A stretch of DNA of 64,000 nucleotides, taken from the NCBI GenBank assembly GCA_017528345.1, contig JAFXOX010000064.1, forward strand, positions 1 to 64,000, given 5' to 3'. This DNA is from Desulfovibrio sp. (GTDB lineage: Bacteria; Desulfobacterota; Desulfovibrionia; Desulfovibrionales; Desulfovibrionaceae). The translations under genes and the position numbers were made by a program. Below are positions 1-64,000 of the stretch, piece by piece. Position 1 is the stretch's first letter. Every line of letters starts with the position of its first letter. The notes below the pieces were generated by a model. That model did not search any database. It saw only the letters and a list, made by a program, of their open reading frames with translations, and was not told where the DNA came from.

Positions 1-111
1 AAAATTTATATTCGGGCTATTCCCGATACATTCCCGAGAGTATTCCGATGGGTAATAAGTAAATCCGCTTATAATGCCGGTAAACGGGTACTGAAATAGA
101 AATTTGGGCAC

Positions 112-141
112 AAAAAAACCCCTTGAAAAAGGGGTTTTTTT
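112..141 (-). terminator. Rho-independent terminator after tRNA-Leu(UAA)
   Basis: An inverted repeat CCCCTT-GAAA-AAGGGG is flanked by A-runs on the left and a T-run on the right, so it can end transcription in either direction. It lies 8 nt beyond the CCA end of the minus-strand tRNA and most likely terminates the infA/tRNA transcript. Confidence 0.85.
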
Positions 142-149
142 GTCGTTTT

Positions 150-235
150 TGGTACCCAGGGCCGGACTTGAACCGGCACGCTCAGAGAGCGAGGGATTTT
201 AAGTCCCTTATGTCTACCAATTCCATCACCTGGGC
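150..235 (-). tRNA. tRNA-Leu (anticodon UAA)
   Basis: Read on the minus strand, the sequence opens with GCCCAGG and closes with CCTGGGT plus discriminator A and an encoded CCA (150-152). The anticodon stem GGGA/TCCC holds loop CTTAAAA, which gives anticodon UAA. A long variable arm, the TTCAAGTCC T-loop and the class II size of about 86 nt fit tRNA-Leu. The 5' end is only 6 nt after the stop codon of the upstream minus-strand gene, so it is probably processed from a shared transcript. Confidence 0.95.
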
Positions 236-241
236 GTATCT

Positions 242-664
242 TCATGATACTTCGCTCTGAACGTTTTCCTTGGCCTCTTCGGCCCTCCATTCCTTGGCTC
301 CCTTGAGAGGTGTCTGAGGAATGACCAAACTGACTTCCTGCCAGGCATTTTTGTGAAGCCAGTAGACATGGCAGGTATCAAGTCCATGGGAAAGACAGCA
401 GATACGGCCTGAAATTTTCTGGGGAAGAATTTCGGCCAGCTCACAGGCAAGCTTACGAAAAATATAGATCTTATGTCCCTGGCAGCTGCACTGTAGCATC
501 AGTGAGTCACCCATGGGAGTAAAGTCTACATGCTCGGCGCCCGCTCTTTTTAAAAGATCCTCAATAGCGCTAGTCAGGGTCTCTTCGGTATGTAGCAGCT
601 CATCATATGTTAGGCTTTCATCGTAGACAAAATTCCCAAATATTTCACTGCTTGTTTTGTCCAT
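242..664 (-). CDS. Conserved hypothetical protein, about 140 aa
   Basis: I do not recognise this protein. It is acidic and soluble, with no signal peptide or membrane segment. A Cys/His-containing middle (a CSCQGH segment and a CCLSHGLDTCH segment) could bind metal or hold disulfides, but no family motif is visible. The frame continues upstream to a TTG at 676. I chose the ATG at 664 because it is the stronger start codon; neither has a convincing ribosome-binding site. It sits between infA and tRNA-Leu on the same strand, which suggests one transcriptional unit, but this tells nothing about function. Confidence 0.6.
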   Translation of the reverse strand: MDKTSSEIFGNFVYDESLTYDELLHTEETLTSAIEDLLKRAGAEHVDFTPMGDSLMLQCSCQGHKIYIFRKLACELAEILPQKISGRICCLSHGLDTCHVYWLHKNAWQEVSLVIPQTPLKGAKEWRAEEAKENVQSEVS

Positions 665-759
665 TTTTCTATCCAATGAGACGTCTTGTATGGAATTTTT
701 TTATTTTATCATTTTAGAATTTATTGGTATGCTTTTAATTAACGTATCAATATTTTAAT

Positions 760-978
760 CTATTTTACACGATATGTAATACGTCCTCGCGTCAAATCGT
801 AAGGAGAAAGCTCTACTTTAACATGGTCTCCAGGAAGAATACGAATATAAAATTTTCTCATTTTTCCGGAGATATGTGCGAGAACAACGTGCCCGTTTTC
901 AAGCTCAACGCGGAACATGGCATTGGGTAATGCTTCTTGTACTACACCATCGACTTCGATGGATCCTTCCTTTGCCAT
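760..978 (-). CDS. infA: Translation initiation factor IF-1
   Basis: IF-1 is a 72-residue OB-fold (S1-like) protein that binds the 30S A site and, with IF-2 and IF-3, guides selection of initiator tRNA. The sequence starts [11 protein letters not shown] and contains the family segments [22 protein letters not shown] and [14 protein letters not shown] in near-canonical form, at the family's usual length. A good ribosome-binding site (AGGAGG, 5 nt before ATG) confirms the start. It faces the same way as the lgt and moaC genes upstream, with an 85-nt gap between lgt and infA. Identification is secure. Confidence 0.97.
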
Positions 979-1063
979 CTGATCCTCCTGAAAAGTTCAG
1001 TCCCTGCTCAGAGCAGGAACAAAAAGTGCTGAAGTGAACTTTTCGCTAAAAAAAGTGTTTCTG

Positions 1064-1867
1064 TCAACCTTCATGGGCCTTATTCGTGGAAAAGTCCTGA
1101 TTTTGGGGTCTGCGAAAAAAAAGATAGAGTCCGATGCAAAATAGGGGCAGGCAGAGAATCTGTCCCATGGTTAGCCAGCCAAAGGCAAGGTAGCCCAGCT
1201 GGGCATCCGGGATGCGAATGAATTCCACTCCAAAGCGAAAAATGGCATAACCAATGGCAAAGAGACCGGAAATTTGTCCTTTGGGACGCGGTTTTTTAGC
1301 GAAAATCCAGAGGATCAAGAAGAGCAATGCTCCTTCAAGAAAGGCCTCGTAGAGTTGGGATGGATGTCTGGGCCACGGACCTGCGCCAGGAAAGACTATG
1401 GCCCAGGGAAGGTCTGTAGTTTTGCCCCAGAGTTCGCCATTAATGAAATTGCCAAGTCTTCCAAAGAAAATGGCCTGGGGTACAAGGGGCGCTACAAAGT
1501 CCGACACCTCGAGAAAGTCTTTGTGGCGTGTTTTGGAAAAGTACCAGAATGCTGCCAGCACACCAAGCAGCCCCCCGTGGAAAGACATGCCGCCATGCCA
1601 GATTTTGAAAATTTCCAGAGGGTCCTGAAGATAGACGGAAAAATCGTAAAAGAGCACATAGCCAATTCTGCCACCAAGGATTACCGCAAGCATGGAAAAG
1701 GTTAAGAGATCATCCACATCGGACGTTACCCAAGCTGGGGACAGACGGCGCGCCCTGTAGCGGCCAAGCAGCCAGCCGAGAACAAAACCGGCGAGATACA
1801 TCAGACCGTACCAGCGCATCTCAAAATTGCCGATGCTGAAGGCTACAGGGGATAGGTTATGGATCAC
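1064..1867 (-). CDS. lgt: Prolipoprotein diacylglyceryl transferase
   Basis: Lgt moves a diacylglyceryl group from phosphatidylglycerol to the lipobox cysteine of prolipoproteins in the inner membrane, the first step in lipoprotein maturation. The 267-residue protein has several membrane helices. It carries the Lgt signature region FFGRLGNFINGELWG, followed by the conserved RHPSQLYEAF segment. The start is GTG at 1867, which overlaps the moaC stop (GTGA, 4 nt), so the two are translationally coupled. The window encodes at least four likely Lgt substrates: Pal, the 2.4 kb and 20.2 kb lipoproteins, and the NlpC/P60 lipoprotein. Confidence 0.96.
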   Translation of the reverse strand: MIHNLSPVAFSIGNFEMRWYGLMYLAGFVLGWLLGRYRARRLSPAWVTSDVDDLLTFSMLAVILGGRIGYVLFYDFSVYLQDPLEIFKIWHGGMSFHGGLLGVLAAFWYFSKTRHKDFLEVSDFVAPLVPQAIFFGRLGNFINGELWGKTTDLPWAIVFPGAGPWPRHPSQLYEAFLEGALLFLILWIFAKKPRPKGQISGLFAIGYAIFRFGVEFIRIPDAQLGYLAFGWLTMGQILCLPLFCIGLYLFFRRPQNQDFSTNKAHEG

Positions 1868-2355
1868 AGCGAAAATCCTTGGGCACAGTATTCACCACTT
1901 CTGCCGCCGTTTTTGTAGAGCAGTCGAATGCCCTCAATGGTGATGTCGCGTTGAACAGCCTTGCACATATCGTAGATGATGGCTGCAGCCACTTCTGCTG
2001 CAACAATAGCCTCCATTTCCACTCCGGTTTCCCCGTTGCACCTTGCTTCACTTTCAATACGGATGCGCGGAGGTTCCTCAAGGACGTCAAAGCGCACATC
2101 GACAAATGTTGTATTCAAGCTGTGACAAAGGGGGATAAGACGGCTTGTGTCCTTAGCTGCCAGAATGCCGCCGACGCGTGCACAGCCGAGGGCGTCTCCC
2201 TTGGGCAGAGCCTGATTTTTAAGCAGATGCAGAGTGTTTTCTGAAAGATGCACATATGCTTCAGCGAGAGCCACGCGTTTTGTTACGGCTTTTTCTCCCA
2301 CATCAACCATAGTGATGCGCCCATCGCGTGTGACATGGGTGAGTTCATTGTCCAT
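1864..2355 (-). CDS. moaC: Cyclic pyranopterin monophosphate synthase MoaC
   Basis: MoaC converts the MoaA product (a cyclic GTP derivative) to cyclic pyranopterin monophosphate, an early step in molybdenum/tungsten cofactor synthesis. Family marks are VDVGEKAVTKRVA near the N-terminus, LIPLCHSL in the middle and the C-terminal MCKAVQRDITI. Length (163 aa) is normal. The 3' end overlaps lgt by 4 nt. The pairing with lgt has no clear functional logic. Moco synthesis fits an anaerobe that uses formate dehydrogenases and similar enzymes. No moaA, moaE or mog is nearby. Confidence 0.95.
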   Translation of the reverse strand: MDNELTHVTRDGRITMVDVGEKAVTKRVALAEAYVHLSENTLHLLKNQALPKGDALGCARVGGILAAKDTSRLIPLCHSLNTTFVDVRFDVLEEPPRIRIESEARCNGETGVEMEAIVAAEVAAAIIYDMCKAVQRDITIEGIRLLYKNGGRSGEYCAQGFSL

Positions 2356-2384
2356 TCACTTTCCCCAGTTTTAAGGTTTGGTTT

Positions 2385-2693
2385 CTATTGCCTGAAAGGG
2401 CTCGCTTCCTTGGGATGTGCGCGATAAGAGGGGTGCTCGGGAGAGATTCCACTGGGTTTGAGCGCATTATTCATCAGAGATTGGCGCAGTACCATGGTAT
2501 CCATAGTATTGTTTAGATAGAGCATTTTTTGGTTGCTATCTGTGCCGTAGACCGGATAGCGCATCTGCTCAGCCGCAGAGACGCTGGTGCGAATGGGTTC
2601 CTCCTCATCCTGCGAATGCCCGATATCTTTTGGCCCGCAGGCGGAAAGCAGCAGACACAGGGCAAGGAGACCTCGTGTTAGGTGCTTTGACAT
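2385..2693 (-). CDS. Small predicted lipoprotein
   Basis: A 102-residue protein begins MSKHLTRGLLALCLLLSACG. This is a typical lipoprotein signal peptide with a lipobox ending in LSAC, so the mature protein would start at the cysteine near residue 20. The mature part is short and polar with no recognised domain. The open frame reaches 2780, but the ATG at 2693 places the signal peptide at the N-terminus and is the better start. It lies upstream of moaC and lgt on the same strand, so Lgt may share its operon with this substrate. Function unknown. Confidence 0.7.
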   Translation of the reverse strand: MSKHLTRGLLALCLLLSACGPKDIGHSQDEEEPIRTSVSAAEQMRYPVYGTDSNQKMLYLNNTMDTMVLRQSLMNNALKPSGISPEHPSYRAHPKEASPFRQ

Positions 2694-2802
2694 AATGGGT
2701 CGCTCACGTTTGAAGGAAAAAGTAAGAGTGTCGGCACCTTGGCAGAAGGAACAGCTCTTTGTCAATATCAAGCGCTGCACTTTTGCCGACGCAATGAAGG
2801 GC

Positions 2803-2831
2803 TTGCAAGCTCAATCAGAAGCAGGTAAAAT
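2803..2831 (+). promoter_or_regulatory. Probable sigma70-type promoter of psd-pssA-leu genes
   Basis: TTGCAA (2803-2808) and TAAAAT (2826-2831) are separated by 17 bp, a good match to -35 and -10 elements. Transcription would start near 2838, which leaves a leader of about 40 nt before psd. Based on consensus matching only. Confidence 0.5.
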
Positions 2832-2877
2832 TGAACTTTTAGACACACTTTTTGCGGGGCTAGACAAAGGAGTTCAC

Positions 2878-3519
2878 ATGATTACACCCAACGCCGGAAT
2901 CGCACCCGAAGGCAAACCTTTTATTTTTATAACAGCCTTTGCGGCTTTGATCTTTGCGTTAGTCAAGCTGCCCTGTCTTGCGTTGATAAGCCTTTTGCTC
3001 TGCATCTTCACATTGCAGTTTTTTCGCGATCCTGAACGTGTTGTGCCAGCCGAGGAAAATGTGGCTGTCAGTCCGGCTGATGGACGGATTCTGCATGTCT
3101 CGACCCGCAAAGATCCCTTTGACGGAGAAGAGCGCTGTTGCATCAGTATTTTCATGAATGTCTTTAATGTCCATGTCAATCGTGTACCCGTGGATTGTCG
3201 GGTCGTGGATATGAAGTATTTTCCCGGTACCTTTGTCAATGCCTCTTTAGACAAAGCTTCGGAGAACAATGAGCGCTGCGCCTGGAAACTTGAGGAAAAT
3301 TCTGGGGAGATCTGGTCCATGGTTCAGATTGCAGGCCTCATTGCCCGCAGAATTGTCTGCCGGGCAGGTCGTGGCGATTATCTTGGCCGCGGTGAGCGCT
3401 GCGGCATTATCCGTTTTGGTTCGCGAGTTGATCTGTATTTGCCGGCTAACTACAGGGCGACTGTCCAGGTGGGCGAGCATGTTGTGGCTGGCCTGAGCAT
3501 TCTTGCCAGAAAGTCCTAG
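2878..3519 (+). CDS. psd: Phosphatidylserine decarboxylase proenzyme
   Basis: Psd decarboxylates phosphatidylserine to phosphatidylethanolamine at the inner membrane using a pyruvoyl cofactor made by self-cleavage. The 213-residue length and the arrangement (short hydrophobic N-terminus with two membrane segments, then ISIFMNVFNVHVNR and late RIVCRAGRGD) match the short Psd type. The C-terminal IIRFGSRVDLY holds the Gly-Ser at which the chain cleaves. ATG at 2878 has a strong ribosome-binding site (AAAGGAG); the frame is open further upstream but without support. It is followed by pssA, which makes its substrate, so the two form one phospholipid branch. Confidence 0.95.
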   Translation: MITPNAGIAPEGKPFIFITAFAALIFALVKLPCLALISLLLCIFTLQFFRDPERVVPAEENVAVSPADGRILHVSTRKDPFDGEERCCISIFMNVFNVHVNRVPVDCRVVDMKYFPGTFVNASLDKASENNERCAWKLEENSGEIWSMVQIAGLIARRIVCRAGRGDYLGRGERCGIIRFGSRVDLYLPANYRATVQVGEHVVAGLSILARKS

Positions 3520-3555
3520 TCAAACTTTTTATCAACGGCCACTGAAAACGATACT

Positions 3556-3593
3556 GGAGGCGGCTTCCCTAGGGGATAGCCGAATAATAATTG
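3556..3593 (+). promoter_or_regulatory. Structured leader (GGAGG-hairpin-start) before pssA, divergent copy
   Basis: GGAGG (3556-3560) directly abuts a stem of CGGCT (3561-3565) with AGCCG (3578-3582); an inner CCC/GGG pairing closes the loop. After the stem come 11 A/T-rich nucleotides without any Shine-Dalgarno, then the ATG at 3594. The layout matches the leaders of tolB, the 19.3 kb gene and ilvC, but the stem sequence differs while pairing is kept. It lacks the internal loop of the other three, so it is the weakest member. Confidence 0.45.
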
Positions 3594-4358
3594 ATGAGCA
3601 AAGAAGAACGCAAAGCGCGTAGAAGTGCCTATCTTCTTCCCAATCTGATTACGACGCTGAGTATGTTTCTGGGCTTTTTGTCCATGGTCTGGTCAGTTCA
3701 GGGGCGGTTTGAAGATGCCTGCATAGCCATTCTTCTTTCTGCCCTGTTGGACGGTCTGGACGGCAAGGTCGCCCGTCTGACGCATACCGCCAGTGAATTT
3801 GGCGTGCAGTATGACTCCCTGGCTGATGCCGTTGCTTTCGGTATAGCGCCAGCTATGCTCTTTTTGCAGTGGCAGCTTCTGCATTTTGGCAACATCGGTG
3901 TTGCCGTAGCCTTTATTTATGCAGCTTGCGGTGTCCTTCGCCTAGCCCGTTTCAATATCAGCAGCTCAGTAGCCAGCAAACGATTTTTTATTGGCCTGCC
4001 CATTCCCGCTGGAGGCTGCACTCTGGTTACCTTCTTGTTCTTCGCTCAGAAGCTACCTGAGATGTTTGGAGTTTGTATCCCCTGGCTTGCCCTTTTTTTT
4101 GCGGTTTTTGTGGGTATTCTTATGGTCAGTCGGGTGCGCTACTTTTCTTTTAAGGAATACGATTTCATTCGTGCCCACCCGGTACGCTGCCTTGTGGCCT
4201 TTTTCTTTCTTTTAGGTCTGCTTTTTTCCTATCCTAGGATTTTTGGTTTTATTTTCTGTCTGATCTATATTGCAGGCGGTTTGATCTATACCTATATTCT
4301 GCTGCCACGCCGGGACCGTCAGCTGATGCGGGCATTTACCCCAGGCAGGAGCAAATAA
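3594..4358 (+). CDS. pssA: CDP-diacylglycerol--serine O-phosphatidyltransferase
   Basis: PssA condenses CDP-diacylglycerol with serine to give phosphatidylserine, which the upstream psd product decarboxylates. The protein (254 aa) is strongly hydrophobic with several membrane helices. It carries the CDP-alcohol phosphotransferase motif, visible as DGLDGKVARLTHTASEFGVQYDSLAD (shown here in two parts: DGLDGKVAR and EFGVQYDSLAD). A TTG lies 3 nt before the ATG; I chose the ATG. Neither has a nearby Shine-Dalgarno, but a GGAGG-hairpin leader precedes it. Part of the psd-pssA-leuACDB run. Confidence 0.94.
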   Translation: MSKEERKARRSAYLLPNLITTLSMFLGFLSMVWSVQGRFEDACIAILLSALLDGLDGKVARLTHTASEFGVQYDSLADAVAFGIAPAMLFLQWQLLHFGNIGVAVAFIYAACGVLRLARFNISSSVASKRFFIGLPIPAGGCTLVTFLFFAQKLPEMFGVCIPWLALFFAVFVGILMVSRVRYFSFKEYDFIRAHPVRCLVAFFFLLGLLFSYPRIFGFIFCLIYIAGGLIYTYILLPRRDRQLMRAFTPGRSK

Positions 4359-4401
4359 GAGGCTTTGGCCGTTTCCCCACGTTTTTTTTTGAGAGGATAT
4401 T

Positions 4402-5955
4402 ATGTCAGATCGTGTTTATTTTTTTGATACCACCTTGCGCGATGGAGAACAGTCCCCTGGCGCTACCATGAATTTTCAAGAGAAACTGCGTCTCGCCCAT
4501 CAATTGGAAATTCTTGGCTGTGACATTATTGAGGCGGGGTTTCCTGCCTCGAGTCCTGGCGACTTTTCTTCTGTGGAGGCCATTGCTAAACAGGCAGGAT
4601 CTTCCATCCAGATAGCTGGTCTGGCCCGCTGTGTGGCTACGGATATCGACCGCTGCTGGGATGCGGTCAAAGCGGCCAAAAATCCCCGTATTCATGTTTT
4701 TATTTCCACGTCACCCCTGCATATGCAGTACAAGCTCAAGAAAAGTCCTGATCAGGTGGTGGAGATGGCCGTGGCAGCCGTTAAACGCTGTGCCAGTTAT
4801 ACCAGTAATGTCGAATTTTCCTGCGAAGATTTTTCTCGATCTGAGAAAGATTTTCTTTGTCGCATTGTGGGTGCAGCCATTGAAGCGGGCGCTACAACCA
4901 TTAATCTCCCTGATACTGTTGGCTATGCGCAGCCAGCCGAATTTGCCTCACTTGTGGACTATGTTATCAAAAATACCAAGGGCAGTGAAAAAGTTATCTA
5001 TAGCGTGCACTGCCATGATGATCTCGGACAGGGCGTGGCCAATACCCTGGCTGCCCTGCGCGTGGGCGTGCGGCAGGCGGAAGTCACTTTGAGCGGTATC
5101 GGTGAGCGTGCCGGCAATGCTGCGCTTGAGGAAGTTGTCATGGCTTTGCAGGTCAGAAAGGATTTCTATGGCCTTGAACATGGTATCAAAAGTGAGCAGC
5201 TCTACCCGTCCTGCCGTCTTTTGTCCATGATCATAGGTCAGCCCATTCCGTTGAACAAGGCCATTACCGGAGCTAACGCCTTTGCCCATGAAAGCGGCAT
5301 TCATCAGGACGGCATGCTCAAGAACCGTGAAACGTATGAGATCATGACACCGCAATCCGTGGGTCGTAAATCCACGCATCTGATTATTGGCAAGCACAGC
5401 GGCCGCAATGCCGTGCATCAGAAATTTGAGAGCTTAGGCTACAGTCTAAACGAAGAACAGCTCAACAGCATTTTTGAAGCGGTCAAAAATCTGGCCGATC
5501 GCAAAAAAACCATACATGACGATGATCTTATGGCTCTTGTGCAGCAGGAAATTTACCGCATTCCTGATCGTATTCGTCTGCATCACGTCAGTGTGCAGAG
5601 CTCGGATGCCGGTGGAGTTCCCCCTGTAGCTGCCGTACTCATGGATGTGGATGGCATAGAAAAGAGCGGTGCCGGTTTTGGTGCAGGACCAGTGGATGCC
5701 TTGTTCAATGTGATCAGCGATCTTTGCGGCAGAACACCTGATCTTGAGCAATACGCTATCAATGCCATTACCGGTGGTACAGATGCTCTGGGTGAAGTGA
5801 CTGTGCGCATCCGTGAAAAAGGCTTTTCCGCTATTGGCAGAGGCACGCATCCCGACATTTTTGTGGCCAGTGCACGCGCGTATGTTGATGCTTTGAATAA
5901 TCTCGCCAAGCGTGAAGAAGAGGGCGAGCGGATCCACAGTCAGCTTCCTGCCTAA
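4402..5955 (+). CDS. leuA: 2-isopropylmalate synthase
   Basis: LeuA condenses acetyl-CoA with 2-oxoisovalerate, the committed step of leucine synthesis. The 517-residue protein opens with the HMGL-like TIM-barrel motif DTTLRDGEQSPGATM and has the metal-binding HCHDDLGQGVAN segment. Its C-terminal regulatory domain (from about residue 390) contains SDAGGVPPVAAVL and ends in TDALGEVTVRIREKG, the leucine-sensing LeuA dimer domain. Length is that of bacterial long-form LeuA. Ribosome-binding site GAGAGGAT precedes the ATG. The next gene, leuC, starts 23 nt downstream. Confidence 0.97.
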   Translation: MSDRVYFFDTTLRDGEQSPGATMNFQEKLRLAHQLEILGCDIIEAGFPASSPGDFSSVEAIAKQAGSSIQIAGLARCVATDIDRCWDAVKAAKNPRIHVFISTSPLHMQYKLKKSPDQVVEMAVAAVKRCASYTSNVEFSCEDFSRSEKDFLCRIVGAAIEAGATTINLPDTVGYAQPAEFASLVDYVIKNTKGSEKVIYSVHCHDDLGQGVANTLAALRVGVRQAEVTLSGIGERAGNAALEEVVMALQVRKDFYGLEHGIKSEQLYPSCRLLSMIIGQPIPLNKAITGANAFAHESGIHQDGMLKNRETYEIMTPQSVGRKSTHLIIGKHSGRNAVHQKFESLGYSLNEEQLNSIFEAVKNLADRKKTIHDDDLMALVQQEIYRIPDRIRLHHVSVQSSDAGGVPPVAAVLMDVDGIEKSGAGFGAGPVDALFNVISDLCGRTPDLEQYAINAITGGTDALGEVTVRIREKGFSAIGRGTHPDIFVASARAYVDALNNLAKREEEGERIHSQLPA

Positions 5956-5978
5956 GGGCATAGCGAGGAGAAAACACT

Positions 5979-7241
5979 ATGCAACAGACATTGGCGCAGA
6001 AACTTCTGCAACGGCATAGCAAAGAGGAAATCACAGGTGATGGACAGATTGTGCAATGCCGGGTCTCCATGGTGCTTGCCAATGACATCACAGGACCTTT
6101 GGCCATTAAATCTTTCCGTGGCATGGGAGCAACGAAGGTCTTTGATCGCAATAAAATTGCCCTTGTCATGGACCATTTTACTCCGCAAAAAGACATTGAT
6201 TCCGCAAATCAGGTGCTTATCAGCCGAGCCTTTGCCAGTGAGCAGGGCTTAACCCACTATTACGAGGGTGGTAATTGTGGCGTTGAGCATACGCTCTTGC
6301 CAGAACAAGGCTTGGTCGGTCCCGGCGATCTCGTGGTTGGCGCTGACAGCCATACCTGCACCTATGGTGGAATAGCTGCGTTTGCAACGGGCATGGGTTC
6401 GACGGATATTGCCGCAGCCATGGCTCTGGGCGAAACCTGGCTGAAAGTACCGCCGACCATCAGAGTCGAGTTTTCGGGTACAGTGCATCCGCATGTGCGG
6501 GCCAAGGACCTGATGCTCATGCTTATCGGGACCATTGGCGTGGACGGGGCTCTTTACAAGGCTCTAGAATTTGGTGGTAGCATCATTGACAATCTTGGTG
6601 TGGAAGGGCGTTTGACCATGGCCAATATGGCCATTGAAGCCGGTGCCAAGGCCGGTCTTTTTGCCAGCGACGACCAGACCAGGGCCTATTGTGCTGAACA
6701 TGGTGGCAATAAGCCATTTGAGGAAATTCGAGCAGATGCCAATGCCAGCTATGAGCGTGTCGTGCGCATTGATCTTTCTGGAAGGGGCCCTGTGGTCGCC
6801 TGCCCCCATTTACCCGGCAATGTGAAGAGCGTCAAAGAATTGGGTCATTTGCCGGTACAGCAGGTGGTCATAGGTTCATGTACCAATGGCCGCATCAGCG
6901 ACATGCGTGATGCAGCAGCAATTCTGCGCGGCCGCAAGGTCAAGCAGACGGTGCGCTGCATTATTCTGCCTTCAACGCCGACAGTCTGGAAGCAATGCCT
7001 CAAGGAAGGCCTGATGGAGGTCTTTATGGAGGCCGGCTGCATTGTTGGACCGTGTACCTGTGGTCCATGTCTTGGTGGTCATATGGGTATTTTAGCTGAC
7101 GGCGAACGGGCTGTAACGACAACCAACCGTAATTTCAAGGGTCGCATGGGCAGCCTGTCCAGTGAAGTCTACCTGGCAAGTCCCGTGGTGGCCGCCGCAA
7201 GCGCAGTGGTCGGGGAAATTGCTGATCCTGAGCTTCTCTAG
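5979..7241 (+). CDS. leuC: 3-isopropylmalate dehydratase large subunit
   Basis: LeuC carries the [4Fe-4S] cluster of isopropylmalate isomerase and works with LeuD. At 420 residues it belongs to the shorter LeuC/HacA type rather than the longer enterobacterial form. Cluster-binding cysteines are visible in VIGSCTNGR and in [17 protein letters not shown]; the aconitase-type [11 protein letters not shown] segment is also present. ATG at 5979 follows a GCGAGGAG ribosome-binding site. leuD begins 20 nt later. Homoaconitase-like substrate use cannot be excluded from sequence, but the leu operon context makes the assignment firm. Confidence 0.96.
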
Positions 7242-7261
7242 CCGCCTGCAGGAGGAATATC

Positions 7262-7762
7262 GTGATCTACAAAGGAAAGGTTCATAAGGTCGGAGAGCAT
7301 ATCGATACCGATGCCATTATTCCTGCTCGTTTTCTTGTGACCAGTGATCCTGAAAAACTGGGCAAAAACTGTATGGCTGGCATTGAACCCGATTGGGTGA
7401 GGAGAGTGCATAAAGGGGATATCCTTGTAGCAGGCCGCAATTTTGGTTGCGGCTCTTCGCGCGAGCATGCTCCGATTGCCATCCTTGGGGCAGGTATGCC
7501 ACTGGTTATCGGCCATAGCTTTGCGCGTATTTTTTACAGAAATGCCTTTAATATGGGGCTTCCCCTGCTAGAGGTCGGCGATCAGGTGGATCAGATTGGA
7601 GACGGTGACGAGCTTGAAGTGGATATGGAAAAAGGTATTATCCGCAATCTGACACGCCAAAGCGAAATGCAGTTTCCGCCCATGCCTGCGTCTATGACGG
7701 CCATCTTGGACAAGGGTGGTTTGGTGGGTTATGTCAAAGACCGTCTGTCCAAGGAACAGTAA
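7262..7762 (+). CDS. leuD: 3-isopropylmalate dehydratase small subunit
   Basis: LeuD is the swivelling small subunit that completes the isomerase active site with LeuC. The 166-residue protein contains the family motif [17 protein letters not shown] around residue 60 and the start segment [20 protein letters not shown]. It starts at GTG with a strong AGGAGGA ribosome-binding site. The short length pairs with the short LeuC type. leuB begins only 3 nt after its stop, so the two are probably translationally coupled. Confidence 0.96.
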
Positions 7763-7765
7763 GCA

Positions 7766-8839
7766 ATGGAAAAAACAATCTGCCTTTTACCGGGTGATGG
7801 CATTGGTCCAGAAATCCTTGATCAGGGTGCCTTGGTCATGGATGCTGCCGTGAAAAAAAATGGGCATACCTTTCATTATACCAAGGGGTTGATCGGTGGT
7901 GCAGCCATTGATGCAACAGGTTCGTCTTTGCCCGAGGAGACGATTGCAGCCTGTAAAGCTTCGGATGCAGTTTTTTTAGCAGCCGTGGGTGGCCCCAAAT
8001 GGGACAATTTGGCTCCGGAAAAACGTCCAGAGCGGGGACTGTTGGCCATTCGCCGGGAACTTGGTCTTTTTGCCAATCTGCGACCTGCTATGCTTTTGCC
8101 AGAACTGGCCGGAGCCTGTCTGTTGAGGCCCGATATTGCTCAAAAAGGCCTTGATCTGATTGTTGTGCGTGAGCTTACAGGCGATATTTATTTCGGTGAA
8201 CCGCGTGGCCTTGAGAAGCAGGATGGCAGTCGCGTAGGCTTCAATACCATGATCTACAGTGAAGAGGAGATTGTCCGCATTGCCCATGTTGCTTTTAAAA
8301 CAGCTAGACAACGACGCCGCAAAGTCTGCTCAGTGGACAAAAGCAATGTGTTGGAAACCTCGCGTCTTTGGAAAGAAGTGGTCACAGAGGTGCATAAAGA
8401 GTATGCCGACGTAGAGCTGAGCCATCTTTATGTGGACAATGCAGCTATGCAGCTTGTGCGTGATCCCTCGCAATTTGATGTGATTCTCACTGGCAACATT
8501 TTTGGCGATATTCTCTCCGATGAAGCCTCTGTGATTACAGGTTCTCTGGGAATGCTGCCCTCGGCTTCCATGGGAGCTCAGGGTCCTGGCCTTTTTGAAC
8601 CGGTACATGGTTCAGCGCCAGATATTGCCGGGCAGGACAAGGCCAATCCTCTTGCCACCATTCTCTCGGCTGCCATGCTGCTGAGACTAGGACTGCATAT
8701 GCCAGAGGAAGCAGCGATGATTGAGAAAGCTGTGGATAAGACTCTGGCCGATGGCTACCGCACAGGCGATATCATGGAAGCGGGAAAAAAGGCTGTGGGC
8801 TGTCAAGAAATGGGCAAACTTGTGGTGGAACGTCTATAA
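7766..8839 (+). CDS. leuB: 3-isopropylmalate dehydrogenase
   Basis: LeuB oxidises and decarboxylates 3-isopropylmalate with NAD to give 2-oxoisocaproate, the leucine precursor. The 357-residue protein starts with [11 protein letters not shown]. It has the LeuB signature [15 protein letters not shown], and its metal and NAD regions appear as [13 protein letters not shown] and [18 protein letters not shown]. The ribosome-binding site lies inside the end of leuD. It closes the leucine cluster; no clear terminator follows. Confidence 0.97.
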
Positions 8840-8947
8840 CCCTATCCACAAAATGTCTCCCACCTCTTCAGACGGTGAGGCAAATTGCGTTGTCTTTTTT
8901 TCTCCTGAATCAGGAATCCTCTCCACCTTTCTGGCAGGGACCTTTAC

Positions 8948-9901
8948 ATGGGCAGACGGCTCTTACTAAGCTGCGTAAATACTAGGGTCTCGCTCATTGG
9001 CTTTGACTTGGAGCAGGGCAAGCCCTTCTGGTACTGCCCTGCCACTGTCCTTCGAGCCTGCGGGGCCTGTTATAGCGAGGATGCCCTCTGGATTGCCTCG
9101 GATTGCATTGTCACGCGCCTTGATCATCAGGGTATGCAGTCTGTTAACCTTCCCGGGCCGCACGAAAATTATCTGCACAGCATCAAAAGTGTGGGGCATG
9201 GCCTCCTTGGTCTTGCTGATACAGGAAATTCGCGTCTTTTGCTTTTTGATGGCAAGCGTTTTCCTCTCAGCTACTCCCCCCTTGAGGCCATGAAGGACTT
9301 GCCTTTGGATGCCATGCATCTGAACGATTTTCTGCCCATGGAAGACGGCTTTCTGGTCTCAACCTTCAGTCATCAGCCCTTTAGCCACTGGAAACAGACT
9401 TCCTTTGCTTGGCAGAAAGCAGGTCTTGGCTGCCTTTTTCATCTGCGACATGTTTCCGGTCGCACTTTTGCCAGGGTAGCAGCTTCTGGACTTAACTGTC
9501 CTCACTCCTTGCAGAGCTATGATGGGGCGGTCTTTTGCTGCTCTTCCTCAGAGGGTGATTTTCTACGCCTTGATAGACAGAAAGGGCTCTTTGCAGAACG
9601 TACGAGGGTGCATGTTACAGATACGCATTTCCTGCGAGGCGCTCTGAGATATGAGGATGGTTGGCTTCTTGGCGGTTCTTCACCGAGACATTTGGAAAAT
9701 GGTGGAGGCATGCAGCTCTATCATCTGCACGATGATGGTCGCATTGAAACCTTTCAGGTTGGTGGGCCAGGAGAAATCTATGATATTCTGCCATGGCAGG
9801 ACTTTCTCCCGGACATCTGTGACATGCTCTTGCAGGCACCAGAAAAGAACCGTTCAGCAGAGGATCCGCCACTCTGCCAGCTTCCAGAGATGTACAGATG
9901 A
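8948..9901 (+). CDS. Hypothetical protein, possible beta-propeller
   Basis: A 317-residue soluble protein without signal peptide. Repeating blocks of beta-rich sequence (for example LIGFDLEQGKPFWY, LLGLADTGNSRLLLFDG, NCPHSLQSYDGAVFCCSS, FLRLDRQKGLF) suggest a propeller. The layout recalls the DUF4915/TIGR03032 group, but I cannot confirm that without a profile search. The start has a weak GGGA site. It stands alone after leuB, followed by the SRP RNA on the other strand. The N-terminal Cys content is high for a cytoplasmic protein. Function unknown. Confidence 0.65.
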   Translation: MGRRLLLSCVNTRVSLIGFDLEQGKPFWYCPATVLRACGACYSEDALWIASDCIVTRLDHQGMQSVNLPGPHENYLHSIKSVGHGLLGLADTGNSRLLLFDGKRFPLSYSPLEAMKDLPLDAMHLNDFLPMEDGFLVSTFSHQPFSHWKQTSFAWQKAGLGCLFHLRHVSGRTFARVAASGLNCPHSLQSYDGAVFCCSSSEGDFLRLDRQKGLFAERTRVHVTDTHFLRGALRYEDGWLLGGSSPRHLENGGGMQLYHLHDDGRIETFQVGGPGEIYDILPWQDFLPDICDMLLQAPEKNRSAEDPPLCQLPEMYR

Positions 9902-10036
9902 GATTTCCCAAAGGCTCTCACGATCTTTTCTTACGCGGACAATGCTGAGCCTTGCGTTAGAGAATCGTGAGAAACAGGAAAAAGTAAGGCAATTCCACGT
10001 CAATAATGTCTTATCGTGCCTTTAGGAGTAGTAACT

Positions 10037-10069
10037 AAAAAACGCGATGACTCAATCATCGCGTTTTTT
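10037..10069 (-). terminator. Bidirectional terminator between the 8.9 kb gene and ffs
   Basis: A-run, inverted repeat ACGCGATGA-CTCAA-TCATCGCGT, T-run. On the minus strand it directly follows the SRP RNA; on the plus strand it can stop read-through from the upstream gene. Confidence 0.88.
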
Positions 10070-10071
10070 AT

Positions 10072-10151
10072 GGGTCGGACACCCGGCAACGTCTGTTACC
10101 GCTGCTTCCTTTCGGATCTGACGGGGTTGGCAGTGCTACCGCCGTCCGACC
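10072..10151 (-). ncRNA. ffs: Signal recognition particle RNA (4.5S, short bacterial type)
   Basis: On the minus strand the conserved SRP domain IV core is visible as GTCAGATCCGAAAGGAAGCA plus a following GCGGTAAC, embedded in a hairpin whose ends GGTCGGAC and GTCCGACC pair perfectly. The length of about 80 nt is that of the small bacterial SRP RNA. A good promoter (10159-10187) and a terminator (10037-10069) bracket it. It binds Ffh to target inner-membrane proteins to the Sec translocon. Confidence 0.95.
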
Positions 10152-10158
10152 TTCAAAA

Positions 10159-10187
10159 AAATTAGCTGTTTACAAAGCCTTTGTCAA
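10159..10187 (-). promoter_or_regulatory. Promoter of the SRP RNA gene
   Basis: On the minus strand TTGACA (10187-10182) and TAATTT (10164-10159) are 17 bp apart, and the RNA 5' end lies 7-8 nt beyond the -10 box. The position relative to the RNA makes this a strong call. Confidence 0.75.
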
Positions 10188-10251
10188 GATCGTCCATATG
10201 GCAGCCCGGTATTGATGTTGCCAAAAAGGGCACTTGTCAGTATACAGCTCT

Positions 10252-11628
10252 ATGGAGAATACATCTTTGCAATTTCTCGCCTATTTCAGAACATTTACAA
10301 TGTTCCTGACAGTTTTTTTCTGTCTTTTTTCTGTCGGACAAGCTTGGTCCAGAGCCAGAGGGCAGGAAACCGCTGATTTGCAGGGATATGTGAATATGGG
10401 GCGGGCCGTGCGCTTTGCCCTTAAGGCTAACCCTGATCTTGGTGCACAGGCAGCCCAGGCTAGAGCGTCGGAAGAAGGTCGCAAGTCGGCGCGCGGGGCC
10501 TTTGGACCAAAACTCGGCCTGACCTATGCGGCGACCAAGCAGGTGCGCAAAAGCGAGCCAGCGCCAAGCTACCTGCCAGCCAAGGGAACGTATGCCCTGG
10601 GAATGGAAATTTCGCAGCCCGTTTTTCAGGGTTTTTTGCTGTTGGCCAATTATCAGAAAGCAGCTCTTCAGGCTCAAAGTGACAAGCTTGCCCTGCGCAA
10701 GGCTCGTCTTGAAAAAATTGAGGCTGTGCAAACGGCGTTTATTGACTTTCTCAGGGCTCAGGCCAATGTTCAAAGTCAGCGAGAAGCTATGGAACGTCTT
10801 TCAGATCAGCTGCGCATTACCCAGGCCTACTATGCCACGGGTTTGAAGCCCAAGCTTGACGTGTTGCAGGCAGAGGTGGATCTGCGCGAGGCCGAAAGCT
10901 TGCTTTTGCAAATTGAAAATATACAGGCCACTGAGCAGGCTAAGCTTAATACCTTGCTAGGTCTTGCTGCTACATCCAAAACCCGCTATCAGGGGCAATT
11001 GGTCTATGTTCCCTTTTCCCATTCACTTGAGCAGTGTCTGGAAAAGGCATACCGTTTGCGGCCCGATGTGATCATGGCAGCGCTTGCTGTGGATATAGCT
11101 GGTAAAGACCGCAAAGCTGTGCAATCAGGCTACTATCCGAAGATTGAGGCCTATTACAATATTACTGGCTCCGGTAATACGCCTGATCTGCAGATGAGTG
11201 GTGAGCACGGTTCCCGCTATACAAGCTGGGAAGTTGGCGCTAAGGCCACTTGGGACGTCTTTCAGTGGGGGAAGACATATTATGAAGACCAAAAGGCCGG
11301 CGAGCTGGTACAGAAAATGCGCCATGAGGAGCACAGTCTGCGACTGAATGTCGGCTATGATCTCAAATCCAAATTTTTAAGTCTGCGCGAGGCCGAAAAG
11401 CGCATTCTCGTAGCACGGGCCAGTGTGGCAAGTGCTGATGAAGCCTACAGAGCAGCGCTAGCCAGATATCGCGAGCAGGTGGGAACAGGTTTTGACGTTC
11501 TCGATACCTCGTCCAAGCTGACAACTGCCAAATTTTCTCTGACCAGTGCCTATGCTGATTATCTGACGGCCGTGGCGCAGCTTTTTGTGGCTATGGGCGA
11601 AGAACATCCAGATCTTTTGCGTCTGTAG
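10252..11628 (+). CDS. TolC-family outer membrane efflux protein
   Basis: Outer membrane channel protein of type I secretion or multidrug efflux. A signal peptide (about residues 10-35, ending VGQAWSRA) is followed by two related halves rich in long amphipathic helices. The second half starts near ALEQCLEKAYRLRPDVIMA, typical of OEP repeats, and the C-terminal YREQVGTGFDVLDTSSKLTTA is family-like. A TTG at 10234 gives six more residues and has a weak AAGGG site; ATG at 10252 is my choice. Its stop overlaps the RNase J region by a few bases. No inner-membrane pump or adaptor gene is adjacent, so the partner is unknown. Confidence 0.88.
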   Translation: MENTSLQFLAYFRTFTMFLTVFFCLFSVGQAWSRARGQETADLQGYVNMGRAVRFALKANPDLGAQAAQARASEEGRKSARGAFGPKLGLTYAATKQVRKSEPAPSYLPAKGTYALGMEISQPVFQGFLLLANYQKAALQAQSDKLALRKARLEKIEAVQTAFIDFLRAQANVQSQREAMERLSDQLRITQAYYATGLKPKLDVLQAEVDLREAESLLLQIENIQATEQAKLNTLLGLAATSKTRYQGQLVYVPFSHSLEQCLEKAYRLRPDVIMAALAVDIAGKDRKAVQSGYYPKIEAYYNITGSGNTPDLQMSGEHGSRYTSWEVGAKATWDVFQWGKTYYEDQKAGELVQKMRHEEHSLRLNVGYDLKSKFLSLREAEKRILVARASVASADEAYRAALARYREQVGTGFDVLDTSSKLTTAKFSLTSAYADYLTAVAQLFVAMGEEHPDLLRL

Positions 11629-11639
11629 TGGAGGTCAAG

Positions 11640-13301
11640 GTGCAGGGTGAGACAGCGTTTTTGACTCTGACTCCCCTAGGAGGCATGGGGGAAATCGGGC
11701 TCAACTGCCAACTTTGGGAGACGCCGCAAGGCATTGTCATGGTGGACTGCGGCCTGATGTTTCCCGGCGATGAGCATCTTGGCATTGATGTGGTCATTCC
11801 CGATTTTCATGCCGTGCTCGCGGTGCGGGACAGATTGTGCGGTATTGTCCTGACACATGGTCATGAAGATCATATTGGTGCTCTTCCTTGGGTAGTACCT
11901 CAACTCAAGGGAATACGTCTTTTTGGCTCTCGTTTTACCCTAGCTCTTGTGGAACGTAAGCTGAGTGAACACGGTGTCCTTGATTTTGTGGATCTCGTGC
12001 CTGTCGGCCCTTCGGATGTTCTCTCTCTGGCTGGGCTGAATATTCATTTTTTCCCTGTCTGCCATTCCATCCCTGAAGGCTATGCCCTTGGTGTGGAAAG
12101 TGCCGTCGGTCGGATCGTGCACAGTGGTGACTTCAAGATAGAAGATCAGCCTTTGTATGGAACCGGCACGGATCTCTCGCTGTTTTCTCACTTTGCTGGC
12201 GATGGTGTCCGTCTTTTGCTTGCTGACTCTACTAATATTCAGAGAGACGGCCATTCTTTGAGTGAACGTGAAGTACGCGACTCTCTTGGCAGAGTCTTTG
12301 CCGAGGCGCAGGGCAGAATCGTCATCACCCTTTTTTCCAGCCATATTCATCGCATTCAGGAAGTCTTTGATTTGTCCCGAGAGTATGGCCGCACTGTGGT
12401 TATCAGCGGCAAAAGTCTGGCTACCAATATCCAGATTGCCAGAGAACTCGGCATAGCGCATCTTCCTCCCAATTTTTTTGACGCCCATAACGGGGTGCCT
12501 GATCTGCCCGATGAACAACTCGTGATCATTGTCACAGGAGCACAGGGAGAACCTCTTTCAGCGCTATCCCGGATGGTTTTTGGCGGCCATAAGCAGCTCT
12601 CAATTCATGCTGGGGATACTGTGCTCATGAGCTCGCGCATTATTCCGGGCAATGGTCGGGCCATTACGCGCATGATTAATGCCATGTACCGTCTTGGCGC
12701 CGAAGTGCTCTACGAAAGTGTGCATGCCATTCATGCCTCAGGTCATGCCCACAGGCAGGAGTTGGAATCCCTTCTTCAGGCTGTGCGGCCCGAATTTTTT
12801 GTGCCTATTCATGGGGAATATCAGCATCTGGTCAAGCATGCCCAGATGGCTACCCATTATGGCATTGATGAAAAAAAAGTCATTATTCTTGAAGACGGTC
12901 TGCCTCTAACCCTTTTTCCGGAAAGCTTTCGACTAGAGCCTGCTTTGACACTGGAAAGCACCCTTGTGGATGGCAAGGGGGTTGGTGACGTGGAGCGGAC
13001 AGTTTTGCGTGAACGACGCATTTTAGGTGATGAGGGCATGGTCATTATGGTCCTTGTGCTTGAGCGCGCAAGCGGCAAGACGCTCTATGGTCCAGAGCTG
13101 CTCTCCAAGGGTTTTGTTTTTGAACCGGAATATTCCTATGTGCTTGAGGATGCCAAATGTATTGTTCTGGATGAACTGGAAAAAGCTGATCTTGAAGAGC
13201 TACAGGCTTTACAGGAAAGCATCCGCTCAGCTCTCCGTCGTTTTTTCAGGCGCGTTCTGGATCGAGACCCCATTGTTTTGGCCATTGTTTCTGCAGTCTG
13301 A
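11640..13301 (+). CDS. rnj: Ribonuclease J
   Basis: RNase J is a metallo-beta-lactamase/beta-CASP enzyme with 5'-3' exo- and endoribonuclease activity in mRNA decay and rRNA maturation. The 553-residue protein shows the zinc motif HGHEDH at residues 73-78, later VHSGDFKIED and ADSTN, the beta-CASP helicase-like core and SGHAHRQEL and FVPIHGEYQHL late in the core. An upstream GTG at 11628 is possible, but GTG at 11640 has GGAGG 5 nt before it, so I use the latter. It follows the TolC-like gene directly. The window also encodes RNase Y. Confidence 0.94.
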   Translation: MQGETAFLTLTPLGGMGEIGLNCQLWETPQGIVMVDCGLMFPGDEHLGIDVVIPDFHAVLAVRDRLCGIVLTHGHEDHIGALPWVVPQLKGIRLFGSRFTLALVERKLSEHGVLDFVDLVPVGPSDVLSLAGLNIHFFPVCHSIPEGYALGVESAVGRIVHSGDFKIEDQPLYGTGTDLSLFSHFAGDGVRLLLADSTNIQRDGHSLSEREVRDSLGRVFAEAQGRIVITLFSSHIHRIQEVFDLSREYGRTVVISGKSLATNIQIARELGIAHLPPNFFDAHNGVPDLPDEQLVIIVTGAQGEPLSALSRMVFGGHKQLSIHAGDTVLMSSRIIPGNGRAITRMINAMYRLGAEVLYESVHAIHASGHAHRQELESLLQAVRPEFFVPIHGEYQHLVKHAQMATHYGIDEKKVIILEDGLPLTLFPESFRLEPALTLESTLVDGKGVGDVERTVLRERRILGDEGMVIMVLVLERASGKTLYGPELLSKGFVFEPEYSYVLEDAKCIVLDELEKADLEELQALQESIRSALRRFFRRVLDRDPIVLAIVSAV

Positions 13302-13505
13302 GCCATTATCAGCACGGCAACGGAACCTTTTTGTAGGAAAAAATGTAAAAAAATCTTGAAAAATGAGCCAAGGCGTTGCATCTTCCCGGTGTCCGCCTTG
13401 CTCTGTTTCTTTGGGCTGGTGATTTTTTTCGCCCAAGGCAAGGCGTAAACCTGAGAAATGGCGCTGCTTTTCTAAAAGACGGAAGGCAGCGTGAGCGGAG
13501 TCAGA

Positions 13506-14201
13506 ATGGAATTCAGTTTTTTTCAAATGATCAGTCAAGCCAGCCTTGTATCCAAGATCGTGCTTGGTTTTCTTGTGCTGATGAGTATTGGCAGCTGGGG
13601 ACTGATGATTCAGAAGTTCTTTTCTCTCGGAGCAGCTTTCAACAAGGCCAAAATTGGCATTGAGCGCTTTGACAAGTCCACAAACCTGCGCGAGGCCGTG
13701 CAGTCATTGGGGGCTGATCCGGCTTCTCCGCTCTATTATGTGGCACATCAGGGCGTTCTGGAGTTCAACCGCTCCAAGGAAATGGGCAATGCCTCTGAAG
13801 TTGTCGTGGATAATGTGCGCAGGGCTCTTAGACAGGGAGTGGCCAGTGAACTGGCGCGTCTGCAGAATTCTCTCTCTTTCTTGGCCACAACCTCCAATAC
13901 TGCGCCGTTCATTGGTCTTTTCGGCACGGTCTGGGGTATTATGCACTCTTTTCACTCCATCGGTCTTCTGAAGTCGGCATCTCTTGCCACGGTGGCACCG
14001 GGCATTTCTGAAGCTCTGGTAGCCACGGCCATCGGCCTTGGCGTAGCTATCCCGGCTACAGTTGGTTTTAATATCTTTATGGGCAAGCTTTCACAGATCG
14101 ACACCTTGCTTGTTAATTTTGCCGGCTATTTTCTGAACCGTGTGCAGCGTGAGCTCAACGCTCACCGTCAGGTTCAGCGAACTGGAGCGACGGAGCTGTA
14201 A
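13506..14201 (+). CDS. tolQ: Tol-Pal system protein TolQ
   Basis: TolQ is the inner-membrane motor subunit that, with TolR, uses the proton gradient to drive TolA. The protein has three membrane helices. MotA/TolQ/ExbB marks are visible in NSLSFLATTSNTAPFIGLFG and TVWGIMHSFHSIG, then EALVATAIGLGVAIPATVGFN. A GTG at 13491 would add five residues; ATG at 13506 has GGAG 5 nt before it. tolR starts 1 nt after the stop, so they are coupled. ExbB is excluded mainly by the complete tol neighbourhood. Confidence 0.94.
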   Translation: MEFSFFQMISQASLVSKIVLGFLVLMSIGSWGLMIQKFFSLGAAFNKAKIGIERFDKSTNLREAVQSLGADPASPLYYVAHQGVLEFNRSKEMGNASEVVVDNVRRALRQGVASELARLQNSLSFLATTSNTAPFIGLFGTVWGIMHSFHSIGLLKSASLATVAPGISEALVATAIGLGVAIPATVGFNIFMGKLSQIDTLLVNFAGYFLNRVQRELNAHRQVQRTGATEL

Positions 14202-14202
14202 G

Positions 14203-14646
14203 ATGGGAGCAAGTCAGGGTCAGGCACGATTTGTTTCAGAGATCAATGTGACACCCTTTGTGGATGTCATGCTTGTGCTCTTGATCATCTTCATGGTTGC
14301 GACGCCCATGATGAGCCAGGGGCTGGACGTGGATCTGCCTCAGGCCAAGCAGGCGGAAGTTCTGCCCACGGAGAACGATCATATTGTGCTCACCGTACGT
14401 CGTGACGGCAAGATTTTTCTCGATGAATACAATGTTGAGACCATGGAAGCTTTGGAAGGCTATCTGCTCAAGCTGGTCAAGGAAAAAGATAAAACGCTTT
14501 TTTTGCAAGCTGACAAGGAAGTTCCCTATGGTATTGTGGTTGATGTCATAGGTCGGATTAAGAGTGTGGGTATTGAGAAGCTTGGCGTCATGGCTGATAC
14601 CTTTGAAGATACGGCGGGGGCAGCTGTGCCTTCAGGACAGCAATAG
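14203..14646 (+). CDS. tolR: Tol-Pal system protein TolR
   Basis: TolR pairs with TolQ in the proton-driven motor; it has one membrane helix and a periplasmic domain. The 147-residue protein contains the ExbD/TolR segment VSEINVTPFVDVMLVLLIIF, with the essential helix Asp (FVD), and a periplasmic part ending in the predicted dimer domain. The frame is open upstream over the end of tolQ, but ATG at 14203 is the natural start with its site in the tolQ end. tolA begins 12 nt later. Confidence 0.94.
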   Translation: MGASQGQARFVSEINVTPFVDVMLVLLIIFMVATPMMSQGLDVDLPQAKQAEVLPTENDHIVLTVRRDGKIFLDEYNVETMEALEGYLLKLVKEKDKTLFLQADKEVPYGIVVDVIGRIKSVGIEKLGVMADTFEDTAGAAVPSGQQ

Positions 14647-14658
14647 CGGGTTTTGCGC

Positions 14659-15675
14659 ATGCAATGGGCTTCCTATTTACTTTCATTTTGCCTGCACCTC
14701 ATCTTCTTCCTGTTGGTTTGGTTTTGGCCGAGTCAGCCACCTTTACGTCTGGAGCCTCCTGCAGTGATGATCAGCCTTGTGGAAGGGGATCTAGGCGGCA
14801 GTAAAACACCCTCTAATATTCTTGGTCATATGGGGGAACCCGATAGCGGGGAATTAGCCCCTACGCCGCCGGCACCCAAGAAGGAAGTGGCAGCTCCTGC
14901 GCGTGAAGAGATTAAGGAAACAAAGCCTGAGGTTCCGGAACCTCGTACTACCTTTGAGACACCTCCTGAGCCTGAACGCAAACCTGAAGCCATTAAGGAA
15001 CCTGAGCCGAAACCTGAACCCAAGCCTCAGCCCAAGCCTGAGCCCAAGCCAGAGGTCAAACCACAGCCGAAGAAAGAAGAGAAGAAAGAAAAACCCAAGC
15101 CTGAGGAGAAGCCCAAGGAGAAACCCAAAGACAAGCCTAAGGATAAGCCTAAAGATAAGCCTAAAGACAAGCCCAAGGATAAGCCCAAGGACAAGCCAAG
15201 AAACAAACCTGCCGGTGATCCTATAGCCCAGGCCCTAGCTCAGGCCAAACGTGACGCCTCAAGCCGCATTGAGAGCGGTGATAAGGGAAATGCCGTGGAG
15301 CAGGCTTTGGCCCAGGCAAGGCGTTCTGCTGGGGGAACTCGAGGCGGCGGTGGCGGTGAAGGAAAGGGGCCCGGTGGAGGTGGCCTTGCTGATGTTTACC
15401 GCGGGCAGGTGTTGCTGGCTGTGCGACCCAACTGGGGGTATGCCTCGACGGCCCGGCAGAATCTTTCCTGTCTGATCAATGTTAAAGTTGATATGCAGGG
15501 CAAGGTTCAGGAGGCTAAGGTCGTGCAGAGTTCCGGCAATGCTCAGTTTGACAGCTCTGCTGTTAGCGCCATAATGCGTACGAGCAATAATGGTGCTTTT
15601 CCGCCTCCTCCATCCCAGGCCTATACGGATCTTGATCTGAGTTTCTCTCTCAATGACCTTGTGGGACGACGCTAG
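14659..15675 (+). CDS. tolA: TolA/TonB-like energy-transducing protein
   Basis: TolA spans the periplasm and links the TolQR motor to Pal and TolB. The 338-residue protein has one N-terminal membrane helix (about residues 4-23), a long Pro/Glu/Lys-rich linker (about 65-190) with KPKD repeats, a glycine-rich hinge (GGGGGEGKGPGGGG) and a C-terminal TonB/TolA-like domain (from about residue 245) with LINVKVDMQGKVQEAKVVQSS. The linker is Pro/Lys-rich as in TonB rather than Ala/Lys helical as in enterobacterial TolA. Context (tolQR before, tolB-pal after) favours TolA. TTG at 14653 is an alternative start. Confidence 0.88.
   Translation: MQWASYLLSFCLHLIFFLLVWFWPSQPPLRLEPPAVMISLVEGDLGGSKTPSNILGHMGEPDSGELAPTPPAPKKEVAAPAREEIKETKPEVPEPRTTFETPPEPERKPEAIKEPEPKPEPKPQPKPEPKPEVKPQPKKEEKKEKPKPEEKPKEKPKDKPKDKPKDKPKDKPKDKPKDKPRNKPAGDPIAQALAQAKRDASSRIESGDKGNAVEQALAQARRSAGGTRGGGGGEGKGPGGGGLADVYRGQVLLAVRPNWGYASTARQNLSCLINVKVDMQGKVQEAKVVQSSGNAQFDSSAVSAIMRTSNNGAFPPPPSQAYTDLDLSFSLNDLVGRR
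15121..15204 (+). repeat. In-frame 12-bp tandem repeats (KPKD) in tolA
   Basis: Six in-frame 12-bp units encode Lys-Pro-Lys-Asp, followed by a degenerate KPRN unit. The units differ only at third codon positions. They form part of the extended periplasmic linker; copy number could vary between strains by slippage. Confidence 0.85.
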
Positions 15676-15676
15676 T

Positions 15677-16690
15677 ATGTGCAAACAGGTTTTCCAACAA
15701 TATGGCCTAGTATGGTTTGTCCTGCTTGGTTGCCTTTTGGTGAGCGAGAGAAGTTCTGCTGCCACTGCCGTGGCTGTGGATACAGATGGCGGCTATGCGT
15801 CGGCTGTCCTGGCCAAGGTTCTCAACAAATGGGAGCCTCCGGCATTACGCGGCAATTATAGCGTGCAGATCAAGGTCTCTCTTGATGGCACTGGCAAAGT
15901 GAAAAACTGTGTGCCTGTACGCCCCTCATCGCTTGAAGTGTTTGATCAGGTAGCGTGCAGTGCCGTCTATGCGGCCCAGCCCTTTGGCAAGACAAGTTAT
16001 GAAGCACCGCTGGATGTTTACCTAGCATTTCAACTGCGTGAAAATTCGCCGCTATCCGGCAATTACGGTGTATCTGATGCCGACGCCATGCGTGCGGAAG
16101 TCACGGCCAGAACACGTGTGGAGCGAGATCTGGCAGCCAATATGGCTGATGCCACAGAGCAGCGGGCCCGTGAACGTGCAATGGCTGCGGCCAAAAGTCA
16201 GGGGAAGACTCTGCCTGAAGTGCATCCGGCGCCTGTGGACCCGCCCAAGGCTAAAACTTCCAGCCAGGGAAAAAATTCCACACAGGTTTTACCCAGCTAT
16301 GGCGAAGATGTCGGCGATAAGCGAAGACAGCTGAAAACTCAGACAGGTCCAGCCAAAATTGAATCGCAAATGGCTTCTGCCGAACCCAAGACTTTGGACC
16401 CTGCTCAGCGTATGGCTCTGCGTAGGGACAAATATACTTCGCTTTTGTCGCGTTCTCTGACGCGTATTATCCGTTTTCCGAAGAAATTGCCTGCTGGCAC
16501 CTATGCCGTAGTCATGCGGGTTGTGGTGGATGCCAAAGGCAAAATTTTGGAAAATGCCGTAATTCAGTCCAGCGGCAATGCCGAAGCAGACAAGGCCATA
16601 CTGCAAAGTGTAAAAGTTGCGCGCACTGTTCCGGCTCCGCCTGCAGGATTGGAGAACAGTTTTCTAGTGCCTCTGACAGCCACCAAATAA
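15677..16690 (+). CDS. Periplasmic protein with two TonB/TolA C-terminal-like domains
   Basis: A 337-residue protein starts 1 nt after tolA. An N-terminal hydrophobic signal (about residues 6-28, ending SERSSAATA) is followed by a first TonB_C/TolA-like domain (about 35-120; NYSVQIKVSLDGTGKVKNC). Then comes a polar Ala/Lys/Pro linker (150-235) and a second such domain (about 245-335; YAVVMRVVVDAKGKILEN and VIQSSGNAEADKAIL). The TolA upstream carries the same kind of C-terminal domain, so this looks like a paralogue without the full linker. It probably acts in the periplasm with Pal or TolB. The role is inferred from domains and position only. Confidence 0.75.
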   Translation: MCKQVFQQYGLVWFVLLGCLLVSERSSAATAVAVDTDGGYASAVLAKVLNKWEPPALRGNYSVQIKVSLDGTGKVKNCVPVRPSSLEVFDQVACSAVYAAQPFGKTSYEAPLDVYLAFQLRENSPLSGNYGVSDADAMRAEVTARTRVERDLAANMADATEQRARERAMAAAKSQGKTLPEVHPAPVDPPKAKTSSQGKNSTQVLPSYGEDVGDKRRQLKTQTGPAKIESQMASAEPKTLDPAQRMALRRDKYTSLLSRSLTRIIRFPKKLPAGTYAVVMRVVVDAKGKILENAVIQSSGNAEADKAILQSVKVARTVPAPPAGLENSFLVPLTATK

Positions 16691-16718
16691 TTGGCTCAAT
16701 GGGGACAATGATTATTAT
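16691..16718 (+). promoter_or_regulatory. Putative promoter upstream of tolB
   Basis: TTGGCT (16691-16696) and TATTAT (16713-16718) with 16 bp between. Transcription from here would give a leader of about 100 nt that contains the structured element at 16769-16825. Consensus match only. Confidence 0.4.
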
Positions 16719-16768
16719 ATGTGCCATTTGTCATGAACTGGTAGCTTTCCTAACAGAGGAAAAACAAC

Positions 16769-16825
16769 GGAGGCAGCGTTTCCTCCCCGGTCTGTAGACC
16801 GTGGTTTCCACGCTGTGAATATTTG
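16769..16825 (+). promoter_or_regulatory. Structured leader (GGAGG-hairpin-start) before tolB
   Basis: GGAGG (16769-16773) abuts stem CAGCGT (16774-16779) / ACGCTG (16810-16815). A five-by-five internal loop (TTCCT opposite TTTCC) separates it from an apical stem with loop TGTA (CGGTC/GACCG). Ten nucleotides, TGAATATTTG, then lead to the ATG at 16826 and contain no Shine-Dalgarno. The copies at 19198 and 63003 share layout, the 5' CAGCG/CGCTG stem and the internal loop. Confidence 0.65.
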
Positions 16826-18148
16826 ATGAAGAAATGTCTGTGTTTTGTGTTCCTCCAGGTCTTTCTGGCAGCCTTTTGCCTCGCTTCGGCTCAAGCGGCA
16901 CTTAGAGTCGATATCTATGGACCAGGTCAGAACGTTGTGTCCTTGGCTCTTGCCTCACCTCTGCTTGGCCCCAACAAGGAAGCCACGTCTATGGGGCATG
17001 GCCTCCAGTCGCTTGTGCAGCAAAATCTCAGTTTTTTGCCCTTTATGCGTCTGACCGATCCCAAAGCCGTGCTCGGCGGGACCCTGATGGGGGGATATGA
17101 ACCACCGGCTCTTGATTTTAAGCGTTTTCAGCTGGCTGGTGCCGACCTTCTTGTGACGGCCTTTTGGCCTGACGGTGACAGTGGTAGCAAAACTGTACAG
17201 ATGCGGGTTTTTGAAACAAATACCGGCGGCCGTCTTTTTGGCAAGGAGTACTCTAAAGTAACCACAAAGGAACTTCCTGAGGTGGCTGATCGCTTTTGTG
17301 CGGACCTGTTGGAGGCATTGACCGGCAATGGCGCCTTTTTCCGTTCGACCATCGCCTTTACTAAGTCAGCGGGGAAAATGAGTGCCAATGTCTGGCTGAC
17401 CAAACCCACTGGACGTGATTTGCGTCAGATTACCAATATTCAGGGTAAGGCTATGTCTCCTTCCTGGTCGCCAGATGGCCGTTTTATTGTGTTCACCCAC
17501 ATTGACGCAAAATCTCATGCTTTGGGTGTCTGGGACAGCTCCTCACATAAGGTGAGCCGCATACGTTTTCCAAGCAATGTCGTCATTGGTCCCTCCTTCA
17601 CCCCTGGCAATAAGGTGGCGGTCTCCCTCTCCAATGGCAATTATCCTGCCATATTCCTGCTCAATCACGCTTTTAAGAAAGAGCATATGCTTGAGGGGGG
17701 CAATTGTATCAATGTTTCTCCGTCTTTTGACAGTTCAGGCTCGCGCATGGCTTTTACCTCCTCGCGTCTCGGCGGCCCGCAGATCTTTATGAAGGATTTG
17801 GGGAGTGGTTCTGTGACACGCGTGAGCATGAATGGTGGCTACAATTCCGAGCCCAATATTTCTCCTGATGGTACACTTGTGGTCTACAGCCGCATGACTG
17901 AATACGGTAACCGCATCTTTGTTCAGGACATGGTGACCGGTGAGGAGCGGCAGGTGACCTTTGGTCCCGGCAGCGATGAACAACCGTCTTTTTGTGCTGA
18001 CAGCTATTTTATCGCCTTTACCTCCTCTCGTGGTGGCGGACGCAACATCTATCTGACCACGCGCCATGGCGGGGATGCCAAGAAAATTCCCACAGGTGGA
18101 GGCTCGGCTTCTTTCCCGCGCTGGGGACAGGGTGGGGAAAAGAAATAA
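16826..18148 (+). CDS. tolB: Tol-Pal system beta-propeller protein TolB
   Basis: TolB is the periplasmic propeller that binds Pal and links it to TolA during outer-membrane constriction. The 440-residue protein has a signal peptide ending in LASAQA, an N-terminal domain to about residue 170, then WD-like blades with repeated segments of the type SPSWSPDGRFIVFTH, SPSFDSSGSRMAFTS and NISPDGTLVVYS. A TTG lies 3 nt before the chosen ATG. There is no local Shine-Dalgarno; the structured leader may provide one. A promoter-like match lies upstream, so tolB-pal may be expressed apart from tolQRA. Confidence 0.95.
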   Translation: MKKCLCFVFLQVFLAAFCLASAQAALRVDIYGPGQNVVSLALASPLLGPNKEATSMGHGLQSLVQQNLSFLPFMRLTDPKAVLGGTLMGGYEPPALDFKRFQLAGADLLVTAFWPDGDSGSKTVQMRVFETNTGGRLFGKEYSKVTTKELPEVADRFCADLLEALTGNGAFFRSTIAFTKSAGKMSANVWLTKPTGRDLRQITNIQGKAMSPSWSPDGRFIVFTHIDAKSHALGVWDSSSHKVSRIRFPSNVVIGPSFTPGNKVAVSLSNGNYPAIFLLNHAFKKEHMLEGGNCINVSPSFDSSGSRMAFTSSRLGGPQIFMKDLGSGSVTRVSMNGGYNSEPNISPDGTLVVYSRMTEYGNRIFVQDMVTGEERQVTFGPGSDEQPSFCADSYFIAFTSSRGGGRNIYLTTRHGGDAKKIPTGGGSASFPRWGQGGEKK

Positions 18149-18201
18149 TACGCTTTGCTTGTGAACGGTAAAAAAAATTTGCTTTGAGTCGAGATTTCAC
18201 C

Positions 18202-18229
18202 TTGACAAAGCTACAGGGCCCGCTACTAT
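18202..18229 (+). promoter_or_regulatory. Promoter of pal
   Basis: TTGACA (18202-18207) and TACTAT (18224-18229) are 16 bp apart, about 75 nt before the pal start. This is one of the best consensus matches in the window and fits independent, strong expression of pal. Confidence 0.7.
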
Positions 18230-18303
18230 CTCTTGGCGTTGATCAGGGGATCAAACGTTGCTTTTAAGGAACGTTCTTTTAATAGCTGTTCAGGAGGACT
18301 GAC

Positions 18304-18771
18304 ATGAAACGTTTCACTCTGGTACTGGCTTTGGTACTGTCTTTGGCCGCTGGCTTTGGCTGCGCAAAAAAACAGCAGTCTGAACCCGGTTATGATGATG
18401 GCATGAGCGCTGAAATGAATGCCGCCATTCAGCAGATCACCGATGGCCGTGTCTATTTTGCCTTTGACAAGTACACCATTCTGCCCGAGGGCAAGGAAGT
18501 GCTGCGCAATAAGGCTGAACTCATGAAGAAATTCCCCAGCATTCGCGTGCGTATCGAAGGCAACTGCGACGAACGTGGTACGCAGGAATACAACCTGGCT
18601 CTCGGCGAGCGCCGTGCCAATGCTGCTCGTGAATTCCTGACCTCTTTGGGTGTCAATGCTGCTCAGATGGAAACCATTAGCTATGGTAAGGAAAACCCGG
18701 CTGTGCAGGGTTCTGGCGAAGCCGTGTGGCAGCAGAACCGTCGTGACGATTTCCGCGTGACCGCTCACTAG
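18304..18771 (+). CDS. pal: Peptidoglycan-associated lipoprotein Pal
   Basis: Pal is anchored in the outer membrane by its lipid and binds peptidoglycan through an OmpA-type domain. The 155-residue protein has a signal peptide ending in the lipobox AGFGC (Cys near residue 20), a short tether, and an OmpA domain from about residue 50. The domain contains FDKYTILPEGKEVL, IRIEGNCDERGTQEYNLALG and ERRANAAREFL. Arg/Asp residues for diaminopimelate binding are in these motifs. The ribosome-binding site AGGAGG is strong, and a dedicated promoter and terminator flank the gene. Confidence 0.97.
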   Translation: MKRFTLVLALVLSLAAGFGCAKKQQSEPGYDDGMSAEMNAAIQQITDGRVYFAFDKYTILPEGKEVLRNKAELMKKFPSIRVRIEGNCDERGTQEYNLALGERRANAAREFLTSLGVNAAQMETISYGKENPAVQGSGEAVWQQNRRDDFRVTAH

Positions 18772-18806
18772 GCGACATCGTCCAGTACCGGGCACTTAGT
18801 TTTGGT

Positions 18807-18839
18807 AAAGACCGCAGCCACTGGTTGCGGTCTTTTTTT
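18807..18839 (+). terminator. Rho-independent terminator of pal
   Basis: AAAGACCGCA and TGCGGTCTTT form a ten-pair stem with a short loop followed by a T-run. It lies 36 nt after the pal stop. Confidence 0.92.
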
Positions 18840-19197
18840 GTCAAAAAATTTATACTGCTCCAGTTGCGGCATGCAGTCGACAAGCGCTGAGCTTTCCTGT
18901 AGATTTCTGCCCACTCCGCTTTTTTCAGAGCTAGCACGGCGAGTTGGTCGTGAGTACCATGCTGTCCGCCTGTGGAGAGTTGACGTATGTACAAACGTAC
19001 GATGCCGAACGTCAAAGCTTTATCTTCCGTGCCACGGGGAAACAGCACGAAACATACTAAGGACACGTAGCCTTAGAGAAAGAATGGGGCGTTTGCCAGG
19101 TGATGGGCATTCGGTCATTGTGACGGTATGTCCTGCAAATACTGGTGTGGTCTCAGTCTGATGGCTATGCAGCGCAATATTGACCAGGGAAATAAAT
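18840..19197 (+). other. Gene-free stretch between pal and the zinc-ribbon/Yip1 gene
   Basis: About 360 nt without a convincing gene. Short open frames on both strands lack ribosome-binding sites and recognisable products. A near-palindrome around 18980-19015 (TTGACGTA and later GAACGTCAA) is visible, and promoter-like TTGTGA/TACTGG boxes occur near 19117-19144, but neither is strong. I can assign nothing firm here. Confidence 0.5.
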
Positions 19198-19254
19198 TGA
19201 GGCAGCGTTTCCTCCCCTGTTTGAACGCAGGGGTTACCACGCTGAATGTTTTTG
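19198..19254 (+). promoter_or_regulatory. Structured leader (GAGG-hairpin-start) before the 19.3 kb gene
   Basis: GAGG (19199-19202, preceded by T) abuts stem CAGCGT (19203-19208) / ACGCTG (19239-19244). The internal loop is TTCCT opposite TTACC, the apical stem CCCCTG/CAGGGG. Ten nucleotides, AATGTTTTTG, follow before ATG at 19255. Stem, internal loop and spacing repeat those of the tolB leader, while the apical stem has a different sequence with pairing kept. Confidence 0.65.
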
Positions 19255-20169
19255 ATGAAGATCATCTGCCCGGACTGTGCGTTTACCAAGGATGTCGCAA
19301 GGGAAGATTTGCCCGCTAAAACAGTCATTGTCACCTGCCCTGTCTGTGACTGCCGTTTTCGCTTTTCACCAGAGCAGGGTGTGCTGGAGACGCTGCGACC
19401 TGGTAATGTCACCGATGATCCACTGCCTGATGGTGCCATTGTCATCAAAAGTGAAAAACCTGAGCAGGAGAGGCAACGTCCTACAGAAAAAGAGCTAGAT
19501 CAGACTGAATCGATAGAGACGACGCAAACGCAGAGATCTTCCTCAGTAAGACCTGACACGCTTCAGAATGCCAGTAATCCCTGGGACCATGCTCCTGGCC
19601 GCATCGGCTGGTTTGCCTCCTTCTATCAGACCTGCATGCGCGTCATGTTTGCCGCGCCGCGTTTTTTTGCGGCTCTTTCCCATCGCAAAGGAGTCAATGC
19701 CGCTCTGATTTTTTATCTCATAGTCTGTTGTATTGAGCTTTTGGCAAGCTTTATCTGGATGAATATCTTCCGCACAGCCATGGCTGATGCCTCAGATCCT
19801 CAGCTTAAATCCCTGCTGCAGCTCCTTGCTCCTGAGGGCAATATGCTCTTCTTTCTTCTGCAGCAACTCGCTTTTGCCACAATCAAGGTCTATCTGACCA
19901 GTGGTCTTTTTTATCTCGTCTTTAGCCTTCTTGCGCCCAAAAAAAATAGTTTTTCCCTGCTTTTCCAAGTCACAGCCTACAGCGTGGCACCTCAGGTCCT
20001 CTCCGTAGTGCCCATAGTTGGCAATGTGGCGGGTTCTCTCTGGAGTCTGGCCTGTCTTGCCATTGGATTACGCCGGGCCCTTTCTCTTTCCTGGCCGCAG
20101 ATTATGGCGGGTTTTCTTCCTTTTATTCTGCTGTTTTCGGCGACCCTGCACTATATTGGTCTGTTTTGA
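19255..20169 (+). CDS. Zinc-ribbon protein with Yip1-type membrane domain
   Basis: A 304-residue protein. The N-terminus carries a short zinc-ribbon of the MJ0042 type (MKIICPDCAF then VTCPVCDCRF, four cysteines in two CxxC pairs). A polar linker follows, then about five membrane helices from residue 130. The segment GLFYLVFSLLAPKKNSFSLL with VAPQVLSVVPIVG is typical of Yip1 domains (PF04893). ATG at 19246 is in frame, but ATG at 19255 gives the usual MKI start and fits the leader spacing. The role is unknown. It stands 15 nt before the next lipoprotein gene, so they form a pair. Confidence 0.8.
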   Translation: MKIICPDCAFTKDVAREDLPAKTVIVTCPVCDCRFRFSPEQGVLETLRPGNVTDDPLPDGAIVIKSEKPEQERQRPTEKELDQTESIETTQTQRSSSVRPDTLQNASNPWDHAPGRIGWFASFYQTCMRVMFAAPRFFAALSHRKGVNAALIFYLIVCCIELLASFIWMNIFRTAMADASDPQLKSLLQLLAPEGNMLFFLLQQLAFATIKVYLTSGLFYLVFSLLAPKKNSFSLLFQVTAYSVAPQVLSVVPIVGNVAGSLWSLACLAIGLRRALSLSWPQIMAGFLPFILLFSATLHYIGLF

Positions 20170-20184
20170 ACAAAAGGACGTGCC

Positions 20185-20901
20185 ATGCGCTCTCTTTTCA
20201 GTCTTTGTCTTGGCCTGCTTTTTTTGACCCTCTCGTGTACGCACACACCCGACGACAGTCGTATTGAGCGCGATGTGACCGGAGATTTTGGCACCCCCTT
20301 CCAGATTCAAATCGATAATCACGTTCGTCGCCAGCCTCCGGCGATCTCCGTTGCTCCGCAGGGGCGGGCCGGTCACAGGCCCAAGGCCGTCTTTGTGCCT
20401 CTGCGCATGACGCAGCAGATCAATGGTGCAGCGAGTTTCAGCAGCCTTATTTCCCGGCAGTTCTGGCAGATCTGGCTGAGTCTCAGCATCTTCGACACTC
20501 TTGAGTATGTGGAGACACCATACCCCTATACCCCTGAAATGGCCCTAGAGATTGGCCGGCGCAAAGGGGCAGAACTTGTTGTGGGTGGCTATATCCACCA
20601 CTATTTTGATGGAGGAGTAGGCGGGGTTAGCAGTATTTCTCTTGCCTGCGAGATCTATGAAGTCAAAAGTGGTGTCCTGCTCTGGTCCATGGCCCAGGGG
20701 GGCATGATGGAAGCCAGGCAGGTGCACGATTTTTATCTCTTTTCCGTCAAGGAACGTAATCCGGGGGATCCAGCGGGTCTTATTGTGCGTTCGCTGGCCT
20801 GGGATATGGGACATGTGCTGATGCGCTGGATTGATCCAGGGATGGCTCGCAAAACAGAAAAACCCAAACGTTCTTCAGTCCTGGATGGGTCAGCGTTTTA
20901 A
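20185..20901 (+). CDS. Conserved lipoprotein, unknown function
   Basis: A 238-residue protein with a lipoprotein signal peptide (MRSLFSLCLGLLFLTLSCTH, cleavage before Cys18). The mature part contains PLRMTQQINGAASFSSLISRQ and an alpha/beta segment RKGAELVVGGYIHHYFDGG followed by SLACEIYEVKSGVLLWSMAQ. This resembles periplasmic lipoproteins whose C-terminal half is a TolB N-terminal-like or CsgG-like fold; I infer this from pattern only. The ribosome-binding site AAGGA is present. A strong hairpin-like repeat follows the stop. It is likely cotranscribed with the Yip1-type gene. Confidence 0.7.
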   Translation: MRSLFSLCLGLLFLTLSCTHTPDDSRIERDVTGDFGTPFQIQIDNHVRRQPPAISVAPQGRAGHRPKAVFVPLRMTQQINGAASFSSLISRQFWQIWLSLSIFDTLEYVETPYPYTPEMALEIGRRKGAELVVGGYIHHYFDGGVGGVSSISLACEIYEVKSGVLLWSMAQGGMMEARQVHDFYLFSVKERNPGDPAGLIVRSLAWDMGHVLMRWIDPGMARKTEKPKRSSVLDGSAF

Positions 20902-20961
20902 GCGTCAGCGTGAGGAAGACGCTTGTCAAAGATGGGGACAAAAGCCTTGGAATCAGCCTTA

Positions 20962-20992
20962 TTGACAGGGCAAAAAGCCGATTTGCTGTCAA
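20962..20992 (+). repeat. Inverted repeat upstream of yajC
   Basis: TTGACA..GCAAA and TTTGC TGTCAA form 11 pairs with a two-base bulge and a seven-base loop. It lies 150 nt before yajC and could be an operator or a transcript end for the upstream lipoprotein. No T-run follows. Confidence 0.4.
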
Positions 20993-21144
20993 AATCACAG
21001 CGCAGGCCTACAGGCCTACTTTGAGACTTGTCAATTTTGTGCGCAAAGGGTAACATAACTCTTTTGCAGTCAACAGCTGTGCAGACTTTGCGTTCAGAGG
21101 CTCTGCCTCAGCCAAGGTGCTCAGCCTAAACGGAGGAAGCCGAG

Positions 21145-21516
21145 ATGTTCGAATCACTGGCCTTTGCCATGGGTGCCCCGCAGGGGACGGCACAAGCAGG
21201 TGGCGGCATGGGTATGCTCGCAAGTCTGATGCCTTTTATCCTGATGTTTGTCATCTTCTGGTTCTTGTTGATCAGACCTCAGCAGAAGCGGGCGAAAGAG
21301 CATCGTAACATGCTTGACAATCTTAAGTGCGGGGACAAGATCATCACTCAGAGTGGTCTCATCGGGGTCATTGTGGAACTTGAGAAGGAAGAACTGACGC
21401 TGGAATGCGGCACTTCCAAACTGAGAATGTCGAGAGCAGCCATCGGCGGAGTCCTTTCTGACAAGAAAGGCAAAGCCGAAAAAAATGCGAAAAAAGACGA
21501 TCCTGAAAAAAAATAA
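21145..21516 (+). CDS. yajC: Preprotein translocase subunit YajC
   Basis: YajC is a small single-span membrane protein that associates with SecDF. The 123-residue protein has a hydrophobic helix (MPFILMFVIFWFLLIRPQQKR) followed by the typical cytoplasmic block LKCGDKIITQSGLIG and a lysine-rich C-terminal tail. The ribosome-binding site CGGAGGA precedes ATG. secD begins 24 nt later, the standard yajC-secD-secF order. Confidence 0.96.
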   Translation: MFESLAFAMGAPQGTAQAGGGMGMLASLMPFILMFVIFWFLLIRPQQKRAKEHRNMLDNLKCGDKIITQSGLIGVIVELEKEELTLECGTSKLRMSRAAIGGVLSDKKGKAEKNAKKDDPEKK

Positions 21517-21540
21517 CGATCTCTTGCAACGAGGTGCAGA

Positions 21541-23109
21541 ATGGGTGCGCGCTGGCGTCTGGCCATTGCCTTGGCTGTCTTTATCCTCTCACTCTTCTAC
21601 GCGGCTCCGAGTTTTTTGGGGCGCGACCTTTCCTTTTTGCCGGAGAGTCGGGTTAATCTCGGTCTCGACCTGCGTGGAGGTATACATCTGACACTGGGTG
21701 TGGATGTGCAAAAGGCGGTGAGTAATACGCTGGCCATTCTTGGCCAGGATCTGCGCAGACAGGCGCAGGAAGAACGCTTTGCCGTACTCAGGCCAAGAGT
21801 GATCGGCGCATCAACTCTTGAATTCATTGTGCCACGAGCAGAGCACGAAGAAAAACTCAAGGCTCTTGTTAGTCGCCAATTCCCTCAACTTGAGCTTGAA
21901 GAAGGAAAACGCGCGGAAAACGGCCAAGTGCGTTTTACCGCGCATTTCAGTGACGCTGAGGTAACTCGTCTTGAGAACATGGCTCTGGATCAGGCTCTTA
22001 AGACGATCCGCAACCGTATTGATCAATTTGGCGTAGCCGAGCCCGATATCCGCAAACAGGCGGACAACCGCATTCAGATTCAGCTGCCTGGCGTCTCTGA
22101 TCCGAAGCGTGCTGTGCAGATCATAGGGCAGACTGCGCATCTCGAGTTCCACCTGGTACGCGATGATGTTGAACCAGAGCGTACAGTTCTGCCATCCGGT
22201 GTTGTTTCATTACCCTACGAGGAGAAGGGTGAGCGCGAAGGCAAAAAGCGCATGCTGGCCATTGAACGTGACGCCATGCTTACAGGTGAGGACGTGGACG
22301 ATGCCAGACCGGCTTTTGACCAAATGAATCAACCCTATGTTTCCCTGACCTTCAATAGTCGCGGTGGACGTATCTTTGAGAAAATCACCGGGGAAAATGT
22401 GGGCCGGCGTATGGCCATAGTCCTGGATGGCAAGATCTATTCAGCGCCGGTCATCCGTGAGCGAATTGGCGGAGGCCGCTGCAGTATTTCCGGAAGCTTT
22501 ACGACAGAAGAGGCTCAGGATCTAGCTATCGTGCTTAGGGCTGGATCTCTGCCAGCTCCGGTCTCTGTCCTTGAGGAACGTACTGTGGGTCCTTCCCTCG
22601 GCAAGGAATCCATTGACAGCGGTATTTCTGCGTCTCTAGTGGGCGCTTTTCTGGTTCTGGCTTTTATGGCCGTTTACTACGGCCTTTCAGGCGTGATTGC
22701 CGACGTCATGCTTGTCTTTACCATCCTTATCCTTTTTGCCGGCATGGGAGCCTTTGGCGCGACGCTGACTCTGCCTGGCATTGCTGGTATTGTTTTGACC
22801 ATCGGCATGAGTGTGGACGCCAATGTGCTCATTTTTGAGCGTATCCGAGAAGAACTGCGAGCCGGTTTCTCCCCGCTGGCCGCCGTTAAGGCTGGCTTTG
22901 AGCGTGCGGCCATCGCCATCATCGACTCCAACCTGACGACCATTATCACGGCTGTGATTCTCTATCAGTTTGGCACAGGCCCAGTACGTGGTTTTGCCGT
23001 GACCCTTTCCCTTGGTATTCTGGCCTCAATGTTCACGGCCATTTTTGTCTCGCGTGCGATTTTTGAAGTCTGGGCCAGGCGGGCCGGTTCCCGCGGCCTG
23101 AGCATCTAA
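21541..23109 (+). CDS. secD: Protein translocase subunit SecD
   Basis: SecD uses the proton gradient to help preproteins leave the SecYEG channel on the periplasmic side. The 522-residue protein has TM1, a large periplasmic region with NLGLDLRGGIHL and AEPDIRKQADNRIQIQLPGV, and a C-terminal five-helix RND-type block. That block includes GMSVDANVLIFERIREELR with the conserved Asp for proton transfer. Length is slightly below the E. coli protein. ATG follows GAGG. secF starts 14 nt downstream. Confidence 0.97.
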   Translation: MGARWRLAIALAVFILSLFYAAPSFLGRDLSFLPESRVNLGLDLRGGIHLTLGVDVQKAVSNTLAILGQDLRRQAQEERFAVLRPRVIGASTLEFIVPRAEHEEKLKALVSRQFPQLELEEGKRAENGQVRFTAHFSDAEVTRLENMALDQALKTIRNRIDQFGVAEPDIRKQADNRIQIQLPGVSDPKRAVQIIGQTAHLEFHLVRDDVEPERTVLPSGVVSLPYEEKGEREGKKRMLAIERDAMLTGEDVDDARPAFDQMNQPYVSLTFNSRGGRIFEKITGENVGRRMAIVLDGKIYSAPVIRERIGGGRCSISGSFTTEEAQDLAIVLRAGSLPAPVSVLEERTVGPSLGKESIDSGISASLVGAFLVLAFMAVYYGLSGVIADVMLVFTILILFAGMGAFGATLTLPGIAGIVLTIGMSVDANVLIFERIREELRAGFSPLAAVKAGFERAAIAIIDSNLTTIITAVILYQFGTGPVRGFAVTLSLGILASMFTAIFVSRAIFEVWARRAGSRGLSI

Positions 23110-23123
23110 CCTGGGGAGTCTCT

Positions 23124-24227
23124 ATGCCTTTTCAAATTGTCAAACCCAATACCAAGATCGATTTTGTCGGCAAACGCTATATAGCCTATGCCTTCTCGAT
23201 ATTGATGCTGCTTCTGGGATTGTACTCCTGCCTTTTTGGCAAAGGCTTAAATCTTGGCATTGACTTCGCAGGTGGTGTCATCGTCCAAGTTGGCTTTGAG
23301 AAGAGCGTGGAAGATGAAGCGCTCAAGAAAAGCATGGATGTACCGGATTTACCCGGTATCAGCACACAGCGTTTTGGAGATGGTGACCGCAATTTTCTGC
23401 TGCGTTTTTCCAAAAGCCAAGATGGTGATGCCAGCGCTCTTCGCGACCGGGTTGTCCAGCAGCTTGCCAAGTCTTTTCCTGATAATGCTGCTGTCATTGA
23501 GCGTATGGAAATGGTTGGTCCAAAGGTTGGCGATGATCTGAAAAACAAGGCCTTAAGTGCTCTGTACTATGCCATTCTTTTGATAGCCGTGTACATTTCC
23601 GGCCGTTTTGAGCATCGCTGGTTGGCTGCGGCCGTCATGGCAGCCATTCTTTGGGGTTGCATGTATGCGGTGAGTTCCATTCTGACTCTTTCCATGGGCT
23701 GGCTTGTGCTGGTAGCGCTTTTTATTACGCTAGCAACCTGTTATTTCCTGCGATTGCATTTTGCGCTTGGTGCCATCATAGCTCTGATCCATGACGTTTT
23801 CATTACCACAGGTTTTCTTTCGCTTGCGGGTGTCGATATTGACCTCAACGTCATTGCCGCGCTTTTGACCATCATTGGTTACTCGCTCAACGATACCATC
23901 ATTATTTACGACCGTTTGCGCGAAAATCTCAGGAAGCATCCTGATTACAGTTTCAAGCAAATTATCAATAACAGTGTCAATCAGACCCTGTCCCGTACCG
24001 TGATCACAAGTGGTACAACCATTGCCGCAGCTTTGGCTCTGTACTTCCTGGGTGGCGGCGTGATCCATGCCTTTGCCATGGCCATGCTCATCGGTGTGAT
24101 TGTCGGTACCTTCTCCTCCATCTATATTTCCTCTTCACTTCTGCTCTTACTGGGTTCAAGTGATGAATACAAAAAGTCGCAGAAGGAAGAAGAATACGAA
24201 CGACCAGGAGAACACGGTATCGTCTAG
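23124..24227 (+). CDS. secF: Protein translocase subunit SecF
   Basis: SecF completes the SecDF pump. The 367-residue protein has TM1, the periplasmic GLNLGIDFAGGVIVQVGF segment and a C-terminal block with ALIHDVFITTGFLSL and GYSLNDTIIIYDRLREN, the SecF counterpart of the SecD motif. The C-terminus is charged. A terminator follows 22 nt after the stop, so yajC-secDF is a closed unit. Confidence 0.97.
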   Translation: MPFQIVKPNTKIDFVGKRYIAYAFSILMLLLGLYSCLFGKGLNLGIDFAGGVIVQVGFEKSVEDEALKKSMDVPDLPGISTQRFGDGDRNFLLRFSKSQDGDASALRDRVVQQLAKSFPDNAAVIERMEMVGPKVGDDLKNKALSALYYAILLIAVYISGRFEHRWLAAAVMAAILWGCMYAVSSILTLSMGWLVLVALFITLATCYFLRLHFALGAIIALIHDVFITTGFLSLAGVDIDLNVIAALLTIIGYSLNDTIIIYDRLRENLRKHPDYSFKQIINNSVNQTLSRTVITSGTTIAAALALYFLGGGVIHAFAMAMLIGVIVGTFSSIYISSSLLLLLGSSDEYKKSQKEEEYERPGEHGIV

Positions 24228-24248
24228 AGACGCCTTTTTGCCCTTTGC

Positions 24249-24282
24249 AAGGTCGCAGTGCATAGCATTGCGGCCTTTTTTT
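24249..24282 (+). terminator. Terminator after secF
   Basis: GGTCGCA and TGCGGCC pair (one G-T) around a short loop and are followed by seven T residues. Confidence 0.85.
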
Positions 24283-24287
24283 GTGGC

Positions 24288-24315
24288 TTGACTGGCGGAC
24301 AGACGGTATTAGATA
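24288..24315 (+). promoter_or_regulatory. Promoter of the cbpA-cbpM-clpB operon
   Basis: TTGACT (24288-24293) and TAGATA (24310-24315) with 16 bp between. The -35 context CTTGAC would also suit a heat-shock sigma factor, but the -10 box looks like sigma70. Consensus match only. Confidence 0.5.
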
Positions 24316-24320
24316 TGCTT

Positions 24321-24352
24321 CAGGCGGCAAAGATCTCGGACCTTGCCGCCTG
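24321..24352 (+). repeat. Perfect 10-bp inverted repeat in the cbpA leader
   Basis: CAGGCGGCAA (24321-24330) and TTGCCGCCTG (24343-24352) flank a 12-nt spacer, just after the likely transcription start and 43 nt before cbpA. It may be an RNA hairpin or an operator for a chaperone-operon regulator. It does not match the CIRCE sequence. Confidence 0.6.
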
Positions 24353-24395
24353 AATGCTCTGGCGGATGCCTCTGCCAGATGCCGAGGAGATAAGC

Positions 24396-25346
24396 ATGGC
24401 CGCAACCTACAAAGACTACTACAAATTGCTCGGCGTTGAGCGCAATGCCTCGGATCAGGACATTGCTCATGCCTTCAAAAAACAGGCGCGAAAATATCAT
24501 CCTGATCTCAATCCCAACAATAAACAGGCTGAGGAGCGCTTCAAGGAAGTCAATGAAGCCTATGAAGTCCTCAAGGATCCCGAAAAACGCAGGCTCTATG
24601 ATCAGCTTGGCTCCAACTGGAAACAGGGACAGGCTTTTGGTGAACCCGGCTTTGAAGGCACGCATTTTACCTTTAATGGTCGCAGTTTTGACGGATCAGG
24701 TTTTTCAGACTTTTTCGAATCGCTTTTTGGCAACCACAGTGGAGGCGGTTTCGGGCAAAGCGGTTTTGGTGGCGGCCGTTCCTTTGGCCCAGACCCCTTT
24801 GGCGGCTTTTCTTCCAAACCTAGACGCGGCCGTGACGTAGAAAGCGAACTTGCTCTGACCCTGGAAGAAGTTGTGCGTGGCGGTCTTAGACAGGTGACCA
24901 TAGCCACACCCAACGGACCCAAGAGTCTGGAAGTCAAATTGCCTCCGGGAATTGCCGAAGGCAAGAAACTGAGGCTTTCAGGTCAGGGGGATACGGTTCT
25001 GGGCGGCACGGCCGGAGATCTCTTTTTGCAGATCCGCTATAAGCCGCATGAACGATTTCGCGTCCAGGGCAAGGATCTTATCTGTGATCTGCCTTTGAGC
25101 CCGTGGGAAGCGGTGCTTGGCACTCGTGCGGATGTGGCAACCCTAGAAGGCAGCGTGGAACTTTCCATTCCCGCCGGTACGAGTTCCGGCCGTAAGTTCC
25201 GCCTGCGTGGCAAGGGGCTTGGCAGTCCTTCTAGCCGAGGCGATATTCTCGTGCAGGTGATGATCAAGGTTCCGGCGACAGTCACAGATGAGGAACAGCG
25301 GCTCTGGGAAGAGCTAGCTAGACAGTCGTCTTTCAAGGCACGCTGA
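24396..25346 (+). CDS. cbpA: DnaJ-type co-chaperone (CbpA-like)
   Basis: A J-domain protein that stimulates DnaK ATPase. The J domain covers about residues 5-70 (YYKLLGVERNASDQDIAHAF, with KYHPDLNP containing the HPD motif). A Gly/Phe-rich segment (about 95-145) follows, then the C-terminal substrate domain without a zinc-finger, which makes it CbpA/DnaJ class II rather than DnaJ. The 316-residue length fits. ATG at 24396 has GAGGAG. A cbpM-like gene and clpB follow, as in a stress operon. Confidence 0.92.
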   Translation: MAATYKDYYKLLGVERNASDQDIAHAFKKQARKYHPDLNPNNKQAEERFKEVNEAYEVLKDPEKRRLYDQLGSNWKQGQAFGEPGFEGTHFTFNGRSFDGSGFSDFFESLFGNHSGGGFGQSGFGGGRSFGPDPFGGFSSKPRRGRDVESELALTLEEVVRGGLRQVTIATPNGPKSLEVKLPPGIAEGKKLRLSGQGDTVLGGTAGDLFLQIRYKPHERFRVQGKDLICDLPLSPWEAVLGTRADVATLEGSVELSIPAGTSSGRKFRLRGKGLGSPSSRGDILVQVMIKVPATVTDEEQRLWEELARQSSFKAR

Positions 25347-25361
25347 GTCGAAGACTCAGCG
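25341..25361 (+). repeat. Hairpin over the cbpA stop codon
   Basis: CGCTGAGTC-GAA-GACTCAGCG is a perfect nine-pair stem with a three-base loop that includes the cbpA stop. No T-run follows. It may adjust downstream expression or RNA stability. Confidence 0.55.
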
Positions 25362-25383
25362 CGAAAGCAGATAGGGTGAACAT

Positions 25384-25662
25384 ATGCTTGGAGAGGAAGA
25401 TTTCCTGCGAGAGACGGGAATAAGTGCGGAATACTTTCAGGATGTTTTGTCTCTTGGCTGGGTGGAAACAGAGAAAGATGAGGAGAATCATCTCCTTTTT
25501 TCAGATAGCGATATTTACCGCGTGCGCAAACTGGTACGTATCTGTGATGATTTTGAGCTGCCTGTGATTGGCGGAACGATCATCGTTGATCTGCTTGAGC
25601 GTATTGCTGCACTTGAAGATACGGTCCGTCAGTTGAAAGCGGACGCGGAACAGCGATTTTGA
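25384..25662 (+). CDS. cbpM: CbpM-like chaperone modulator (MerR-like)
   Basis: A 92-residue protein with a MerR-like N-terminal helix-turn-helix part (DFLRETGISAEYFQDVLSLGWV, then DSDIYRVRKLVRICDDFEL) and a C-terminal coiled segment (LLERIAALEDTVRQLKADAE). In enterobacteria CbpM binds the CbpA J-domain and inhibits it. Position directly after the cbpA-like gene supports that role. Sequence similarity is at the family level only; a DNA-binding role is the alternative. Confidence 0.82.
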   Translation: MLGEEDFLRETGISAEYFQDVLSLGWVETEKDEENHLLFSDSDIYRVRKLVRICDDFELPVIGGTIIVDLLERIAALEDTVRQLKADAEQRF

Positions 25663-25697
25663 ATATTTCCCGGCAACGGGATGCGGCGGAGGTCATT

Positions 25698-28301
25698 ATG
25701 GATATTAACAAATTTACCGACAAGGCGAGAGAGGCTGTTAGTCAGGCGCAGACATTGGCGTCAGGCATGGGGCACAGCGAAACTGACTGTGAGCATTTGG
25801 CCTTGGCGCTTGTGACGCAGGAACAAGGTATTGTACCCGTTTTGCTGGACAAAATGGGCGTGCAGGCTAAGTCTTTAGCCGTGGCTCTGGAAGCGGAACT
25901 GAAGAAGAAACCCACATTGCAGGGTACGCATCTTGCCCCAGATAAGATTGTCATTACCCAGGCTCTGGCCAAAGTCCTGGCCGGTGCGCAGGAAGAAGCG
26001 CGGCGGATGAAGGACGAGTATGTGAGCGTGGACCATCTTTTTGCGGCACTGCTCGATGTGGAGGAAAAATCAGCTTTAGGGCGGCTTTTCAAAGAATTTG
26101 GCATTTCAAGGGCGATCTTTACCAGCACCATGGAAAAAGCCAGAAACGGTGCCCGCATTACAAGCCCCAATCCTGAAGATACCTTTGAGGCACTGAAAAA
26201 ATACGCCAGAGACCTTGTGGACATTGCCCAGCGTGGCAAGATGGATCCGGTTATTGGCCGTGACAGCGAGATCCGCCGTGTGATCCGTATCCTTTCGAGG
26301 CGCACCAAGAATAATCCCGTGCTTATTGGTGAGGCTGGCGTTGGCAAAACAGCCATTGTTGAAGGCCTGGCCTTTCGAATTGCCAAGGGCGATGTGCCGG
26401 AAAATCTCAAGAAAAACAGACTTTTTGCTTTGGATATGGGCGCTCTGATTGCCGGAGCCAAATACCGCGGTGAATTTGAAGAGCGCTTCAAGGCCGTCCT
26501 GGGTGAGGTTGAAAAAAGCGAAGGTCAGATCATTCTTTTCATCGATGAACTGCACACCATTGTCGGCGCAGGCAAGACGGAAGGGGCCATGGATGCTGGC
26601 AATCTTCTCAAGCCCATGCTGGCGCGCGGTGAACTCCATTGCATTGGTGCGACAACGCTTGATGAATACCGTAAATATATTGAAAAAGATCCGGCCCTAG
26701 AGCGCCGCTTTCAGCCGGTTCTTGTGGAAGAACCTACAGTGGAGGATGCCATCTCCATCCTGCGAGGTCTCAAAGGCCGTTTTGAACTGCACCATGGCGT
26801 ACGTATTAGTGACTCAGCTCTGGTTGACGCTGTTCTTCTCTCTCACCGGTATATCACAGATCGCCAGTTGCCGGATAAGGCCATTGACCTTATCGATGAG
26901 GCAGGTGCGATGATCCGCACGGAAATCGATTCCTTGCCCACGGAACTTGACGAGGCCAACCGTCGTGTGATGCAGCTTGAGATTGACCGTGAAGCGCTGC
27001 GCAAAGAAAGTGATGAAGCCAGTCGTGAACGTCTGGAACGTCTGGAAAATGAGCTTGAGGAACAGCGGCAGTTGCAGATGCGTCTCAGACAGCAATGGGA
27101 CCACGAAAAAGCCTCTATTGACACGGTGCGCCAGATCAAAGCCAAGATTGAAGAAACCCGCCTTGCCATTGATCGTGCCAAGCAGGCATCAGATCTGAAC
27201 AGGGCAGCTGAGCTGATGTACGCCAAACTGCCCAAGCTGCAGAAAGAGCTTGAGCAGGCCGAAGGTGCAGGCAAGGGAGAGAAGGCTCCAAGACTTCTGC
27301 GCGAAGAGGTTCGTCCTGACGATATCGCTGAGATCGTCGCCAAATGGACAGGTATTCCGGTCACACGTCTGCTTGAAAGCGAGCGTGAAAAGCTGCTGCG
27401 TTTGGCGGATGTGCTGCACAAGCGCGTCGTCGGTCAGGAAGAAGCTGTCAGCGCCGTGGCTGATGCTGTTTTGCGTGCGCGTGCCGGGCTTTCTGATCCG
27501 GCCAGACCAACGGGCTCTTTTATCTTTCTTGGCCCCACAGGCGTTGGCAAAACCGAATTGTCCAAAGCTCTTGCCGAAGCTCTTTTTGATACAGAAGAAA
27601 ATATTGTGCGCTTGGACATGAGTGAGTACATGGAAAAGCATTCGGTGTCCCGTCTGATCGGAGCGCCTCCAGGCTATGTGGGGTATGATGAGGGAGGGCA
27701 GCTGACGGAAGCTGTTCGCAGACGTCCGTATTCCGTGGTGCTTTTTGATGAGATTGAAAAGGCCCATCCTGACGTCTTCAATACCCTGCTGCAGCTGCTT
27801 GATGATGGTCGCCTGACGGACAATCAGGGCCGGACGGTTGATTTTCGCAACTGCATCATCATTATGACCTCCAATATTGGTTCTTCCTATTTGCTCGAAG
27901 GCATTACCGACGACGGTACCTTGAAGGAGGGTGCCAAGGACAAGGTCATGGAGGAGTTGCGGGCGCATTTCAGACCTGAGTTTCTGAACCGGGTCGATGA
28001 AACTGTGGTCTTTCTGCCGCTTAAGCGTGAACAGGTTGGAAAAATCGTGGAACTGCAGCTGGCCAGATTGCGCAAGCGCCTGGAAGAACGGCAAATTCGG
28101 GTGGATATGAGCGATGCGGCCCGTCATTTTGTGGCCGATGCAGCCTATGATCCTGTCTATGGGGCCAGACCCCTCAGGCGTTATCTGCAGCAGCACGTGG
28201 AAACACCCCTTGCGCGTGAAATTATTGAGGGCAAAATCCGCGACGGTCAGCATGTGCTTGTAGATATCAGTCAGGGACAACTGATTTTTCGAGCTGAATA
28301 A
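25698..28301 (+). CDS. clpB: ATP-dependent disaggregase ClpB
   Basis: ClpB rescues aggregated proteins with the DnaK system. The 867-residue protein has the Clp N-domain. Its first AAA module has Walker [14 protein letters not shown] and Walker [12 protein letters not shown] long coiled-coil middle domain (about 400-530, diagnostic of ClpB versus ClpA) follows, and then the second AAA with [14 protein letters not shown] and [16 protein letters not shown]. The frame is open to a TTG at 25659, but ATG at 25698 with CGGAGG is the natural start [10 protein letters not shown]. The operon with cbpA and cbpM is consistent with a stress role. A terminator follows. Confidence 0.97.
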
Positions 28302-28307
28302 GTCTGT

Positions 28308-28337
28308 GGCGGCCAAGGCAAATCGGCCGCCTTTTTT
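28308..28337 (+). terminator. Terminator of clpB
   Basis: GGCGGCC and GGCCGCC pair around a short loop, followed by TTTTTT. It is 7 nt after the clpB stop. Confidence 0.9.
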
Positions 28338-28345
28338 ATCCAACG

Positions 28346-28385
28346 CGCCGTAAAACCCTGTCCTTCAGGACAGGGTTTTACGGCG
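28346..28385 (+). repeat. Perfect 18-bp palindromic hairpin, likely IS200/IS605 left-end relic
   Basis: CGCCGTAAAACCCTGTCC pairs perfectly with its complement around loop TTCA. The core CCCTGTCCTTCAGGACAGGG resembles the subterminal hairpins often seen at IS200/IS605-type elements. It lies right before the tnpB remnant in the same orientation. A terminator without T-run is the alternative. Confidence 0.6.
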
Positions 28386-28467
28386 AACGTGGCGAAATAT
28401 ACATTGAGCCGCAAAAAAGTTTCCGATCTCATGAAAAGAAACTTACCAGGCTTCAGAGACGGCTTTC

Positions 28468-29011
28468 ACGCAAACAAACATTTTCGAAAAACTGGCAAAA
28501 ACAAAAACTGCGTGTTCAAAAAACAACAAGAAAAGAGCGGACGTAAGAAATGACTTTCTGCATAAACATTCGACAACCATCTGCAAGAACCACGCGCTGG
28601 TTGCCATGGAAGAACTGAAAGTCAGCAATATGTCGGCTTCCGCATCCGGGTCGCTTGAAAATCTGGGGCGCAATGTCAAGGCCAAGTCAGGTCTGAACAA
28701 AGCCCATTCTTGATTAGGGCTGGTACGAGTTCCGAAGACAGATCTGCTATAAACTGACATGGCTTGGTGGAACGCTCATCCTAGTTTCTCCCAGAAATAC
28801 ACGTCTTTTGTGTCATCGCTGCGGTTGCAGGGATCCTCGAAGCCGACCATCTCAGGCACATTTCCATTGTGTCAGTTGTGGGCATGTGGATAATGCCGAC
28901 TTCAATGCAGCAAAAAACATTCTGGCGGCAGGGCATGCCGTGTCAGCCTGTGGAGTGGAAAGGGCTCGAGCATCGGCATTGAAGCAGGACCCCACCTGTG
29001 GAACTCGGTAG
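28468..29011 (+). pseudogene. Decayed IS200/IS605-family TnpB, C-terminal half
   Basis: Reading across frames gives a clear TnpB C-terminal half. NDFLHKHSTTICKNHALVAM continues to EELKVSNM (with the conserved RuvC Glu), then LGRNVKAKSGLNKAHS. GWYEFRRQ follows in another frame, then CHRCGCRDPRSRPSQAHF and CVSCGHVDNADFNAAKNI (the zinc finger and RuvC Asp). At least two frame changes (around 28548 and 28715) and stops (for example TGA at 28548 and TAG where Gln is expected) break it. The N-terminal half is gone. The last 68 codons survive as an open frame from 28808. It encodes no working nuclease. Confidence 0.85.
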
Positions 29012-29065
29012 AAATACCGTGTTTCAGTAGAAATTCCCTCCCGTAAGGCGAGGGGTGGATGTCAA
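29007..29065 (+). mobile_element. Right-end remnant of the IS200/IS605 element
   Basis: Two hairpins, GGTA-GAAA-TACC (29007-29018) and CCCTC/GAGGG (29036-29053), follow the tnpB stop and end in GGATGTCAA. This is the usual arrangement of a TnpB right end, where the guide (omega) RNA scaffold would be encoded. The left side is not preserved as a full end. Confidence 0.65.
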
Positions 29066-29169
29066 TGTATTGATGCCAGTGAAATATGAGAAGCGCGCAG
29101 GTGGCAATGGAAGAGAAGATATCGCCGCTTCTCTCTGATTGTGGCTCAAAACACACTTTTTTTTGCAAA

Positions 29170-29198
29170 TTGACCATTTGACGTGGGAAGGCTACACT
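29170..29198 (+). promoter_or_regulatory. Promoter of glmU
   Basis: TTGACC (29170-29175) and TACACT (29193-29198) with 17 bp between, about 90 nt before glmU. Consensus match. Confidence 0.6.
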
Positions 29199-29287
29199 TT
29201 AGTCTACACGTATGTTTGTCTCTCGGATTTTGCACTGCCAAATTTGCGACGTCTCAAAGGGCGTTGGCCCTACGATAAGGATAGATC

Positions 29288-30658
29288 ATGGAAACGTGTG
29301 CGGCACTTATTCTGGCTGCCGGCAAAGGAACTCGCATGCATTCCCAAAAACCCAAGGTTTTGCAGACCATTTTGGGGAGTCCTATGCTTGCTTGCGTCTA
29401 CAAGGCTCTTAAACCGGTGTTTGGGGATGATATTCTGACCTTGGTTGGTCACAGGGCTGATCTTGTACAGGCCTGCTTTCCCGAGGAGCACTTTGTGATA
29501 CAAAGCGAGCAACAGGGAACAGGACATGCTCTCGCCTGTGCTTTGCCAATGCTCACTCAGAAAGGCTATCATCAGACCATGGTTGTCAATGGCGATGTGC
29601 CGCTTTTGACCGAGGATTTGACAAGGCTGTTTCTTGAAAAAGCCGAAAATTTTGATCTTGCCTTTGCTACGCTCACCCTTACAGAACCCGGAGCCTATGG
29701 ACGAGTACGGCGCAATGGTTCTCAGGTTGAGATCATTGAAGCAAAAGACTATGACGAGGCAAGCTATGGTCCGCCGACAGGAGAAATCAATGCCGGCCTT
29801 TATCTGATTGATTGCAAACTTGCCGCTCAGCTTCTCCCAAAACTTACCCGTAGCCCCAAGAGCGGAGAGTACTATATTACCGATCTTGTCGCTTTGGCCT
29901 CTCAGGCTGGAGCCCGCGTTGCCGCTATCAACCTTGGCAGTGACCAGCGTCTCTTAGGCGTTAATTCTCCTCGAGAATTGAGCGATATGGAAGAATTTCT
30001 GCGGCAGCAGATTGTAGATGGGCTTCTCGACAAGGGCGTGATTTGCCATGCTCCAGACCTTGTGCGTGTGGGCGCTTTCGTTGAAATTGAACCAGGCTGT
30101 GAACTTACAGGGCCCTGTGAAATCTACGGACACAGTCATATTTGTCAGGGGGTAGAAATTGCCTCACACTGCCATATTGAAGACTGTCGGATAGCCAAGG
30201 GAGCGCGAATTCATTCTTTTTCGCATCTCGTGCAGGCTGAGGTGGGTGAAGGAGCCCTCGTAGGTCCCTATGCCAGACTGAGGCCTGGTGCCGTGCTTGA
30301 GGAAGACTCCCATGTGGGCAATTTTGTGGAGCTGAAAAAAGCCAGACTTGGGCGCGGAGCTAAGGCCAATCATTTGAGCTACCTTGGCGATGCGAGTATC
30401 GGTCAGGGCACCAATATCGGCGCAGGTACCATTACCTGCAATTATGACGGCAAAAACAAACATCGTACGGAAATTGGCGAACACGCTTTTATTGGAAGCA
30501 ATACCGCCCTTGTAGCCCCTGTTTCCGTAGGCCGGGGAGCATTGATCGGAGCGGGTTCGACCATTACCCACAATGTGCCGGAAGGTAATCTCTCTGTTGC
30601 AAGAGCAAAACAGAAAAATTTTGCGCAGCGTTTGCTTGGTAGAGACGATGCAGACTAG
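29288..30658 (+). CDS. glmU: Bifunctional GlcNAc-1-P uridyltransferase / GlcN-1-P acetyltransferase
   Basis: GlmU makes UDP-GlcNAc, the precursor of peptidoglycan and lipopolysaccharide. The 456-residue protein has the pyrophosphorylase N-terminal motif LAAGKGTRMHSQKPKVL and QQGTGHALACALP. Its C-terminal left-handed beta-helix has hexapeptide repeats, including NFVELKKARLGRGAKANHL and GAGTITCNYDGKNKH. Length is standard. The start follows AGGAT. It leads a group with zapB-like and zapA genes. Confidence 0.97.
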   Translation: METCAALILAAGKGTRMHSQKPKVLQTILGSPMLACVYKALKPVFGDDILTLVGHRADLVQACFPEEHFVIQSEQQGTGHALACALPMLTQKGYHQTMVVNGDVPLLTEDLTRLFLEKAENFDLAFATLTLTEPGAYGRVRRNGSQVEIIEAKDYDEASYGPPTGEINAGLYLIDCKLAAQLLPKLTRSPKSGEYYITDLVALASQAGARVAAINLGSDQRLLGVNSPRELSDMEEFLRQQIVDGLLDKGVICHAPDLVRVGAFVEIEPGCELTGPCEIYGHSHICQGVEIASHCHIEDCRIAKGARIHSFSHLVQAEVGEGALVGPYARLRPGAVLEEDSHVGNFVELKKARLGRGAKANHLSYLGDASIGQGTNIGAGTITCNYDGKNKHRTEIGEHAFIGSNTALVAPVSVGRGALIGAGSTITHNVPEGNLSVARAKQKNFAQRLLGRDDAD

Positions 30659-30711
30659 CTCCTTGGTTTGCTGTGCTTGCCAAGAGCGGGGCAGAGTGCT
30701 AGAAGACTATT

Positions 30712-30957
30712 ATGAAAATTTTAGAGCAGCTTGATTCTCAGGTGGACGCTCTCCTGCATCAGCTCTCACAGGCGAAAGCAGAAAATGCCAGTCTGAGAGC
30801 GCAGACGCAAAATCTGAAAAGCACAATAGCTGCTTTAGAAGAAAAAAACCGCAGTCTGACGGATAAATTGGCGCGGGGAGAAGCAAAGTGCGCCAAAGCT
30901 CTTGAACATTTGGACAGACTCATTGTCAGAATTCAGGATTACGACCAGGTAGAATAG
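30712..30957 (+). CDS. Small coiled-coil protein, ZapB-like
   Basis: An 81-residue protein that is almost one continuous coiled coil (MKILEQLDSQVDALLHQL, then AENASLRAQTQNLKSTIA and leucine heptads to residue 75). Length and pattern match ZapB, the FtsZ-ring-associated coiled-coil protein. Adjacent zapA (6 nt downstream) makes a division role likely, but a coiled coil alone is weak evidence for identity. Confidence 0.7.
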   Translation: MKILEQLDSQVDALLHQLSQAKAENASLRAQTQNLKSTIAALEEKNRSLTDKLARGEAKCAKALEHLDRLIVRIQDYDQVE

Positions 30958-30963
30958 GTACAC

Positions 30964-31239
30964 ATGGACAATTCGTTGCAATCCCTGAATATTTTTGGTC
31001 TCCAAATCACCTTTAAGAGCGGTCCTAATTTTGAGCGGGCTCGTCAGGCTGCGCAGCTCCTGGAAGAGCGTTTTGCGGAGCAAAAACAACGCTCTTCTGG
31101 TGGGCAGAACAAGGAATCGGTTATTATGACCCTCCTTGCCCTCGGGCTGGCAGATGATCTGCTGCAGACAAAAAACGAGCTGGAAGCCTTACGCAGTGGT
31201 CTGGCTTCCACGCTTGAGAAGATAAAAAAATCTGTATGA
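30964..31239 (+). CDS. zapA: Cell division protein ZapA
   Basis: ZapA bundles FtsZ filaments. The 91-residue protein has the family N-terminus (LNIFGLQITFKSGPNFERARQ is visible in two parts: LNIFGLQITFKS and NFERARQAAQLLEERF) and a C-terminal coiled coil. The ZapA family's short beta-alpha start is well matched. The 6S RNA begins directly after the stop. Confidence 0.85.
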   Translation: MDNSLQSLNIFGLQITFKSGPNFERARQAAQLLEERFAEQKQRSSGGQNKESVIMTLLALGLADDLLQTKNELEALRSGLASTLEKIKKSV

Positions 31240-31240
31240 A

Positions 31241-31418
31241 TTTCCCTAGGACGTTTGTGATCTTTGTCTCGGTGCTAACCTGACAAGCTTTAAGAAAAGG
31301 AGACTGTCCCTGTCTTTTGTGTGCATGCCTGTTTGACAGGAAGCCTGAGAGAGACACATGGTTTCCGACCTGGTTATCCAGGTTCTGAACCGCAGACAGA
31401 CACGGCGTTCCTGGGGAT
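31241..31418 (+). ncRNA. ssrS: 6S RNA
   Basis: The segment directly after zapA forms a closing stem of TCCCTAGGA (31243-31251) with TTCCTGGGGA (31408-31417), including one G-U pair. Within it lie CCTGGTTATCCAGG, a hairpin similar to the E. coli 6S apical arm, and flanking unpaired central-bubble candidates. The length of about 178 nt matches E. coli 6S (184 nt). ssrS lies directly downstream of zapA in many proteobacteria, so context and structure agree. 6S binds sigma70 RNA polymerase and mimics an open promoter. Not confirmed with a covariance model. Confidence 0.8.
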
Positions 31419-31533
31419 TTTTCCATCTACTCCATTAGGAGCCTTCTCTTCTCGCGAGAATTCGTCTCGTATCTTTTTTTGTGTGCAGTTTCTGCATCCT
31501 TCCTATCTCTGTCGCCCCGACCAGTGCTTTTTC

Positions 31534-31570
31534 GGCGGTTAACCGCCTTTCTACGGCTTTTTGCCGTTTT
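31534..31570 (+). terminator. Tandem hairpins before RNase Y
   Basis: GGCGGTTAACCGCC is a perfect palindrome, and ACGGC-TTTTT-GCCGT followed by a T-run forms a small terminator-like stem. They may end transcripts from the 6S region, or adjust read-through into rny, which starts 20 nt later. Confidence 0.55.
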
Positions 31571-31590
31571 GATATATGAGGTTGGGTGCA

Positions 31591-33150
31591 ATGGATCTCT
31601 CGTATTTTTTGACCTTTGTCGTCTTTGTGCTGCTGGCAGCAGCTGCTGGTTTTTTTGCGCAGCGAGCTCTGATCACGCGGCGTCTTGGCGATGCCGAAGA
31701 ATTGGCCAAGGGTATTGTGGATAAGGCCCGTAAGGAAGCTCAGGCCCAGAAAAAGGAAATGCTTTTACAGGGCCAGGATGAGCTTTTTAACCAGAAAAAG
31801 GAGATGGAAAACGAATTTCGTGAGCGTGAGCGGGAAGTTAAGAACCGGGAACGCAAACTCGATGAGCTGAACGAGCGTCTTGAGGAAAAGCAGGAAAAGG
31901 CGACGGAGAAAGAACGTGACCTGCTTAAGCTGGAAAAAGAACTTGCGCATAAGGAACGCGAACTGACGGCTTCTGAGGCATTTTTGGCCTCGCGTATCGA
32001 GGAAGAGGAAGTGCGTCTATCGGAAATCGCCGGTTTGAGTCCAGAAGAAGCTCGTGCCAAGTTGATGAGCGAAATCGAAGTCAAAACGCGGCATGAATCG
32101 GCCAAGATGATTCGGCAGATTGAAACCGAAGCTCGTGAGACAGCTGATCGTAAAGCCAAGGATATTCTGTGCACAGTGATGCAGCGTTATGCTGGCGACT
32201 ATGTCAGTGAACAGACTGTCACGGCGGTTTCTTTGCCAAGCGAGGATATGAAGGGGCGGATCATCGGCCGTGAGGGTCGTAATATTCGCGCCATTGAAGC
32301 TGCCACGGGGGTTGATCTGATCATCGACGACACCCCGGAAACCGTGATACTTTCAGCCTTCAGTCCCTTGCGTCGGCAGATTGCCAAGATGGCGCTTGAG
32401 CGTTTGATTCAAGACGGGCGCATTCATCCGGCGCGCATTGAAGATGTCGTGCAGAAATGTGAGCACGAGATGGAAACACATGTACGGGAGCTTGGCGAAC
32501 AGGCAACTTTCGATGCCGGTGTGCACGGTATTCATCCTGAAATTATCAAACTTCTGGGTCAGCTGCGTTACCGTACCTCTTTTACGCAGAATGTTCTGCA
32601 GCATTCCCTGGAAGTCTCAGCTCTTTGCGGAATGATGGCGGCTGAGCTGGGCATGGATGTCAAGCGGGCCAAACGTGCAGGACTTCTGCACGATATAGGC
32701 AAAGCTGTCGACCATGAAGTGGAAGGCCCTCATGCGCTGATTGGCGCCGATCTTGCCAGAAAATACAATGAAAGCCATGAGATTGTACACGCCATTGCGG
32801 CCCATCACGAGGATCAGTCGCCTTCCACGGCTTTGGCCGTGCTTGTGCAGGCTGCTGATTCCCTTTCCGGTGCAAGGCCTGGCGCGCGTAAGGAGCTTTT
32901 GGAAAATTACGTAAAGCGTCTGCAGGATCTGGAAGGTATTGCCACGTCTTTTGACGGGGTGAGTAAGGCTTACGCCATTCAGGCTGGGCGTGAAATTCGG
33001 GTATTGGTCAATCCTGACCACATTGACGATGATGCCTCCTATCTGCTTTGCAAGGATATTGCCAGGCAGATTGAAGAAAAAATGACCTATCCCGGACAGA
33101 TCAGGGTCACGGTGATCCGTGAGCGCCGCGCTGTAGGTTACGCCAAGTAA
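31591..33150 (+). CDS. rny: Ribonuclease Y
   Basis: RNase Y is a membrane-anchored endoribonuclease that starts mRNA decay. The 519-residue protein has one N-terminal membrane helix, a long charged coiled coil (about 35-200), a KH domain with [20 protein letters not shown], and an HD domain with [15 protein letters not shown]. The frame starts at 31576, but ATG at 31591 has GAGG 9 nt before it, giving MDLSYFLTF. Neighbouring RNase J makes a Gram-positive-like decay machinery likely. A short membrane-protein gene starts 1 nt after the stop. Confidence 0.95.
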
Positions 33151-33151
33151 G

Positions 33152-33772
33152 ATGCTGGCACCCTCTCTGCGTTTCCTTTGCTATGACTGTGCAACGTTGT
33201 TTTGCCTTGCCCTGTGTTTTGCGCTGCGAGCACGCATGTCAGGAGAACCACCCATTGGCTGCCTCCTGCTGGCACTGATTTCCGCACTGCTTTGGCCTCT
33301 TGCACGGGAACTTGTGCTTGCTGGCAGCTGTCTTGCACTTTTTTCCAGCAATGGCATGCTCATCTCAGCTCTTTTGGGAGCTGTGCTTGGCGCTTTTTCG
33401 CCCATGGAAAATATGAGAATCTCATATTTTTTGGAGCGAGCTCAGGGAATCTGTGAAATCCTTGGCTTAAGTTTGGCCTGCTGCTTAGGTCTCCTTTGTG
33501 CCCTGCCTCGCCTGCCAGCAAGCGGCGCTTTGCTGGCAGCTCTTCTGCTTACTGTCCTCCCTCAGGCTTTTGCTGATGTGACCATGGGCGACGTTGCACG
33601 TCTGCTTTCGGCAAGTGCCAGGATCTGGAGAGCTCTGTTGGGCGCCATAGTTGCCTGCGCTATCATGCTTTTTTATCCTGCAACGTTTTTTGCGGTCTTC
33701 CCCCCTGATCTCCCTGCTTTAGCGTTTGGCCTGGCATTTCCTCTGCTTATGCAGAGGAAATGGCCTCGCTAG
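33152..33772 (+). CDS. Hypothetical multi-span membrane protein
   Basis: A 206-residue protein made almost wholly of hydrophobic helices (about six), with a cysteine-rich N-terminus. I see no family motif. It starts 1-2 nt after the rny stop, so its translation is likely coupled to rny. Its 3' end is a strong hairpin (33733-33765), possibly a stop signal shared with the convergent MATE gene. Function unknown. Confidence 0.6.
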   Translation: MLAPSLRFLCYDCATLFCLALCFALRARMSGEPPIGCLLLALISALLWPLARELVLAGSCLALFSSNGMLISALLGAVLGAFSPMENMRISYFLERAQGICEILGLSLACCLGLLCALPRLPASGALLAALLLTVLPQAFADVTMGDVARLLSASARIWRALLGAIVACAIMLFYPATFFAVFPPDLPALAFGLAFPLLMQRKWPR

Positions 33773-33789
33773 CGTGTTACCCCCTCCTC

Positions 33790-35133
33790 TTAGCAGATGC
33801 TCTTATGCATCCACTTTCCTTTCTGCCAGTAGCGCCACTGGATGATAGCTCGTAGGCTTTCATCACAGGTGAAGACAATCCACATGCCAAGTAACCCAAA
33901 GCCGAGGATAATGCCTGCGAGATAACTACCGACAGTGGCCACGCTCCAGACAACGGTAATACTTGTGATCAGCGGAAACATTGGGTCTCCCACAGCCGCA
34001 AGCAGCCTTCCTGTGAGGATATTGATGGCACGTCCAGCTTCCAGGATAATGTCAATCCAGAAAATAGTCAGGCACAGATGCTGGATATTCTCATTGGGCG
34101 TCAGCCAGGGCATGAAGATCGGAGCAGTCAGTGCCAGAATAAGGGCCAGGATAAGTGATATTTTCAGTGAAGCGCGTGCGGCAAAGGCCCCCACAAGCTT
34201 GGCTGCTGAAAAATGGTGGCTGCCCACAAGATGCCCTGCCAGAATGGCTGCACTTTGGCCCATGGAAATGGCAAAAATGAAAGTCACAATGACCACATTC
34301 ATGAGGTAGGTGCGCGCTGCCAGAGCCTCTGTGCCCAGTAGGTTGATGAAATAGGTGATGACCACCTGTGAGGAGGCATAAGAGAACATTTCACCGGCAC
34401 CAGGCAGGCCAATATGCAGAATCTGGCCAAGTTTTTTGAGAAGATCACGGCCTGTGGACGCATTATGTTCAAGCTTTTTTGTTTGGCTGAGTACAAAGAT
34501 GAGCAAAAGCACAAAACTGAAGGCACGGCTAATCACCGTCGCCCAGGCTGCCCCCGCTGCTCCGAGTGCGGGACAGCCGAGGTGCCCGAAGATCAGACAG
34601 TAATTGGCGCAAATATTCACGAGATTCGTGAAGAGGGAAACGTACATGGGGTATCTGGCCATTTCCCGCGCACGCAGAATACTCGCCTGAGTGACATTGA
34701 GAGCGTGGAGAAACGCAAAAGAGCCGACAATAGTCAGATAACTTTTAGCATCGGCCCAAAGCGTGGGCGCGACCTGCATGAGGCTGAGAATATGGTCATC
34801 CAGGCAGAAAAGACTTGTGCTGACGAGCAGACCAATGATGATGTTGAGAAGGTAGGATGCTTTGACTGTGACCAAAAAATCCTGCAGACGTCTAGCTCCC
34901 AGGTACTGTGAGGCCACAACCAGGGTCCCTGTGGCGCCCACAATGAAGATGAGAAAGAGCATGTTCAGAATCTGATTGACCAGACCCACGGCCGCTACAC
35001 AGGCATCGGAAATCTGGCTGAGCATAACTGTGTCCACGAAACCCAGACTCATGAGTAGTAGCGTTTCTCCAAAAATGGGTCGCGTGAGACGCAAAAGACG
35101 ACGGCGCAGAGTTTTTTTTGACTGAACGGGCAC
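33790..35133 (-). CDS. MATE-family efflux transporter
   Basis: A 447-residue, 12-helix transporter. Family-like segments are LTRPIFGETLLLMSLGFVDT, QISDACVAAVGLVNQI and the mid-protein LHIGLPGAGEMFSYASSQ, which mirrors the N-terminal half and shows the two-lobe MATE design. MATE proteins export drugs or small organics against Na+ or H+. I chose GTG at 35133 because GAAGGAG precedes it by 5 nt; the frame runs to a TTG at 35175 without a ribosome-binding site. Substrate unknown. It stands alone, convergent with the upstream membrane protein. Confidence 0.9.
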   Translation of the reverse strand: MPVQSKKTLRRRLLRLTRPIFGETLLLMSLGFVDTVMLSQISDACVAAVGLVNQILNMLFLIFIVGATGTLVVASQYLGARRLQDFLVTVKASYLLNIIIGLLVSTSLFCLDDHILSLMQVAPTLWADAKSYLTIVGSFAFLHALNVTQASILRAREMARYPMYVSLFTNLVNICANYCLIFGHLGCPALGAAGAAWATVISRAFSFVLLLIFVLSQTKKLEHNASTGRDLLKKLGQILHIGLPGAGEMFSYASSQVVITYFINLLGTEALAARTYLMNVVIVTFIFAISMGQSAAILAGHLVGSHHFSAAKLVGAFAARASLKISLILALILALTAPIFMPWLTPNENIQHLCLTIFWIDIILEAGRAINILTGRLLAAVGDPMFPLITSITVVWSVATVGSYLAGIILGFGLLGMWIVFTCDESLRAIIQWRYWQKGKWMHKSIC

Positions 35134-35212
35134 CTTGGCTCCTTCCAGAGCGTGAGTGTTTGACAGAGAGCACAAACAGAAGAACTGTAGGGGAAATGTC
35201 TAGAGCCCGCAA

Positions 35213-35241
35213 GAAAAAAGCCGCCTGCGGAGACAGACGGC
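35213..35241 (-). terminator. Terminator of the 35.3 kb gene
   Basis: On the minus strand GCCGTCTG and CAGGCGGC pair (one G-T), followed by TTTTTT. Confidence 0.8.
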
Positions 35242-35299
35242 AGAATGTGCGAAGCAACGCACGTTTGGAGGGGATCAGTTGGCAGAATGCCAATTTTTG

Positions 35300-35686
35300 C
35301 TAATCGTGGCCGTGACAATGGCAATTTTTGCAGCGACCGCAGCAAATGTGCCCCTTGGGCCTCATCTTGTCCTGCTTCTGCGCTGCATTGACGAGGACCC
35401 GATTGCCGTTAATGGCTAGATCAAAACCACCAGCGCCTTTGAAGATGATTTGCTGTGGAGAGACGGGGCTGCTTGAAAGGGCCTTTTTGAAGGACTGGGC
35501 GACACTGCTTCCGGGTTTTGACAAATCACGAACGTCAATGAAAATGCGATCACAATGCGTATGGAACTGCTGCACCAGCCCCATGACTGTGCTCACTTGG
35601 GGCTGCTCAAGGGCCGTGCACTTGATATGCAGGTTGTTGTGGCTGATCCTGTGACTTACAAACTCTTTTTTCTTGTTGTTTTCCAT
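35300..35686 (-). CDS. Hypothetical protein with Cys/His-rich tail
   Basis: A 128-residue protein. The first 100 residues look like one alpha/beta domain (CDRIFIDVRDLSKPGSS, then QIIFKGAGGFDLAINGNRVL), reminiscent of STAS domains, but I cannot confirm this. The last 15 residues carry a dense metal-binding tail, CCGRCKNCHCHGHD, with five Cys and three His. The ribosome-binding site AAGGAAG is good and an AT-rich region with promoter-like boxes lies upstream. A role in metal sensing, storage or delivery is possible. Function unknown. Confidence 0.7.
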   Translation of the reverse strand: MENNKKKEFVSHRISHNNLHIKCTALEQPQVSTVMGLVQQFHTHCDRIFIDVRDLSKPGSSVAQSFKKALSSSPVSPQQIIFKGAGGFDLAINGNRVLVNAAQKQDKMRPKGHICCGRCKNCHCHGHD

Positions 35687-35909
35687 ATTTCTTCCTTTAG
35701 CTGCGTGACATCCATACAGCTATAGAATAAAAAATTAATTTCATTTTCACTAAGAAAACACTTTTTTCTGAACAAGACAAGGACACGTTGTTTCAAAAAA
35801 GAATATGAACTTTATTTTCAAAAATGTCAAGGAGGCTTGTCTTTTAGTTTCACAAGACGCAATCTCTCCTTGCCAATCTTGCCTTTTCCCGGCGCTTCAA
35901 CTAGATTAC
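35687..35909 (-). other. AT-rich intergenic region upstream of the 35.3 kb gene
   Basis: A strongly A/T-rich stretch (about 35720-35825) between the Cys/His-tailed protein and tRNA-Leu. It should hold the promoter of the 35.3 kb gene on the minus strand. An ATTAATTTCATTTTC block recalls Fur-type A/T palindromes but is not a clear match. No gene seen. Confidence 0.4.
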
Positions 35910-35993
35910 TGGTACGAGGAGGGGGAGTTGAACCCCCACGGTTAAACCGCTGGATCCTAAATCCAGTGCGTCTACCAATTCCGCCATCCTCGC
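35910..35993 (-). tRNA. tRNA-Leu (anticodon UAG)
   Basis: Minus-strand cloverleaf with acceptor GCGAGGA/TCCTCGT, anticodon stem CTGGA/TCCAG around TTTAGGA (anticodon UAG), long variable arm, GTTCAACTC T-loop and encoded CCA (35910-35912). Class II size as expected for tRNA-Leu. Confidence 0.95.
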
Positions 35994-36058
35994 ACTGGTA
36001 ATCAACTAGCATGTTCACACGATGAGTGCAAGCTGCGCTTAGTTGCAGGGGGCGGCCT

Positions 36059-36946
36059 ATGTTTTTCCCCGTTTCTGATATTACCTGTTCTCCGCTTCTC
36101 CCGTTTTTTTCTGCTTTTGTGGTTTCCCTCTGCTGTTCTGTTGGCGGGGTCAGTGGCGGTTTTCTGCTTGTGCCTTTTCAGATTTCCATACTTGGCATCA
36201 CGCAGCCGTGCGTGAGTGCCACCAATCATGTTTTTAATCTTCTTGCCTGTCCTTCTGGTATTTACCGTTTTTGGAGAGAGGGCCGTTTTGTCTGGCCTCT
36301 GGCCCTCTTATTGATCATTGGTACAATGCCAGGCGTTTTTTTGGGTGCCTGGGTGAAAACCCGTTTTCTTCAGGATATTTTGCACTTCTCGCTTTTTGTG
36401 GGTTTTGTCCTTCTTTTTATCGCGCTACGTATGCTCCTGGCGTTCCTGAAGGAAAAGAGAAAAGCTGAAATCGGCAAGCCAACGTCGGCACATGTGATCT
36501 GTCAAAGTTCTCTCTCCGCTCTGGACTTTACGTTTCAGGGCGTGCAATACCACCTGCCATGCCTTCCGGTCTTTGTGCTAAGCCTTATTGTCGGTGTCAT
36601 TGGCGGCATTTATGGTATTGGCGGGGGGGCCATCATGGGGCCCTTCCTCGTGGCAGGCTTTGGTCTGCCAGTGTATATAACGGCAGGCTCAACGCTGTGT
36701 GCGACTTTTGTGGCTTCCTTCACAGGCGTAGCCAGCTATCTATGGCTGGCCGCTATAAGTCAGAGTGCTGTTGGACCTGACTGGACGCTAGGCCTTCTGA
36801 TGGGTCTTGGCGGTGTGCTTGGTACCTATTGCGGTGCCCGTCTGCAGCGCTTTGTGCCGCATAAGCTTTTAAAAGCACTTTTGCTCGGCATTTTGCTCTA
36901 TGCAGGGTGTTATTACCTCGTTAAAGGTCTGCTTGCTCTCGTGTGA
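36059..36946 (+). CDS. Sulfite exporter TauE/SafE-family permease
   Basis: A 295-residue protein with about eight membrane helices in two halves. Each half has the TauE/SafE glycine-rich start: SVGGVSGGFLLVPF near the N-terminus and GGIYGIGGGAIMGPFLV near residue 195. The family moves sulfonates, sulfite or related anions, which fits a sulfur-metabolising organism, but the substrate is not shown by sequence. ATG at 36059 follows AGGGGGC. Its 3' end overlaps the convergent ybaK-like gene by 26 bp. Confidence 0.88.
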   Translation: MFFPVSDITCSPLLPFFSAFVVSLCCSVGGVSGGFLLVPFQISILGITQPCVSATNHVFNLLACPSGIYRFWREGRFVWPLALLLIIGTMPGVFLGAWVKTRFLQDILHFSLFVGFVLLFIALRMLLAFLKEKRKAEIGKPTSAHVICQSSLSALDFTFQGVQYHLPCLPVFVLSLIVGVIGGIYGIGGGAIMGPFLVAGFGLPVYITAGSTLCATFVASFTGVASYLWLAAISQSAVGPDWTLGLLMGLGGVLGTYCGARLQRFVPHKLLKALLLGILLYAGCYYLVKGLLALV

Positions 36947-37412
36947 GTTGGGCAAAGCTTCCCCGACAGGCCATGGCGAGCTCCTGAGGCGCGAGTTCCA
37001 GCTGTACGCCACGCAGACCCGCGCTGACGAGAATAGTTGGAAAGTTTTTGGCTGAAGCGTCGAGGTAGACGGGATAGTTTTTTTTGGCCGCTAGCGGGGA
37101 GCAACCACCCCGAAGATAGCCTGTCAGACCCTGTACTTCCTTGAGAGGAACCATTTCTACGTGCTTGTTCTGCGAAACCTTGGCCAGTGCCTTGAGGTCG
37201 AGCTCGCAGGCAGCTGGGATACAGGCCATAAGTACGCCGCTTTTGTCGCCGCGGGCCACAAGTGTTTTGAAAACGCGGGCAGGATCCTGCCCGAGCTTGG
37301 CTGCCATGGTTACAGCTGAGAGATCACTGGTGTCGACAGCTGCCTGATGTAGCTGATAGCTGATGCCCAGTTTTTCCAGAAGACGCGCGGCATTGGTTTT
37401 GATTTGTTTCAT
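36921..37412 (-). CDS. ybaK: Cys-tRNA(Pro)/Cys-tRNA(Cys) deacylase, YbaK type
   Basis: YbaK hydrolyses cysteine mischarged on tRNA-Pro. The 163-residue protein has the YbaK/ProX fold marks: AVTMAAKLGQDPARVFKTLVARG (visible as AAKLGQDPARVFKTL) with the conserved Lys of VFKTL, then GYLRGGCSPLAAKKN and VYLDASAK and ILVSAGLRGVQL. ATG at 37412 gives the typical MKQIKTNAARLLEK start; the frame is open further upstream. It is convergent with the TauE-like gene. Confidence 0.92.
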   Translation of the reverse strand: MKQIKTNAARLLEKLGISYQLHQAAVDTSDLSAVTMAAKLGQDPARVFKTLVARGDKSGVLMACIPAACELDLKALAKVSQNKHVEMVPLKEVQGLTGYLRGGCSPLAAKKNYPVYLDASAKNFPTILVSAGLRGVQLELAPQELAMACRGSFAQLTREQADL

Positions 37413-37522
37413 GGAGTTTTCCAGTCCTGCTGTCTGTTTTTGTGAGTCATTTGTCAAAGGGCAGTTGCCACAAAAGCGTTCCTTCTGCAAGCTGGCTTTG
37501 TGAATGAGGATTTGAGGTTTGT

Positions 37523-38284
37523 ATGCATTTGTCCCGTCTGTCGGATTGTCTTGCGCGCACAGGACCTTTGACTGATTTTTGTCTGCGCAGCATCAGACTT
37601 CTACTTACAGCCTTTTTGGGCCTTGTTCTCTGTGCCGGTCATGTGCTCTGCGCTGAGACCGGGAATGATGACAAGGAAAAATCGCCCAAAGGCACAAAGA
37701 TTCAGCTCTTCAACACCGTTGAGTTCAAACGACCTCTTTCCTCTCTGCCGGCCTGGATGCGCCTGCTTGATCGCAATAATCAGGCTTCCATTTTTGTCGA
37801 TGGCAAGTCCTTTTCCAAATCGGAGACGTGGAACACGTTCAAGGATGGGGCCAAGGGTAAAAAAGGGCTTGATTTGTTGCGTTATGTGCATAATTTCTGG
37901 AATAAATTCCCCTATCGTGAGGATATCCTCAACTGGGGCGTGGATGACTACTGGGCCATACCCGATGAATTCTTAAAAAAATCGGGTGACTGTGAAGACT
38001 ACGCCATTATTAAATATTTTTCCCTCAGGCAATTGGGGCTTGAAGCCGATAAGATGCGTATCGTAGTCCTGCGTGATACAGTGCGAAACCTCGCCCATGC
38101 GGTCCTTGTTGTTTACATGGATAACGATGCCTATGTCCTCGATAATTTGAGTAGCGCTGTGCTCTCCCATACGCGTTTTAAACACTATCAGCCGCAATAT
38201 TCCGTTAATGAGCTTGGCCGCTGGGCGCATCTTAAGGGACGTCCGGCTCAGCCCGCAGCAGCTGCGGCCAAGGCACAGAGGTGA
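37523..38284 (+). CDS. LapG-like periplasmic transglutaminase-like cysteine protease
   Basis: A member of the bacterial transglutaminase-like cysteine protease family (BTLCP). LapG cleaves the N-terminus of large RTX adhesins to release biofilm cells. The 253-residue protein has an export signal (hydrophobic at about 25-44, ending VLCAE). The catalytic triad is visible: Cys157 in SGDCEDYA, His192 in NLAHAVLV and Asp207 in YVLDNLS. ATG follows GAGG. Four nt later begins a membrane receptor with a degenerate HD-GYP domain, which may be its regulator. In D. vulgaris a LapG-type/LapD-type pair (DvhG/DvhD) has been described; whether this is the same pair I cannot tell. Confidence 0.85.
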   Translation: MHLSRLSDCLARTGPLTDFCLRSIRLLLTAFLGLVLCAGHVLCAETGNDDKEKSPKGTKIQLFNTVEFKRPLSSLPAWMRLLDRNNQASIFVDGKSFSKSETWNTFKDGAKGKKGLDLLRYVHNFWNKFPYREDILNWGVDDYWAIPDEFLKKSGDCEDYAIIKYFSLRQLGLEADKMRIVVLRDTVRNLAHAVLVVYMDNDAYVLDNLSSAVLSHTRFKHYQPQYSVNELGRWAHLKGRPAQPAAAAAKAQR

Positions 38285-38288
38285 AGAT

Positions 38289-40001
38289 ATGGAAGACAAA
38301 TACAAGGAAATGCCGGTCTCTGCCAATTCTGAAGCGGCTTTGCAGCAGCCTCTGGTGCAAGGTTCAGCCAAGGCGGAGAAAACGGAACATGCCTATTCTC
38401 TTTCCCATACACTGCTCTACAGCATGCTCGCCTGTGTTGTCCTCGTCGTGGGTATTGTGGCTCTCCTGCTTTGCCGTGCCCAGGTCCGTTATTCTGAGCA
38501 GGCTATTCTTGCTGGGCATCGTGATAAAGGCCAGACCTATGTCGAGACTGTGCTTGAAAATATCCGCGCCTGGCAGAGCAAAACGCTTGACACTATTCAT
38601 TATGTCAGTCAGGCAGAGATGTTCCGCCTTTTTGCCAAAGACTATCAGGAAGCCGCGCGGGCAGGTGGCGCTGATGGCAGTGATCTGAACTCCATGAGTG
38701 AGGAGCTCGACTATCTGCGTGATCTTCTGAGAGACACAGCTCAGCGTAGGGGCTGGTATGCGGCACGTATTGTCAATGGAAACGGCGAGAATCTGGTGGC
38801 AGAGCGCGATAGTCCACCACTGACCGCGGACAAGAAGGCCGTGGTCTCATTGGCTGGTACGCGTCGAGGTGCAAGTTATTCCTCGCTGTACGAGGAAAAC
38901 GGTCATCTTTTTCTGGATGTTGTGGACCCACTCTACGAAGTGCTGAGCATGGATGATGAACCTAAGATTGTTGCCTACCTGCTGCTTACGCTGAAAATGG
39001 ACAGTGTCGTCCTTGATTTTTTCTCAGGCATCCATCTGAAGGCAGATACCAAGGCGTATCTTCTGACCCCAGGTCCGACAGAGACAGCCTGTATCGGCTT
39101 TGAAAACGGCAAAGCCTCTGTAGTCACCAAAAAAACGCAGATTCCTCAGGTTCTGCCCTTTGAACGGCGTCTTTCTCAGGCTTCCACGCAGGAAGTGTTT
39201 TCTCTTGGTGCCCACATTGCCCTGCCCGTGTGGTATGCCGTCATGGAAATTCAGGCTTCGTCTGTTGACGGAGAAATTTCCAATAGTGCCCGGGAAATTT
39301 ATGGATTGGGTGTGCTGGGCAGTCTTTCCATAGCCCTTTTTCTGGCTATGATTGTGGGAACCTGGATTGTCAGACATAAGGCCAAGGAGGAACAGCGTTG
39401 CATAGGCGGCCTGGTGCATGCCATTGAGTGCGCCCTTGACGGCAGTGATGCCAAATTCCGTTATCTGCAGGGTCGCAGTCACAAGGTCGCCAATCTTTCT
39501 CAGCGTCTAGGGAGACAATTGCATCTTTCTTCTCAGGCCATGGAGAATATGCAGCTGGCAGCCAGGCTAAGCCAGGTGGGTAAAATTTTTGTGCCGCGTG
39601 ATATTATGATTAAGCGTGGACTTTTGACTGAAGAGGAACGCCGACAGGTGCAGCTTGCTCCCTATCACGCCTATAATGTGCTCAAGGGCGTGTTGCCGGG
39701 ACGTGTGGCGCGCATTGTCTACCAGATGGGCGGCAAGGTTGTGGATGATCCTGAAACCGGCGCAAATCACGAGCTGACTGCCAAGGAAATGCTACTTGAG
39801 GCGCGTGTTTTGCTCGTGGCGAATGATTTTTGTGCCATGGTCAGTCAGCGCGGCAATCGTCCCCCCCTGCCCATGGCTGATGCCCGCAAAAAGCTCGCTG
39901 AACGTGATCTTTATGACAAGACGGTTGTTGATGCCATCAATACCCTGTCAGATGCTGAAATTTCTGTCTTGCTAGACACGCCTCACGATGCCAAATCCTA
40001 A
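38289..40001 (+). CDS. Membrane receptor with periplasmic sensor and degenerate HD-GYP domain
   Basis: A 570-residue protein: TM1 at about 41-63, a periplasmic region of about 270 residues resembling a double Cache-like sensor, TM2 at about 338-361, and a cytoplasmic HD-GYP-like domain from about 375. The overall sequence pattern (SHKVANLSQRLG, then AARLSQVGKIFVPRDIMIK and LTEEERRQVQ) follows HD-GYP. However, the HD pair is replaced by SQ (LSQVGKI), the later His residues and the GYP loop are missing. It should bind but not cleave a cyclic dinucleotide, if it binds at all. Adjacent LapG-like protease suggests an inside-out signalling role. ATG at 38289 has GAGGTGAAG. Confidence 0.8.
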   Translation: MEDKYKEMPVSANSEAALQQPLVQGSAKAEKTEHAYSLSHTLLYSMLACVVLVVGIVALLLCRAQVRYSEQAILAGHRDKGQTYVETVLENIRAWQSKTLDTIHYVSQAEMFRLFAKDYQEAARAGGADGSDLNSMSEELDYLRDLLRDTAQRRGWYAARIVNGNGENLVAERDSPPLTADKKAVVSLAGTRRGASYSSLYEENGHLFLDVVDPLYEVLSMDDEPKIVAYLLLTLKMDSVVLDFFSGIHLKADTKAYLLTPGPTETACIGFENGKASVVTKKTQIPQVLPFERRLSQASTQEVFSLGAHIALPVWYAVMEIQASSVDGEISNSAREIYGLGVLGSLSIALFLAMIVGTWIVRHKAKEEQRCIGGLVHAIECALDGSDAKFRYLQGRSHKVANLSQRLGRQLHLSSQAMENMQLAARLSQVGKIFVPRDIMIKRGLLTEEERRQVQLAPYHAYNVLKGVLPGRVARIVYQMGGKVVDDPETGANHELTAKEMLLEARVLLVANDFCAMVSQRGNRPPLPMADARKKLAERDLYDKTVVDAINTLSDAEISVLLDTPHDAKS

Positions 40002-40006
40002 GTTCT

Positions 40007-41332
40007 ATGGCCAAAACACGTGAGATCTATGTCTGTTCGGCCTGCGGTGCAGAAAGTCTGACCTGGCGCGGACAGTGCCCAAGCTGCCATGCCTGGAATA
40101 CTCTGACAAGTCGGATGCAGGCCAAGTCTCAGCCAAGTGCTGTGCTTACCTCTGAAAAGGCAGTGGCTCTCAGTGAAGTCTGTGAAGAGACCGCAGAACC
40201 CTATACAAGTGGCATTGAGGCTCTTGATAGGGTCCTCGGACATGGCCTTGTGCCCGGTGGAGCCTTTCTCATCGGGGGGGAACCAGGTATTGGTAAATCA
40301 ACACTGCTTTTGCAGATTGCAGGTAATGTGGCGCGCATGGGGAAATGCGTTCTCTATGCCAGTGGTGAAGAGGCCTTGCCCCAGATCAGGGCCAGAGCCA
40401 GACGACTTGAAGTCCTCTTTCCAAGTCTGATGGCCATTTCAACCCACAATACAGAAGATATTCTAAGTTCGCTGGCGACGCTTGAGCCAAGCCTGCTCAT
40501 CGTGGATTCTGTGCAAACAGTGGGCAGTCCCGCGGCGGATGGACAGCCTGGCAATGTGACCCAGATTCGGCAGGTGACGCAGGAACTCATGGAAGCCTGT
40601 CGCAAAAGTGCGACAACTTTGATCCTTGTTGGTCATGTGACCAAGGATGGCGTACTGGCAGGCCCGCGTCTTTTGGAACATATGGTGGACACGGTTATCT
40701 CTCTTGAAGGAGATAGACGCCAGCTCTTTCGGCTTTTGCGCGTTTTTAAAAACCGTTTTGGTCCCAATGAGGAATTACTGGTTTTGCGTATGGCAAGCCA
40801 GGGGTTGAGTGTTATTGATGATCCCTCAACCTTTTTTTTACAGGCACGCGACCCAAAGCTTTCAGGGACAGCCGTCGTCATGGCTGTTGATGGGCAAAGG
40901 CCGCTGGCCGTTGAAGTACAGGCCCTCGTTTCCCGTTCTTTTCTCAATATTCCACGGCGAACAGCCCTTGGCTTTGACGTCAACCGATTACATTTGCTTC
41001 TGGCCGTGCTCGAAAAACGTCTGAAACTGAATTTTTCCCAGGTTGATATTTATGCCAAGGTGGGCGGCGGCATGCGTCTGGCCGAGCCAGGTCTGGATCT
41101 GGCTCTCGTTGCAGCTGTACTTTCTTCTTACTATGATTTTCCGCTTCCTGAAAAAGGCATTTTTTGGGGAGAGGTAGATTTAAACGGGCAGATTCGTCCC
41201 GTGCAGGCCCATGATATCAGGCTTGTGCAGGCCAGACGTCTTGGCTTTACCCCGTGTCTGTACCCTCAGACCGAGTCAGGTGATGGCCTTGCCGCGTTGA
41301 GCGATCTGTCGACAGCTCTTTTTCATCGCTAG
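40007..41332 (+). CDS. radA: DNA repair protein RadA
   Basis: RadA is a RecA-like ATPase that drives branch migration in recombination. The 441-residue protein has the N-terminal zinc-finger (CSACGAESLTWRGQCPSC), Walker A GGEPGIGKSTLLLQIAG, the RadA signature KNRFG and a C-terminal Lon-protease-like domain. No strong ribosome-binding site is visible; the start lies 5 nt after the receptor gene stop, so coupling is likely. Confidence 0.96.
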   Translation: MAKTREIYVCSACGAESLTWRGQCPSCHAWNTLTSRMQAKSQPSAVLTSEKAVALSEVCEETAEPYTSGIEALDRVLGHGLVPGGAFLIGGEPGIGKSTLLLQIAGNVARMGKCVLYASGEEALPQIRARARRLEVLFPSLMAISTHNTEDILSSLATLEPSLLIVDSVQTVGSPAADGQPGNVTQIRQVTQELMEACRKSATTLILVGHVTKDGVLAGPRLLEHMVDTVISLEGDRRQLFRLLRVFKNRFGPNEELLVLRMASQGLSVIDDPSTFFLQARDPKLSGTAVVMAVDGQRPLAVEVQALVSRSFLNIPRRTALGFDVNRLHLLLAVLEKRLKLNFSQVDIYAKVGGGMRLAEPGLDLALVAAVLSSYYDFPLPEKGIFWGEVDLNGQIRPVQAHDIRLVQARRLGFTPCLYPQTESGDGLAALSDLSTALFHR

Positions 41333-41340
41333 AGGTCGGC

Positions 41341-42024
41341 ATGGCTTGTGAAGTTGAGCGAAAATATCTGCATGTGAACTTTGCAGAGCTGCGTAGCCAT
41401 CTTCAGAAACAGGCGGCTGTTTGCCTTGGCCGTCATTTTGAGCGCAATGTGGTCTATGAGACAGATCCGCCAAGCTTTTGTCAGCAGAAAAAACTCCTGC
41501 GTCTGCGGAGTTGTTTTTGGGCAGAGCGCACACCGCAGTATGTTTTGACCTTTAAGGCTCCTGCTGCACAGGCAGAAGCGCTTCAAGGCTTCAAGGTGCG
41601 TCGCGAAGATGAGGTTTTTGTGAGTTCGGCTGAGAGCATGGGCGCCATTTTAGAGGGACAGGGCTTTGTGCCTTGGGCCTGTTATGAAAAAGTGCGCGAA
41701 ACGTGGCAGGTGAGTGCCGTTTCTGTGGTTCTCGACGTTTTGCCCTTTGGACGCTTTGTGGAGCTTGAAGGTGACGCTGTGGCCATTGACGCGTTGGCGT
41801 TGACCCTTGACCTTGCTGAGGCAGAGCAGAGTACACAGTCCTACGCGGCGTTATACCGGGATTGGCTGCAGGCCATGGGAAAATCTTGGCAGGCAAGTTT
41901 TATGTTTAGTGAGCAGGAGCGCAAGGCCTGGACCGAGCGATTAGGAATTTATGATCTTCCTGAGCTGCCAAGGCTCTGTTCCCCAAGCTTGGAGAGTTGT
42001 CTTCAGGGGGCAGCAGGCGTATAG
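41341..42024 (+). CDS. CYTH-domain protein (CyaB/triphosphatase-like)
   Basis: A 227-residue protein beginning with the CYTH signature EVERKYL. Charged strand residues follow (LLRLRSCFW, YVLTFKAP, KVRREDE, VVLDVLPFGRFVELEGD), as in the metal-dependent triphosphate tunnel. CYTH proteins include class IV adenylate cyclase and thiamine or inorganic triphosphatases; the activity here is not settled. ATG follows AGAGGTCGGC. It lies between radA and clpS in one long transcript-like block. Confidence 0.85.
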   Translation: MACEVERKYLHVNFAELRSHLQKQAAVCLGRHFERNVVYETDPPSFCQQKKLLRLRSCFWAERTPQYVLTFKAPAAQAEALQGFKVRREDEVFVSSAESMGAILEGQGFVPWACYEKVRETWQVSAVSVVLDVLPFGRFVELEGDAVAIDALALTLDLAEAEQSTQSYAALYRDWLQAMGKSWQASFMFSEQERKAWTERLGIYDLPELPRLCSPSLESCLQGAAGV

Positions 42025-42052
42025 CCAAGGAAATCGTTGGCAGGAGGAAGCC

Positions 42053-42370
42053 ATGCCGAGGACACATACTCTTGGCGATGAAGGTGATACCCAAGTCGTC
42101 GTTGCAACCAAAGTCAAAGAACCTGAACACTACCGCGTTTTTTTGCACAATGATGACTATACGACCATGGAATTTGTGGTTGAGATTTTGCAGCAGGTTT
42201 TTCATAAGCCTGTGGAAGAAGCAACGAGCATTATGATGCATGTGCATAAAAACGGCCGCGGTGAATGTGGCATTTTTACTTACGAGATTGCGGAAACCAA
42301 GGTGGCCAGTGTGCATAGTCTTGCCCGTAAGGCTGGTTTCCCCTTGAAGTGTACCATGGAAAAAGCGTGA
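42053..42370 (+). CDS. clpS: ClpS adaptor
   Basis: ClpS delivers N-degron proteins to ClpA. The 105-residue protein has the core HYRVFLHNDDYTTMEFVV, including the Asn-Asp-Asp motif, a metal/peptide-binding His pair in MMHVHKNG and the C-terminal KAGFPLKCTMEKA. ATG at 42053 has AGGAGGA; the upstream frame extension is not supported. clpA begins 22 nt later. Confidence 0.96.
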   Translation: MPRTHTLGDEGDTQVVVATKVKEPEHYRVFLHNDDYTTMEFVVEILQQVFHKPVEEATSIMMHVHKNGRGECGIFTYEIAETKVASVHSLARKAGFPLKCTMEKA

Positions 42371-42392
42371 AGAAGGCGGAGAAAAGTCCATT

Positions 42393-44714
42393 ATGTTGAG
42401 CAAGAGTGTCCAGAATGTGCTGCGTGATGCACTTATAGAGGTGCAGAGACGGCGGCATGAGCTTTTGACCGTGGAACATATACTTTTTGCCATGACCAAC
42501 AGTATGAAGGGACGCATCATCCTTGAGGGGAGTGGCGCAAGTGTCGCCATGCTGCGTGAACAGCTGGAAGGTTTTTTTCGCCAGGAGATGCAGACGCTTG
42601 AACAGCCTCAGTCCTTTGAGGTGACGCAGACTGTCAGCGTCCAGCGTGTCCTGGAGAGAGCGCTTGCCCACATCCATTCTGCGGGCAAGGATACCGTAGA
42701 GATCGGCGATCTGCTCGTCTCCATTATGGAAGAAGAAGGTTATGCTGAGTATTTTCTTAAACGTCAGGGTGTCGAACGCCTGGACGTGCTGACCTTTATT
42801 TCACATGGTCTGGACAGTGAACGTGAAGATGGGGATGGCTCAGAGCAGGCGCAAAATGGCGATAAGGAGACCTCCGAAAAGGATGCTCTTGAAAAATATG
42901 CTCAGGAGCTGACAGAACGAGCCAGAGAAGGCAAAATCGATCCTCTTATTGGCCGGGATAAAGAACTTGATCGCACCATTGAGGTCCTGCTCAGGCGACG
43001 CAAGAATAATCCGCTCTATGTGGGTGAGCCTGGCGTGGGCAAGACAGCCATGGTTGAAGGTCTGGCCTTACGTATTGTTGAGGGCAAGGTGCCGCCGATG
43101 TTTTTGAAGACGCGTATCTATGCCCTTGATATGGGTATCCTTCTGGCTGGCACCAAGTACCGGGGAGATTTTGAATCTCGACTCAAGGGCGTTGTGGAAC
43201 AGATCAAGAAAATTCCTGACGCCATCCTTTTTATTGATGAGCTGCACACTCTGGTTGGGGCCGGTGCCATTTCAGGTGGCTCCATGGACGCCGCCAATCT
43301 CCTGAAGCCAGCTCTGGCGAGCGGAGAGATCCGCTGTATTGGCTCCACAACCTATGAGGAATTTCGCAATCATCTCGAAAAAGATCGTGCTCTGGCCAGA
43401 CGTTTTCAGAAAATTGATCTGCACGAGCCAAGTACTGACGACTGTATTGCTATTCTCAAAGGTGTTCAGGCCAAATATGCCAAATTCCATCATGTCAGCT
43501 ATTCCCTGCCTGTGCTCAAAGCCATCGTTGATCTCTCCACACGCCATGTGCGCGACCGCCTTTTGCCTGACAAGGCCATAGATGTGCTCGACGAGGTCGG
43601 TGCTTTTGTCCACCTCAAGTATGCCAGTGAAAAAGGCAAGGCCGAGGATCAGGCGGAAAAACCTGTACGAGTCAATGACGTAGAGCGCATTGTGGCGCGT
43701 ATGGCTAATATTCCTGTGAGAAGCGTGAGCGGTCAGGAAGAACAGCGTTTAGCCAATCTGGAAAAGGATCTTAAGGCCCAGGTCTTTGGGCAGGATGAGG
43801 CCGTTGAAATCACTGTCCGCGCCATTTTGCGTTCACGGGCAGGTTTGAGTGTTGATCAGCGGCCTGCTGGCTCCTTCCTTTTCTATGGCCCGACAGGTGT
43901 GGGGAAAACCGAAATCGCCCGTAGTCTTGCCAAAATCATGGGAGTGGATTTCCTGCGCTTTGACATGAGCGAATATATGGAAAAGCACTCCGTTTCCCGG
44001 CTCGTGGGAAGCCCTCCCGGTTATGTGGGGTTCGATCAGGGGGGACTTTTGACCGAAGCTGTGCGTAAGGCTCCGTATTCGGTGGTTTTGCTTGATGAGC
44101 TGGAAAAAGCCCATCCTGATATCTTCAATATCCTTCTGCAGGTCATGGACTATGGAACTCTGACGGATAATACCGGACGCAAGACCGACTTTTCCCATGT
44201 TATTCTGATCATGACTTCCAATGCCGGCGCTTTTGAGATGAGCAAGCGTTCCCTTGGTTTCAGTCAGAATGCCTACGAGGATTCAGCCAAAAAAGCTCTG
44301 CATGCCGTGGAGCAGCTCTTTTCACCAGAATTTCGGAACCGTCTGGATGCCCTTGTACCTTTCCACAATCTCACCCAGGAAATGATGTTGTCTATTGTGG
44401 ATAAATTCCTCAAAGAGATGCATAAGCCTCTGCACGTCCGCCATGTGACCTTAAAGGTAGATGACGATGCGCGCCAGTGGCTTGCCAAAAAAGGCTATGA
44501 TCCAGCCATGGGAGCACGCCCCTTGCGCCGTTTGATCAGGGAAAAGGTCGAGGATGCCCTGGCGCAGGAATTGCTTTTTGGAGATTTGAAGAAGGGTGGC
44601 TGTGCCCGTTTCTATGTGGGCAAGGTGCGAGAAGACGAAAAAGGCGAAAAGGACGGAGACCTTTTGCTTGAGGCAAAAGCACAAGTGAAGAAAGAAAAGG
44701 TATTGGCTCCCTGA
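42393..44714 (+). CDS. clpA: ATP-dependent Clp protease ATPase subunit ClpA
   Basis: ClpA unfolds substrates for ClpP. The 773-residue protein has the Clp N-domain, first AAA with GEPGVGKTAMVEG and [14 protein letters not shown], no long middle coiled coil (unlike ClpB), and second AAA with [13 protein letters not shown] and DELEKAHPDIFN. ClpS upstream and Aat downstream form a classical N-degron module. The aat start overlaps the stop by 1 nt. No clpP lies nearby. Confidence 0.96.
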   Translation: MLSKSVQNVLRDALIEVQRRRHELLTVEHILFAMTNSMKGRIILEGSGASVAMLREQLEGFFRQEMQTLEQPQSFEVTQTVSVQRVLERALAHIHSAGKDTVEIGDLLVSIMEEEGYAEYFLKRQGVERLDVLTFISHGLDSEREDGDGSEQAQNGDKETSEKDALEKYAQELTERAREGKIDPLIGRDKELDRTIEVLLRRRKNNPLYVGEPGVGKTAMVEGLALRIVEGKVPPMFLKTRIYALDMGILLAGTKYRGDFESRLKGVVEQIKKIPDAILFIDELHTLVGAGAISGGSMDAANLLKPALASGEIRCIGSTTYEEFRNHLEKDRALARRFQKIDLHEPSTDDCIAILKGVQAKYAKFHHVSYSLPVLKAIVDLSTRHVRDRLLPDKAIDVLDEVGAFVHLKYASEKGKAEDQAEKPVRVNDVERIVARMANIPVRSVSGQEEQRLANLEKDLKAQVFGQDEAVEITVRAILRSRAGLSVDQRPAGSFLFYGPTGVGKTEIARSLAKIMGVDFLRFDMSEYMEKHSVSRLVGSPPGYVGFDQGGLLTEAVRKAPYSVVLLDELEKAHPDIFNILLQVMDYGTLTDNTGRKTDFSHVILIMTSNAGAFEMSKRSLGFSQNAYEDSAKKALHAVEQLFSPEFRNRLDALVPFHNLTQEMMLSIVDKFLKEMHKPLHVRHVTLKVDDDARQWLAKKGYDPAMGARPLRRLIREKVEDALAQELLFGDLKKGGCARFYVGKVREDEKGEKDGDLLLEAKAQVKKEKVLAP

Positions 44715-45466
44715 TGGCCGGCCCGCTCAGTGCTGAGCTCATAGCCAGGCGTAGGTCTGAATTTCCGCCCATGTCCTATGCTGACAAAAATGGTCTGCTC
44801 TGTTTCGGCGGTGATCTTAGTCCAGAACGGCTACTTGCCGCCTACAGCCTGGGACTTTTTCCCTGGTATGATGATGCCCACCCCATTCTCTGGTGGTCTC
44901 TCAATCCCCGTTGCGTGCTTCTGCCTGGCGCCTTTCATTTGCCACAGCGAGCAAAGCGCTATTTACGGAAGGACCCCTTTGAACTGACCTGGGACAGGTC
45001 CTTTGCCCAGGTGATCCGCGCCTGCGCAGCACCGCGCGGGCGGGAGACCTCAACCTGGCTGATCGACGAGATGCAGGAAGCCTATCTTACTCTGCACCGC
45101 CTGGGCTTTGCCCATTCCTTGGAGGCTTGGCGCAACGGAGAACTTCTGGGCGGGCTCTATGGTATTGGACTTGGACAGGCCTTTTTCGGGGAATCCATGT
45201 TTCATTTGGCTTCGGAAGCCTCGAGAGCAGCTTTGGACGGCCTGGTTAAGCTGCTCAGGCTTCGCGGTGTCATCCTGCTTGACTGCCAGCAGGCATCGCC
45301 GCACATGTTGGCCATGGGGGCCACCTTGCTTCCCAGACGCTCCTTTGAAGCGAGGCTGCGTAAGGCAGGACTTGGACCTGGCGATATCGACTGTGATTTC
45401 AGTCCCTGGATGGAAAACTACGAGTGGTCAGCGGCAAGCTCCGACTGGAGCTCAAAGTCAAAATAG
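44714..45466 (+). CDS. aat: Leucyl/phenylalanyl-tRNA--protein transferase
   Basis: Aat attaches Leu or Phe to N-terminal Lys/Arg to make N-degrons for ClpS-ClpAP. The 250-residue protein contains the family segments YSLGLFPWYDDAHPILWWS and NPRCVLLPGAFHLPQ, then LGGLYGIGLGQAFFGESMFH. The start overlaps the clpA stop. It overlaps the opposite-strand gene at 45418 by 49 bp at its 3' end. Confidence 0.95.
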   Translation: MAGPLSAELIARRRSEFPPMSYADKNGLLCFGGDLSPERLLAAYSLGLFPWYDDAHPILWWSLNPRCVLLPGAFHLPQRAKRYLRKDPFELTWDRSFAQVIRACAAPRGRETSTWLIDEMQEAYLTLHRLGFAHSLEAWRNGELLGGLYGIGLGQAFFGESMFHLASEASRAALDGLVKLLRLRGVILLDCQQASPHMLAMGATLLPRRSFEARLRKAGLGPGDIDCDFSPWMENYEWSAASSDWSSKSK

Positions 45467-45918
45467 GCGCGCACGGCAAAGGGCAGAGGATATTGTTCGG
45501 CCTGGTCAAAGCAGATAAAGCCTGAATCCTTGCCTACAGGCAGGCGTCCCAGAGGGCCTGTACCCAGGGGAACAGGAATGTCCACGGGCGCGACAATCAC
45601 CTTTTCTACGAGATCTCCATAGCGCTTTTCCAAATAGGGGAGAAACTGTTCCACTTCCGCACCTGTAAAATTCTCCAGCAGAAAGCGTAAGGCGTTTTCT
45701 TCTGTTGCACCTTGCAGAACCTCCGGCGGTACATCGGGGTCCGGGCCGCCCACAAGCTGCAAACCCTGCAAGGCGGCTAGTTCTTCGTCACTTGCTCCGT
45801 GACGGAACAGCGTGATTTCAAGATGCTGGCAGCCCTTGAAATTTTTGAGTACTGCATCAATGCCGTAGATCCTTGGAAATGTCGTTTCCCCGTCGGCTTT
45901 GGTAAAAGCTATCTCCAT
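45418..45918 (-). CDS. Conserved hypothetical protein
   Basis: A 166-residue protein with no family I recognise. It is acidic and mostly polar, with LEITLFRHGASDEELAALQ, EENALRFLLENFTGAEVEQF and FICFDQAEQYPLPFAVRAY. The open frame extends to an ATG at 46017 that overlaps the uvrB start codon. I chose ATG at 45918 because GGGAG lies 6 nt before it; this leaves about 97 bp for divergent promoters. Its 3' end overlaps aat antisense by 49 bp. Confidence 0.6.
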   Translation of the reverse strand: MEIAFTKADGETTFPRIYGIDAVLKNFKGCQHLEITLFRHGASDEELAALQGLQLVGGPDPDVPPEVLQGATEENALRFLLENFTGAEVEQFLPYLEKRYGDLVEKVIVAPVDIPVPLGTGPLGRLPVGKDSGFICFDQAEQYPLPFAVRAYFDFELQSELAADHS

Positions 45919-46015
45919 GCCCATCTCCCTTAGTTTTGCATTGTCCAGACTATAGACAAGGTGACTTCTTCCTGCAAGCCCCTGCAGGGCGTTCCTCGCA
46001 ATCTGCGGAAATTCC

Positions 46016-48025
46016 ATGACCCAAGAGATGCCTTTTAATCTTGTTAGCTCTCATCAGCCCACAGGCGATCAGCCCGAGGCCATTGCTGACATTGTGCAAA
46101 ATCTCACAGGTGGCGTACCTGCACAAGTTCTTCTGGGAGTCACAGGCTCAGGTAAGACGTTTACCATGGCCAATGTGATTTGCGCCATGAATCGACCAAC
46201 ACTGGTCCTAGCTCCCAATAAGACCCTTGCAGCTCAGCTCTACAGCGAATTTCGAGAGCTTTTTCCCCACAATGCCGTGGAGTATTTTGTCAGTTACTAC
46301 GATTACTATCAGCCAGAAGCCTACGTACCTGCCTCTGACACCTATATCGAAAAAGATTCCTCGATCAACGACAATATTGATAAACTGCGCCATGCAGCAA
46401 CCCACGCGCTGCTTACACGCCGCGACGTGATCATTGTGGCGTCAGTCTCCTGTATTTACGGCCTTGGCTCGCCAGAGTTCTATGCAAAAATGGTCGTGCC
46501 GGTGGAAGCTGGTCAGATTGTACCCATGGATTCCCTGATGCGGCGGCTCGTCGAAATTCACTATGAGCGCAATGATTATGACTTTCACCGTGGTACTTTT
46601 CGACTGCGTGGTGATGCCCTTGAGATTATTCCTGCCTATGAACACGAGCAGGCCCTGCGCTTGGAATTTTTCGGTGACGAGCTGGAAAGCCTGAAAGAGA
46701 TTGATCCTTTGACAGGCAAGGTCCTGGCTGAGATTTCCAAAACCGTGATTTATCCGGCCAGCCACTTTGTCAGTGCCAGTGATAATCTGCACCGTGCTTG
46801 CCAGGATATCCGCGAAGAGCTGGCAGAGCAGTTGCGCTTTTTTGAAGGGGAAAACAAACTCGTAGAGGCCCAGCGCCTTGAGCAGCGCACGCAGCTTGAT
46901 CTGGAAATGATCGAGGAACTTGGCTATTGTAATGGCATAGAAAATTATACTCGCCATCTCGACGGTCGCAGGGCAGGAGAGCCACCGGCCTGTTTGCTCA
47001 ACTATTTTCCTGATGACTTTCTGCTCTTTATTGATGAAAGCCATATCACCGTGCCTCAGCTTGGGGGTATGTTTCGCGGAGACCGTTCGCGCAAGGAAAC
47101 CCTTGTGCGCTATGGTTTTCGTCTGCCTTCTGCCCTTGATAATCGCCCCCTGCGCTTTGAGGAATTTCGCAAACTCATTCATCAGGTGGTCTACGTTTCA
47201 GCCACACCAGGGCCCTATGAGCTTGAACAGTCGGAAGGCAGTGTCATAGAACAGATTATCCGACCCACCGGTCTGCTTGACCCAGAAGTTGAGGTCAGAC
47301 CTGTCCAGGGGCAGATGGATGACTTGCTTTCTGAGTGCAAGGCTGTGATTGCCGCCGGCGAGCGGGTGCTTGTGACAACGTTGACCAAGCGCATGGCCGA
47401 AGATCTGACTGAATACTGTTTAGCGATGGGAGTGCAGGCGCGCTATCTGCATTCGGATATTGAGACTCTTGAGCGTCTTGCCATTATTCGTTCTCTGCGT
47501 CTTGGAGAGTTTGACGTGCTTGTGGGGATCAACCTCCTGCGCGAGGGCCTGGATATTCCGGAAGTTCGTCTGGTCTGCATTCTCGATGCCGACAAGGAAG
47601 GCTTTTTGCGTTCCCAGGGTGCGCTGATTCAGACGTTCGGACGGGCAGCGCGTAACGCCCACGGCCGTGTCCTGCTCTATGCCGACACTATCACCGCTTC
47701 CATGCATAAGGCTATGGAGGAAACAGCCAGGCGTCGGCAAAAACAGCTTGCGTATAACGAGGCTCATCATATTGTGCCCAAGAGCACAACCAAAAGTTTA
47801 GCGTCACCGTTGGATTCTCTTTACGGTGAAGCCAAGACCAGAGGTCGGGGTAAGAAGGCCGCAGCGCTTGATGACGTTCCTGAGACAGTTGCCGATTGCA
47901 CGAGACAGATTGCCGAACTTGAGCGCAGGATGCGTGCTTTAGCCAAAGACCTGGAATTTGAGGCCGCAGCTGAGGTCCGTGACCGTATTGCCTGGCTGAG
48001 AGAGCATCTGCTGCATCTGAGCTAA
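46016..48025 (+). CDS. uvrB: Excinuclease ABC subunit B
   Basis: UvrB is the damage-verification helicase of nucleotide-excision repair. The 669-residue protein has Walker [16 protein letters not shown], the beta-hairpin [12 protein letters not shown], helicase motifs ([13 protein letters not shown] and [14 protein letters not shown]) and a C-terminal UVR motif ([20 protein letters not shown]). ATG at 46028 ([10 protein letters not shown]) is an alternative start; ribosome-binding sites are weak for both. ligA follows 22 nt later, a DNA-repair pair. Confidence 0.96.
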
Positions 48026-50119
<2,094 letters not shown>

Positions 50120-50401
50120 AGCCTAGTTTCTGCTATGGGGATATAAGCCCGATTTTCTTTGCGGGTTCGATGTGTACAAAGAAGAGAAGCTAGCTTGTAT
50201 TGTATAAGGGATTTCGGTTGCTTGCATCAGTCTCTAGTCTTGAAGCGGTGAGACATCATCCGCTGGGGAGAGGATAGAAGACCAGTTTCTGCTATGGCAG
50301 GAGGGGCATTCCTCAATGAAGCAGAATCCCCGATGCTTTTGCATCGTGGGAGTGTCAATGGCGTGTTCTTGCGTCATTCACTTGAGTGCGGGAGTCTTTG
50401 T
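50120..50401 (+). promoter_or_regulatory. Long dapB leader with a 14-bp direct repeat
   Basis: The 282-nt gap between ligA and dapB has AGTTTCTGCTATGG twice (50125-50138 and 50284-50297). It also has a hairpin CGATGC-TTTT-GCATCG near 50329-50346, and a CCGC/GCGG pairing near 50245-50263. A GGGAG site serves the dapB start. I do not see the lysine riboswitch core. A promoter or attenuator is likely but not localised. Confidence 0.45.
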
Positions 50402-51196
50402 ATGAGTATTTCAGTGGTGGTTGTGGGAGCCAATGGCCGCATGGGCCGAACCATTTGTGATGTGGCGCAGAATTCCTCAGAGTATGTGCTTGTAGGTGGC
50501 GTTGACAGTCCGGCCCATGTGGCGGAACTGTCGTTGCGTATGGTGGGGAAATGTCCTGTGTCGGACAATTTGCCGGATCTGCTGACGCGTGTGCCTGAAA
50601 AGAGTGTGATTATCGATTTTACAGCTCCTGAGGTCAGCTTAGCTTCGGCACGGATAGCGGTTGAGCGCGGTATGGCCTTGGTCATTGGTACAACGGGTCT
50701 GAGCAGCCAGCAGCTTGAGATCTTGCAGAACCTGGCGACCAAGACGCCCATTTTATGGTCGAGCAATATGAGTATCGGCATCAATGTTATGCGCAAAGTT
50801 CTGCCGGAATTGGTCAAGGCGCTTGGACCTGACTACGACATGGAAATCATGGAGATTCATCACAAGCATAAGAAAGACTCTCCCAGCGGCACAGCCCTGA
50901 CTCTGGCAGAAAGTCTGGCTAAGGCCAAAAACTGGGATCTTCAGAATGTCCGTTGCTCAAGTCGCGACGGGCTGATCGGCGAGAGACCACAGCAGCAGAT
51001 CGGTGTGCAGGCCTTGCGTGGCGGAGATGTGGTTGGTGTGCATACCGTTTATTTCATGGGTCCGGGTGAGCGTATCGAAGTGACCCATCATGCGCATTCG
51101 CGTGAAAATTTTGCCAGAGGTGCCTTACGTGCGGCAGCTTGGCTTGTTGATCAGAAGCCTGGCAAACTCTATGGCGTGCAGGATATGCTTGGCTAA
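50402..51196 (+). CDS. dapB: 4-hydroxy-tetrahydrodipicolinate reductase
   Basis: DapB reduces the DapA product in lysine and diaminopimelate synthesis. The 264-residue protein has the NAD(P) motif VVVGANGRMGRTI, the substrate segment EIMEIHHKHKKDSPSGTA with catalytic His and Lys, and SSNMSIGINVM. An open frame extends upstream to 50294, but ATG at 50402 with GGGAG and the family N-terminus are decisive. Convergent with the RluD-CoaE gene. Confidence 0.95.
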   Translation: MSISVVVVGANGRMGRTICDVAQNSSEYVLVGGVDSPAHVAELSLRMVGKCPVSDNLPDLLTRVPEKSVIIDFTAPEVSLASARIAVERGMALVIGTTGLSSQQLEILQNLATKTPILWSSNMSIGINVMRKVLPELVKALGPDYDMEIMEIHHKHKKDSPSGTALTLAESLAKAKNWDLQNVRCSSRDGLIGERPQQQIGVQALRGGDVVGVHTVYFMGPGERIEVTHHAHSRENFARGALRAAAWLVDQKPGKLYGVQDMLG

Positions 51197-51215
51197 TATC
51201 TTTTTTTGCAGGGTG

Positions 51216-52820
51216 TTAAGCGGCCGGTGTTCTTGCATCGGCCGCTTCGTGTTCTGAGAGACCGAGAAGTTTTGTGAGGGTTTGTCGGGTGATCGCGAGG
51301 TCGTTTTGCCGCAGGCTGTTGAGTTTTGCGAGAAGATTTTCAGCCTGTGCTTTGAGGGCTAACGTATCTGCGCTATTGTCGACGGTTAGGTCACAGGCTT
51401 TCGCTTTTTTGGCCTCAGGCCATTGCCAGCTTTCTATAGTGCTTGCCTTGTCCAGACTCCAGCCGCGGTTTTTGGCCAGGCGGGCAAAGCGTTCCCTTTG
51501 AGGGCAGGTGACACAGATACTGAGCAGATCAGGCCTGTTTTGCCAGCCGCATTCAAAGAAAAGTGGTATTTCGGCAAAGGCAACCTCGTGTGAAGCCTGT
51601 TTTGCAAAAAAAGCGTCAAGAGCTGCCTTGACTGTTGCGTGCAACATCTCTTCAAGATCCCGTTTGACAAGGGGGTTCGCCTTAAAGAGGGCAAAAAGAG
51701 CATCGCGTTCTATGTGCCCGTCTACGCTAACGACATCTCTCCCGCCATGATTGCTTAGCCAGCTTGCTACCTGACCGCGCGGAGTGTAGAGCTTTTGAAT
51801 TTCCTGATCAGCACTGAAGACGGCAAATCCCCTTTCTTGAAAGAACTTAGTCAGGCTCGATTTGCCGCTGCCAGGATTGCCTGTGATTACGACCTTTTGC
51901 AGAAGATGCGCGCAGTTCAGGGCTGTGGCATAAAAATCAGCGGGTGGGGCCTTTTGAAAGTGAAGTTCTTCCCCGCTCCAGGGATGGCAGAAGGAAAGCC
52001 TGTAGGCATGGAGCATTTGTCGAGGAGCTTTGGCGGCAATGGGTTTTGGCGCATAGACTTTGTCGCCAAGAAGAGGGTAGCCGAGATTAGCCATGTGAAC
52101 ACGGATCTGATGCGTGCGGCCTGTGTGGATGCGAACACAGATCAGAGATGTCTGTTTGTCAGGTGCCAGCCAGAGACGTCGCCACTGGCTGTGGGCTGTT
52201 TTGCCCCCCTTATTTTCGGGTAGGATAGCCATCTTGATGCGGCTTTGCGGGTCTCGGCCAATGGGGAGCTGGCATTCACCTTCTTCAGGACAGGCGCCGC
52301 TGACCAAGGCAAGATAGTCTTTGGCAATATTGTGCTGGGAAAAAAGCTGACTAAGGGCAAGGCGAGTTTCCTCATCAAGGGCTACAAGCAAGAGCCCACT
52401 TGTATCCTTGTCGAGCCTGTGCACAATGCCAGGTCTGAGTCCCTGCATTGAGGCGAGTGTTGAAAAGTGCGGGAGAAGGCGTTGAATGAGGGTGTCCTTG
52501 GGACATGAAGGACAGGGATGAACAGTCAACCCCGCTGGTTTATTAACAACGCAGAGTCTTTGATCCTCAAAACATATCTCTACGGGTCCTTCTTCGGCCA
52601 CAAGCTGACTCTGACCGTCAGGAAGCCTCAGGCAGATCTCTTGGCCTGTCTTGAGACGGAGGTCTGGCTGCTTTTGGCAGAGGTCTCCGACCTGACACAA
52701 GCCTTGGCGAATGGCCCCTGCGATCTGACTTCGGCTGTGTTGCGGGTTTTTTTCAGCCAAGAAGCGGTCAAGTCTTTTTCCTGTGTCGTGCCCTTCAACC
52801 GTGTAGAAATGCTCAGTCAT
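51216..52820 (-). CDS. RluD-type pseudouridine synthase fused to dephospho-CoA kinase
   Basis: A 534-residue two-domain fusion. Residues 1-60 form an S4 RNA-binding domain. About 80-300 is an RluA/RluD pseudouridine synthase with HRLDKDTSG (catalytic Asp137), and IHTGRTHQIRVHM. From residue 309 the sequence is a dephospho-CoA kinase (CoaE): Walker A TGNPGSGKSSLTKFF, FSADQEIQKLY and EIPLFFECGW. The CoaE half should phosphorylate dephospho-CoA, the last step of CoA synthesis. No stop or frameshift separates the halves. It starts 5 nt after the NlpC/P60 gene on the same strand. Confidence 0.9.
   Translation of the reverse strand: MTEHFYTVEGHDTGKRLDRFLAEKNPQHSRSQIAGAIRQGLCQVGDLCQKQPDLRLKTGQEICLRLPDGQSQLVAEEGPVEICFEDQRLCVVNKPAGLTVHPCPSCPKDTLIQRLLPHFSTLASMQGLRPGIVHRLDKDTSGLLLVALDEETRLALSQLFSQHNIAKDYLALVSGACPEEGECQLPIGRDPQSRIKMAILPENKGGKTAHSQWRRLWLAPDKQTSLICVRIHTGRTHQIRVHMANLGYPLLGDKVYAPKPIAAKAPRQMLHAYRLSFCHPWSGEELHFQKAPPADFYATALNCAHLLQKVVITGNPGSGKSSLTKFFQERGFAVFSADQEIQKLYTPRGQVASWLSNHGGRDVVSVDGHIERDALFALFKANPLVKRDLEEMLHATVKAALDAFFAKQASHEVAFAEIPLFFECGWQNRPDLLSICVTCPQRERFARLAKNRGWSLDKASTIESWQWPEAKKAKACDLTVDNSADTLALKAQAENLLAKLNSLRQNDLAITRQTLTKLLGLSEHEAADARTPAA
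51218..51247 (-). repeat. Twelve-pair inverted repeat between dapB and the RluD-CoaE gene
   Basis: AAGCGGCCGGTG pairs with CATCGGCCGCTT (one G-T) around loop TTCTTG. It overlaps the last codons of the minus-strand gene. A T-run (51201-51207) lies before it on the plus strand, so it is not a classical terminator. It may protect the 3' ends of convergent transcripts. Confidence 0.55.
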
Positions 52821-52825
52821 TGGTA

Positions 52826-54157
52826 TCAGCGTACACCTGGCGTTGAGAGGCTGCGTATCCGATCGACAAAGGAGACCGGCCGATAGAGATTGGGTAGCTC
52901 GGCGCCGGGAGCAATAGAGGTAACCAGGGTTTTGCCGATAATATGTCGGGCATTGTTGTTAGCACCTTCAACGGTGCGGACGCCCCAGACATTGTGTAAA
53001 ATGGCTACTTGCCCTTCGTAGACGCCGATATACATGGTAATGTGACCAGGAAGCCCAATGAGGCTGAGAAAAGGCGTTCCTGTCTGCTGGATAATCTTTT
53101 CCTTTTCTTCTTTGCTCATACCCTCAAGATTTTGGACGACCCCTGTTCGGCCTTGTGCACGACTATTGCGGGGAAGCCAGATGCCGAAGGGAGCCAGAAG
53201 ATCGCGAGTGGTAGCCGAGCAGTCCCTCAGGCCGTACATGCCTCCCCAACCGTAATGTTGTCCAAACATTTCTTTTCCCACACTGGCCACATTGCCTGGT
53301 GTAAGGGGCAGAGGCTTGGGTTGAGCCTGCTGGCGGGAAAGCTTGGTTGTGCGCATGCCGGCCCAGCCATTAGCCTCACGTACGGGATAATAGACCGTTA
53401 GTGAACTTCCGCTTTTTCCGGCAATGGGCAGAAGGGCTCCAATATTGGCAAAAAGATTGGTTGTTAGAGGTGTTTTGTCTTTGATAATGGCCGCTAGATC
53501 GTGGCTTTTCCAGGTGCTGGTAAAGGTTTCATCGACTGGCGCTAAATCATTGGCATCAACCCAGCCGGCTGCCAGTGGTGTTTCTACAAAATACCAACGA
53601 CTGTCAGCCGAACTGTGGGTAATGAAGACCGGCATGCCCACAGTCAACAGTGAGTACTGAAAATCATCAAAAGGATAGCTTTCAGCCTTGGTGATGGCTT
53701 TGTCGTAACGGGGCTCATGTGTTGGAATCTGACGCAGATCCGTATCACGTAAGGTGATGGCCGGCTGGGCCAAGGATGGGTAGCTGCCGACATTGGCATT
53801 GGCCACGATGACATTCCATTCATCCTGGGGCCAGCGTAGACCGCCCAATTTGTACCCGCGTGCTTTGCGAATACAAACCTCTGATTTTTTGGTATTGGCA
53901 CGGCTCATGGACCAGGGACCAAAAAAGATGCTGTTGTGGCGTCTGTCTTGATCAAGCTGCTGCTCTCTATCGATAAGCAGCCTCTTGGCTCCGGCTTTTT
54001 TGGCGTAATAGCTAAGATCTTGGGGAAAATGTTTTTCGTCGGCAATGCGATTGTCGTAGGCTTGGGAGGGCTGAGATGCTGTGTGGTTTTTGCCGCCACA
54101 GCCTGTAAGCGCGAAAAGAAGCAGAAAACAGCAGAAAAGAGCAGATGGTCTATGCAT
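52826..54157 (-). CDS. SH3-domain NlpC/P60 cell-wall hydrolase, lipoprotein
   Basis: A 443-residue lipoprotein (signal MHRPSALFCCFLLLFALTGC, Cys20). An N-terminal segment and two SH3b-like domains (about 100-270) precede a C-terminal NlpC/P60 domain. Catalytic Cys lies in GLRDCSATTRDLL, His in LPGHITMYIG and the third residue likely in AILHNVWG. It should cut peptide cross-links of peptidoglycan, probably gamma-D-Glu-diamino-acid bonds. An orthologue-like protein from D. vulgaris has been structurally solved, as far as I recall. The GAGG ribosome-binding site supports ATG at 54157; the frame continues upstream. Likely cotranscribed with the RluD-CoaE gene. Confidence 0.85.
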   Translation of the reverse strand: MHRPSALFCCFLLLFALTGCGGKNHTASQPSQAYDNRIADEKHFPQDLSYYAKKAGAKRLLIDREQQLDQDRRHNSIFFGPWSMSRANTKKSEVCIRKARGYKLGGLRWPQDEWNVIVANANVGSYPSLAQPAITLRDTDLRQIPTHEPRYDKAITKAESYPFDDFQYSLLTVGMPVFITHSSADSRWYFVETPLAAGWVDANDLAPVDETFTSTWKSHDLAAIIKDKTPLTTNLFANIGALLPIAGKSGSSLTVYYPVREANGWAGMRTTKLSRQQAQPKPLPLTPGNVASVGKEMFGQHYGWGGMYGLRDCSATTRDLLAPFGIWLPRNSRAQGRTGVVQNLEGMSKEEKEKIIQQTGTPFLSLIGLPGHITMYIGVYEGQVAILHNVWGVRTVEGANNNARHIIGKTLVTSIAPGAELPNLYRPVSFVDRIRSLSTPGVR

Positions 54158-54615
54158 AAAAGTTTTCCTCGCGGATTGGTAGCTTTTCCAAGTAAAGATG
54201 CAAAGAATAGGTGCGCACAACGGCAAAAAGGGCTTTTATCGAGAAGATAATTGAGCACGCAAAGCCCAGCTCGGGTATAAAAAAGTCATTGCCGTGCCGG
54301 TCGCTTTGAGACAGAAAAGATGGGATTCTTTCAGCATACAAGCTGAAAAACATCTCAAATTTCTTGCAAGCATATCCGAAGTCGGATCTCAAGGGCAAGT
54401 CAATTTCGTTTGGCTCAGCGTTCCTCTCGGTCTGAAGCTGATCCTAACATATTCTACCCTTTTTCTCTGCGACCCTTTTTACCGTTCTCAGTGCAATTTT
54501 ACAAGTTTGCAACTGCGTCGCGTGGTAAGCGGCCTTCGATCAGAAGACGTCAATTATGCTCAGCGCGCTTTTGACGTGTACTTTGCCTGATATGGAAGGG
54601 ATATGGAAAATTTGC
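54158..54615 (-). other. Gene-free region between the NlpC/P60 gene and tRNA-Glu
   Basis: About 460 nt without a supported gene. It should hold the promoter of the minus-strand NlpC/P60 gene. A small palindrome TTTCAGC-ATACAA-GCTGAAA lies at 54328-54347. Short open frames on both strands lack support. Confidence 0.4.
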
Positions 54616-54644
54616 TTGACACGAGTAGGATCCTAGACTATCAA
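54616..54644 (+). promoter_or_regulatory. Promoter of tRNA-Glu
   Basis: TTGACA (54616-54621) and TATCAA (54639-54644) with 17 bp between, about 50 nt before the tRNA. Confidence 0.65.
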
Positions 54645-54693
54645 GACAAAAAACTTTCTTAGCTCTCCAGATTGTGCGCTGAGACAAACATTT

Positions 54694-54769
54694 GTCACCA
54701 TCGTCTATCCGGTTAGGACAGCGGCCTCTCAAGCCGCCAAGACGAGTTCAAATCTCGTTGGTGACGCCA
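54694..54769 (+). tRNA. tRNA-Glu (anticodon CUC)
   Basis: Acceptor GTCACCA pairs with TGGTGAC, followed by G and CCA (54767-54769). Anticodon stem CGGC/GCCG holds loop CTCTCAA, giving CUC. D-arm and T-arm (GTTCAAATC) are normal. A perfect terminator follows directly. Confidence 0.95.
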
Positions 54770-54817
54770 AAAAAGAAAGGGTTTACGGTTTTTTTTCCGT
54801 AAACCCTTTTTTCTTTT
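54770..54817 (+). terminator. Terminator of tRNA-Glu
   Basis: AGGGTTTACGG and CCGTAAACCCT form a long stem with a T-loop, flanked by A- and T-runs. Bidirectional. Confidence 0.9.
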
Positions 54818-54895
54818 CCACCCGTTCTTGGTTCCTCAAAAGGTGGCAAAAATGGTCTCAAAGGCAGAAGAAGAAAAAAAACAAAGAAGGAAGCT

Positions 54896-55087
54896 GTGCT
54901 AAGGGCTCAGCAACAGGAGAACGTACTCCCGCCTAGAGCTGCGGGAACTTTTTGCGTAAGCTCAAACAGCACCAATGCGGCGACTTATCCTCTCTCCACA
55001 GGAGAAGATTCCCGTGTGCCCTACGGTATTATGTCTGGCTTCACCTTCATCCCCCGCCTAAGAGGCGGAGGATTTCTGGCGGATTAG
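54896..55087 (+). mobile_element. Possible IS200/IS605-type end relic
   Basis: Two GC-rich hairpins (CCCGC..GCGGG near 54928-54944 and CCCCCGCC..GGCGGAGG near 55050-55067) sit in a gene-free stretch. The second, with flanking TTCATC and GATTTC, resembles the hairpins at TnpB-element ends. No tnpB coding sequence is recognisable and orientation is unclear. Unrelated stem-loops are the alternative. Confidence 0.3.
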
Positions 55088-55088
55088 G

Positions 55089-56120
55089 TTAAAGACAGTT
55101 GCAAAGAGTTCGCTGACGAAGACTCTTGAGGTGAATGCCACCGCTTTTGAGCTCATGGCCTAATTCGCCAAGACGCCTGGAAATCGTTGAAAGAATAGGC
55201 GCATTGGTGCCAAGAGAGGTTTTGGGATCCGTAACGGATACGCCGTTTTGCAGATCGTAGATTTCGATCTCTTTGCCTTTGAACTGACCTTGAACCATGT
55301 CGCGAATGATACTGTAGACAGCGCCATCAATGTTTTTCACAATGGAAAGCAGCACATGTTGCGGGTATTCACTGCGCTGATCGCTATCTAGTCCTATCAC
55401 ATAAATGCCTGCTTTTTTGGCTTGCTCAAGGGCACCCACATTGCTTGCACCGGCTGCGAGCACCAGAACGTAGACGCCTTCTGTGATCAGCCGTTTGGCC
55501 TCTTTGGCTGCCGCTTCAGGATTGGCAAAAGAACCGGCAATCCCTTGGATGACGCGCATGTCAGGTACAGCGAGTTTGGCCCCTTCGCGGAAGCCATTGA
55601 ACATGGAACGCATGGCTGCAATGTCTTCCCCCGAGATCCAGCCAATGGCCTTGCCGCGACCTGTGTCCTGTGCGCGGTTGTCAGCAAACAGGGCAGCCGC
55701 AGCTCCGGCCAGGAAGGCCGCCTGTTCATCCGCGTAGGTGATGCAGGTGATGTTTGTACCTCTGATGCCCGCGTCAATGCAGCCAAAATGAACGTGCTGG
55801 AAACGTCTGGCATTGTCGCGTAAAATTTCATGAAAACGGTCACTGGCGACCAGTATGAGGTCATTTTGCTCGGCACATTGACGAAAGACAGCTTCCTGTT
55901 TGTCCTCATCAGATTCAATGACCACTTTGGTATCAATGCCAAAGTCCTTTTTCGAGCGCTCAAGGCCAGCCTTAAGTTGATTGGTCCAAGTGCTTTGGCC
56001 GTTGTGCTCGAGGAGGAGAGCGACACGTAGCGGAGCTGAAGGATTGGCCTGGACAGACGTTGAGATGGCAAGAAAAGTCAGGCCGATGAGTAGTAGTAAA
56101 AGAGCACGTATAGGACCCAT
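55089..56120 (-). CDS. BMP-family (Med/BmpA-type) substrate-binding protein
   Basis: A 343-residue exported protein (signal peptide ending STSVQA, no lipobox). The fold is of the periplasmic-binding type: GLERSKKDFGIDTKVV, FGCIDAGIRGTNITC, EQAAFLAGAAAALF and GKAIGWISGEDIAAMRSMFNGF (shown in parts) match the BMP family, which binds nucleosides or related ligands for ABC import. No ABC permease or ATPase gene is nearby, so it is an orphan binding protein or a sensor partner. Ribosome-binding site GAGAGG before ATG is good. Confidence 0.85.
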   Translation of the reverse strand: MGPIRALLLLLIGLTFLAISTSVQANPSAPLRVALLLEHNGQSTWTNQLKAGLERSKKDFGIDTKVVIESDEDKQEAVFRQCAEQNDLILVASDRFHEILRDNARRFQHVHFGCIDAGIRGTNITCITYADEQAAFLAGAAAALFADNRAQDTGRGKAIGWISGEDIAAMRSMFNGFREGAKLAVPDMRVIQGIAGSFANPEAAAKEAKRLITEGVYVLVLAAGASNVGALEQAKKAGIYVIGLDSDQRSEYPQHVLLSIVKNIDGAVYSIIRDMVQGQFKGKEIEIYDLQNGVSVTDPKTSLGTNAPILSTISRRLGELGHELKSGGIHLKSLRQRTLCNCL

Positions 56121-56264
56121 GATTTTCCTCTCAGAAGTTTACTTTGGCAGTCTTGCAAAAAAAGTATATGTTGGGAATACCTTGGATGCAAGATATGCTT
56201 TGGGAAGTACCTTTTTTCCGCTTTTTTCCTCTCCAAGATTTCAGGAAAGAGAGATAGTTTTATC

Positions 56265-59246
56265 ATGTCAGGACGCAGTATCTATTTTGATCAGCAAGAC
56301 AAGGCCATCCTGACTCTTGTCAACCGCATTCTCGACTCGCCGAAGGGGAAAATCAACCGCCTCTTTGATCCCAATCTTCATCCCCACGGTATCGAAGAAC
56401 TTGTCGCTCCGCCTGTGGAACGCATGGCCTATGCCGTTGTTAATTTGTTGCGCAATCTAGAAGTAGGCGGAGGCCAGGCCGATGACCGCCTTCTAGCTTT
56501 GCAGACGCTCTATGACGAAGTGTTAAACAGCGCCCATTCAGCGTTGCGTCGTAATACAGCGCGTGTGCTCATGCAGATTATGAAAGACATGGTGCGTTCC
56601 CATGGTGATCATGAGACACAGCTGCGTCTGGCCCATGATTTTCGCAGCGTCGTGCATGGTACCCCGCGTATCGTCAGACGCATGCTGTCCCGCTATCATC
56701 TGCCTGAAATGCCGGAGGAATGGAATCAGCTCGCCTTTGACGATCATGTCTACGACGTCAATACCAAGGGCCGCAAAACCCCTACGCATCTGATTATGGA
56801 CGCCTGGATCAAGGGGCTGCGTAGTCTGACCGTAGCCTACGAATATGCTCTTGATCCTGAAGTGGCCCGTGAGATCATGCGAGCCGCAGAAATCACAGGT
56901 ATTAATGTTCGTATCGGTCTTGAATTTCAGGTGCCGTTTTACGGCAACTTTGTGAGTTTTTTCTGGATTCCCCGTGGTTTCAGTTCTAATGAAGACTTCC
57001 TCGCCTTCCTTCACGATCCCAAGCTCGTGGATCTCATGGATAAGGGACGAGAGGTCCTTGCTTGGCGCAAGGAAAGGATTCTCAAACTTTTGGCGTTTTG
57101 GAATGCTGACACTCGACTGAAGATCAGTGAGGATTGGGGAATCCCTGTGCCGGAATTGTCCCCTGAAACCTTTTTGACCTTCTGTCGAGGAGGCAATCCT
57201 TCCCGTCAGCGACTCGCCGAATGTCTGCACCACCATATTTTGCCGTATATGCAGGATTATGCGCAAAAGCTTATAGAACTCGGTGATGACGCTCGTCAGA
57301 AGCTTGAGGGCCTGGATAATCTGACACCAGATGTGCTCATGGATGAATGGCTTTCTTTAGAGCAAGGTTCAGATATGCCTGAAAGCACATCCTTGGACGC
57401 TGCGGCAGAAGCGCCGCAGCTCATGCGCATGACGCCCAAAGAACTGACGCGGCTTTTGAGAAGTATTGCCGGCGGTTACCGTCTTGTCCTGGGCATTACC
57501 GGTCTATCTCGGGAGGATGTTGCGGAATTGCTTTGGGAGACCGAAGGGACTGTCACGCATCTGGAAATTTTCAATATGAAGGGCTGGATAGACGGGCGCA
57601 TGGAGGATATGGAAGAAATTGCCCGCCTGCAGCGAGCGTTAAACCTTGGTCTTGGGCCACGCGTCAAGCAGATTTTGCAGTCCATGGCCGATGATCTTAA
57701 GAATAAGGGAGAGAAAGCTCGCGCTCAAAAATTTCTTTCCATTCTTGGCAATATTCATGCCCTTTGGGAGCATTACAGACACACTCCCCTCAAATCTCGT
57801 CTTGGAACAAGTTCTGTAGGACGTCGCACCTTTGGCATGGGGCTGGTCCTCAGGGATACCCTGCCCAAGCGTGCGCAAAGCGAGCTTGACCGCAAACAGA
57901 TGCTTGGTAAGGATATTCCTGTTTTTTCGCCGGTAGAAGAACATATCATCTATCGGACGCCAGAAAATCCCTCTATTTGGCAGTGTTTTTTGTCTATGTT
58001 TTCCTGGTTGCCGGGTTTGCGTCATCTTGGGATGGAATCACGCAGGGAATGGCGTTTCAGTAGTGATGACTTTCGCATCTGCAAGAAAGGTAATCTCGTC
58101 AATCTTGGTGGAATCAGCCTTTTTCACGGCAACAATCTACGACGGGAAAATCTGAATACACAGAACGTTCATCCGTCCATGTTTTACCTGAATACAAATG
58201 TGATGAACCTGCTAAAGGTTCTGCTTGGCTTTATTCCCGCCTTTTTTTCTTTCTACTTCATGCAGGACTGGTGGGTTTTGGCTTGGTTTGGCGCTTTTAT
58301 TTGGTTCGGCATTACCGGTATTCGTAATGTCCTGCAGATGGTGATGACAGCCAGAGGGGCCTCACGCGGTACCCTTGTGCACTGGACAAAACAGGTCAGT
58401 GTGCCGCGACTTTGTGATTCCCTGATGTATACAGGCATTTCCGTGCTGCTCTTGGAAGTGATGGTTCGTGTGGTGTTGTTGGAAGTTGTGATGGGAGTCA
58501 CCGTGGATGAGTACCCGCTCTTGGTCTATACGGTGCTCAACTGTGTCAATGCCATGTACATTTTCTGCCATAACATCTACCGAGGCTTCCCGCGTCAAGC
58601 TGCCATTGGCAATATCTTTCGCAGCGCCCTGAGTATTCCAATGGCCTCGCTCTATGACCTGCTGCTCAGGCATTTTCTTTTGAGCCTTGGCGTAGCTGAT
58701 CCCGCCATTTATCTTGTGCCCAGTGCTGCCATTATTTCCAAACTCGCCTCGGATACGGTAGCCGCCATCATTGAAGGTTATGCAGACGGTCAGGTCAATT
58801 TGCGCATGAGGCGCTGGGATTACGCAAGCAAGGTTGAAAAGGTCTTTGACTGCTACAACCGCCTTGAACTGCTTTTTCCCCAGGAAAATGCGCTTATCAA
58901 GATCGGCCGAAAAGATGGTTTTTCCGGTGAAAGTACCCAAAAAGTGCAGGAAATTGAGCGTGCCTTTGTGGTCAATTCTCTGGATCTGATGTATTTTTGG
59001 TTTTATCAGCCTAGGGCTCAGGAGGCACTCTGGCAGAAGCTCAAGTCCATGTCCGAGCCGGACCGTATGGTTCTTGCCCGAGCCCAACTTGTGCTTTCAC
59101 GAGAGCATGTCGTGAGTCAGATGCTTGTTGACGGACTGCTGGGAAAGAATTTTTCCAGGCCTTTGGCCTTTTTTCTTGATAAGCACCGGCTTTACCTGCG
59201 TCTTTTCCTGAGATTATGTCGCAAGGCACGTCAGCACGGGCTATGA
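56265..59246 (+). CDS. Large conserved membrane protein of unknown function (993 aa)
   Basis: I do not recognise this protein. Residues 1-600 are soluble and helical, with a part (IMDAWIKGLRSLTVAYEY, then EIMRAAEITGINVRIGLEF) that faintly recalls PHP-type metal hydrolases; the histidine pattern is not convincing. Residues about 655-830 contain five or so membrane helices (FIPAFFSFYFMQDWWVLAWF, GISVLLLEVMVRVVLLEVVM), followed by a C-terminal soluble tail. The ribosome-binding site is weak. It is separate from the BMP gene (divergent) and 39 nt before a HAD phosphatase, so those two may be coexpressed. Confidence 0.75.
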   Translation: MSGRSIYFDQQDKAILTLVNRILDSPKGKINRLFDPNLHPHGIEELVAPPVERMAYAVVNLLRNLEVGGGQADDRLLALQTLYDEVLNSAHSALRRNTARVLMQIMKDMVRSHGDHETQLRLAHDFRSVVHGTPRIVRRMLSRYHLPEMPEEWNQLAFDDHVYDVNTKGRKTPTHLIMDAWIKGLRSLTVAYEYALDPEVAREIMRAAEITGINVRIGLEFQVPFYGNFVSFFWIPRGFSSNEDFLAFLHDPKLVDLMDKGREVLAWRKERILKLLAFWNADTRLKISEDWGIPVPELSPETFLTFCRGGNPSRQRLAECLHHHILPYMQDYAQKLIELGDDARQKLEGLDNLTPDVLMDEWLSLEQGSDMPESTSLDAAAEAPQLMRMTPKELTRLLRSIAGGYRLVLGITGLSREDVAELLWETEGTVTHLEIFNMKGWIDGRMEDMEEIARLQRALNLGLGPRVKQILQSMADDLKNKGEKARAQKFLSILGNIHALWEHYRHTPLKSRLGTSSVGRRTFGMGLVLRDTLPKRAQSELDRKQMLGKDIPVFSPVEEHIIYRTPENPSIWQCFLSMFSWLPGLRHLGMESRREWRFSSDDFRICKKGNLVNLGGISLFHGNNLRRENLNTQNVHPSMFYLNTNVMNLLKVLLGFIPAFFSFYFMQDWWVLAWFGAFIWFGITGIRNVLQMVMTARGASRGTLVHWTKQVSVPRLCDSLMYTGISVLLLEVMVRVVLLEVVMGVTVDEYPLLVYTVLNCVNAMYIFCHNIYRGFPRQAAIGNIFRSALSIPMASLYDLLLRHFLLSLGVADPAIYLVPSAAIISKLASDTVAAIIEGYADGQVNLRMRRWDYASKVEKVFDCYNRLELLFPQENALIKIGRKDGFSGESTQKVQEIERAFVVNSLDLMYFWFYQPRAQEALWQKLKSMSEPDRMVLARAQLVLSREHVVSQMLVDGLLGKNFSRPLAFFLDKHRLYLRLFLRLCRKARQHGL

Positions 59247-59285
59247 TACAGGTCCCCTTTTAGCTTTTCACAAACAGACACGTTT

Positions 59286-59969
59286 ATGACACAGGTCTCT
59301 GAACTTTTTCCTCATGGTCTTTTTGGTATAATTTATGACTGTGATGGCGTGATGATCAATTCACGCAATGCCAATAGTCTGTTTTACAACCGGGTTCTGG
59401 CGTATTTTGGGCTGCCTCCCATGACTGAAGCTCAGGAGCATTATTCCTTTATGGCCACAGGGATGCAGGCTCTGCAGCATATTTTGCCAGAGGCTCTACA
59501 CTCTCAGATCCTCGATGTGGTGAAAAATAAGGTGCGCTATCGGGACGTTGTGCCGTATTTAGAGCTGATGCCGCGTTTTAGGGAATTTTTTGAGCGTATG
59601 CAGGCAGCGGGGCTTCATCAGGCCATGTGTACCAACAGAACCTCTGCCGGCTTTGAGGAGATCCTGCGCTTTTTTCATTTTCCCCATGCTTTTGATCCTG
59701 TGATGACCTCCAGTGAGGCATCACCTAAACCCTCACCGCTGGGAACAGAAAAAATTTGCCGTTACTGGGGGGTTGATGGTTCACGCATTCTTTTTGTGGG
59801 AGACAGCTCCTATGACAGGGAAGCTGCGTATGGAGCAGGTGTGCGTTTTGCGGCCTTCAATGCCCGTGGCCTGGCAGGAGATCTTATGGTTTCAGGCTAC
59901 AGCGAGCTTGGCGATTTGCTGACGCCGCTTTTGTCATCTCAGGCCTTTCGTCTGGAATCTAAGCGCTAA
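59286..59969 (+). CDS. HAD-family hydrolase, phosphatase-like
   Basis: A 227-residue HAD hydrolase. Motif I is IIYDCDGVMINSRN (nucleophile Asp in DCDG), motif II CTNRTS, motif III Lys in EASPKPSPLG, and motif IV FVGDSSYDREAA. A helical cap lies between motif I and II, as in phosphoglycolate phosphatase or beta-phosphoglucomutase relatives. No Shine-Dalgarno is visible before the ATG. Substrate unknown. Confidence 0.88.
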   Translation: MTQVSELFPHGLFGIIYDCDGVMINSRNANSLFYNRVLAYFGLPPMTEAQEHYSFMATGMQALQHILPEALHSQILDVVKNKVRYRDVVPYLELMPRFREFFERMQAAGLHQAMCTNRTSAGFEEILRFFHFPHAFDPVMTSSEASPKPSPLGTEKICRYWGVDGSRILFVGDSSYDREAAYGAGVRFAAFNARGLAGDLMVSGYSELGDLLTPLLSSQAFRLESKR

Positions 59970-59992
59970 AACCGAAATCATTCCTGAATTTG

Positions 59993-60021
59993 TTGACAGC
60001 AGAGGGGGGCTCTGCCATACT
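59993..60021 (+). promoter_or_regulatory. Promoter of the yggT-ilv block
   Basis: TTGACA (59993-59998) and CATACT (60016-60021) with 17 bp between. The 110-nt leader before yggT includes a small AGC/GCT hairpin followed by a T-run (60068-60085), which could attenuate transcription. Confidence 0.6.
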
Positions 60022-60138
60022 CAGTTTTGAATACACGTTTTTCTGTTATGGCCTAAAGTCCTGAGAGCTTTGCGGCTTTTTTTATTTTAAGACTGAGTGC
60101 ATTTCTACACGCCATTTCAGCAGGAGAGGAAGCAATTC

Positions 60139-60438
60139 ATGGTGGTGCTTGCCAATACGTTGAGCGCAGTGGCCATGGTCTTGAGAACTGTGCTAGATTT
60201 ATATTTTTGGGTTGTTATAGTCGCCTGCGTGCTTACTTGGGTCAACCCAGATCCTTATAATCCTATAGTTCGTACTATACGGGCACTTACTGAGCCTGTT
60301 TTTATTAAAATACGCCATTGGTTACCCTTTACTTATACCAGTGGTTTGGATTTTTCACCTATCGTAGTTTTGCTCGTAATCAAGCTTGTTGAGAATATTA
60401 TTGTTCAGTCTCTGCTACAGTATGCTGCAGTGATGTGA
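60139..60438 (+). CDS. YggT-family membrane protein
   Basis: A 99-residue protein of two hydrophobic segments: LRTVLDLYFWVVIVACVLTW, followed by the YggT signature NPDPYNPIVRTIRALTEPVF, and a second helix IVVLLVIKLVENIIVQSLL. Family members are linked to osmotic or envelope functions, not defined. The frame starts at 60097, but ATG at 60139 has GAGAGGAAG. A DUF465 gene follows by 23 nt. Confidence 0.9.
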   Translation: MVVLANTLSAVAMVLRTVLDLYFWVVIVACVLTWVNPDPYNPIVRTIRALTEPVFIKIRHWLPFTYTSGLDFSPIVVLLVIKLVENIIVQSLLQYAAVM

Positions 60439-60461
60439 TTAGATTTTAATCGGAGGATGTT

Positions 60462-60692
60462 ATGGATCAGCGTGAAAAAGAACTCTTGGAAAAGTACAAA
60501 GAAACAAACCCTGAATTACGTACTCTCTGGGAAGAACATGTTTTGTATAGCAGTCAGGTTGAAAAACTTGAAGCAAAATCTTTTAGAACACCAACAGAAG
60601 AACAAACTCTAAAGCAACTTAAAAAGCAAAAGCTTGAAGTCAAGACCAATATGATGGGCATTCTTGATAAGCTTAAAAAATCTGAATCCTAG
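60462..60692 (+). CDS. DUF465/YdcH-family small protein
   Basis: A 76-residue, highly charged helical protein (EKELLEKYKETNPELRTLWE, then LEAKSFRTPTEEQTLKQLKK). The family is a coiled-coil of unknown function. ATG follows CGGAGG. ilvB begins 15 nt after the stop, so this gene and yggT share its transcript. Confidence 0.85.
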   Translation: MDQREKELLEKYKETNPELRTLWEEHVLYSSQVEKLEAKSFRTPTEEQTLKQLKKQKLEVKTNMMGILDKLKKSES

Positions 60693-60707
60693 ATCCAAGG
60701 GGGGGTT

Positions 60708-62405
60708 ATGGAACTGAAAGGGACGCAGATTCTCATTGAAACCCTGAAACGTGAGGGCGTGGATCTGTTATTTGGTTATCCTGGAGGCGTCATTATTGAT
60801 CTTTATGACGATCTGCTGAAGAATCCGGATATCCGTCACGTCCTTGTACGGCATGAGCAAGGTGCCGTACACGCTGCAGACGGTTATGCACGGGCCACTG
60901 GTAAGGTCGGTACCTGCCTGGTAACCTCCGGGCCAGGAGCCACTAATACAGTCACCGGTATTGCCACGGCGTATTGTGATTCCATCCCTCTTGTTGTTCT
61001 TACAGGACAGGTTCCCACTAACCTTATTGGCAATGACGCCTTTCAGGAAGTCGATATTGTCGGTATCACCCGTCCATGTACCAAGCACAATTACCTGGTC
61101 AAGGATATCAAGGATCTGGCTTTGACACTACGCCAGGCTTTCTATATTGCCCGTTCGGGTCGACCCGGTCCCGTTCTTGTGGATCTTCCCAAGGATGTTC
61201 TCGTCGGTCATACTGAATTTGTCTGGCCTGAAGAGGTCTATTTGCGCAGTTACAATCCCACCTATAAGCCCAATCTTAATCAGTTGCGGCGAACAGTGGA
61301 GGAATTTGAAAAGGCCAAGAGACCTCTTTTCCTCATTGGTGGGGGTGTTATTCTCTCCAATGCTGCGGAAGAGCTCACCAAATTAGCGGAGAAACTGCAG
61401 ATCCCTGTTACCTATTCCTTGATGGGCATGGGTGGATTCCCTTCCACCTCGGAGCTTTCTTTGGGCATGGTTGGCATGCATGGAACCTATGCCGCCAACC
61501 TGGCCATTAATAATGCAGACCTTCTGGTCTGCGTGGGCGCCCGTTTTGATGACCGTGTCACCGGAAAATTGTCAGCTTTTGCGCCCAATGCTAGAGTTGT
61601 GCACATTGATATCGACCCCACATCCATTCGTAAGAATGTCAAGGTTGATGTGCCTGTGGTTGGCGACTGCAAGCTGGCTCTGAGGGCACTGCTTGAAATC
61701 TGCGACTCCCGTTTTGCTGATCGCAACTGGAAAGAAGGCCATGAGGAATGGCTTAAGACCACGCAGGAATGGAAGAGCAGCAAGCCTCTGACGTACCAGC
61801 AGGAGCCCAACGGTGCCATTAAACCTCAGGCTGTGGTTGAGGCTTTGCGTAAGCTGACCCGTGGTGAGGCAATTATTGTCACCGATGTGGGGCAGCATCA
61901 GATGTGGACGGCTCAGTTCTACTCCTTTACCAAACCCCGTACCTTGCTGACTAGCGGTGGCCTTGGTACCATGGGTTATGGACTTCCTGCTTCCATTGGC
62001 GCACAGTTGGCATTTCCTGATAAGCTTGTTATTGCCATTGTCGGTGACGGTTCCATTCAGATGAACATTCAGGAAATGATTACAGCTGTTTCCAACAATC
62101 TGCCAGTGAAGATCGTGATTTTGAACAACCGTTATCTCGGTATGGTACGGCAGTGGCAGGAACTCTTCTATAATCGGGTCTATGCTTCGACGAATATGGA
62201 AGCCCAGCCTGATTTCGTTAAGCTTGCAGACGCTTATGGGGCAGAAGGCTACCGCATCGAAAAGATGGAAGATCTGGAACGCATGCTGGAACAGGCTCTC
62301 TCCTCTCCCAATACAGCACTCATTGATGTGCGTGTAGAGCGTGAGGAAAATGTCTATCCTATGGTCCCGGCCGGTGCGGCGCTGGATGAAATGCTCTTGG
62401 TATAG
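60708..62405 (+). CDS. ilvB: Acetolactate synthase large subunit
   Basis: IlvB makes acetolactate and acetohydroxybutyrate for valine, leucine and isoleucine. The 565-residue ThDP enzyme has the N-terminal GYPGGVIIDLYDD and EQGAVHAADGYARATGKVG (catalytic Glu), and the ThDP-binding GDGSIQMNIQEM to NNRYLGMVRQWQ. ATG follows an AAGGGGGGG site. ilvN follows by 11 nt. Confidence 0.97.
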   Translation: MELKGTQILIETLKREGVDLLFGYPGGVIIDLYDDLLKNPDIRHVLVRHEQGAVHAADGYARATGKVGTCLVTSGPGATNTVTGIATAYCDSIPLVVLTGQVPTNLIGNDAFQEVDIVGITRPCTKHNYLVKDIKDLALTLRQAFYIARSGRPGPVLVDLPKDVLVGHTEFVWPEEVYLRSYNPTYKPNLNQLRRTVEEFEKAKRPLFLIGGGVILSNAAEELTKLAEKLQIPVTYSLMGMGGFPSTSELSLGMVGMHGTYAANLAINNADLLVCVGARFDDRVTGKLSAFAPNARVVHIDIDPTSIRKNVKVDVPVVGDCKLALRALLEICDSRFADRNWKEGHEEWLKTTQEWKSSKPLTYQQEPNGAIKPQAVVEALRKLTRGEAIIVTDVGQHQMWTAQFYSFTKPRTLLTSGGLGTMGYGLPASIGAQLAFPDKLVIAIVGDGSIQMNIQEMITAVSNNLPVKIVILNNRYLGMVRQWQELFYNRVYASTNMEAQPDFVKLADAYGAEGYRIEKMEDLERMLEQALSSPNTALIDVRVEREENVYPMVPAGAALDEMLLV

Positions 62406-62416
62406 GAGAGTTGGAA

Positions 62417-62911
62417 ATGGATATGCAAAGACATGTACTTTCCGTGCTGGTGGAAAATGAACCCGGCGTGCTCTCCAGGGTGGCAGGCCTTTTCAGCGGT
62501 CGCGGTTTTAATATTGATTCTCTGAACGTCGCACCTGCGTTGGAAAACGGCGTTTCCCACATGACTATCACGACCTACGGTGATTCTGCGATCATTGAGC
62601 AAATCATGAAGCAGTTGCACAAGATCGTGACCGTGATCAAGGTCATGGAATATGCCGATATCCCGGCAGTGGAACGCGAGATGATGCTCGTCAAGGTCCA
62701 GGCGGAAGGCACCATGCGAGGTGAAATTCTGCGTACTGTCGATATTTTCCGCTGTAAGGTCGTCGATGTCAGTGCCACAGAAATGATTATTGAAGCGACT
62801 GGCAACCACGAGAAGCTTGAGGCAATTGTGGATTTACTCCAGCGTTTCGGCATCAAGGAACTGTCGCGGACCGGTTCTCTGGCTATGCGCAGATCAAGAA
62901 AGAACGATTAG
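62417..62911 (+). CDS. ilvN: Acetolactate synthase small subunit
   Basis: IlvN is the regulatory subunit that gives valine feedback inhibition. The 164-residue protein begins with an ACT domain (LSVLVENEPGVLSRVAGLFS and GRGFNIDSLNVAP) and has the typical C-terminal half (GEILRTVDIFRCKVVDV). A TTG at 62411 is in frame; ATG at 62417 has AGGAGAG. A terminator-like hairpin follows the stop. Confidence 0.96.
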   Translation: MDMQRHVLSVLVENEPGVLSRVAGLFSGRGFNIDSLNVAPALENGVSHMTITTYGDSAIIEQIMKQLHKIVTVIKVMEYADIPAVEREMMLVKVQAEGTMRGEILRTVDIFRCKVVDVSATEMIIEATGNHEKLEAIVDLLQRFGIKELSRTGSLAMRRSRKND

Positions 62912-62930
62912 CCGTCCAAGGAATCAGTGA

Positions 62931-64000
<1,070 letters not shown>

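Follow-up and report, generated by a model that had tools for sequence, protein, structure and literature searches.

The longest closed ORF in the 64-kb window (the whole stretch of 64,000 nucleotides that we analyzed) lies at 56265..59246 on the + strand, and the 993-residue protein that it encodes almost certainly contains a PHP-type barrel at residues ~155–530, a fold assignment that is strong on the predicted model. Our preferred reading, which we hold tentatively and with slightly less than even confidence, is that this barrel is cytosolic and largely demetallated, binds a phosphorylated ligand, and is coupled to a membrane domain of unrecognized fold. The original prediction, made from the sequence alone, had described the longest gene in the window as coding for a large soluble N-terminal part followed by a membrane part and a soluble tail; the rank of the gene was confirmed among the closed ORFs, and the architecture was borne out by the predicted structure.

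The ORF starts with ATG, preceded on its 5′ side by a purine-rich tract, ends with TGA, and has no internal stop codon. A survey of relatives, which had been proposed as a check, was conducted and found family matches in 50 of 61 related genomes at E ≤ 0.001, the genome of the window itself being counted. Most of these matches were full length, with a few contig-end or split pieces, and there was no stop inside any listed match, which argued that the ORF is a gene. In Nei–Gojobori comparisons with the window gene, the p-distances were 0.614 at synonymous and 0.057 at non-synonymous sites for locus L071, and 0.591 and 0.062, respectively, for L072, so that per-site non-synonymous differences from these two nearest relatives were approximately 10 times lower than synonymous ones; for the third locus compared, L073, synonymous sites were saturated (0.831 versus 0.185 at non-synonymous sites). 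The ORF is a true gene under purifying selection, not a chance ORF. The window genome belongs to a Desulfovibrio-type bacterium, and the nearest named relatives of the protein were from Desulfovibrio MAGs, namely a MAG from water-buffalo rumen (90% identity) and isolate RUI329 (89%). Relatives of the genus Nitratidesulfovibrio also carried a copy. Matches were also found in 15 of 148 genomes of a phylum sample, in 32 of 297 genomes of a second phylum sample with the membrane domain as the query, and, with a divergent member as the query at E ≤ 0.001, in 172 of 340 genomes from the class to which G220 belongs, a small number of these matches being weak. A scan of a one-genome-per-species collection gave 559 pattern matches, 494 of which encoded a relative, and 80 of these 494 confirmed stretches were kept as loci for comparison. 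This large, hitherto unclassified membrane protein is found in sulfate-reducing bacteria and their relatives. The alignment set consisted of 193 non-redundant family rows, comprising 187 type-I rows and 6 divergent type-II rows; a smaller, earlier alignment held 109 family rows.

At the sequence level, the earlier statement that the protein belongs to no recognized family held. Pfam and NCBIfam gave only sub-threshold matches to the 993-residue protein, none of them near the cut-off, and neither the protein nor its 54-row profile had a significant match among PDB sequences. The Pfam PHP model (PF02811) was not listed for the protein up to E 1, and its curated cut-off was not reached; in the window genome (G000), PF02811 matched three places, on C28, C48, and C39, none of them at the family gene, which is on C14. 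When 43 C-terminal domains of the family were compared with Pfam, the matches were confined to single members, and one of the rejected candidates, a viral nucleocapsid model that matched one member at 3.7e-4, was judged to be a chance match. In the open-access literature, searched mostly at the level of listings, no description of the membrane-protein family was found.

Structure prediction and profile comparison of the N-terminal part, both suggested along with the original prediction, pointed to the PHP-type barrel at residues ~155–530. The AlphaFold2 model of the 993-residue protein, built from the 54-row alignment, had a mean pLDDT of 81.9 and a pTM of 0.75. A Foldseek search of the PDB at E ≤ 0.001 returned four matches, all PHP proteins: the phosphoesterase BAD_1165 at the top (3e0f and 3o0f, E 5.4e-6), Vibrio cholerae RNase AM (9etk, E 3.6e-5), and CV1693 (2yb1, E 6.4e-4). 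VIA-align superposed the model over residues 155–530 on 3o0f with Z 18.1 and an rmsd of 3.0, 253 of 287 residues being aligned, and 3e0f was tied with it (Z 17.8). The first 23 VIA rows, to go by their titles, are presumably all PHP proteins or PHP-bearing polymerases, and the best row outside these was adenosine deaminase (Z 7.0). The modeled region is therefore a beta/alpha barrel, distorted but superposable on PHP domains of known structure, which is how the fold of the PHP superfamily is defined. Its first half, located by the model, Foldseek, VIA, and profile comparison, comprises residues 155–236 (56727..56972, + strand) with strands at 157–163, 187–193, 214–225, and 228–236. A variable helical insertion at residues 242–400 (56988..57464, +), delimited by the model and by conservation, occupies the position of the RNase AM insertion domain but is longer, and the second half, at residues 404–530 (57474..57854, +), has strands at 405–410, 432–437, and 510–514 and conserved Glu434 and Gly524-Met525-Gly526. 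The barrel is preceded by an N-terminal helical region (residues 1–152; 56265..56720, +), defined by conservation and the model, with a conserved HPHG at 39–42 and conserved Asn97, Arg100, and Lys107. HPHG was considered as the first metal motif and set aside, because the barrel begins at 155 and the model confidence is low around it (residues 39–47).

Sequence evidence independently supported the structural assignment. A gene in genome G040 gave a weak direct match (E 1.9e-4, 34% identity) to residues 157–252 of the window protein, and the same gene was matched by PF02811 at 5.8e-16 in a separate search. The family profile, run against a small set of ORFs around PHP matches, picked out two RNase-AM-like proteins at 5.2e-5 and 1.6e-4, all others being at 0.012 or above. 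Profile–profile comparison of the family with PHP gave 87.3% with E 3.8e-6, and residues 150–260 alone gave 95.3% and a score of 49.4, as against 7.4–19.6 in 30 column-shuffled controls. Profile comparison of the second barrel half yielded no PHP match. With these methods, PHP homology is detectable by sequence in the first barrel half only, and the second half is identified as PHP from the predicted structure only.

RNase AM (YciV), BAD_1165, and CV1693, all of the PHP family (PF02811), share with the window protein a PHP barrel in which a helical insertion follows strand 4; the PHP domain of CV1693 is named in a passage of PMC9410882. The window protein aligned with this group at Z 15.6–18.1 and E 5e-6 to 6e-4. 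Strand 1 opens with D-x-H-x-H in the group and with D-x-H-x-Y in the window protein, and a Glu follows strand 3 in both. Whereas the group consists of three-metal hydrolases of ~285 residues, the window protein has most ligands replaced, an insertion of ~160 residues, and an appended six-TM domain and tail. In PHP enzymes, three metals are coordinated by nine ligands (H, H, D/H, H, E, H, C/H, D/N, and H, as given in an excerpt of PMC3666897). For Escherichia coli RNase AM, a section of PMC9410882 assigns Mn-alpha to H13, E72, and D255, Mn-beta to E72, H83, and H198, and Mn-gamma to D20, H45, and H257, and the ligand spacing in RNase-AM-like proteins of the searched genomes agreed closely with this numbering. 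On mapping to the window protein, H13 corresponded to His161 and the second His of HxH to Tyr163 (codons 161–163 at 56745..56753, +), D20 to Lys168, the metal-bridging E72 to Glu220 (56922..56924, +), and H83 to Phe229. H45 fell at 192–194, which reads Tyr-Glu-Tyr and leaves ligand 4 ambiguous, H198 near 410–412, and D255 and H257 at 516–518. Ligands 7–9 were placed by strand order and the pattern of residues 163 and 516 described below, not by residue-level superposition, and it was on this basis that Ser516 (57810..57812, +) was taken to occupy the position of the Asp ligand, Asp255 in RNase AM; the residue is Asp in 115 of 187 type-I rows. The window protein has clearly kept only ligands 1 and 5; ligands 2, 3, and 6 are Tyr163, Lys168, and Phe229, there is no His at ligands 7–9, and the nine-ligand set of an active PHP phosphoesterase or RNase AM is absent.

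The same picture was obtained across the family. In the 109-row alignment, His161 was invariant, position 163 was Tyr in 61 rows and His in 48, and Glu220 was present in 102; in the larger set, His161 showed no substitution, 163 was His in most relatives and Tyr in the clade of the window protein, and Glu220 was present in 179 of 187 type-I rows. At position 168, a basic residue (Lys or Arg) was present in 175 of the 187 type-I rows, and all six type-II rows had Glu. His occurred in 24 of 187 type-I rows at position 192 and in 8 at 194, and the best His column after strand 5 had 7. Column 523, nine residues past strand 7, had His in 61 of the 187 type-I rows; the window protein has Phe there. 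This His could be a displaced ligand in the rows that bear it. So mapped, the alignment gives no support to a complete three-metal site in the family. The faint PHP-like patterns that had been read as a hint of a phosphoesterase thus hold good for fold and ancestry, from Foldseek, VIA, and the profiles, but not for an ordinary active enzyme, since most metal-ligand positions are replaced, to a greater extent in the clade of the window protein than in other members, and the window copy is likely not a conventional metal-dependent phosphoesterase.

Positions 161, 163, 220, and 516, which would make up a putative Mn-alpha site, were H-H-E-D in 110 of the 187 type-I rows, at 36–47% identity to the window protein. 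In the clade of the window protein (~50% identity and above), the first three read H-Y-E (H-Y-D in one row) and 516 was Ser, Asn, Gly, or another residue. His163 and Asp516 occurred together in 115 of the 193 rows, Tyr163 without Asp516 in 64, His163 without Asp516 in 13, and Tyr163 with Asp516 in none; one row had a gap. This all-or-none pattern of joint change suggests that residues 163 and 516 share one site; the change may have been a single event in one clade, in which case the row counts are not independent. Eight multi-copy Desulfovibrio-type genomes were inspected for the residue type at these four positions, with some copies represented by the identical contig in the named collection, paired by its length, and six of them (G013, G021, G035, G005, G027, and G006) carried one H-H-E-D copy and another reading H-Y-E followed by Ser, Asn, or Lys. 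For G026, only the second copy was present in the non-redundant set, and G248 had three matches, two of which were in that set and read HYES and HHQA. The window genome has a single family copy, of the dismantled-site type. The apparent dismantling of the metal site in the window lineage hints at a sensing or structural role, and less at that of an ordinary enzyme.

The old site has nevertheless been strongly conserved. Residues 157–192 were the most conserved of the nine regions compared, with a mean entropy of 0.55 bits and 15 of 36 columns below 0.2, as against means of 1.35 bits in the membrane domain and 2.32 bits in the insertion, which argues that the site is selected and not decaying. 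Gaps aside, Asp159, His161, Asp164, Gly169, Lys171, Asp179, Lys183, and Glu434 had no type-I substitution and were kept in all six type-II rows; Arg170 had one type-I substitution, and His175 was replaced by Gln in all six type-II rows. The strongly conserved polar residues in or near the former site are Asp159, His161, Asp164, Arg170, Lys171, Asp179, Lys183, Glu220, Glu434, and Asn437. Conservation of this kind points to binding or new chemistry rather than a bare scaffold. A purely structural barrel, inherited from an ancestral enzyme and binding no ligand, therefore appears improbable to us: the PHP domain of E. coli Pol III provides a precedent for such a role (in the portion of PMC3666897 that deals with it), but conservation in the old active-site region goes beyond what a scaffold needs. 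The conserved Asp, His, Arg, Lys, and Glu residues might just as well make up a new active site. The protein would then be a working enzyme tethered to the membrane, either a phosphoesterase or a nuclease, whose site had been rebuilt to use one metal or none and was composed of His161, Asp164, Arg170/Lys171, His175, Glu220, and Glu434, all of which are invariant or nearly so in the 187 type-I rows (Glu220 least, in 179), as is typical of an active site; moreover, His161, His163, Glu220, and Asp516 are all kept in the 110 rows mentioned above. However, the beta and gamma ligands (D20, H45, H83, H198, and H257 of RNase AM) have no ligand-type counterpart kept by most type-I rows, positions 163 and 516 have also changed in the window clade, and His175 gives way to Gln in type II, and we consider such an enzyme rather unlikely.

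The membrane domain comprises residues 641–840 (58185..58784, +), and helices were predicted at 644–666, 670–696, 713–742, 751–773, and 777–807 and at the start of a long helix at 821–870. The loops on the side of both termini contained 2, 3, 3, and 4 Lys/Arg residues and the three opposite loops 0, 0, and 0. There are probably six TM helices with both termini cytosolic, as judged from the model and the positive-inside rule; the original prediction had about five helices near 655–830, and six is the more likely number. By the same model and Lys/Arg counts, residues 841–993 (58785..59243, +) form a helical C-terminal tail predicted to be cytosolic. Within the domain, Arg687, Thr723, Gly724, Ser726, Asn762, Asn770, Arg786, Ser829, and Glu837 had no type-I substitution, gaps aside, and were kept in type II, and the polar TM residues are retained on both sides of a divide at ~25% identity. 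When modeled alone, the membrane domain had a pLDDT of 82.9. Comparison of residues 605–993 with solved structures gave no significant match, the best Foldseek E being 0.57 and the best VIA Z being 6.5 on partial helices. The fold of the modeled domain is accordingly described here as unrecognized, which is not proven, as a match may have been missed. An internal repeat of three two-helix hairpins was also considered for this domain and was unsupported, its scores lying within those of shuffles.

Neighboring genes gave no constant hint to function. As predicted, a HAD hydrolase gene adjoins the ORF on the same strand (59286..59969, +), 39 nt downstream, and the suggested coupling of the two was examined in the 69 loci that had 900 nt or more of downstream sequence (the other 11 of the 80 had too short a flank or no closed ORF). 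An HAD-like gene lay within 400 nt in only 6 of these 69 loci, five with 74–90% identity to the window protein and one with 61%. Other HAD-like genes were 0.7–1 kb downstream in six loci and at a distance of 4–6 kb in five, which made 17 of 69 over the whole flank examined, and none was found in the downstream flank examined of loci below ~51% identity. In neighbor clustering, which took in ORFs of 100 aa or more up to 3 kb away in 79 of the 80 loci (L126 had no closed ORF), an HAD gene was within 300 nt in 6 of 79. A conserved HAD partnership was therefore rejected. That the protein works as a unit with the HAD phosphatase, as the 39-nt gap and shared strand might suggest, is largely refuted by its restriction to close relatives and absence from divergent members, and we regard it as very improbable. 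No constant neighbor or conserved operon was found among the 79 clustered loci; the commonest same-strand neighbor within 300 nt was an upstream radical-SAM/BATS-domain cluster, in 12 of 79.

A different reading would have the membrane domain act enzymatically on, or transport, a lipid-linked or glycerophospho compound, with the barrel positioning or sensing the substrate and an occasional glycerophosphodiester phosphodiesterase (GDPD) neighbor acting in the same pathway; it overlaps with our preferred reading. The polar residues conserved in or beside the TM helices across types I and II are consistent with it. In a survey of 101 loci, partly overlapping those clustered above (L031–L050 were left out), 98 of which had the family gene, a GDPD gene (PF03009) abutted or overlapped the family gene on the same strand in three: L211 (G220), L253 (G406), and L133, representing two type-II genomes and one Syntrophales contig. 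In a fourth (L329), it was 615 nt away, making 4 of 98 in all. These neighbors are a weak hint of a glycerophospholipid connection. Against this, a phmmer search with one GDPD query found none in the flanks examined of the other 94 loci, the scan found none in the window, and the membrane domain has no fold match; we consider this reading unlikely. The probabilities that we attach to these explanations overlap and do not sum to one.

In the reading that we prefer, that of a demetallated ligand-binding barrel, a cytosolic PHP-type barrel related to RNase AM and BAD_1165, with an enlarged helical insertion, would be joined to a membrane domain of six helices and to a helical tail. The barrel would have lost three-metal phosphoester hydrolysis and would bind a phosphorylated ligand through the retained His and Glu and the invariant basic residues, with at most one metal in the His163/Asp516 relatives and probably none in the window clade. 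Its role would be to sense for, or to regulate, the membrane domain, which would be the working part at the inner membrane. The PHP domain of E. coli DNA polymerase III alpha has likewise lost metal ligands and kept its fold within a large protein, as described in part of PMC3666897, but it has no membrane domain, no sequence match to it was found, and different residues were lost.

Carried further, and as a rather speculative proposal, the family may represent a novel kind of inner-membrane machine that is distributed among Desulfobacterota-type bacteria. Its PHP barrel, put to a new use, would detect a phosphorylated ligand (or retain a single metal) and would gate a membrane domain that has an unrecognized fold and an invariant polar center; paired copies with His163/Glu220/Asp516 and with the dismantled site would then resemble an enzyme/pseudo-enzyme pair. 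These results give a large, widespread, and strongly conserved protein that lacked an assigned function its first structural assignment, and they single out a few residues for testing. With it, PHP enzymes would gain a membrane-bound branch, and the copy with a partly kept metal site and the copy without one would offer a natural comparison within a single genome.

Downstream of the family gene, on the same strand, genes for a HAD hydrolase, a YggT-family protein and putative acetolactate synthase subunits occupied window positions 59286-62911 (+). From the appearance of their sequences, the last genes of this run probably encode the large and small subunits of acetolactate synthase. The gene order HAD, YggT and putative acetolactate synthase large subunit was common to the window and two other family loci, L072 and L074. 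Elsewhere in the window, an RluA-type pseudouridine synthase (S4 and PseudoU_synth_2 domains) and a dephospho-CoA kinase (CoaE) were joined in a single ORF (51216-52820, -).

In several genomes, a single in-frame stop was reported per family match (loci L154, L160, L198, L199, L200, L204, and L209). In a single Desulfobacteraceae MAG, two family copies, L135:54-3389 (+) and L135:3413-6790 (-), were arranged tail to tail with a gap of 23 nt.

On the upstream side, the most frequent near same-strand gene (within 300 nt) belonged to a cluster of radical-SAM proteins with a BATS domain, found at 12 of 79 loci from the one-genome-per-species collection and represented by L053:4429-5907 (+). A type-II family gene of genome G406 adjoined a gene (L253:2311-4593, -) whose 760-residue product combines pentapeptide repeats with TIR, cyclic-nucleotide-binding and DUF4388 domains. 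Genes for glycerophosphodiester phosphodiesterases (GDPD) were located beside or near family members at L211:4425-5195 (+), L253:7442-8182 (-), L133:11002-11808 (+), and L329:2204-3166 (+).
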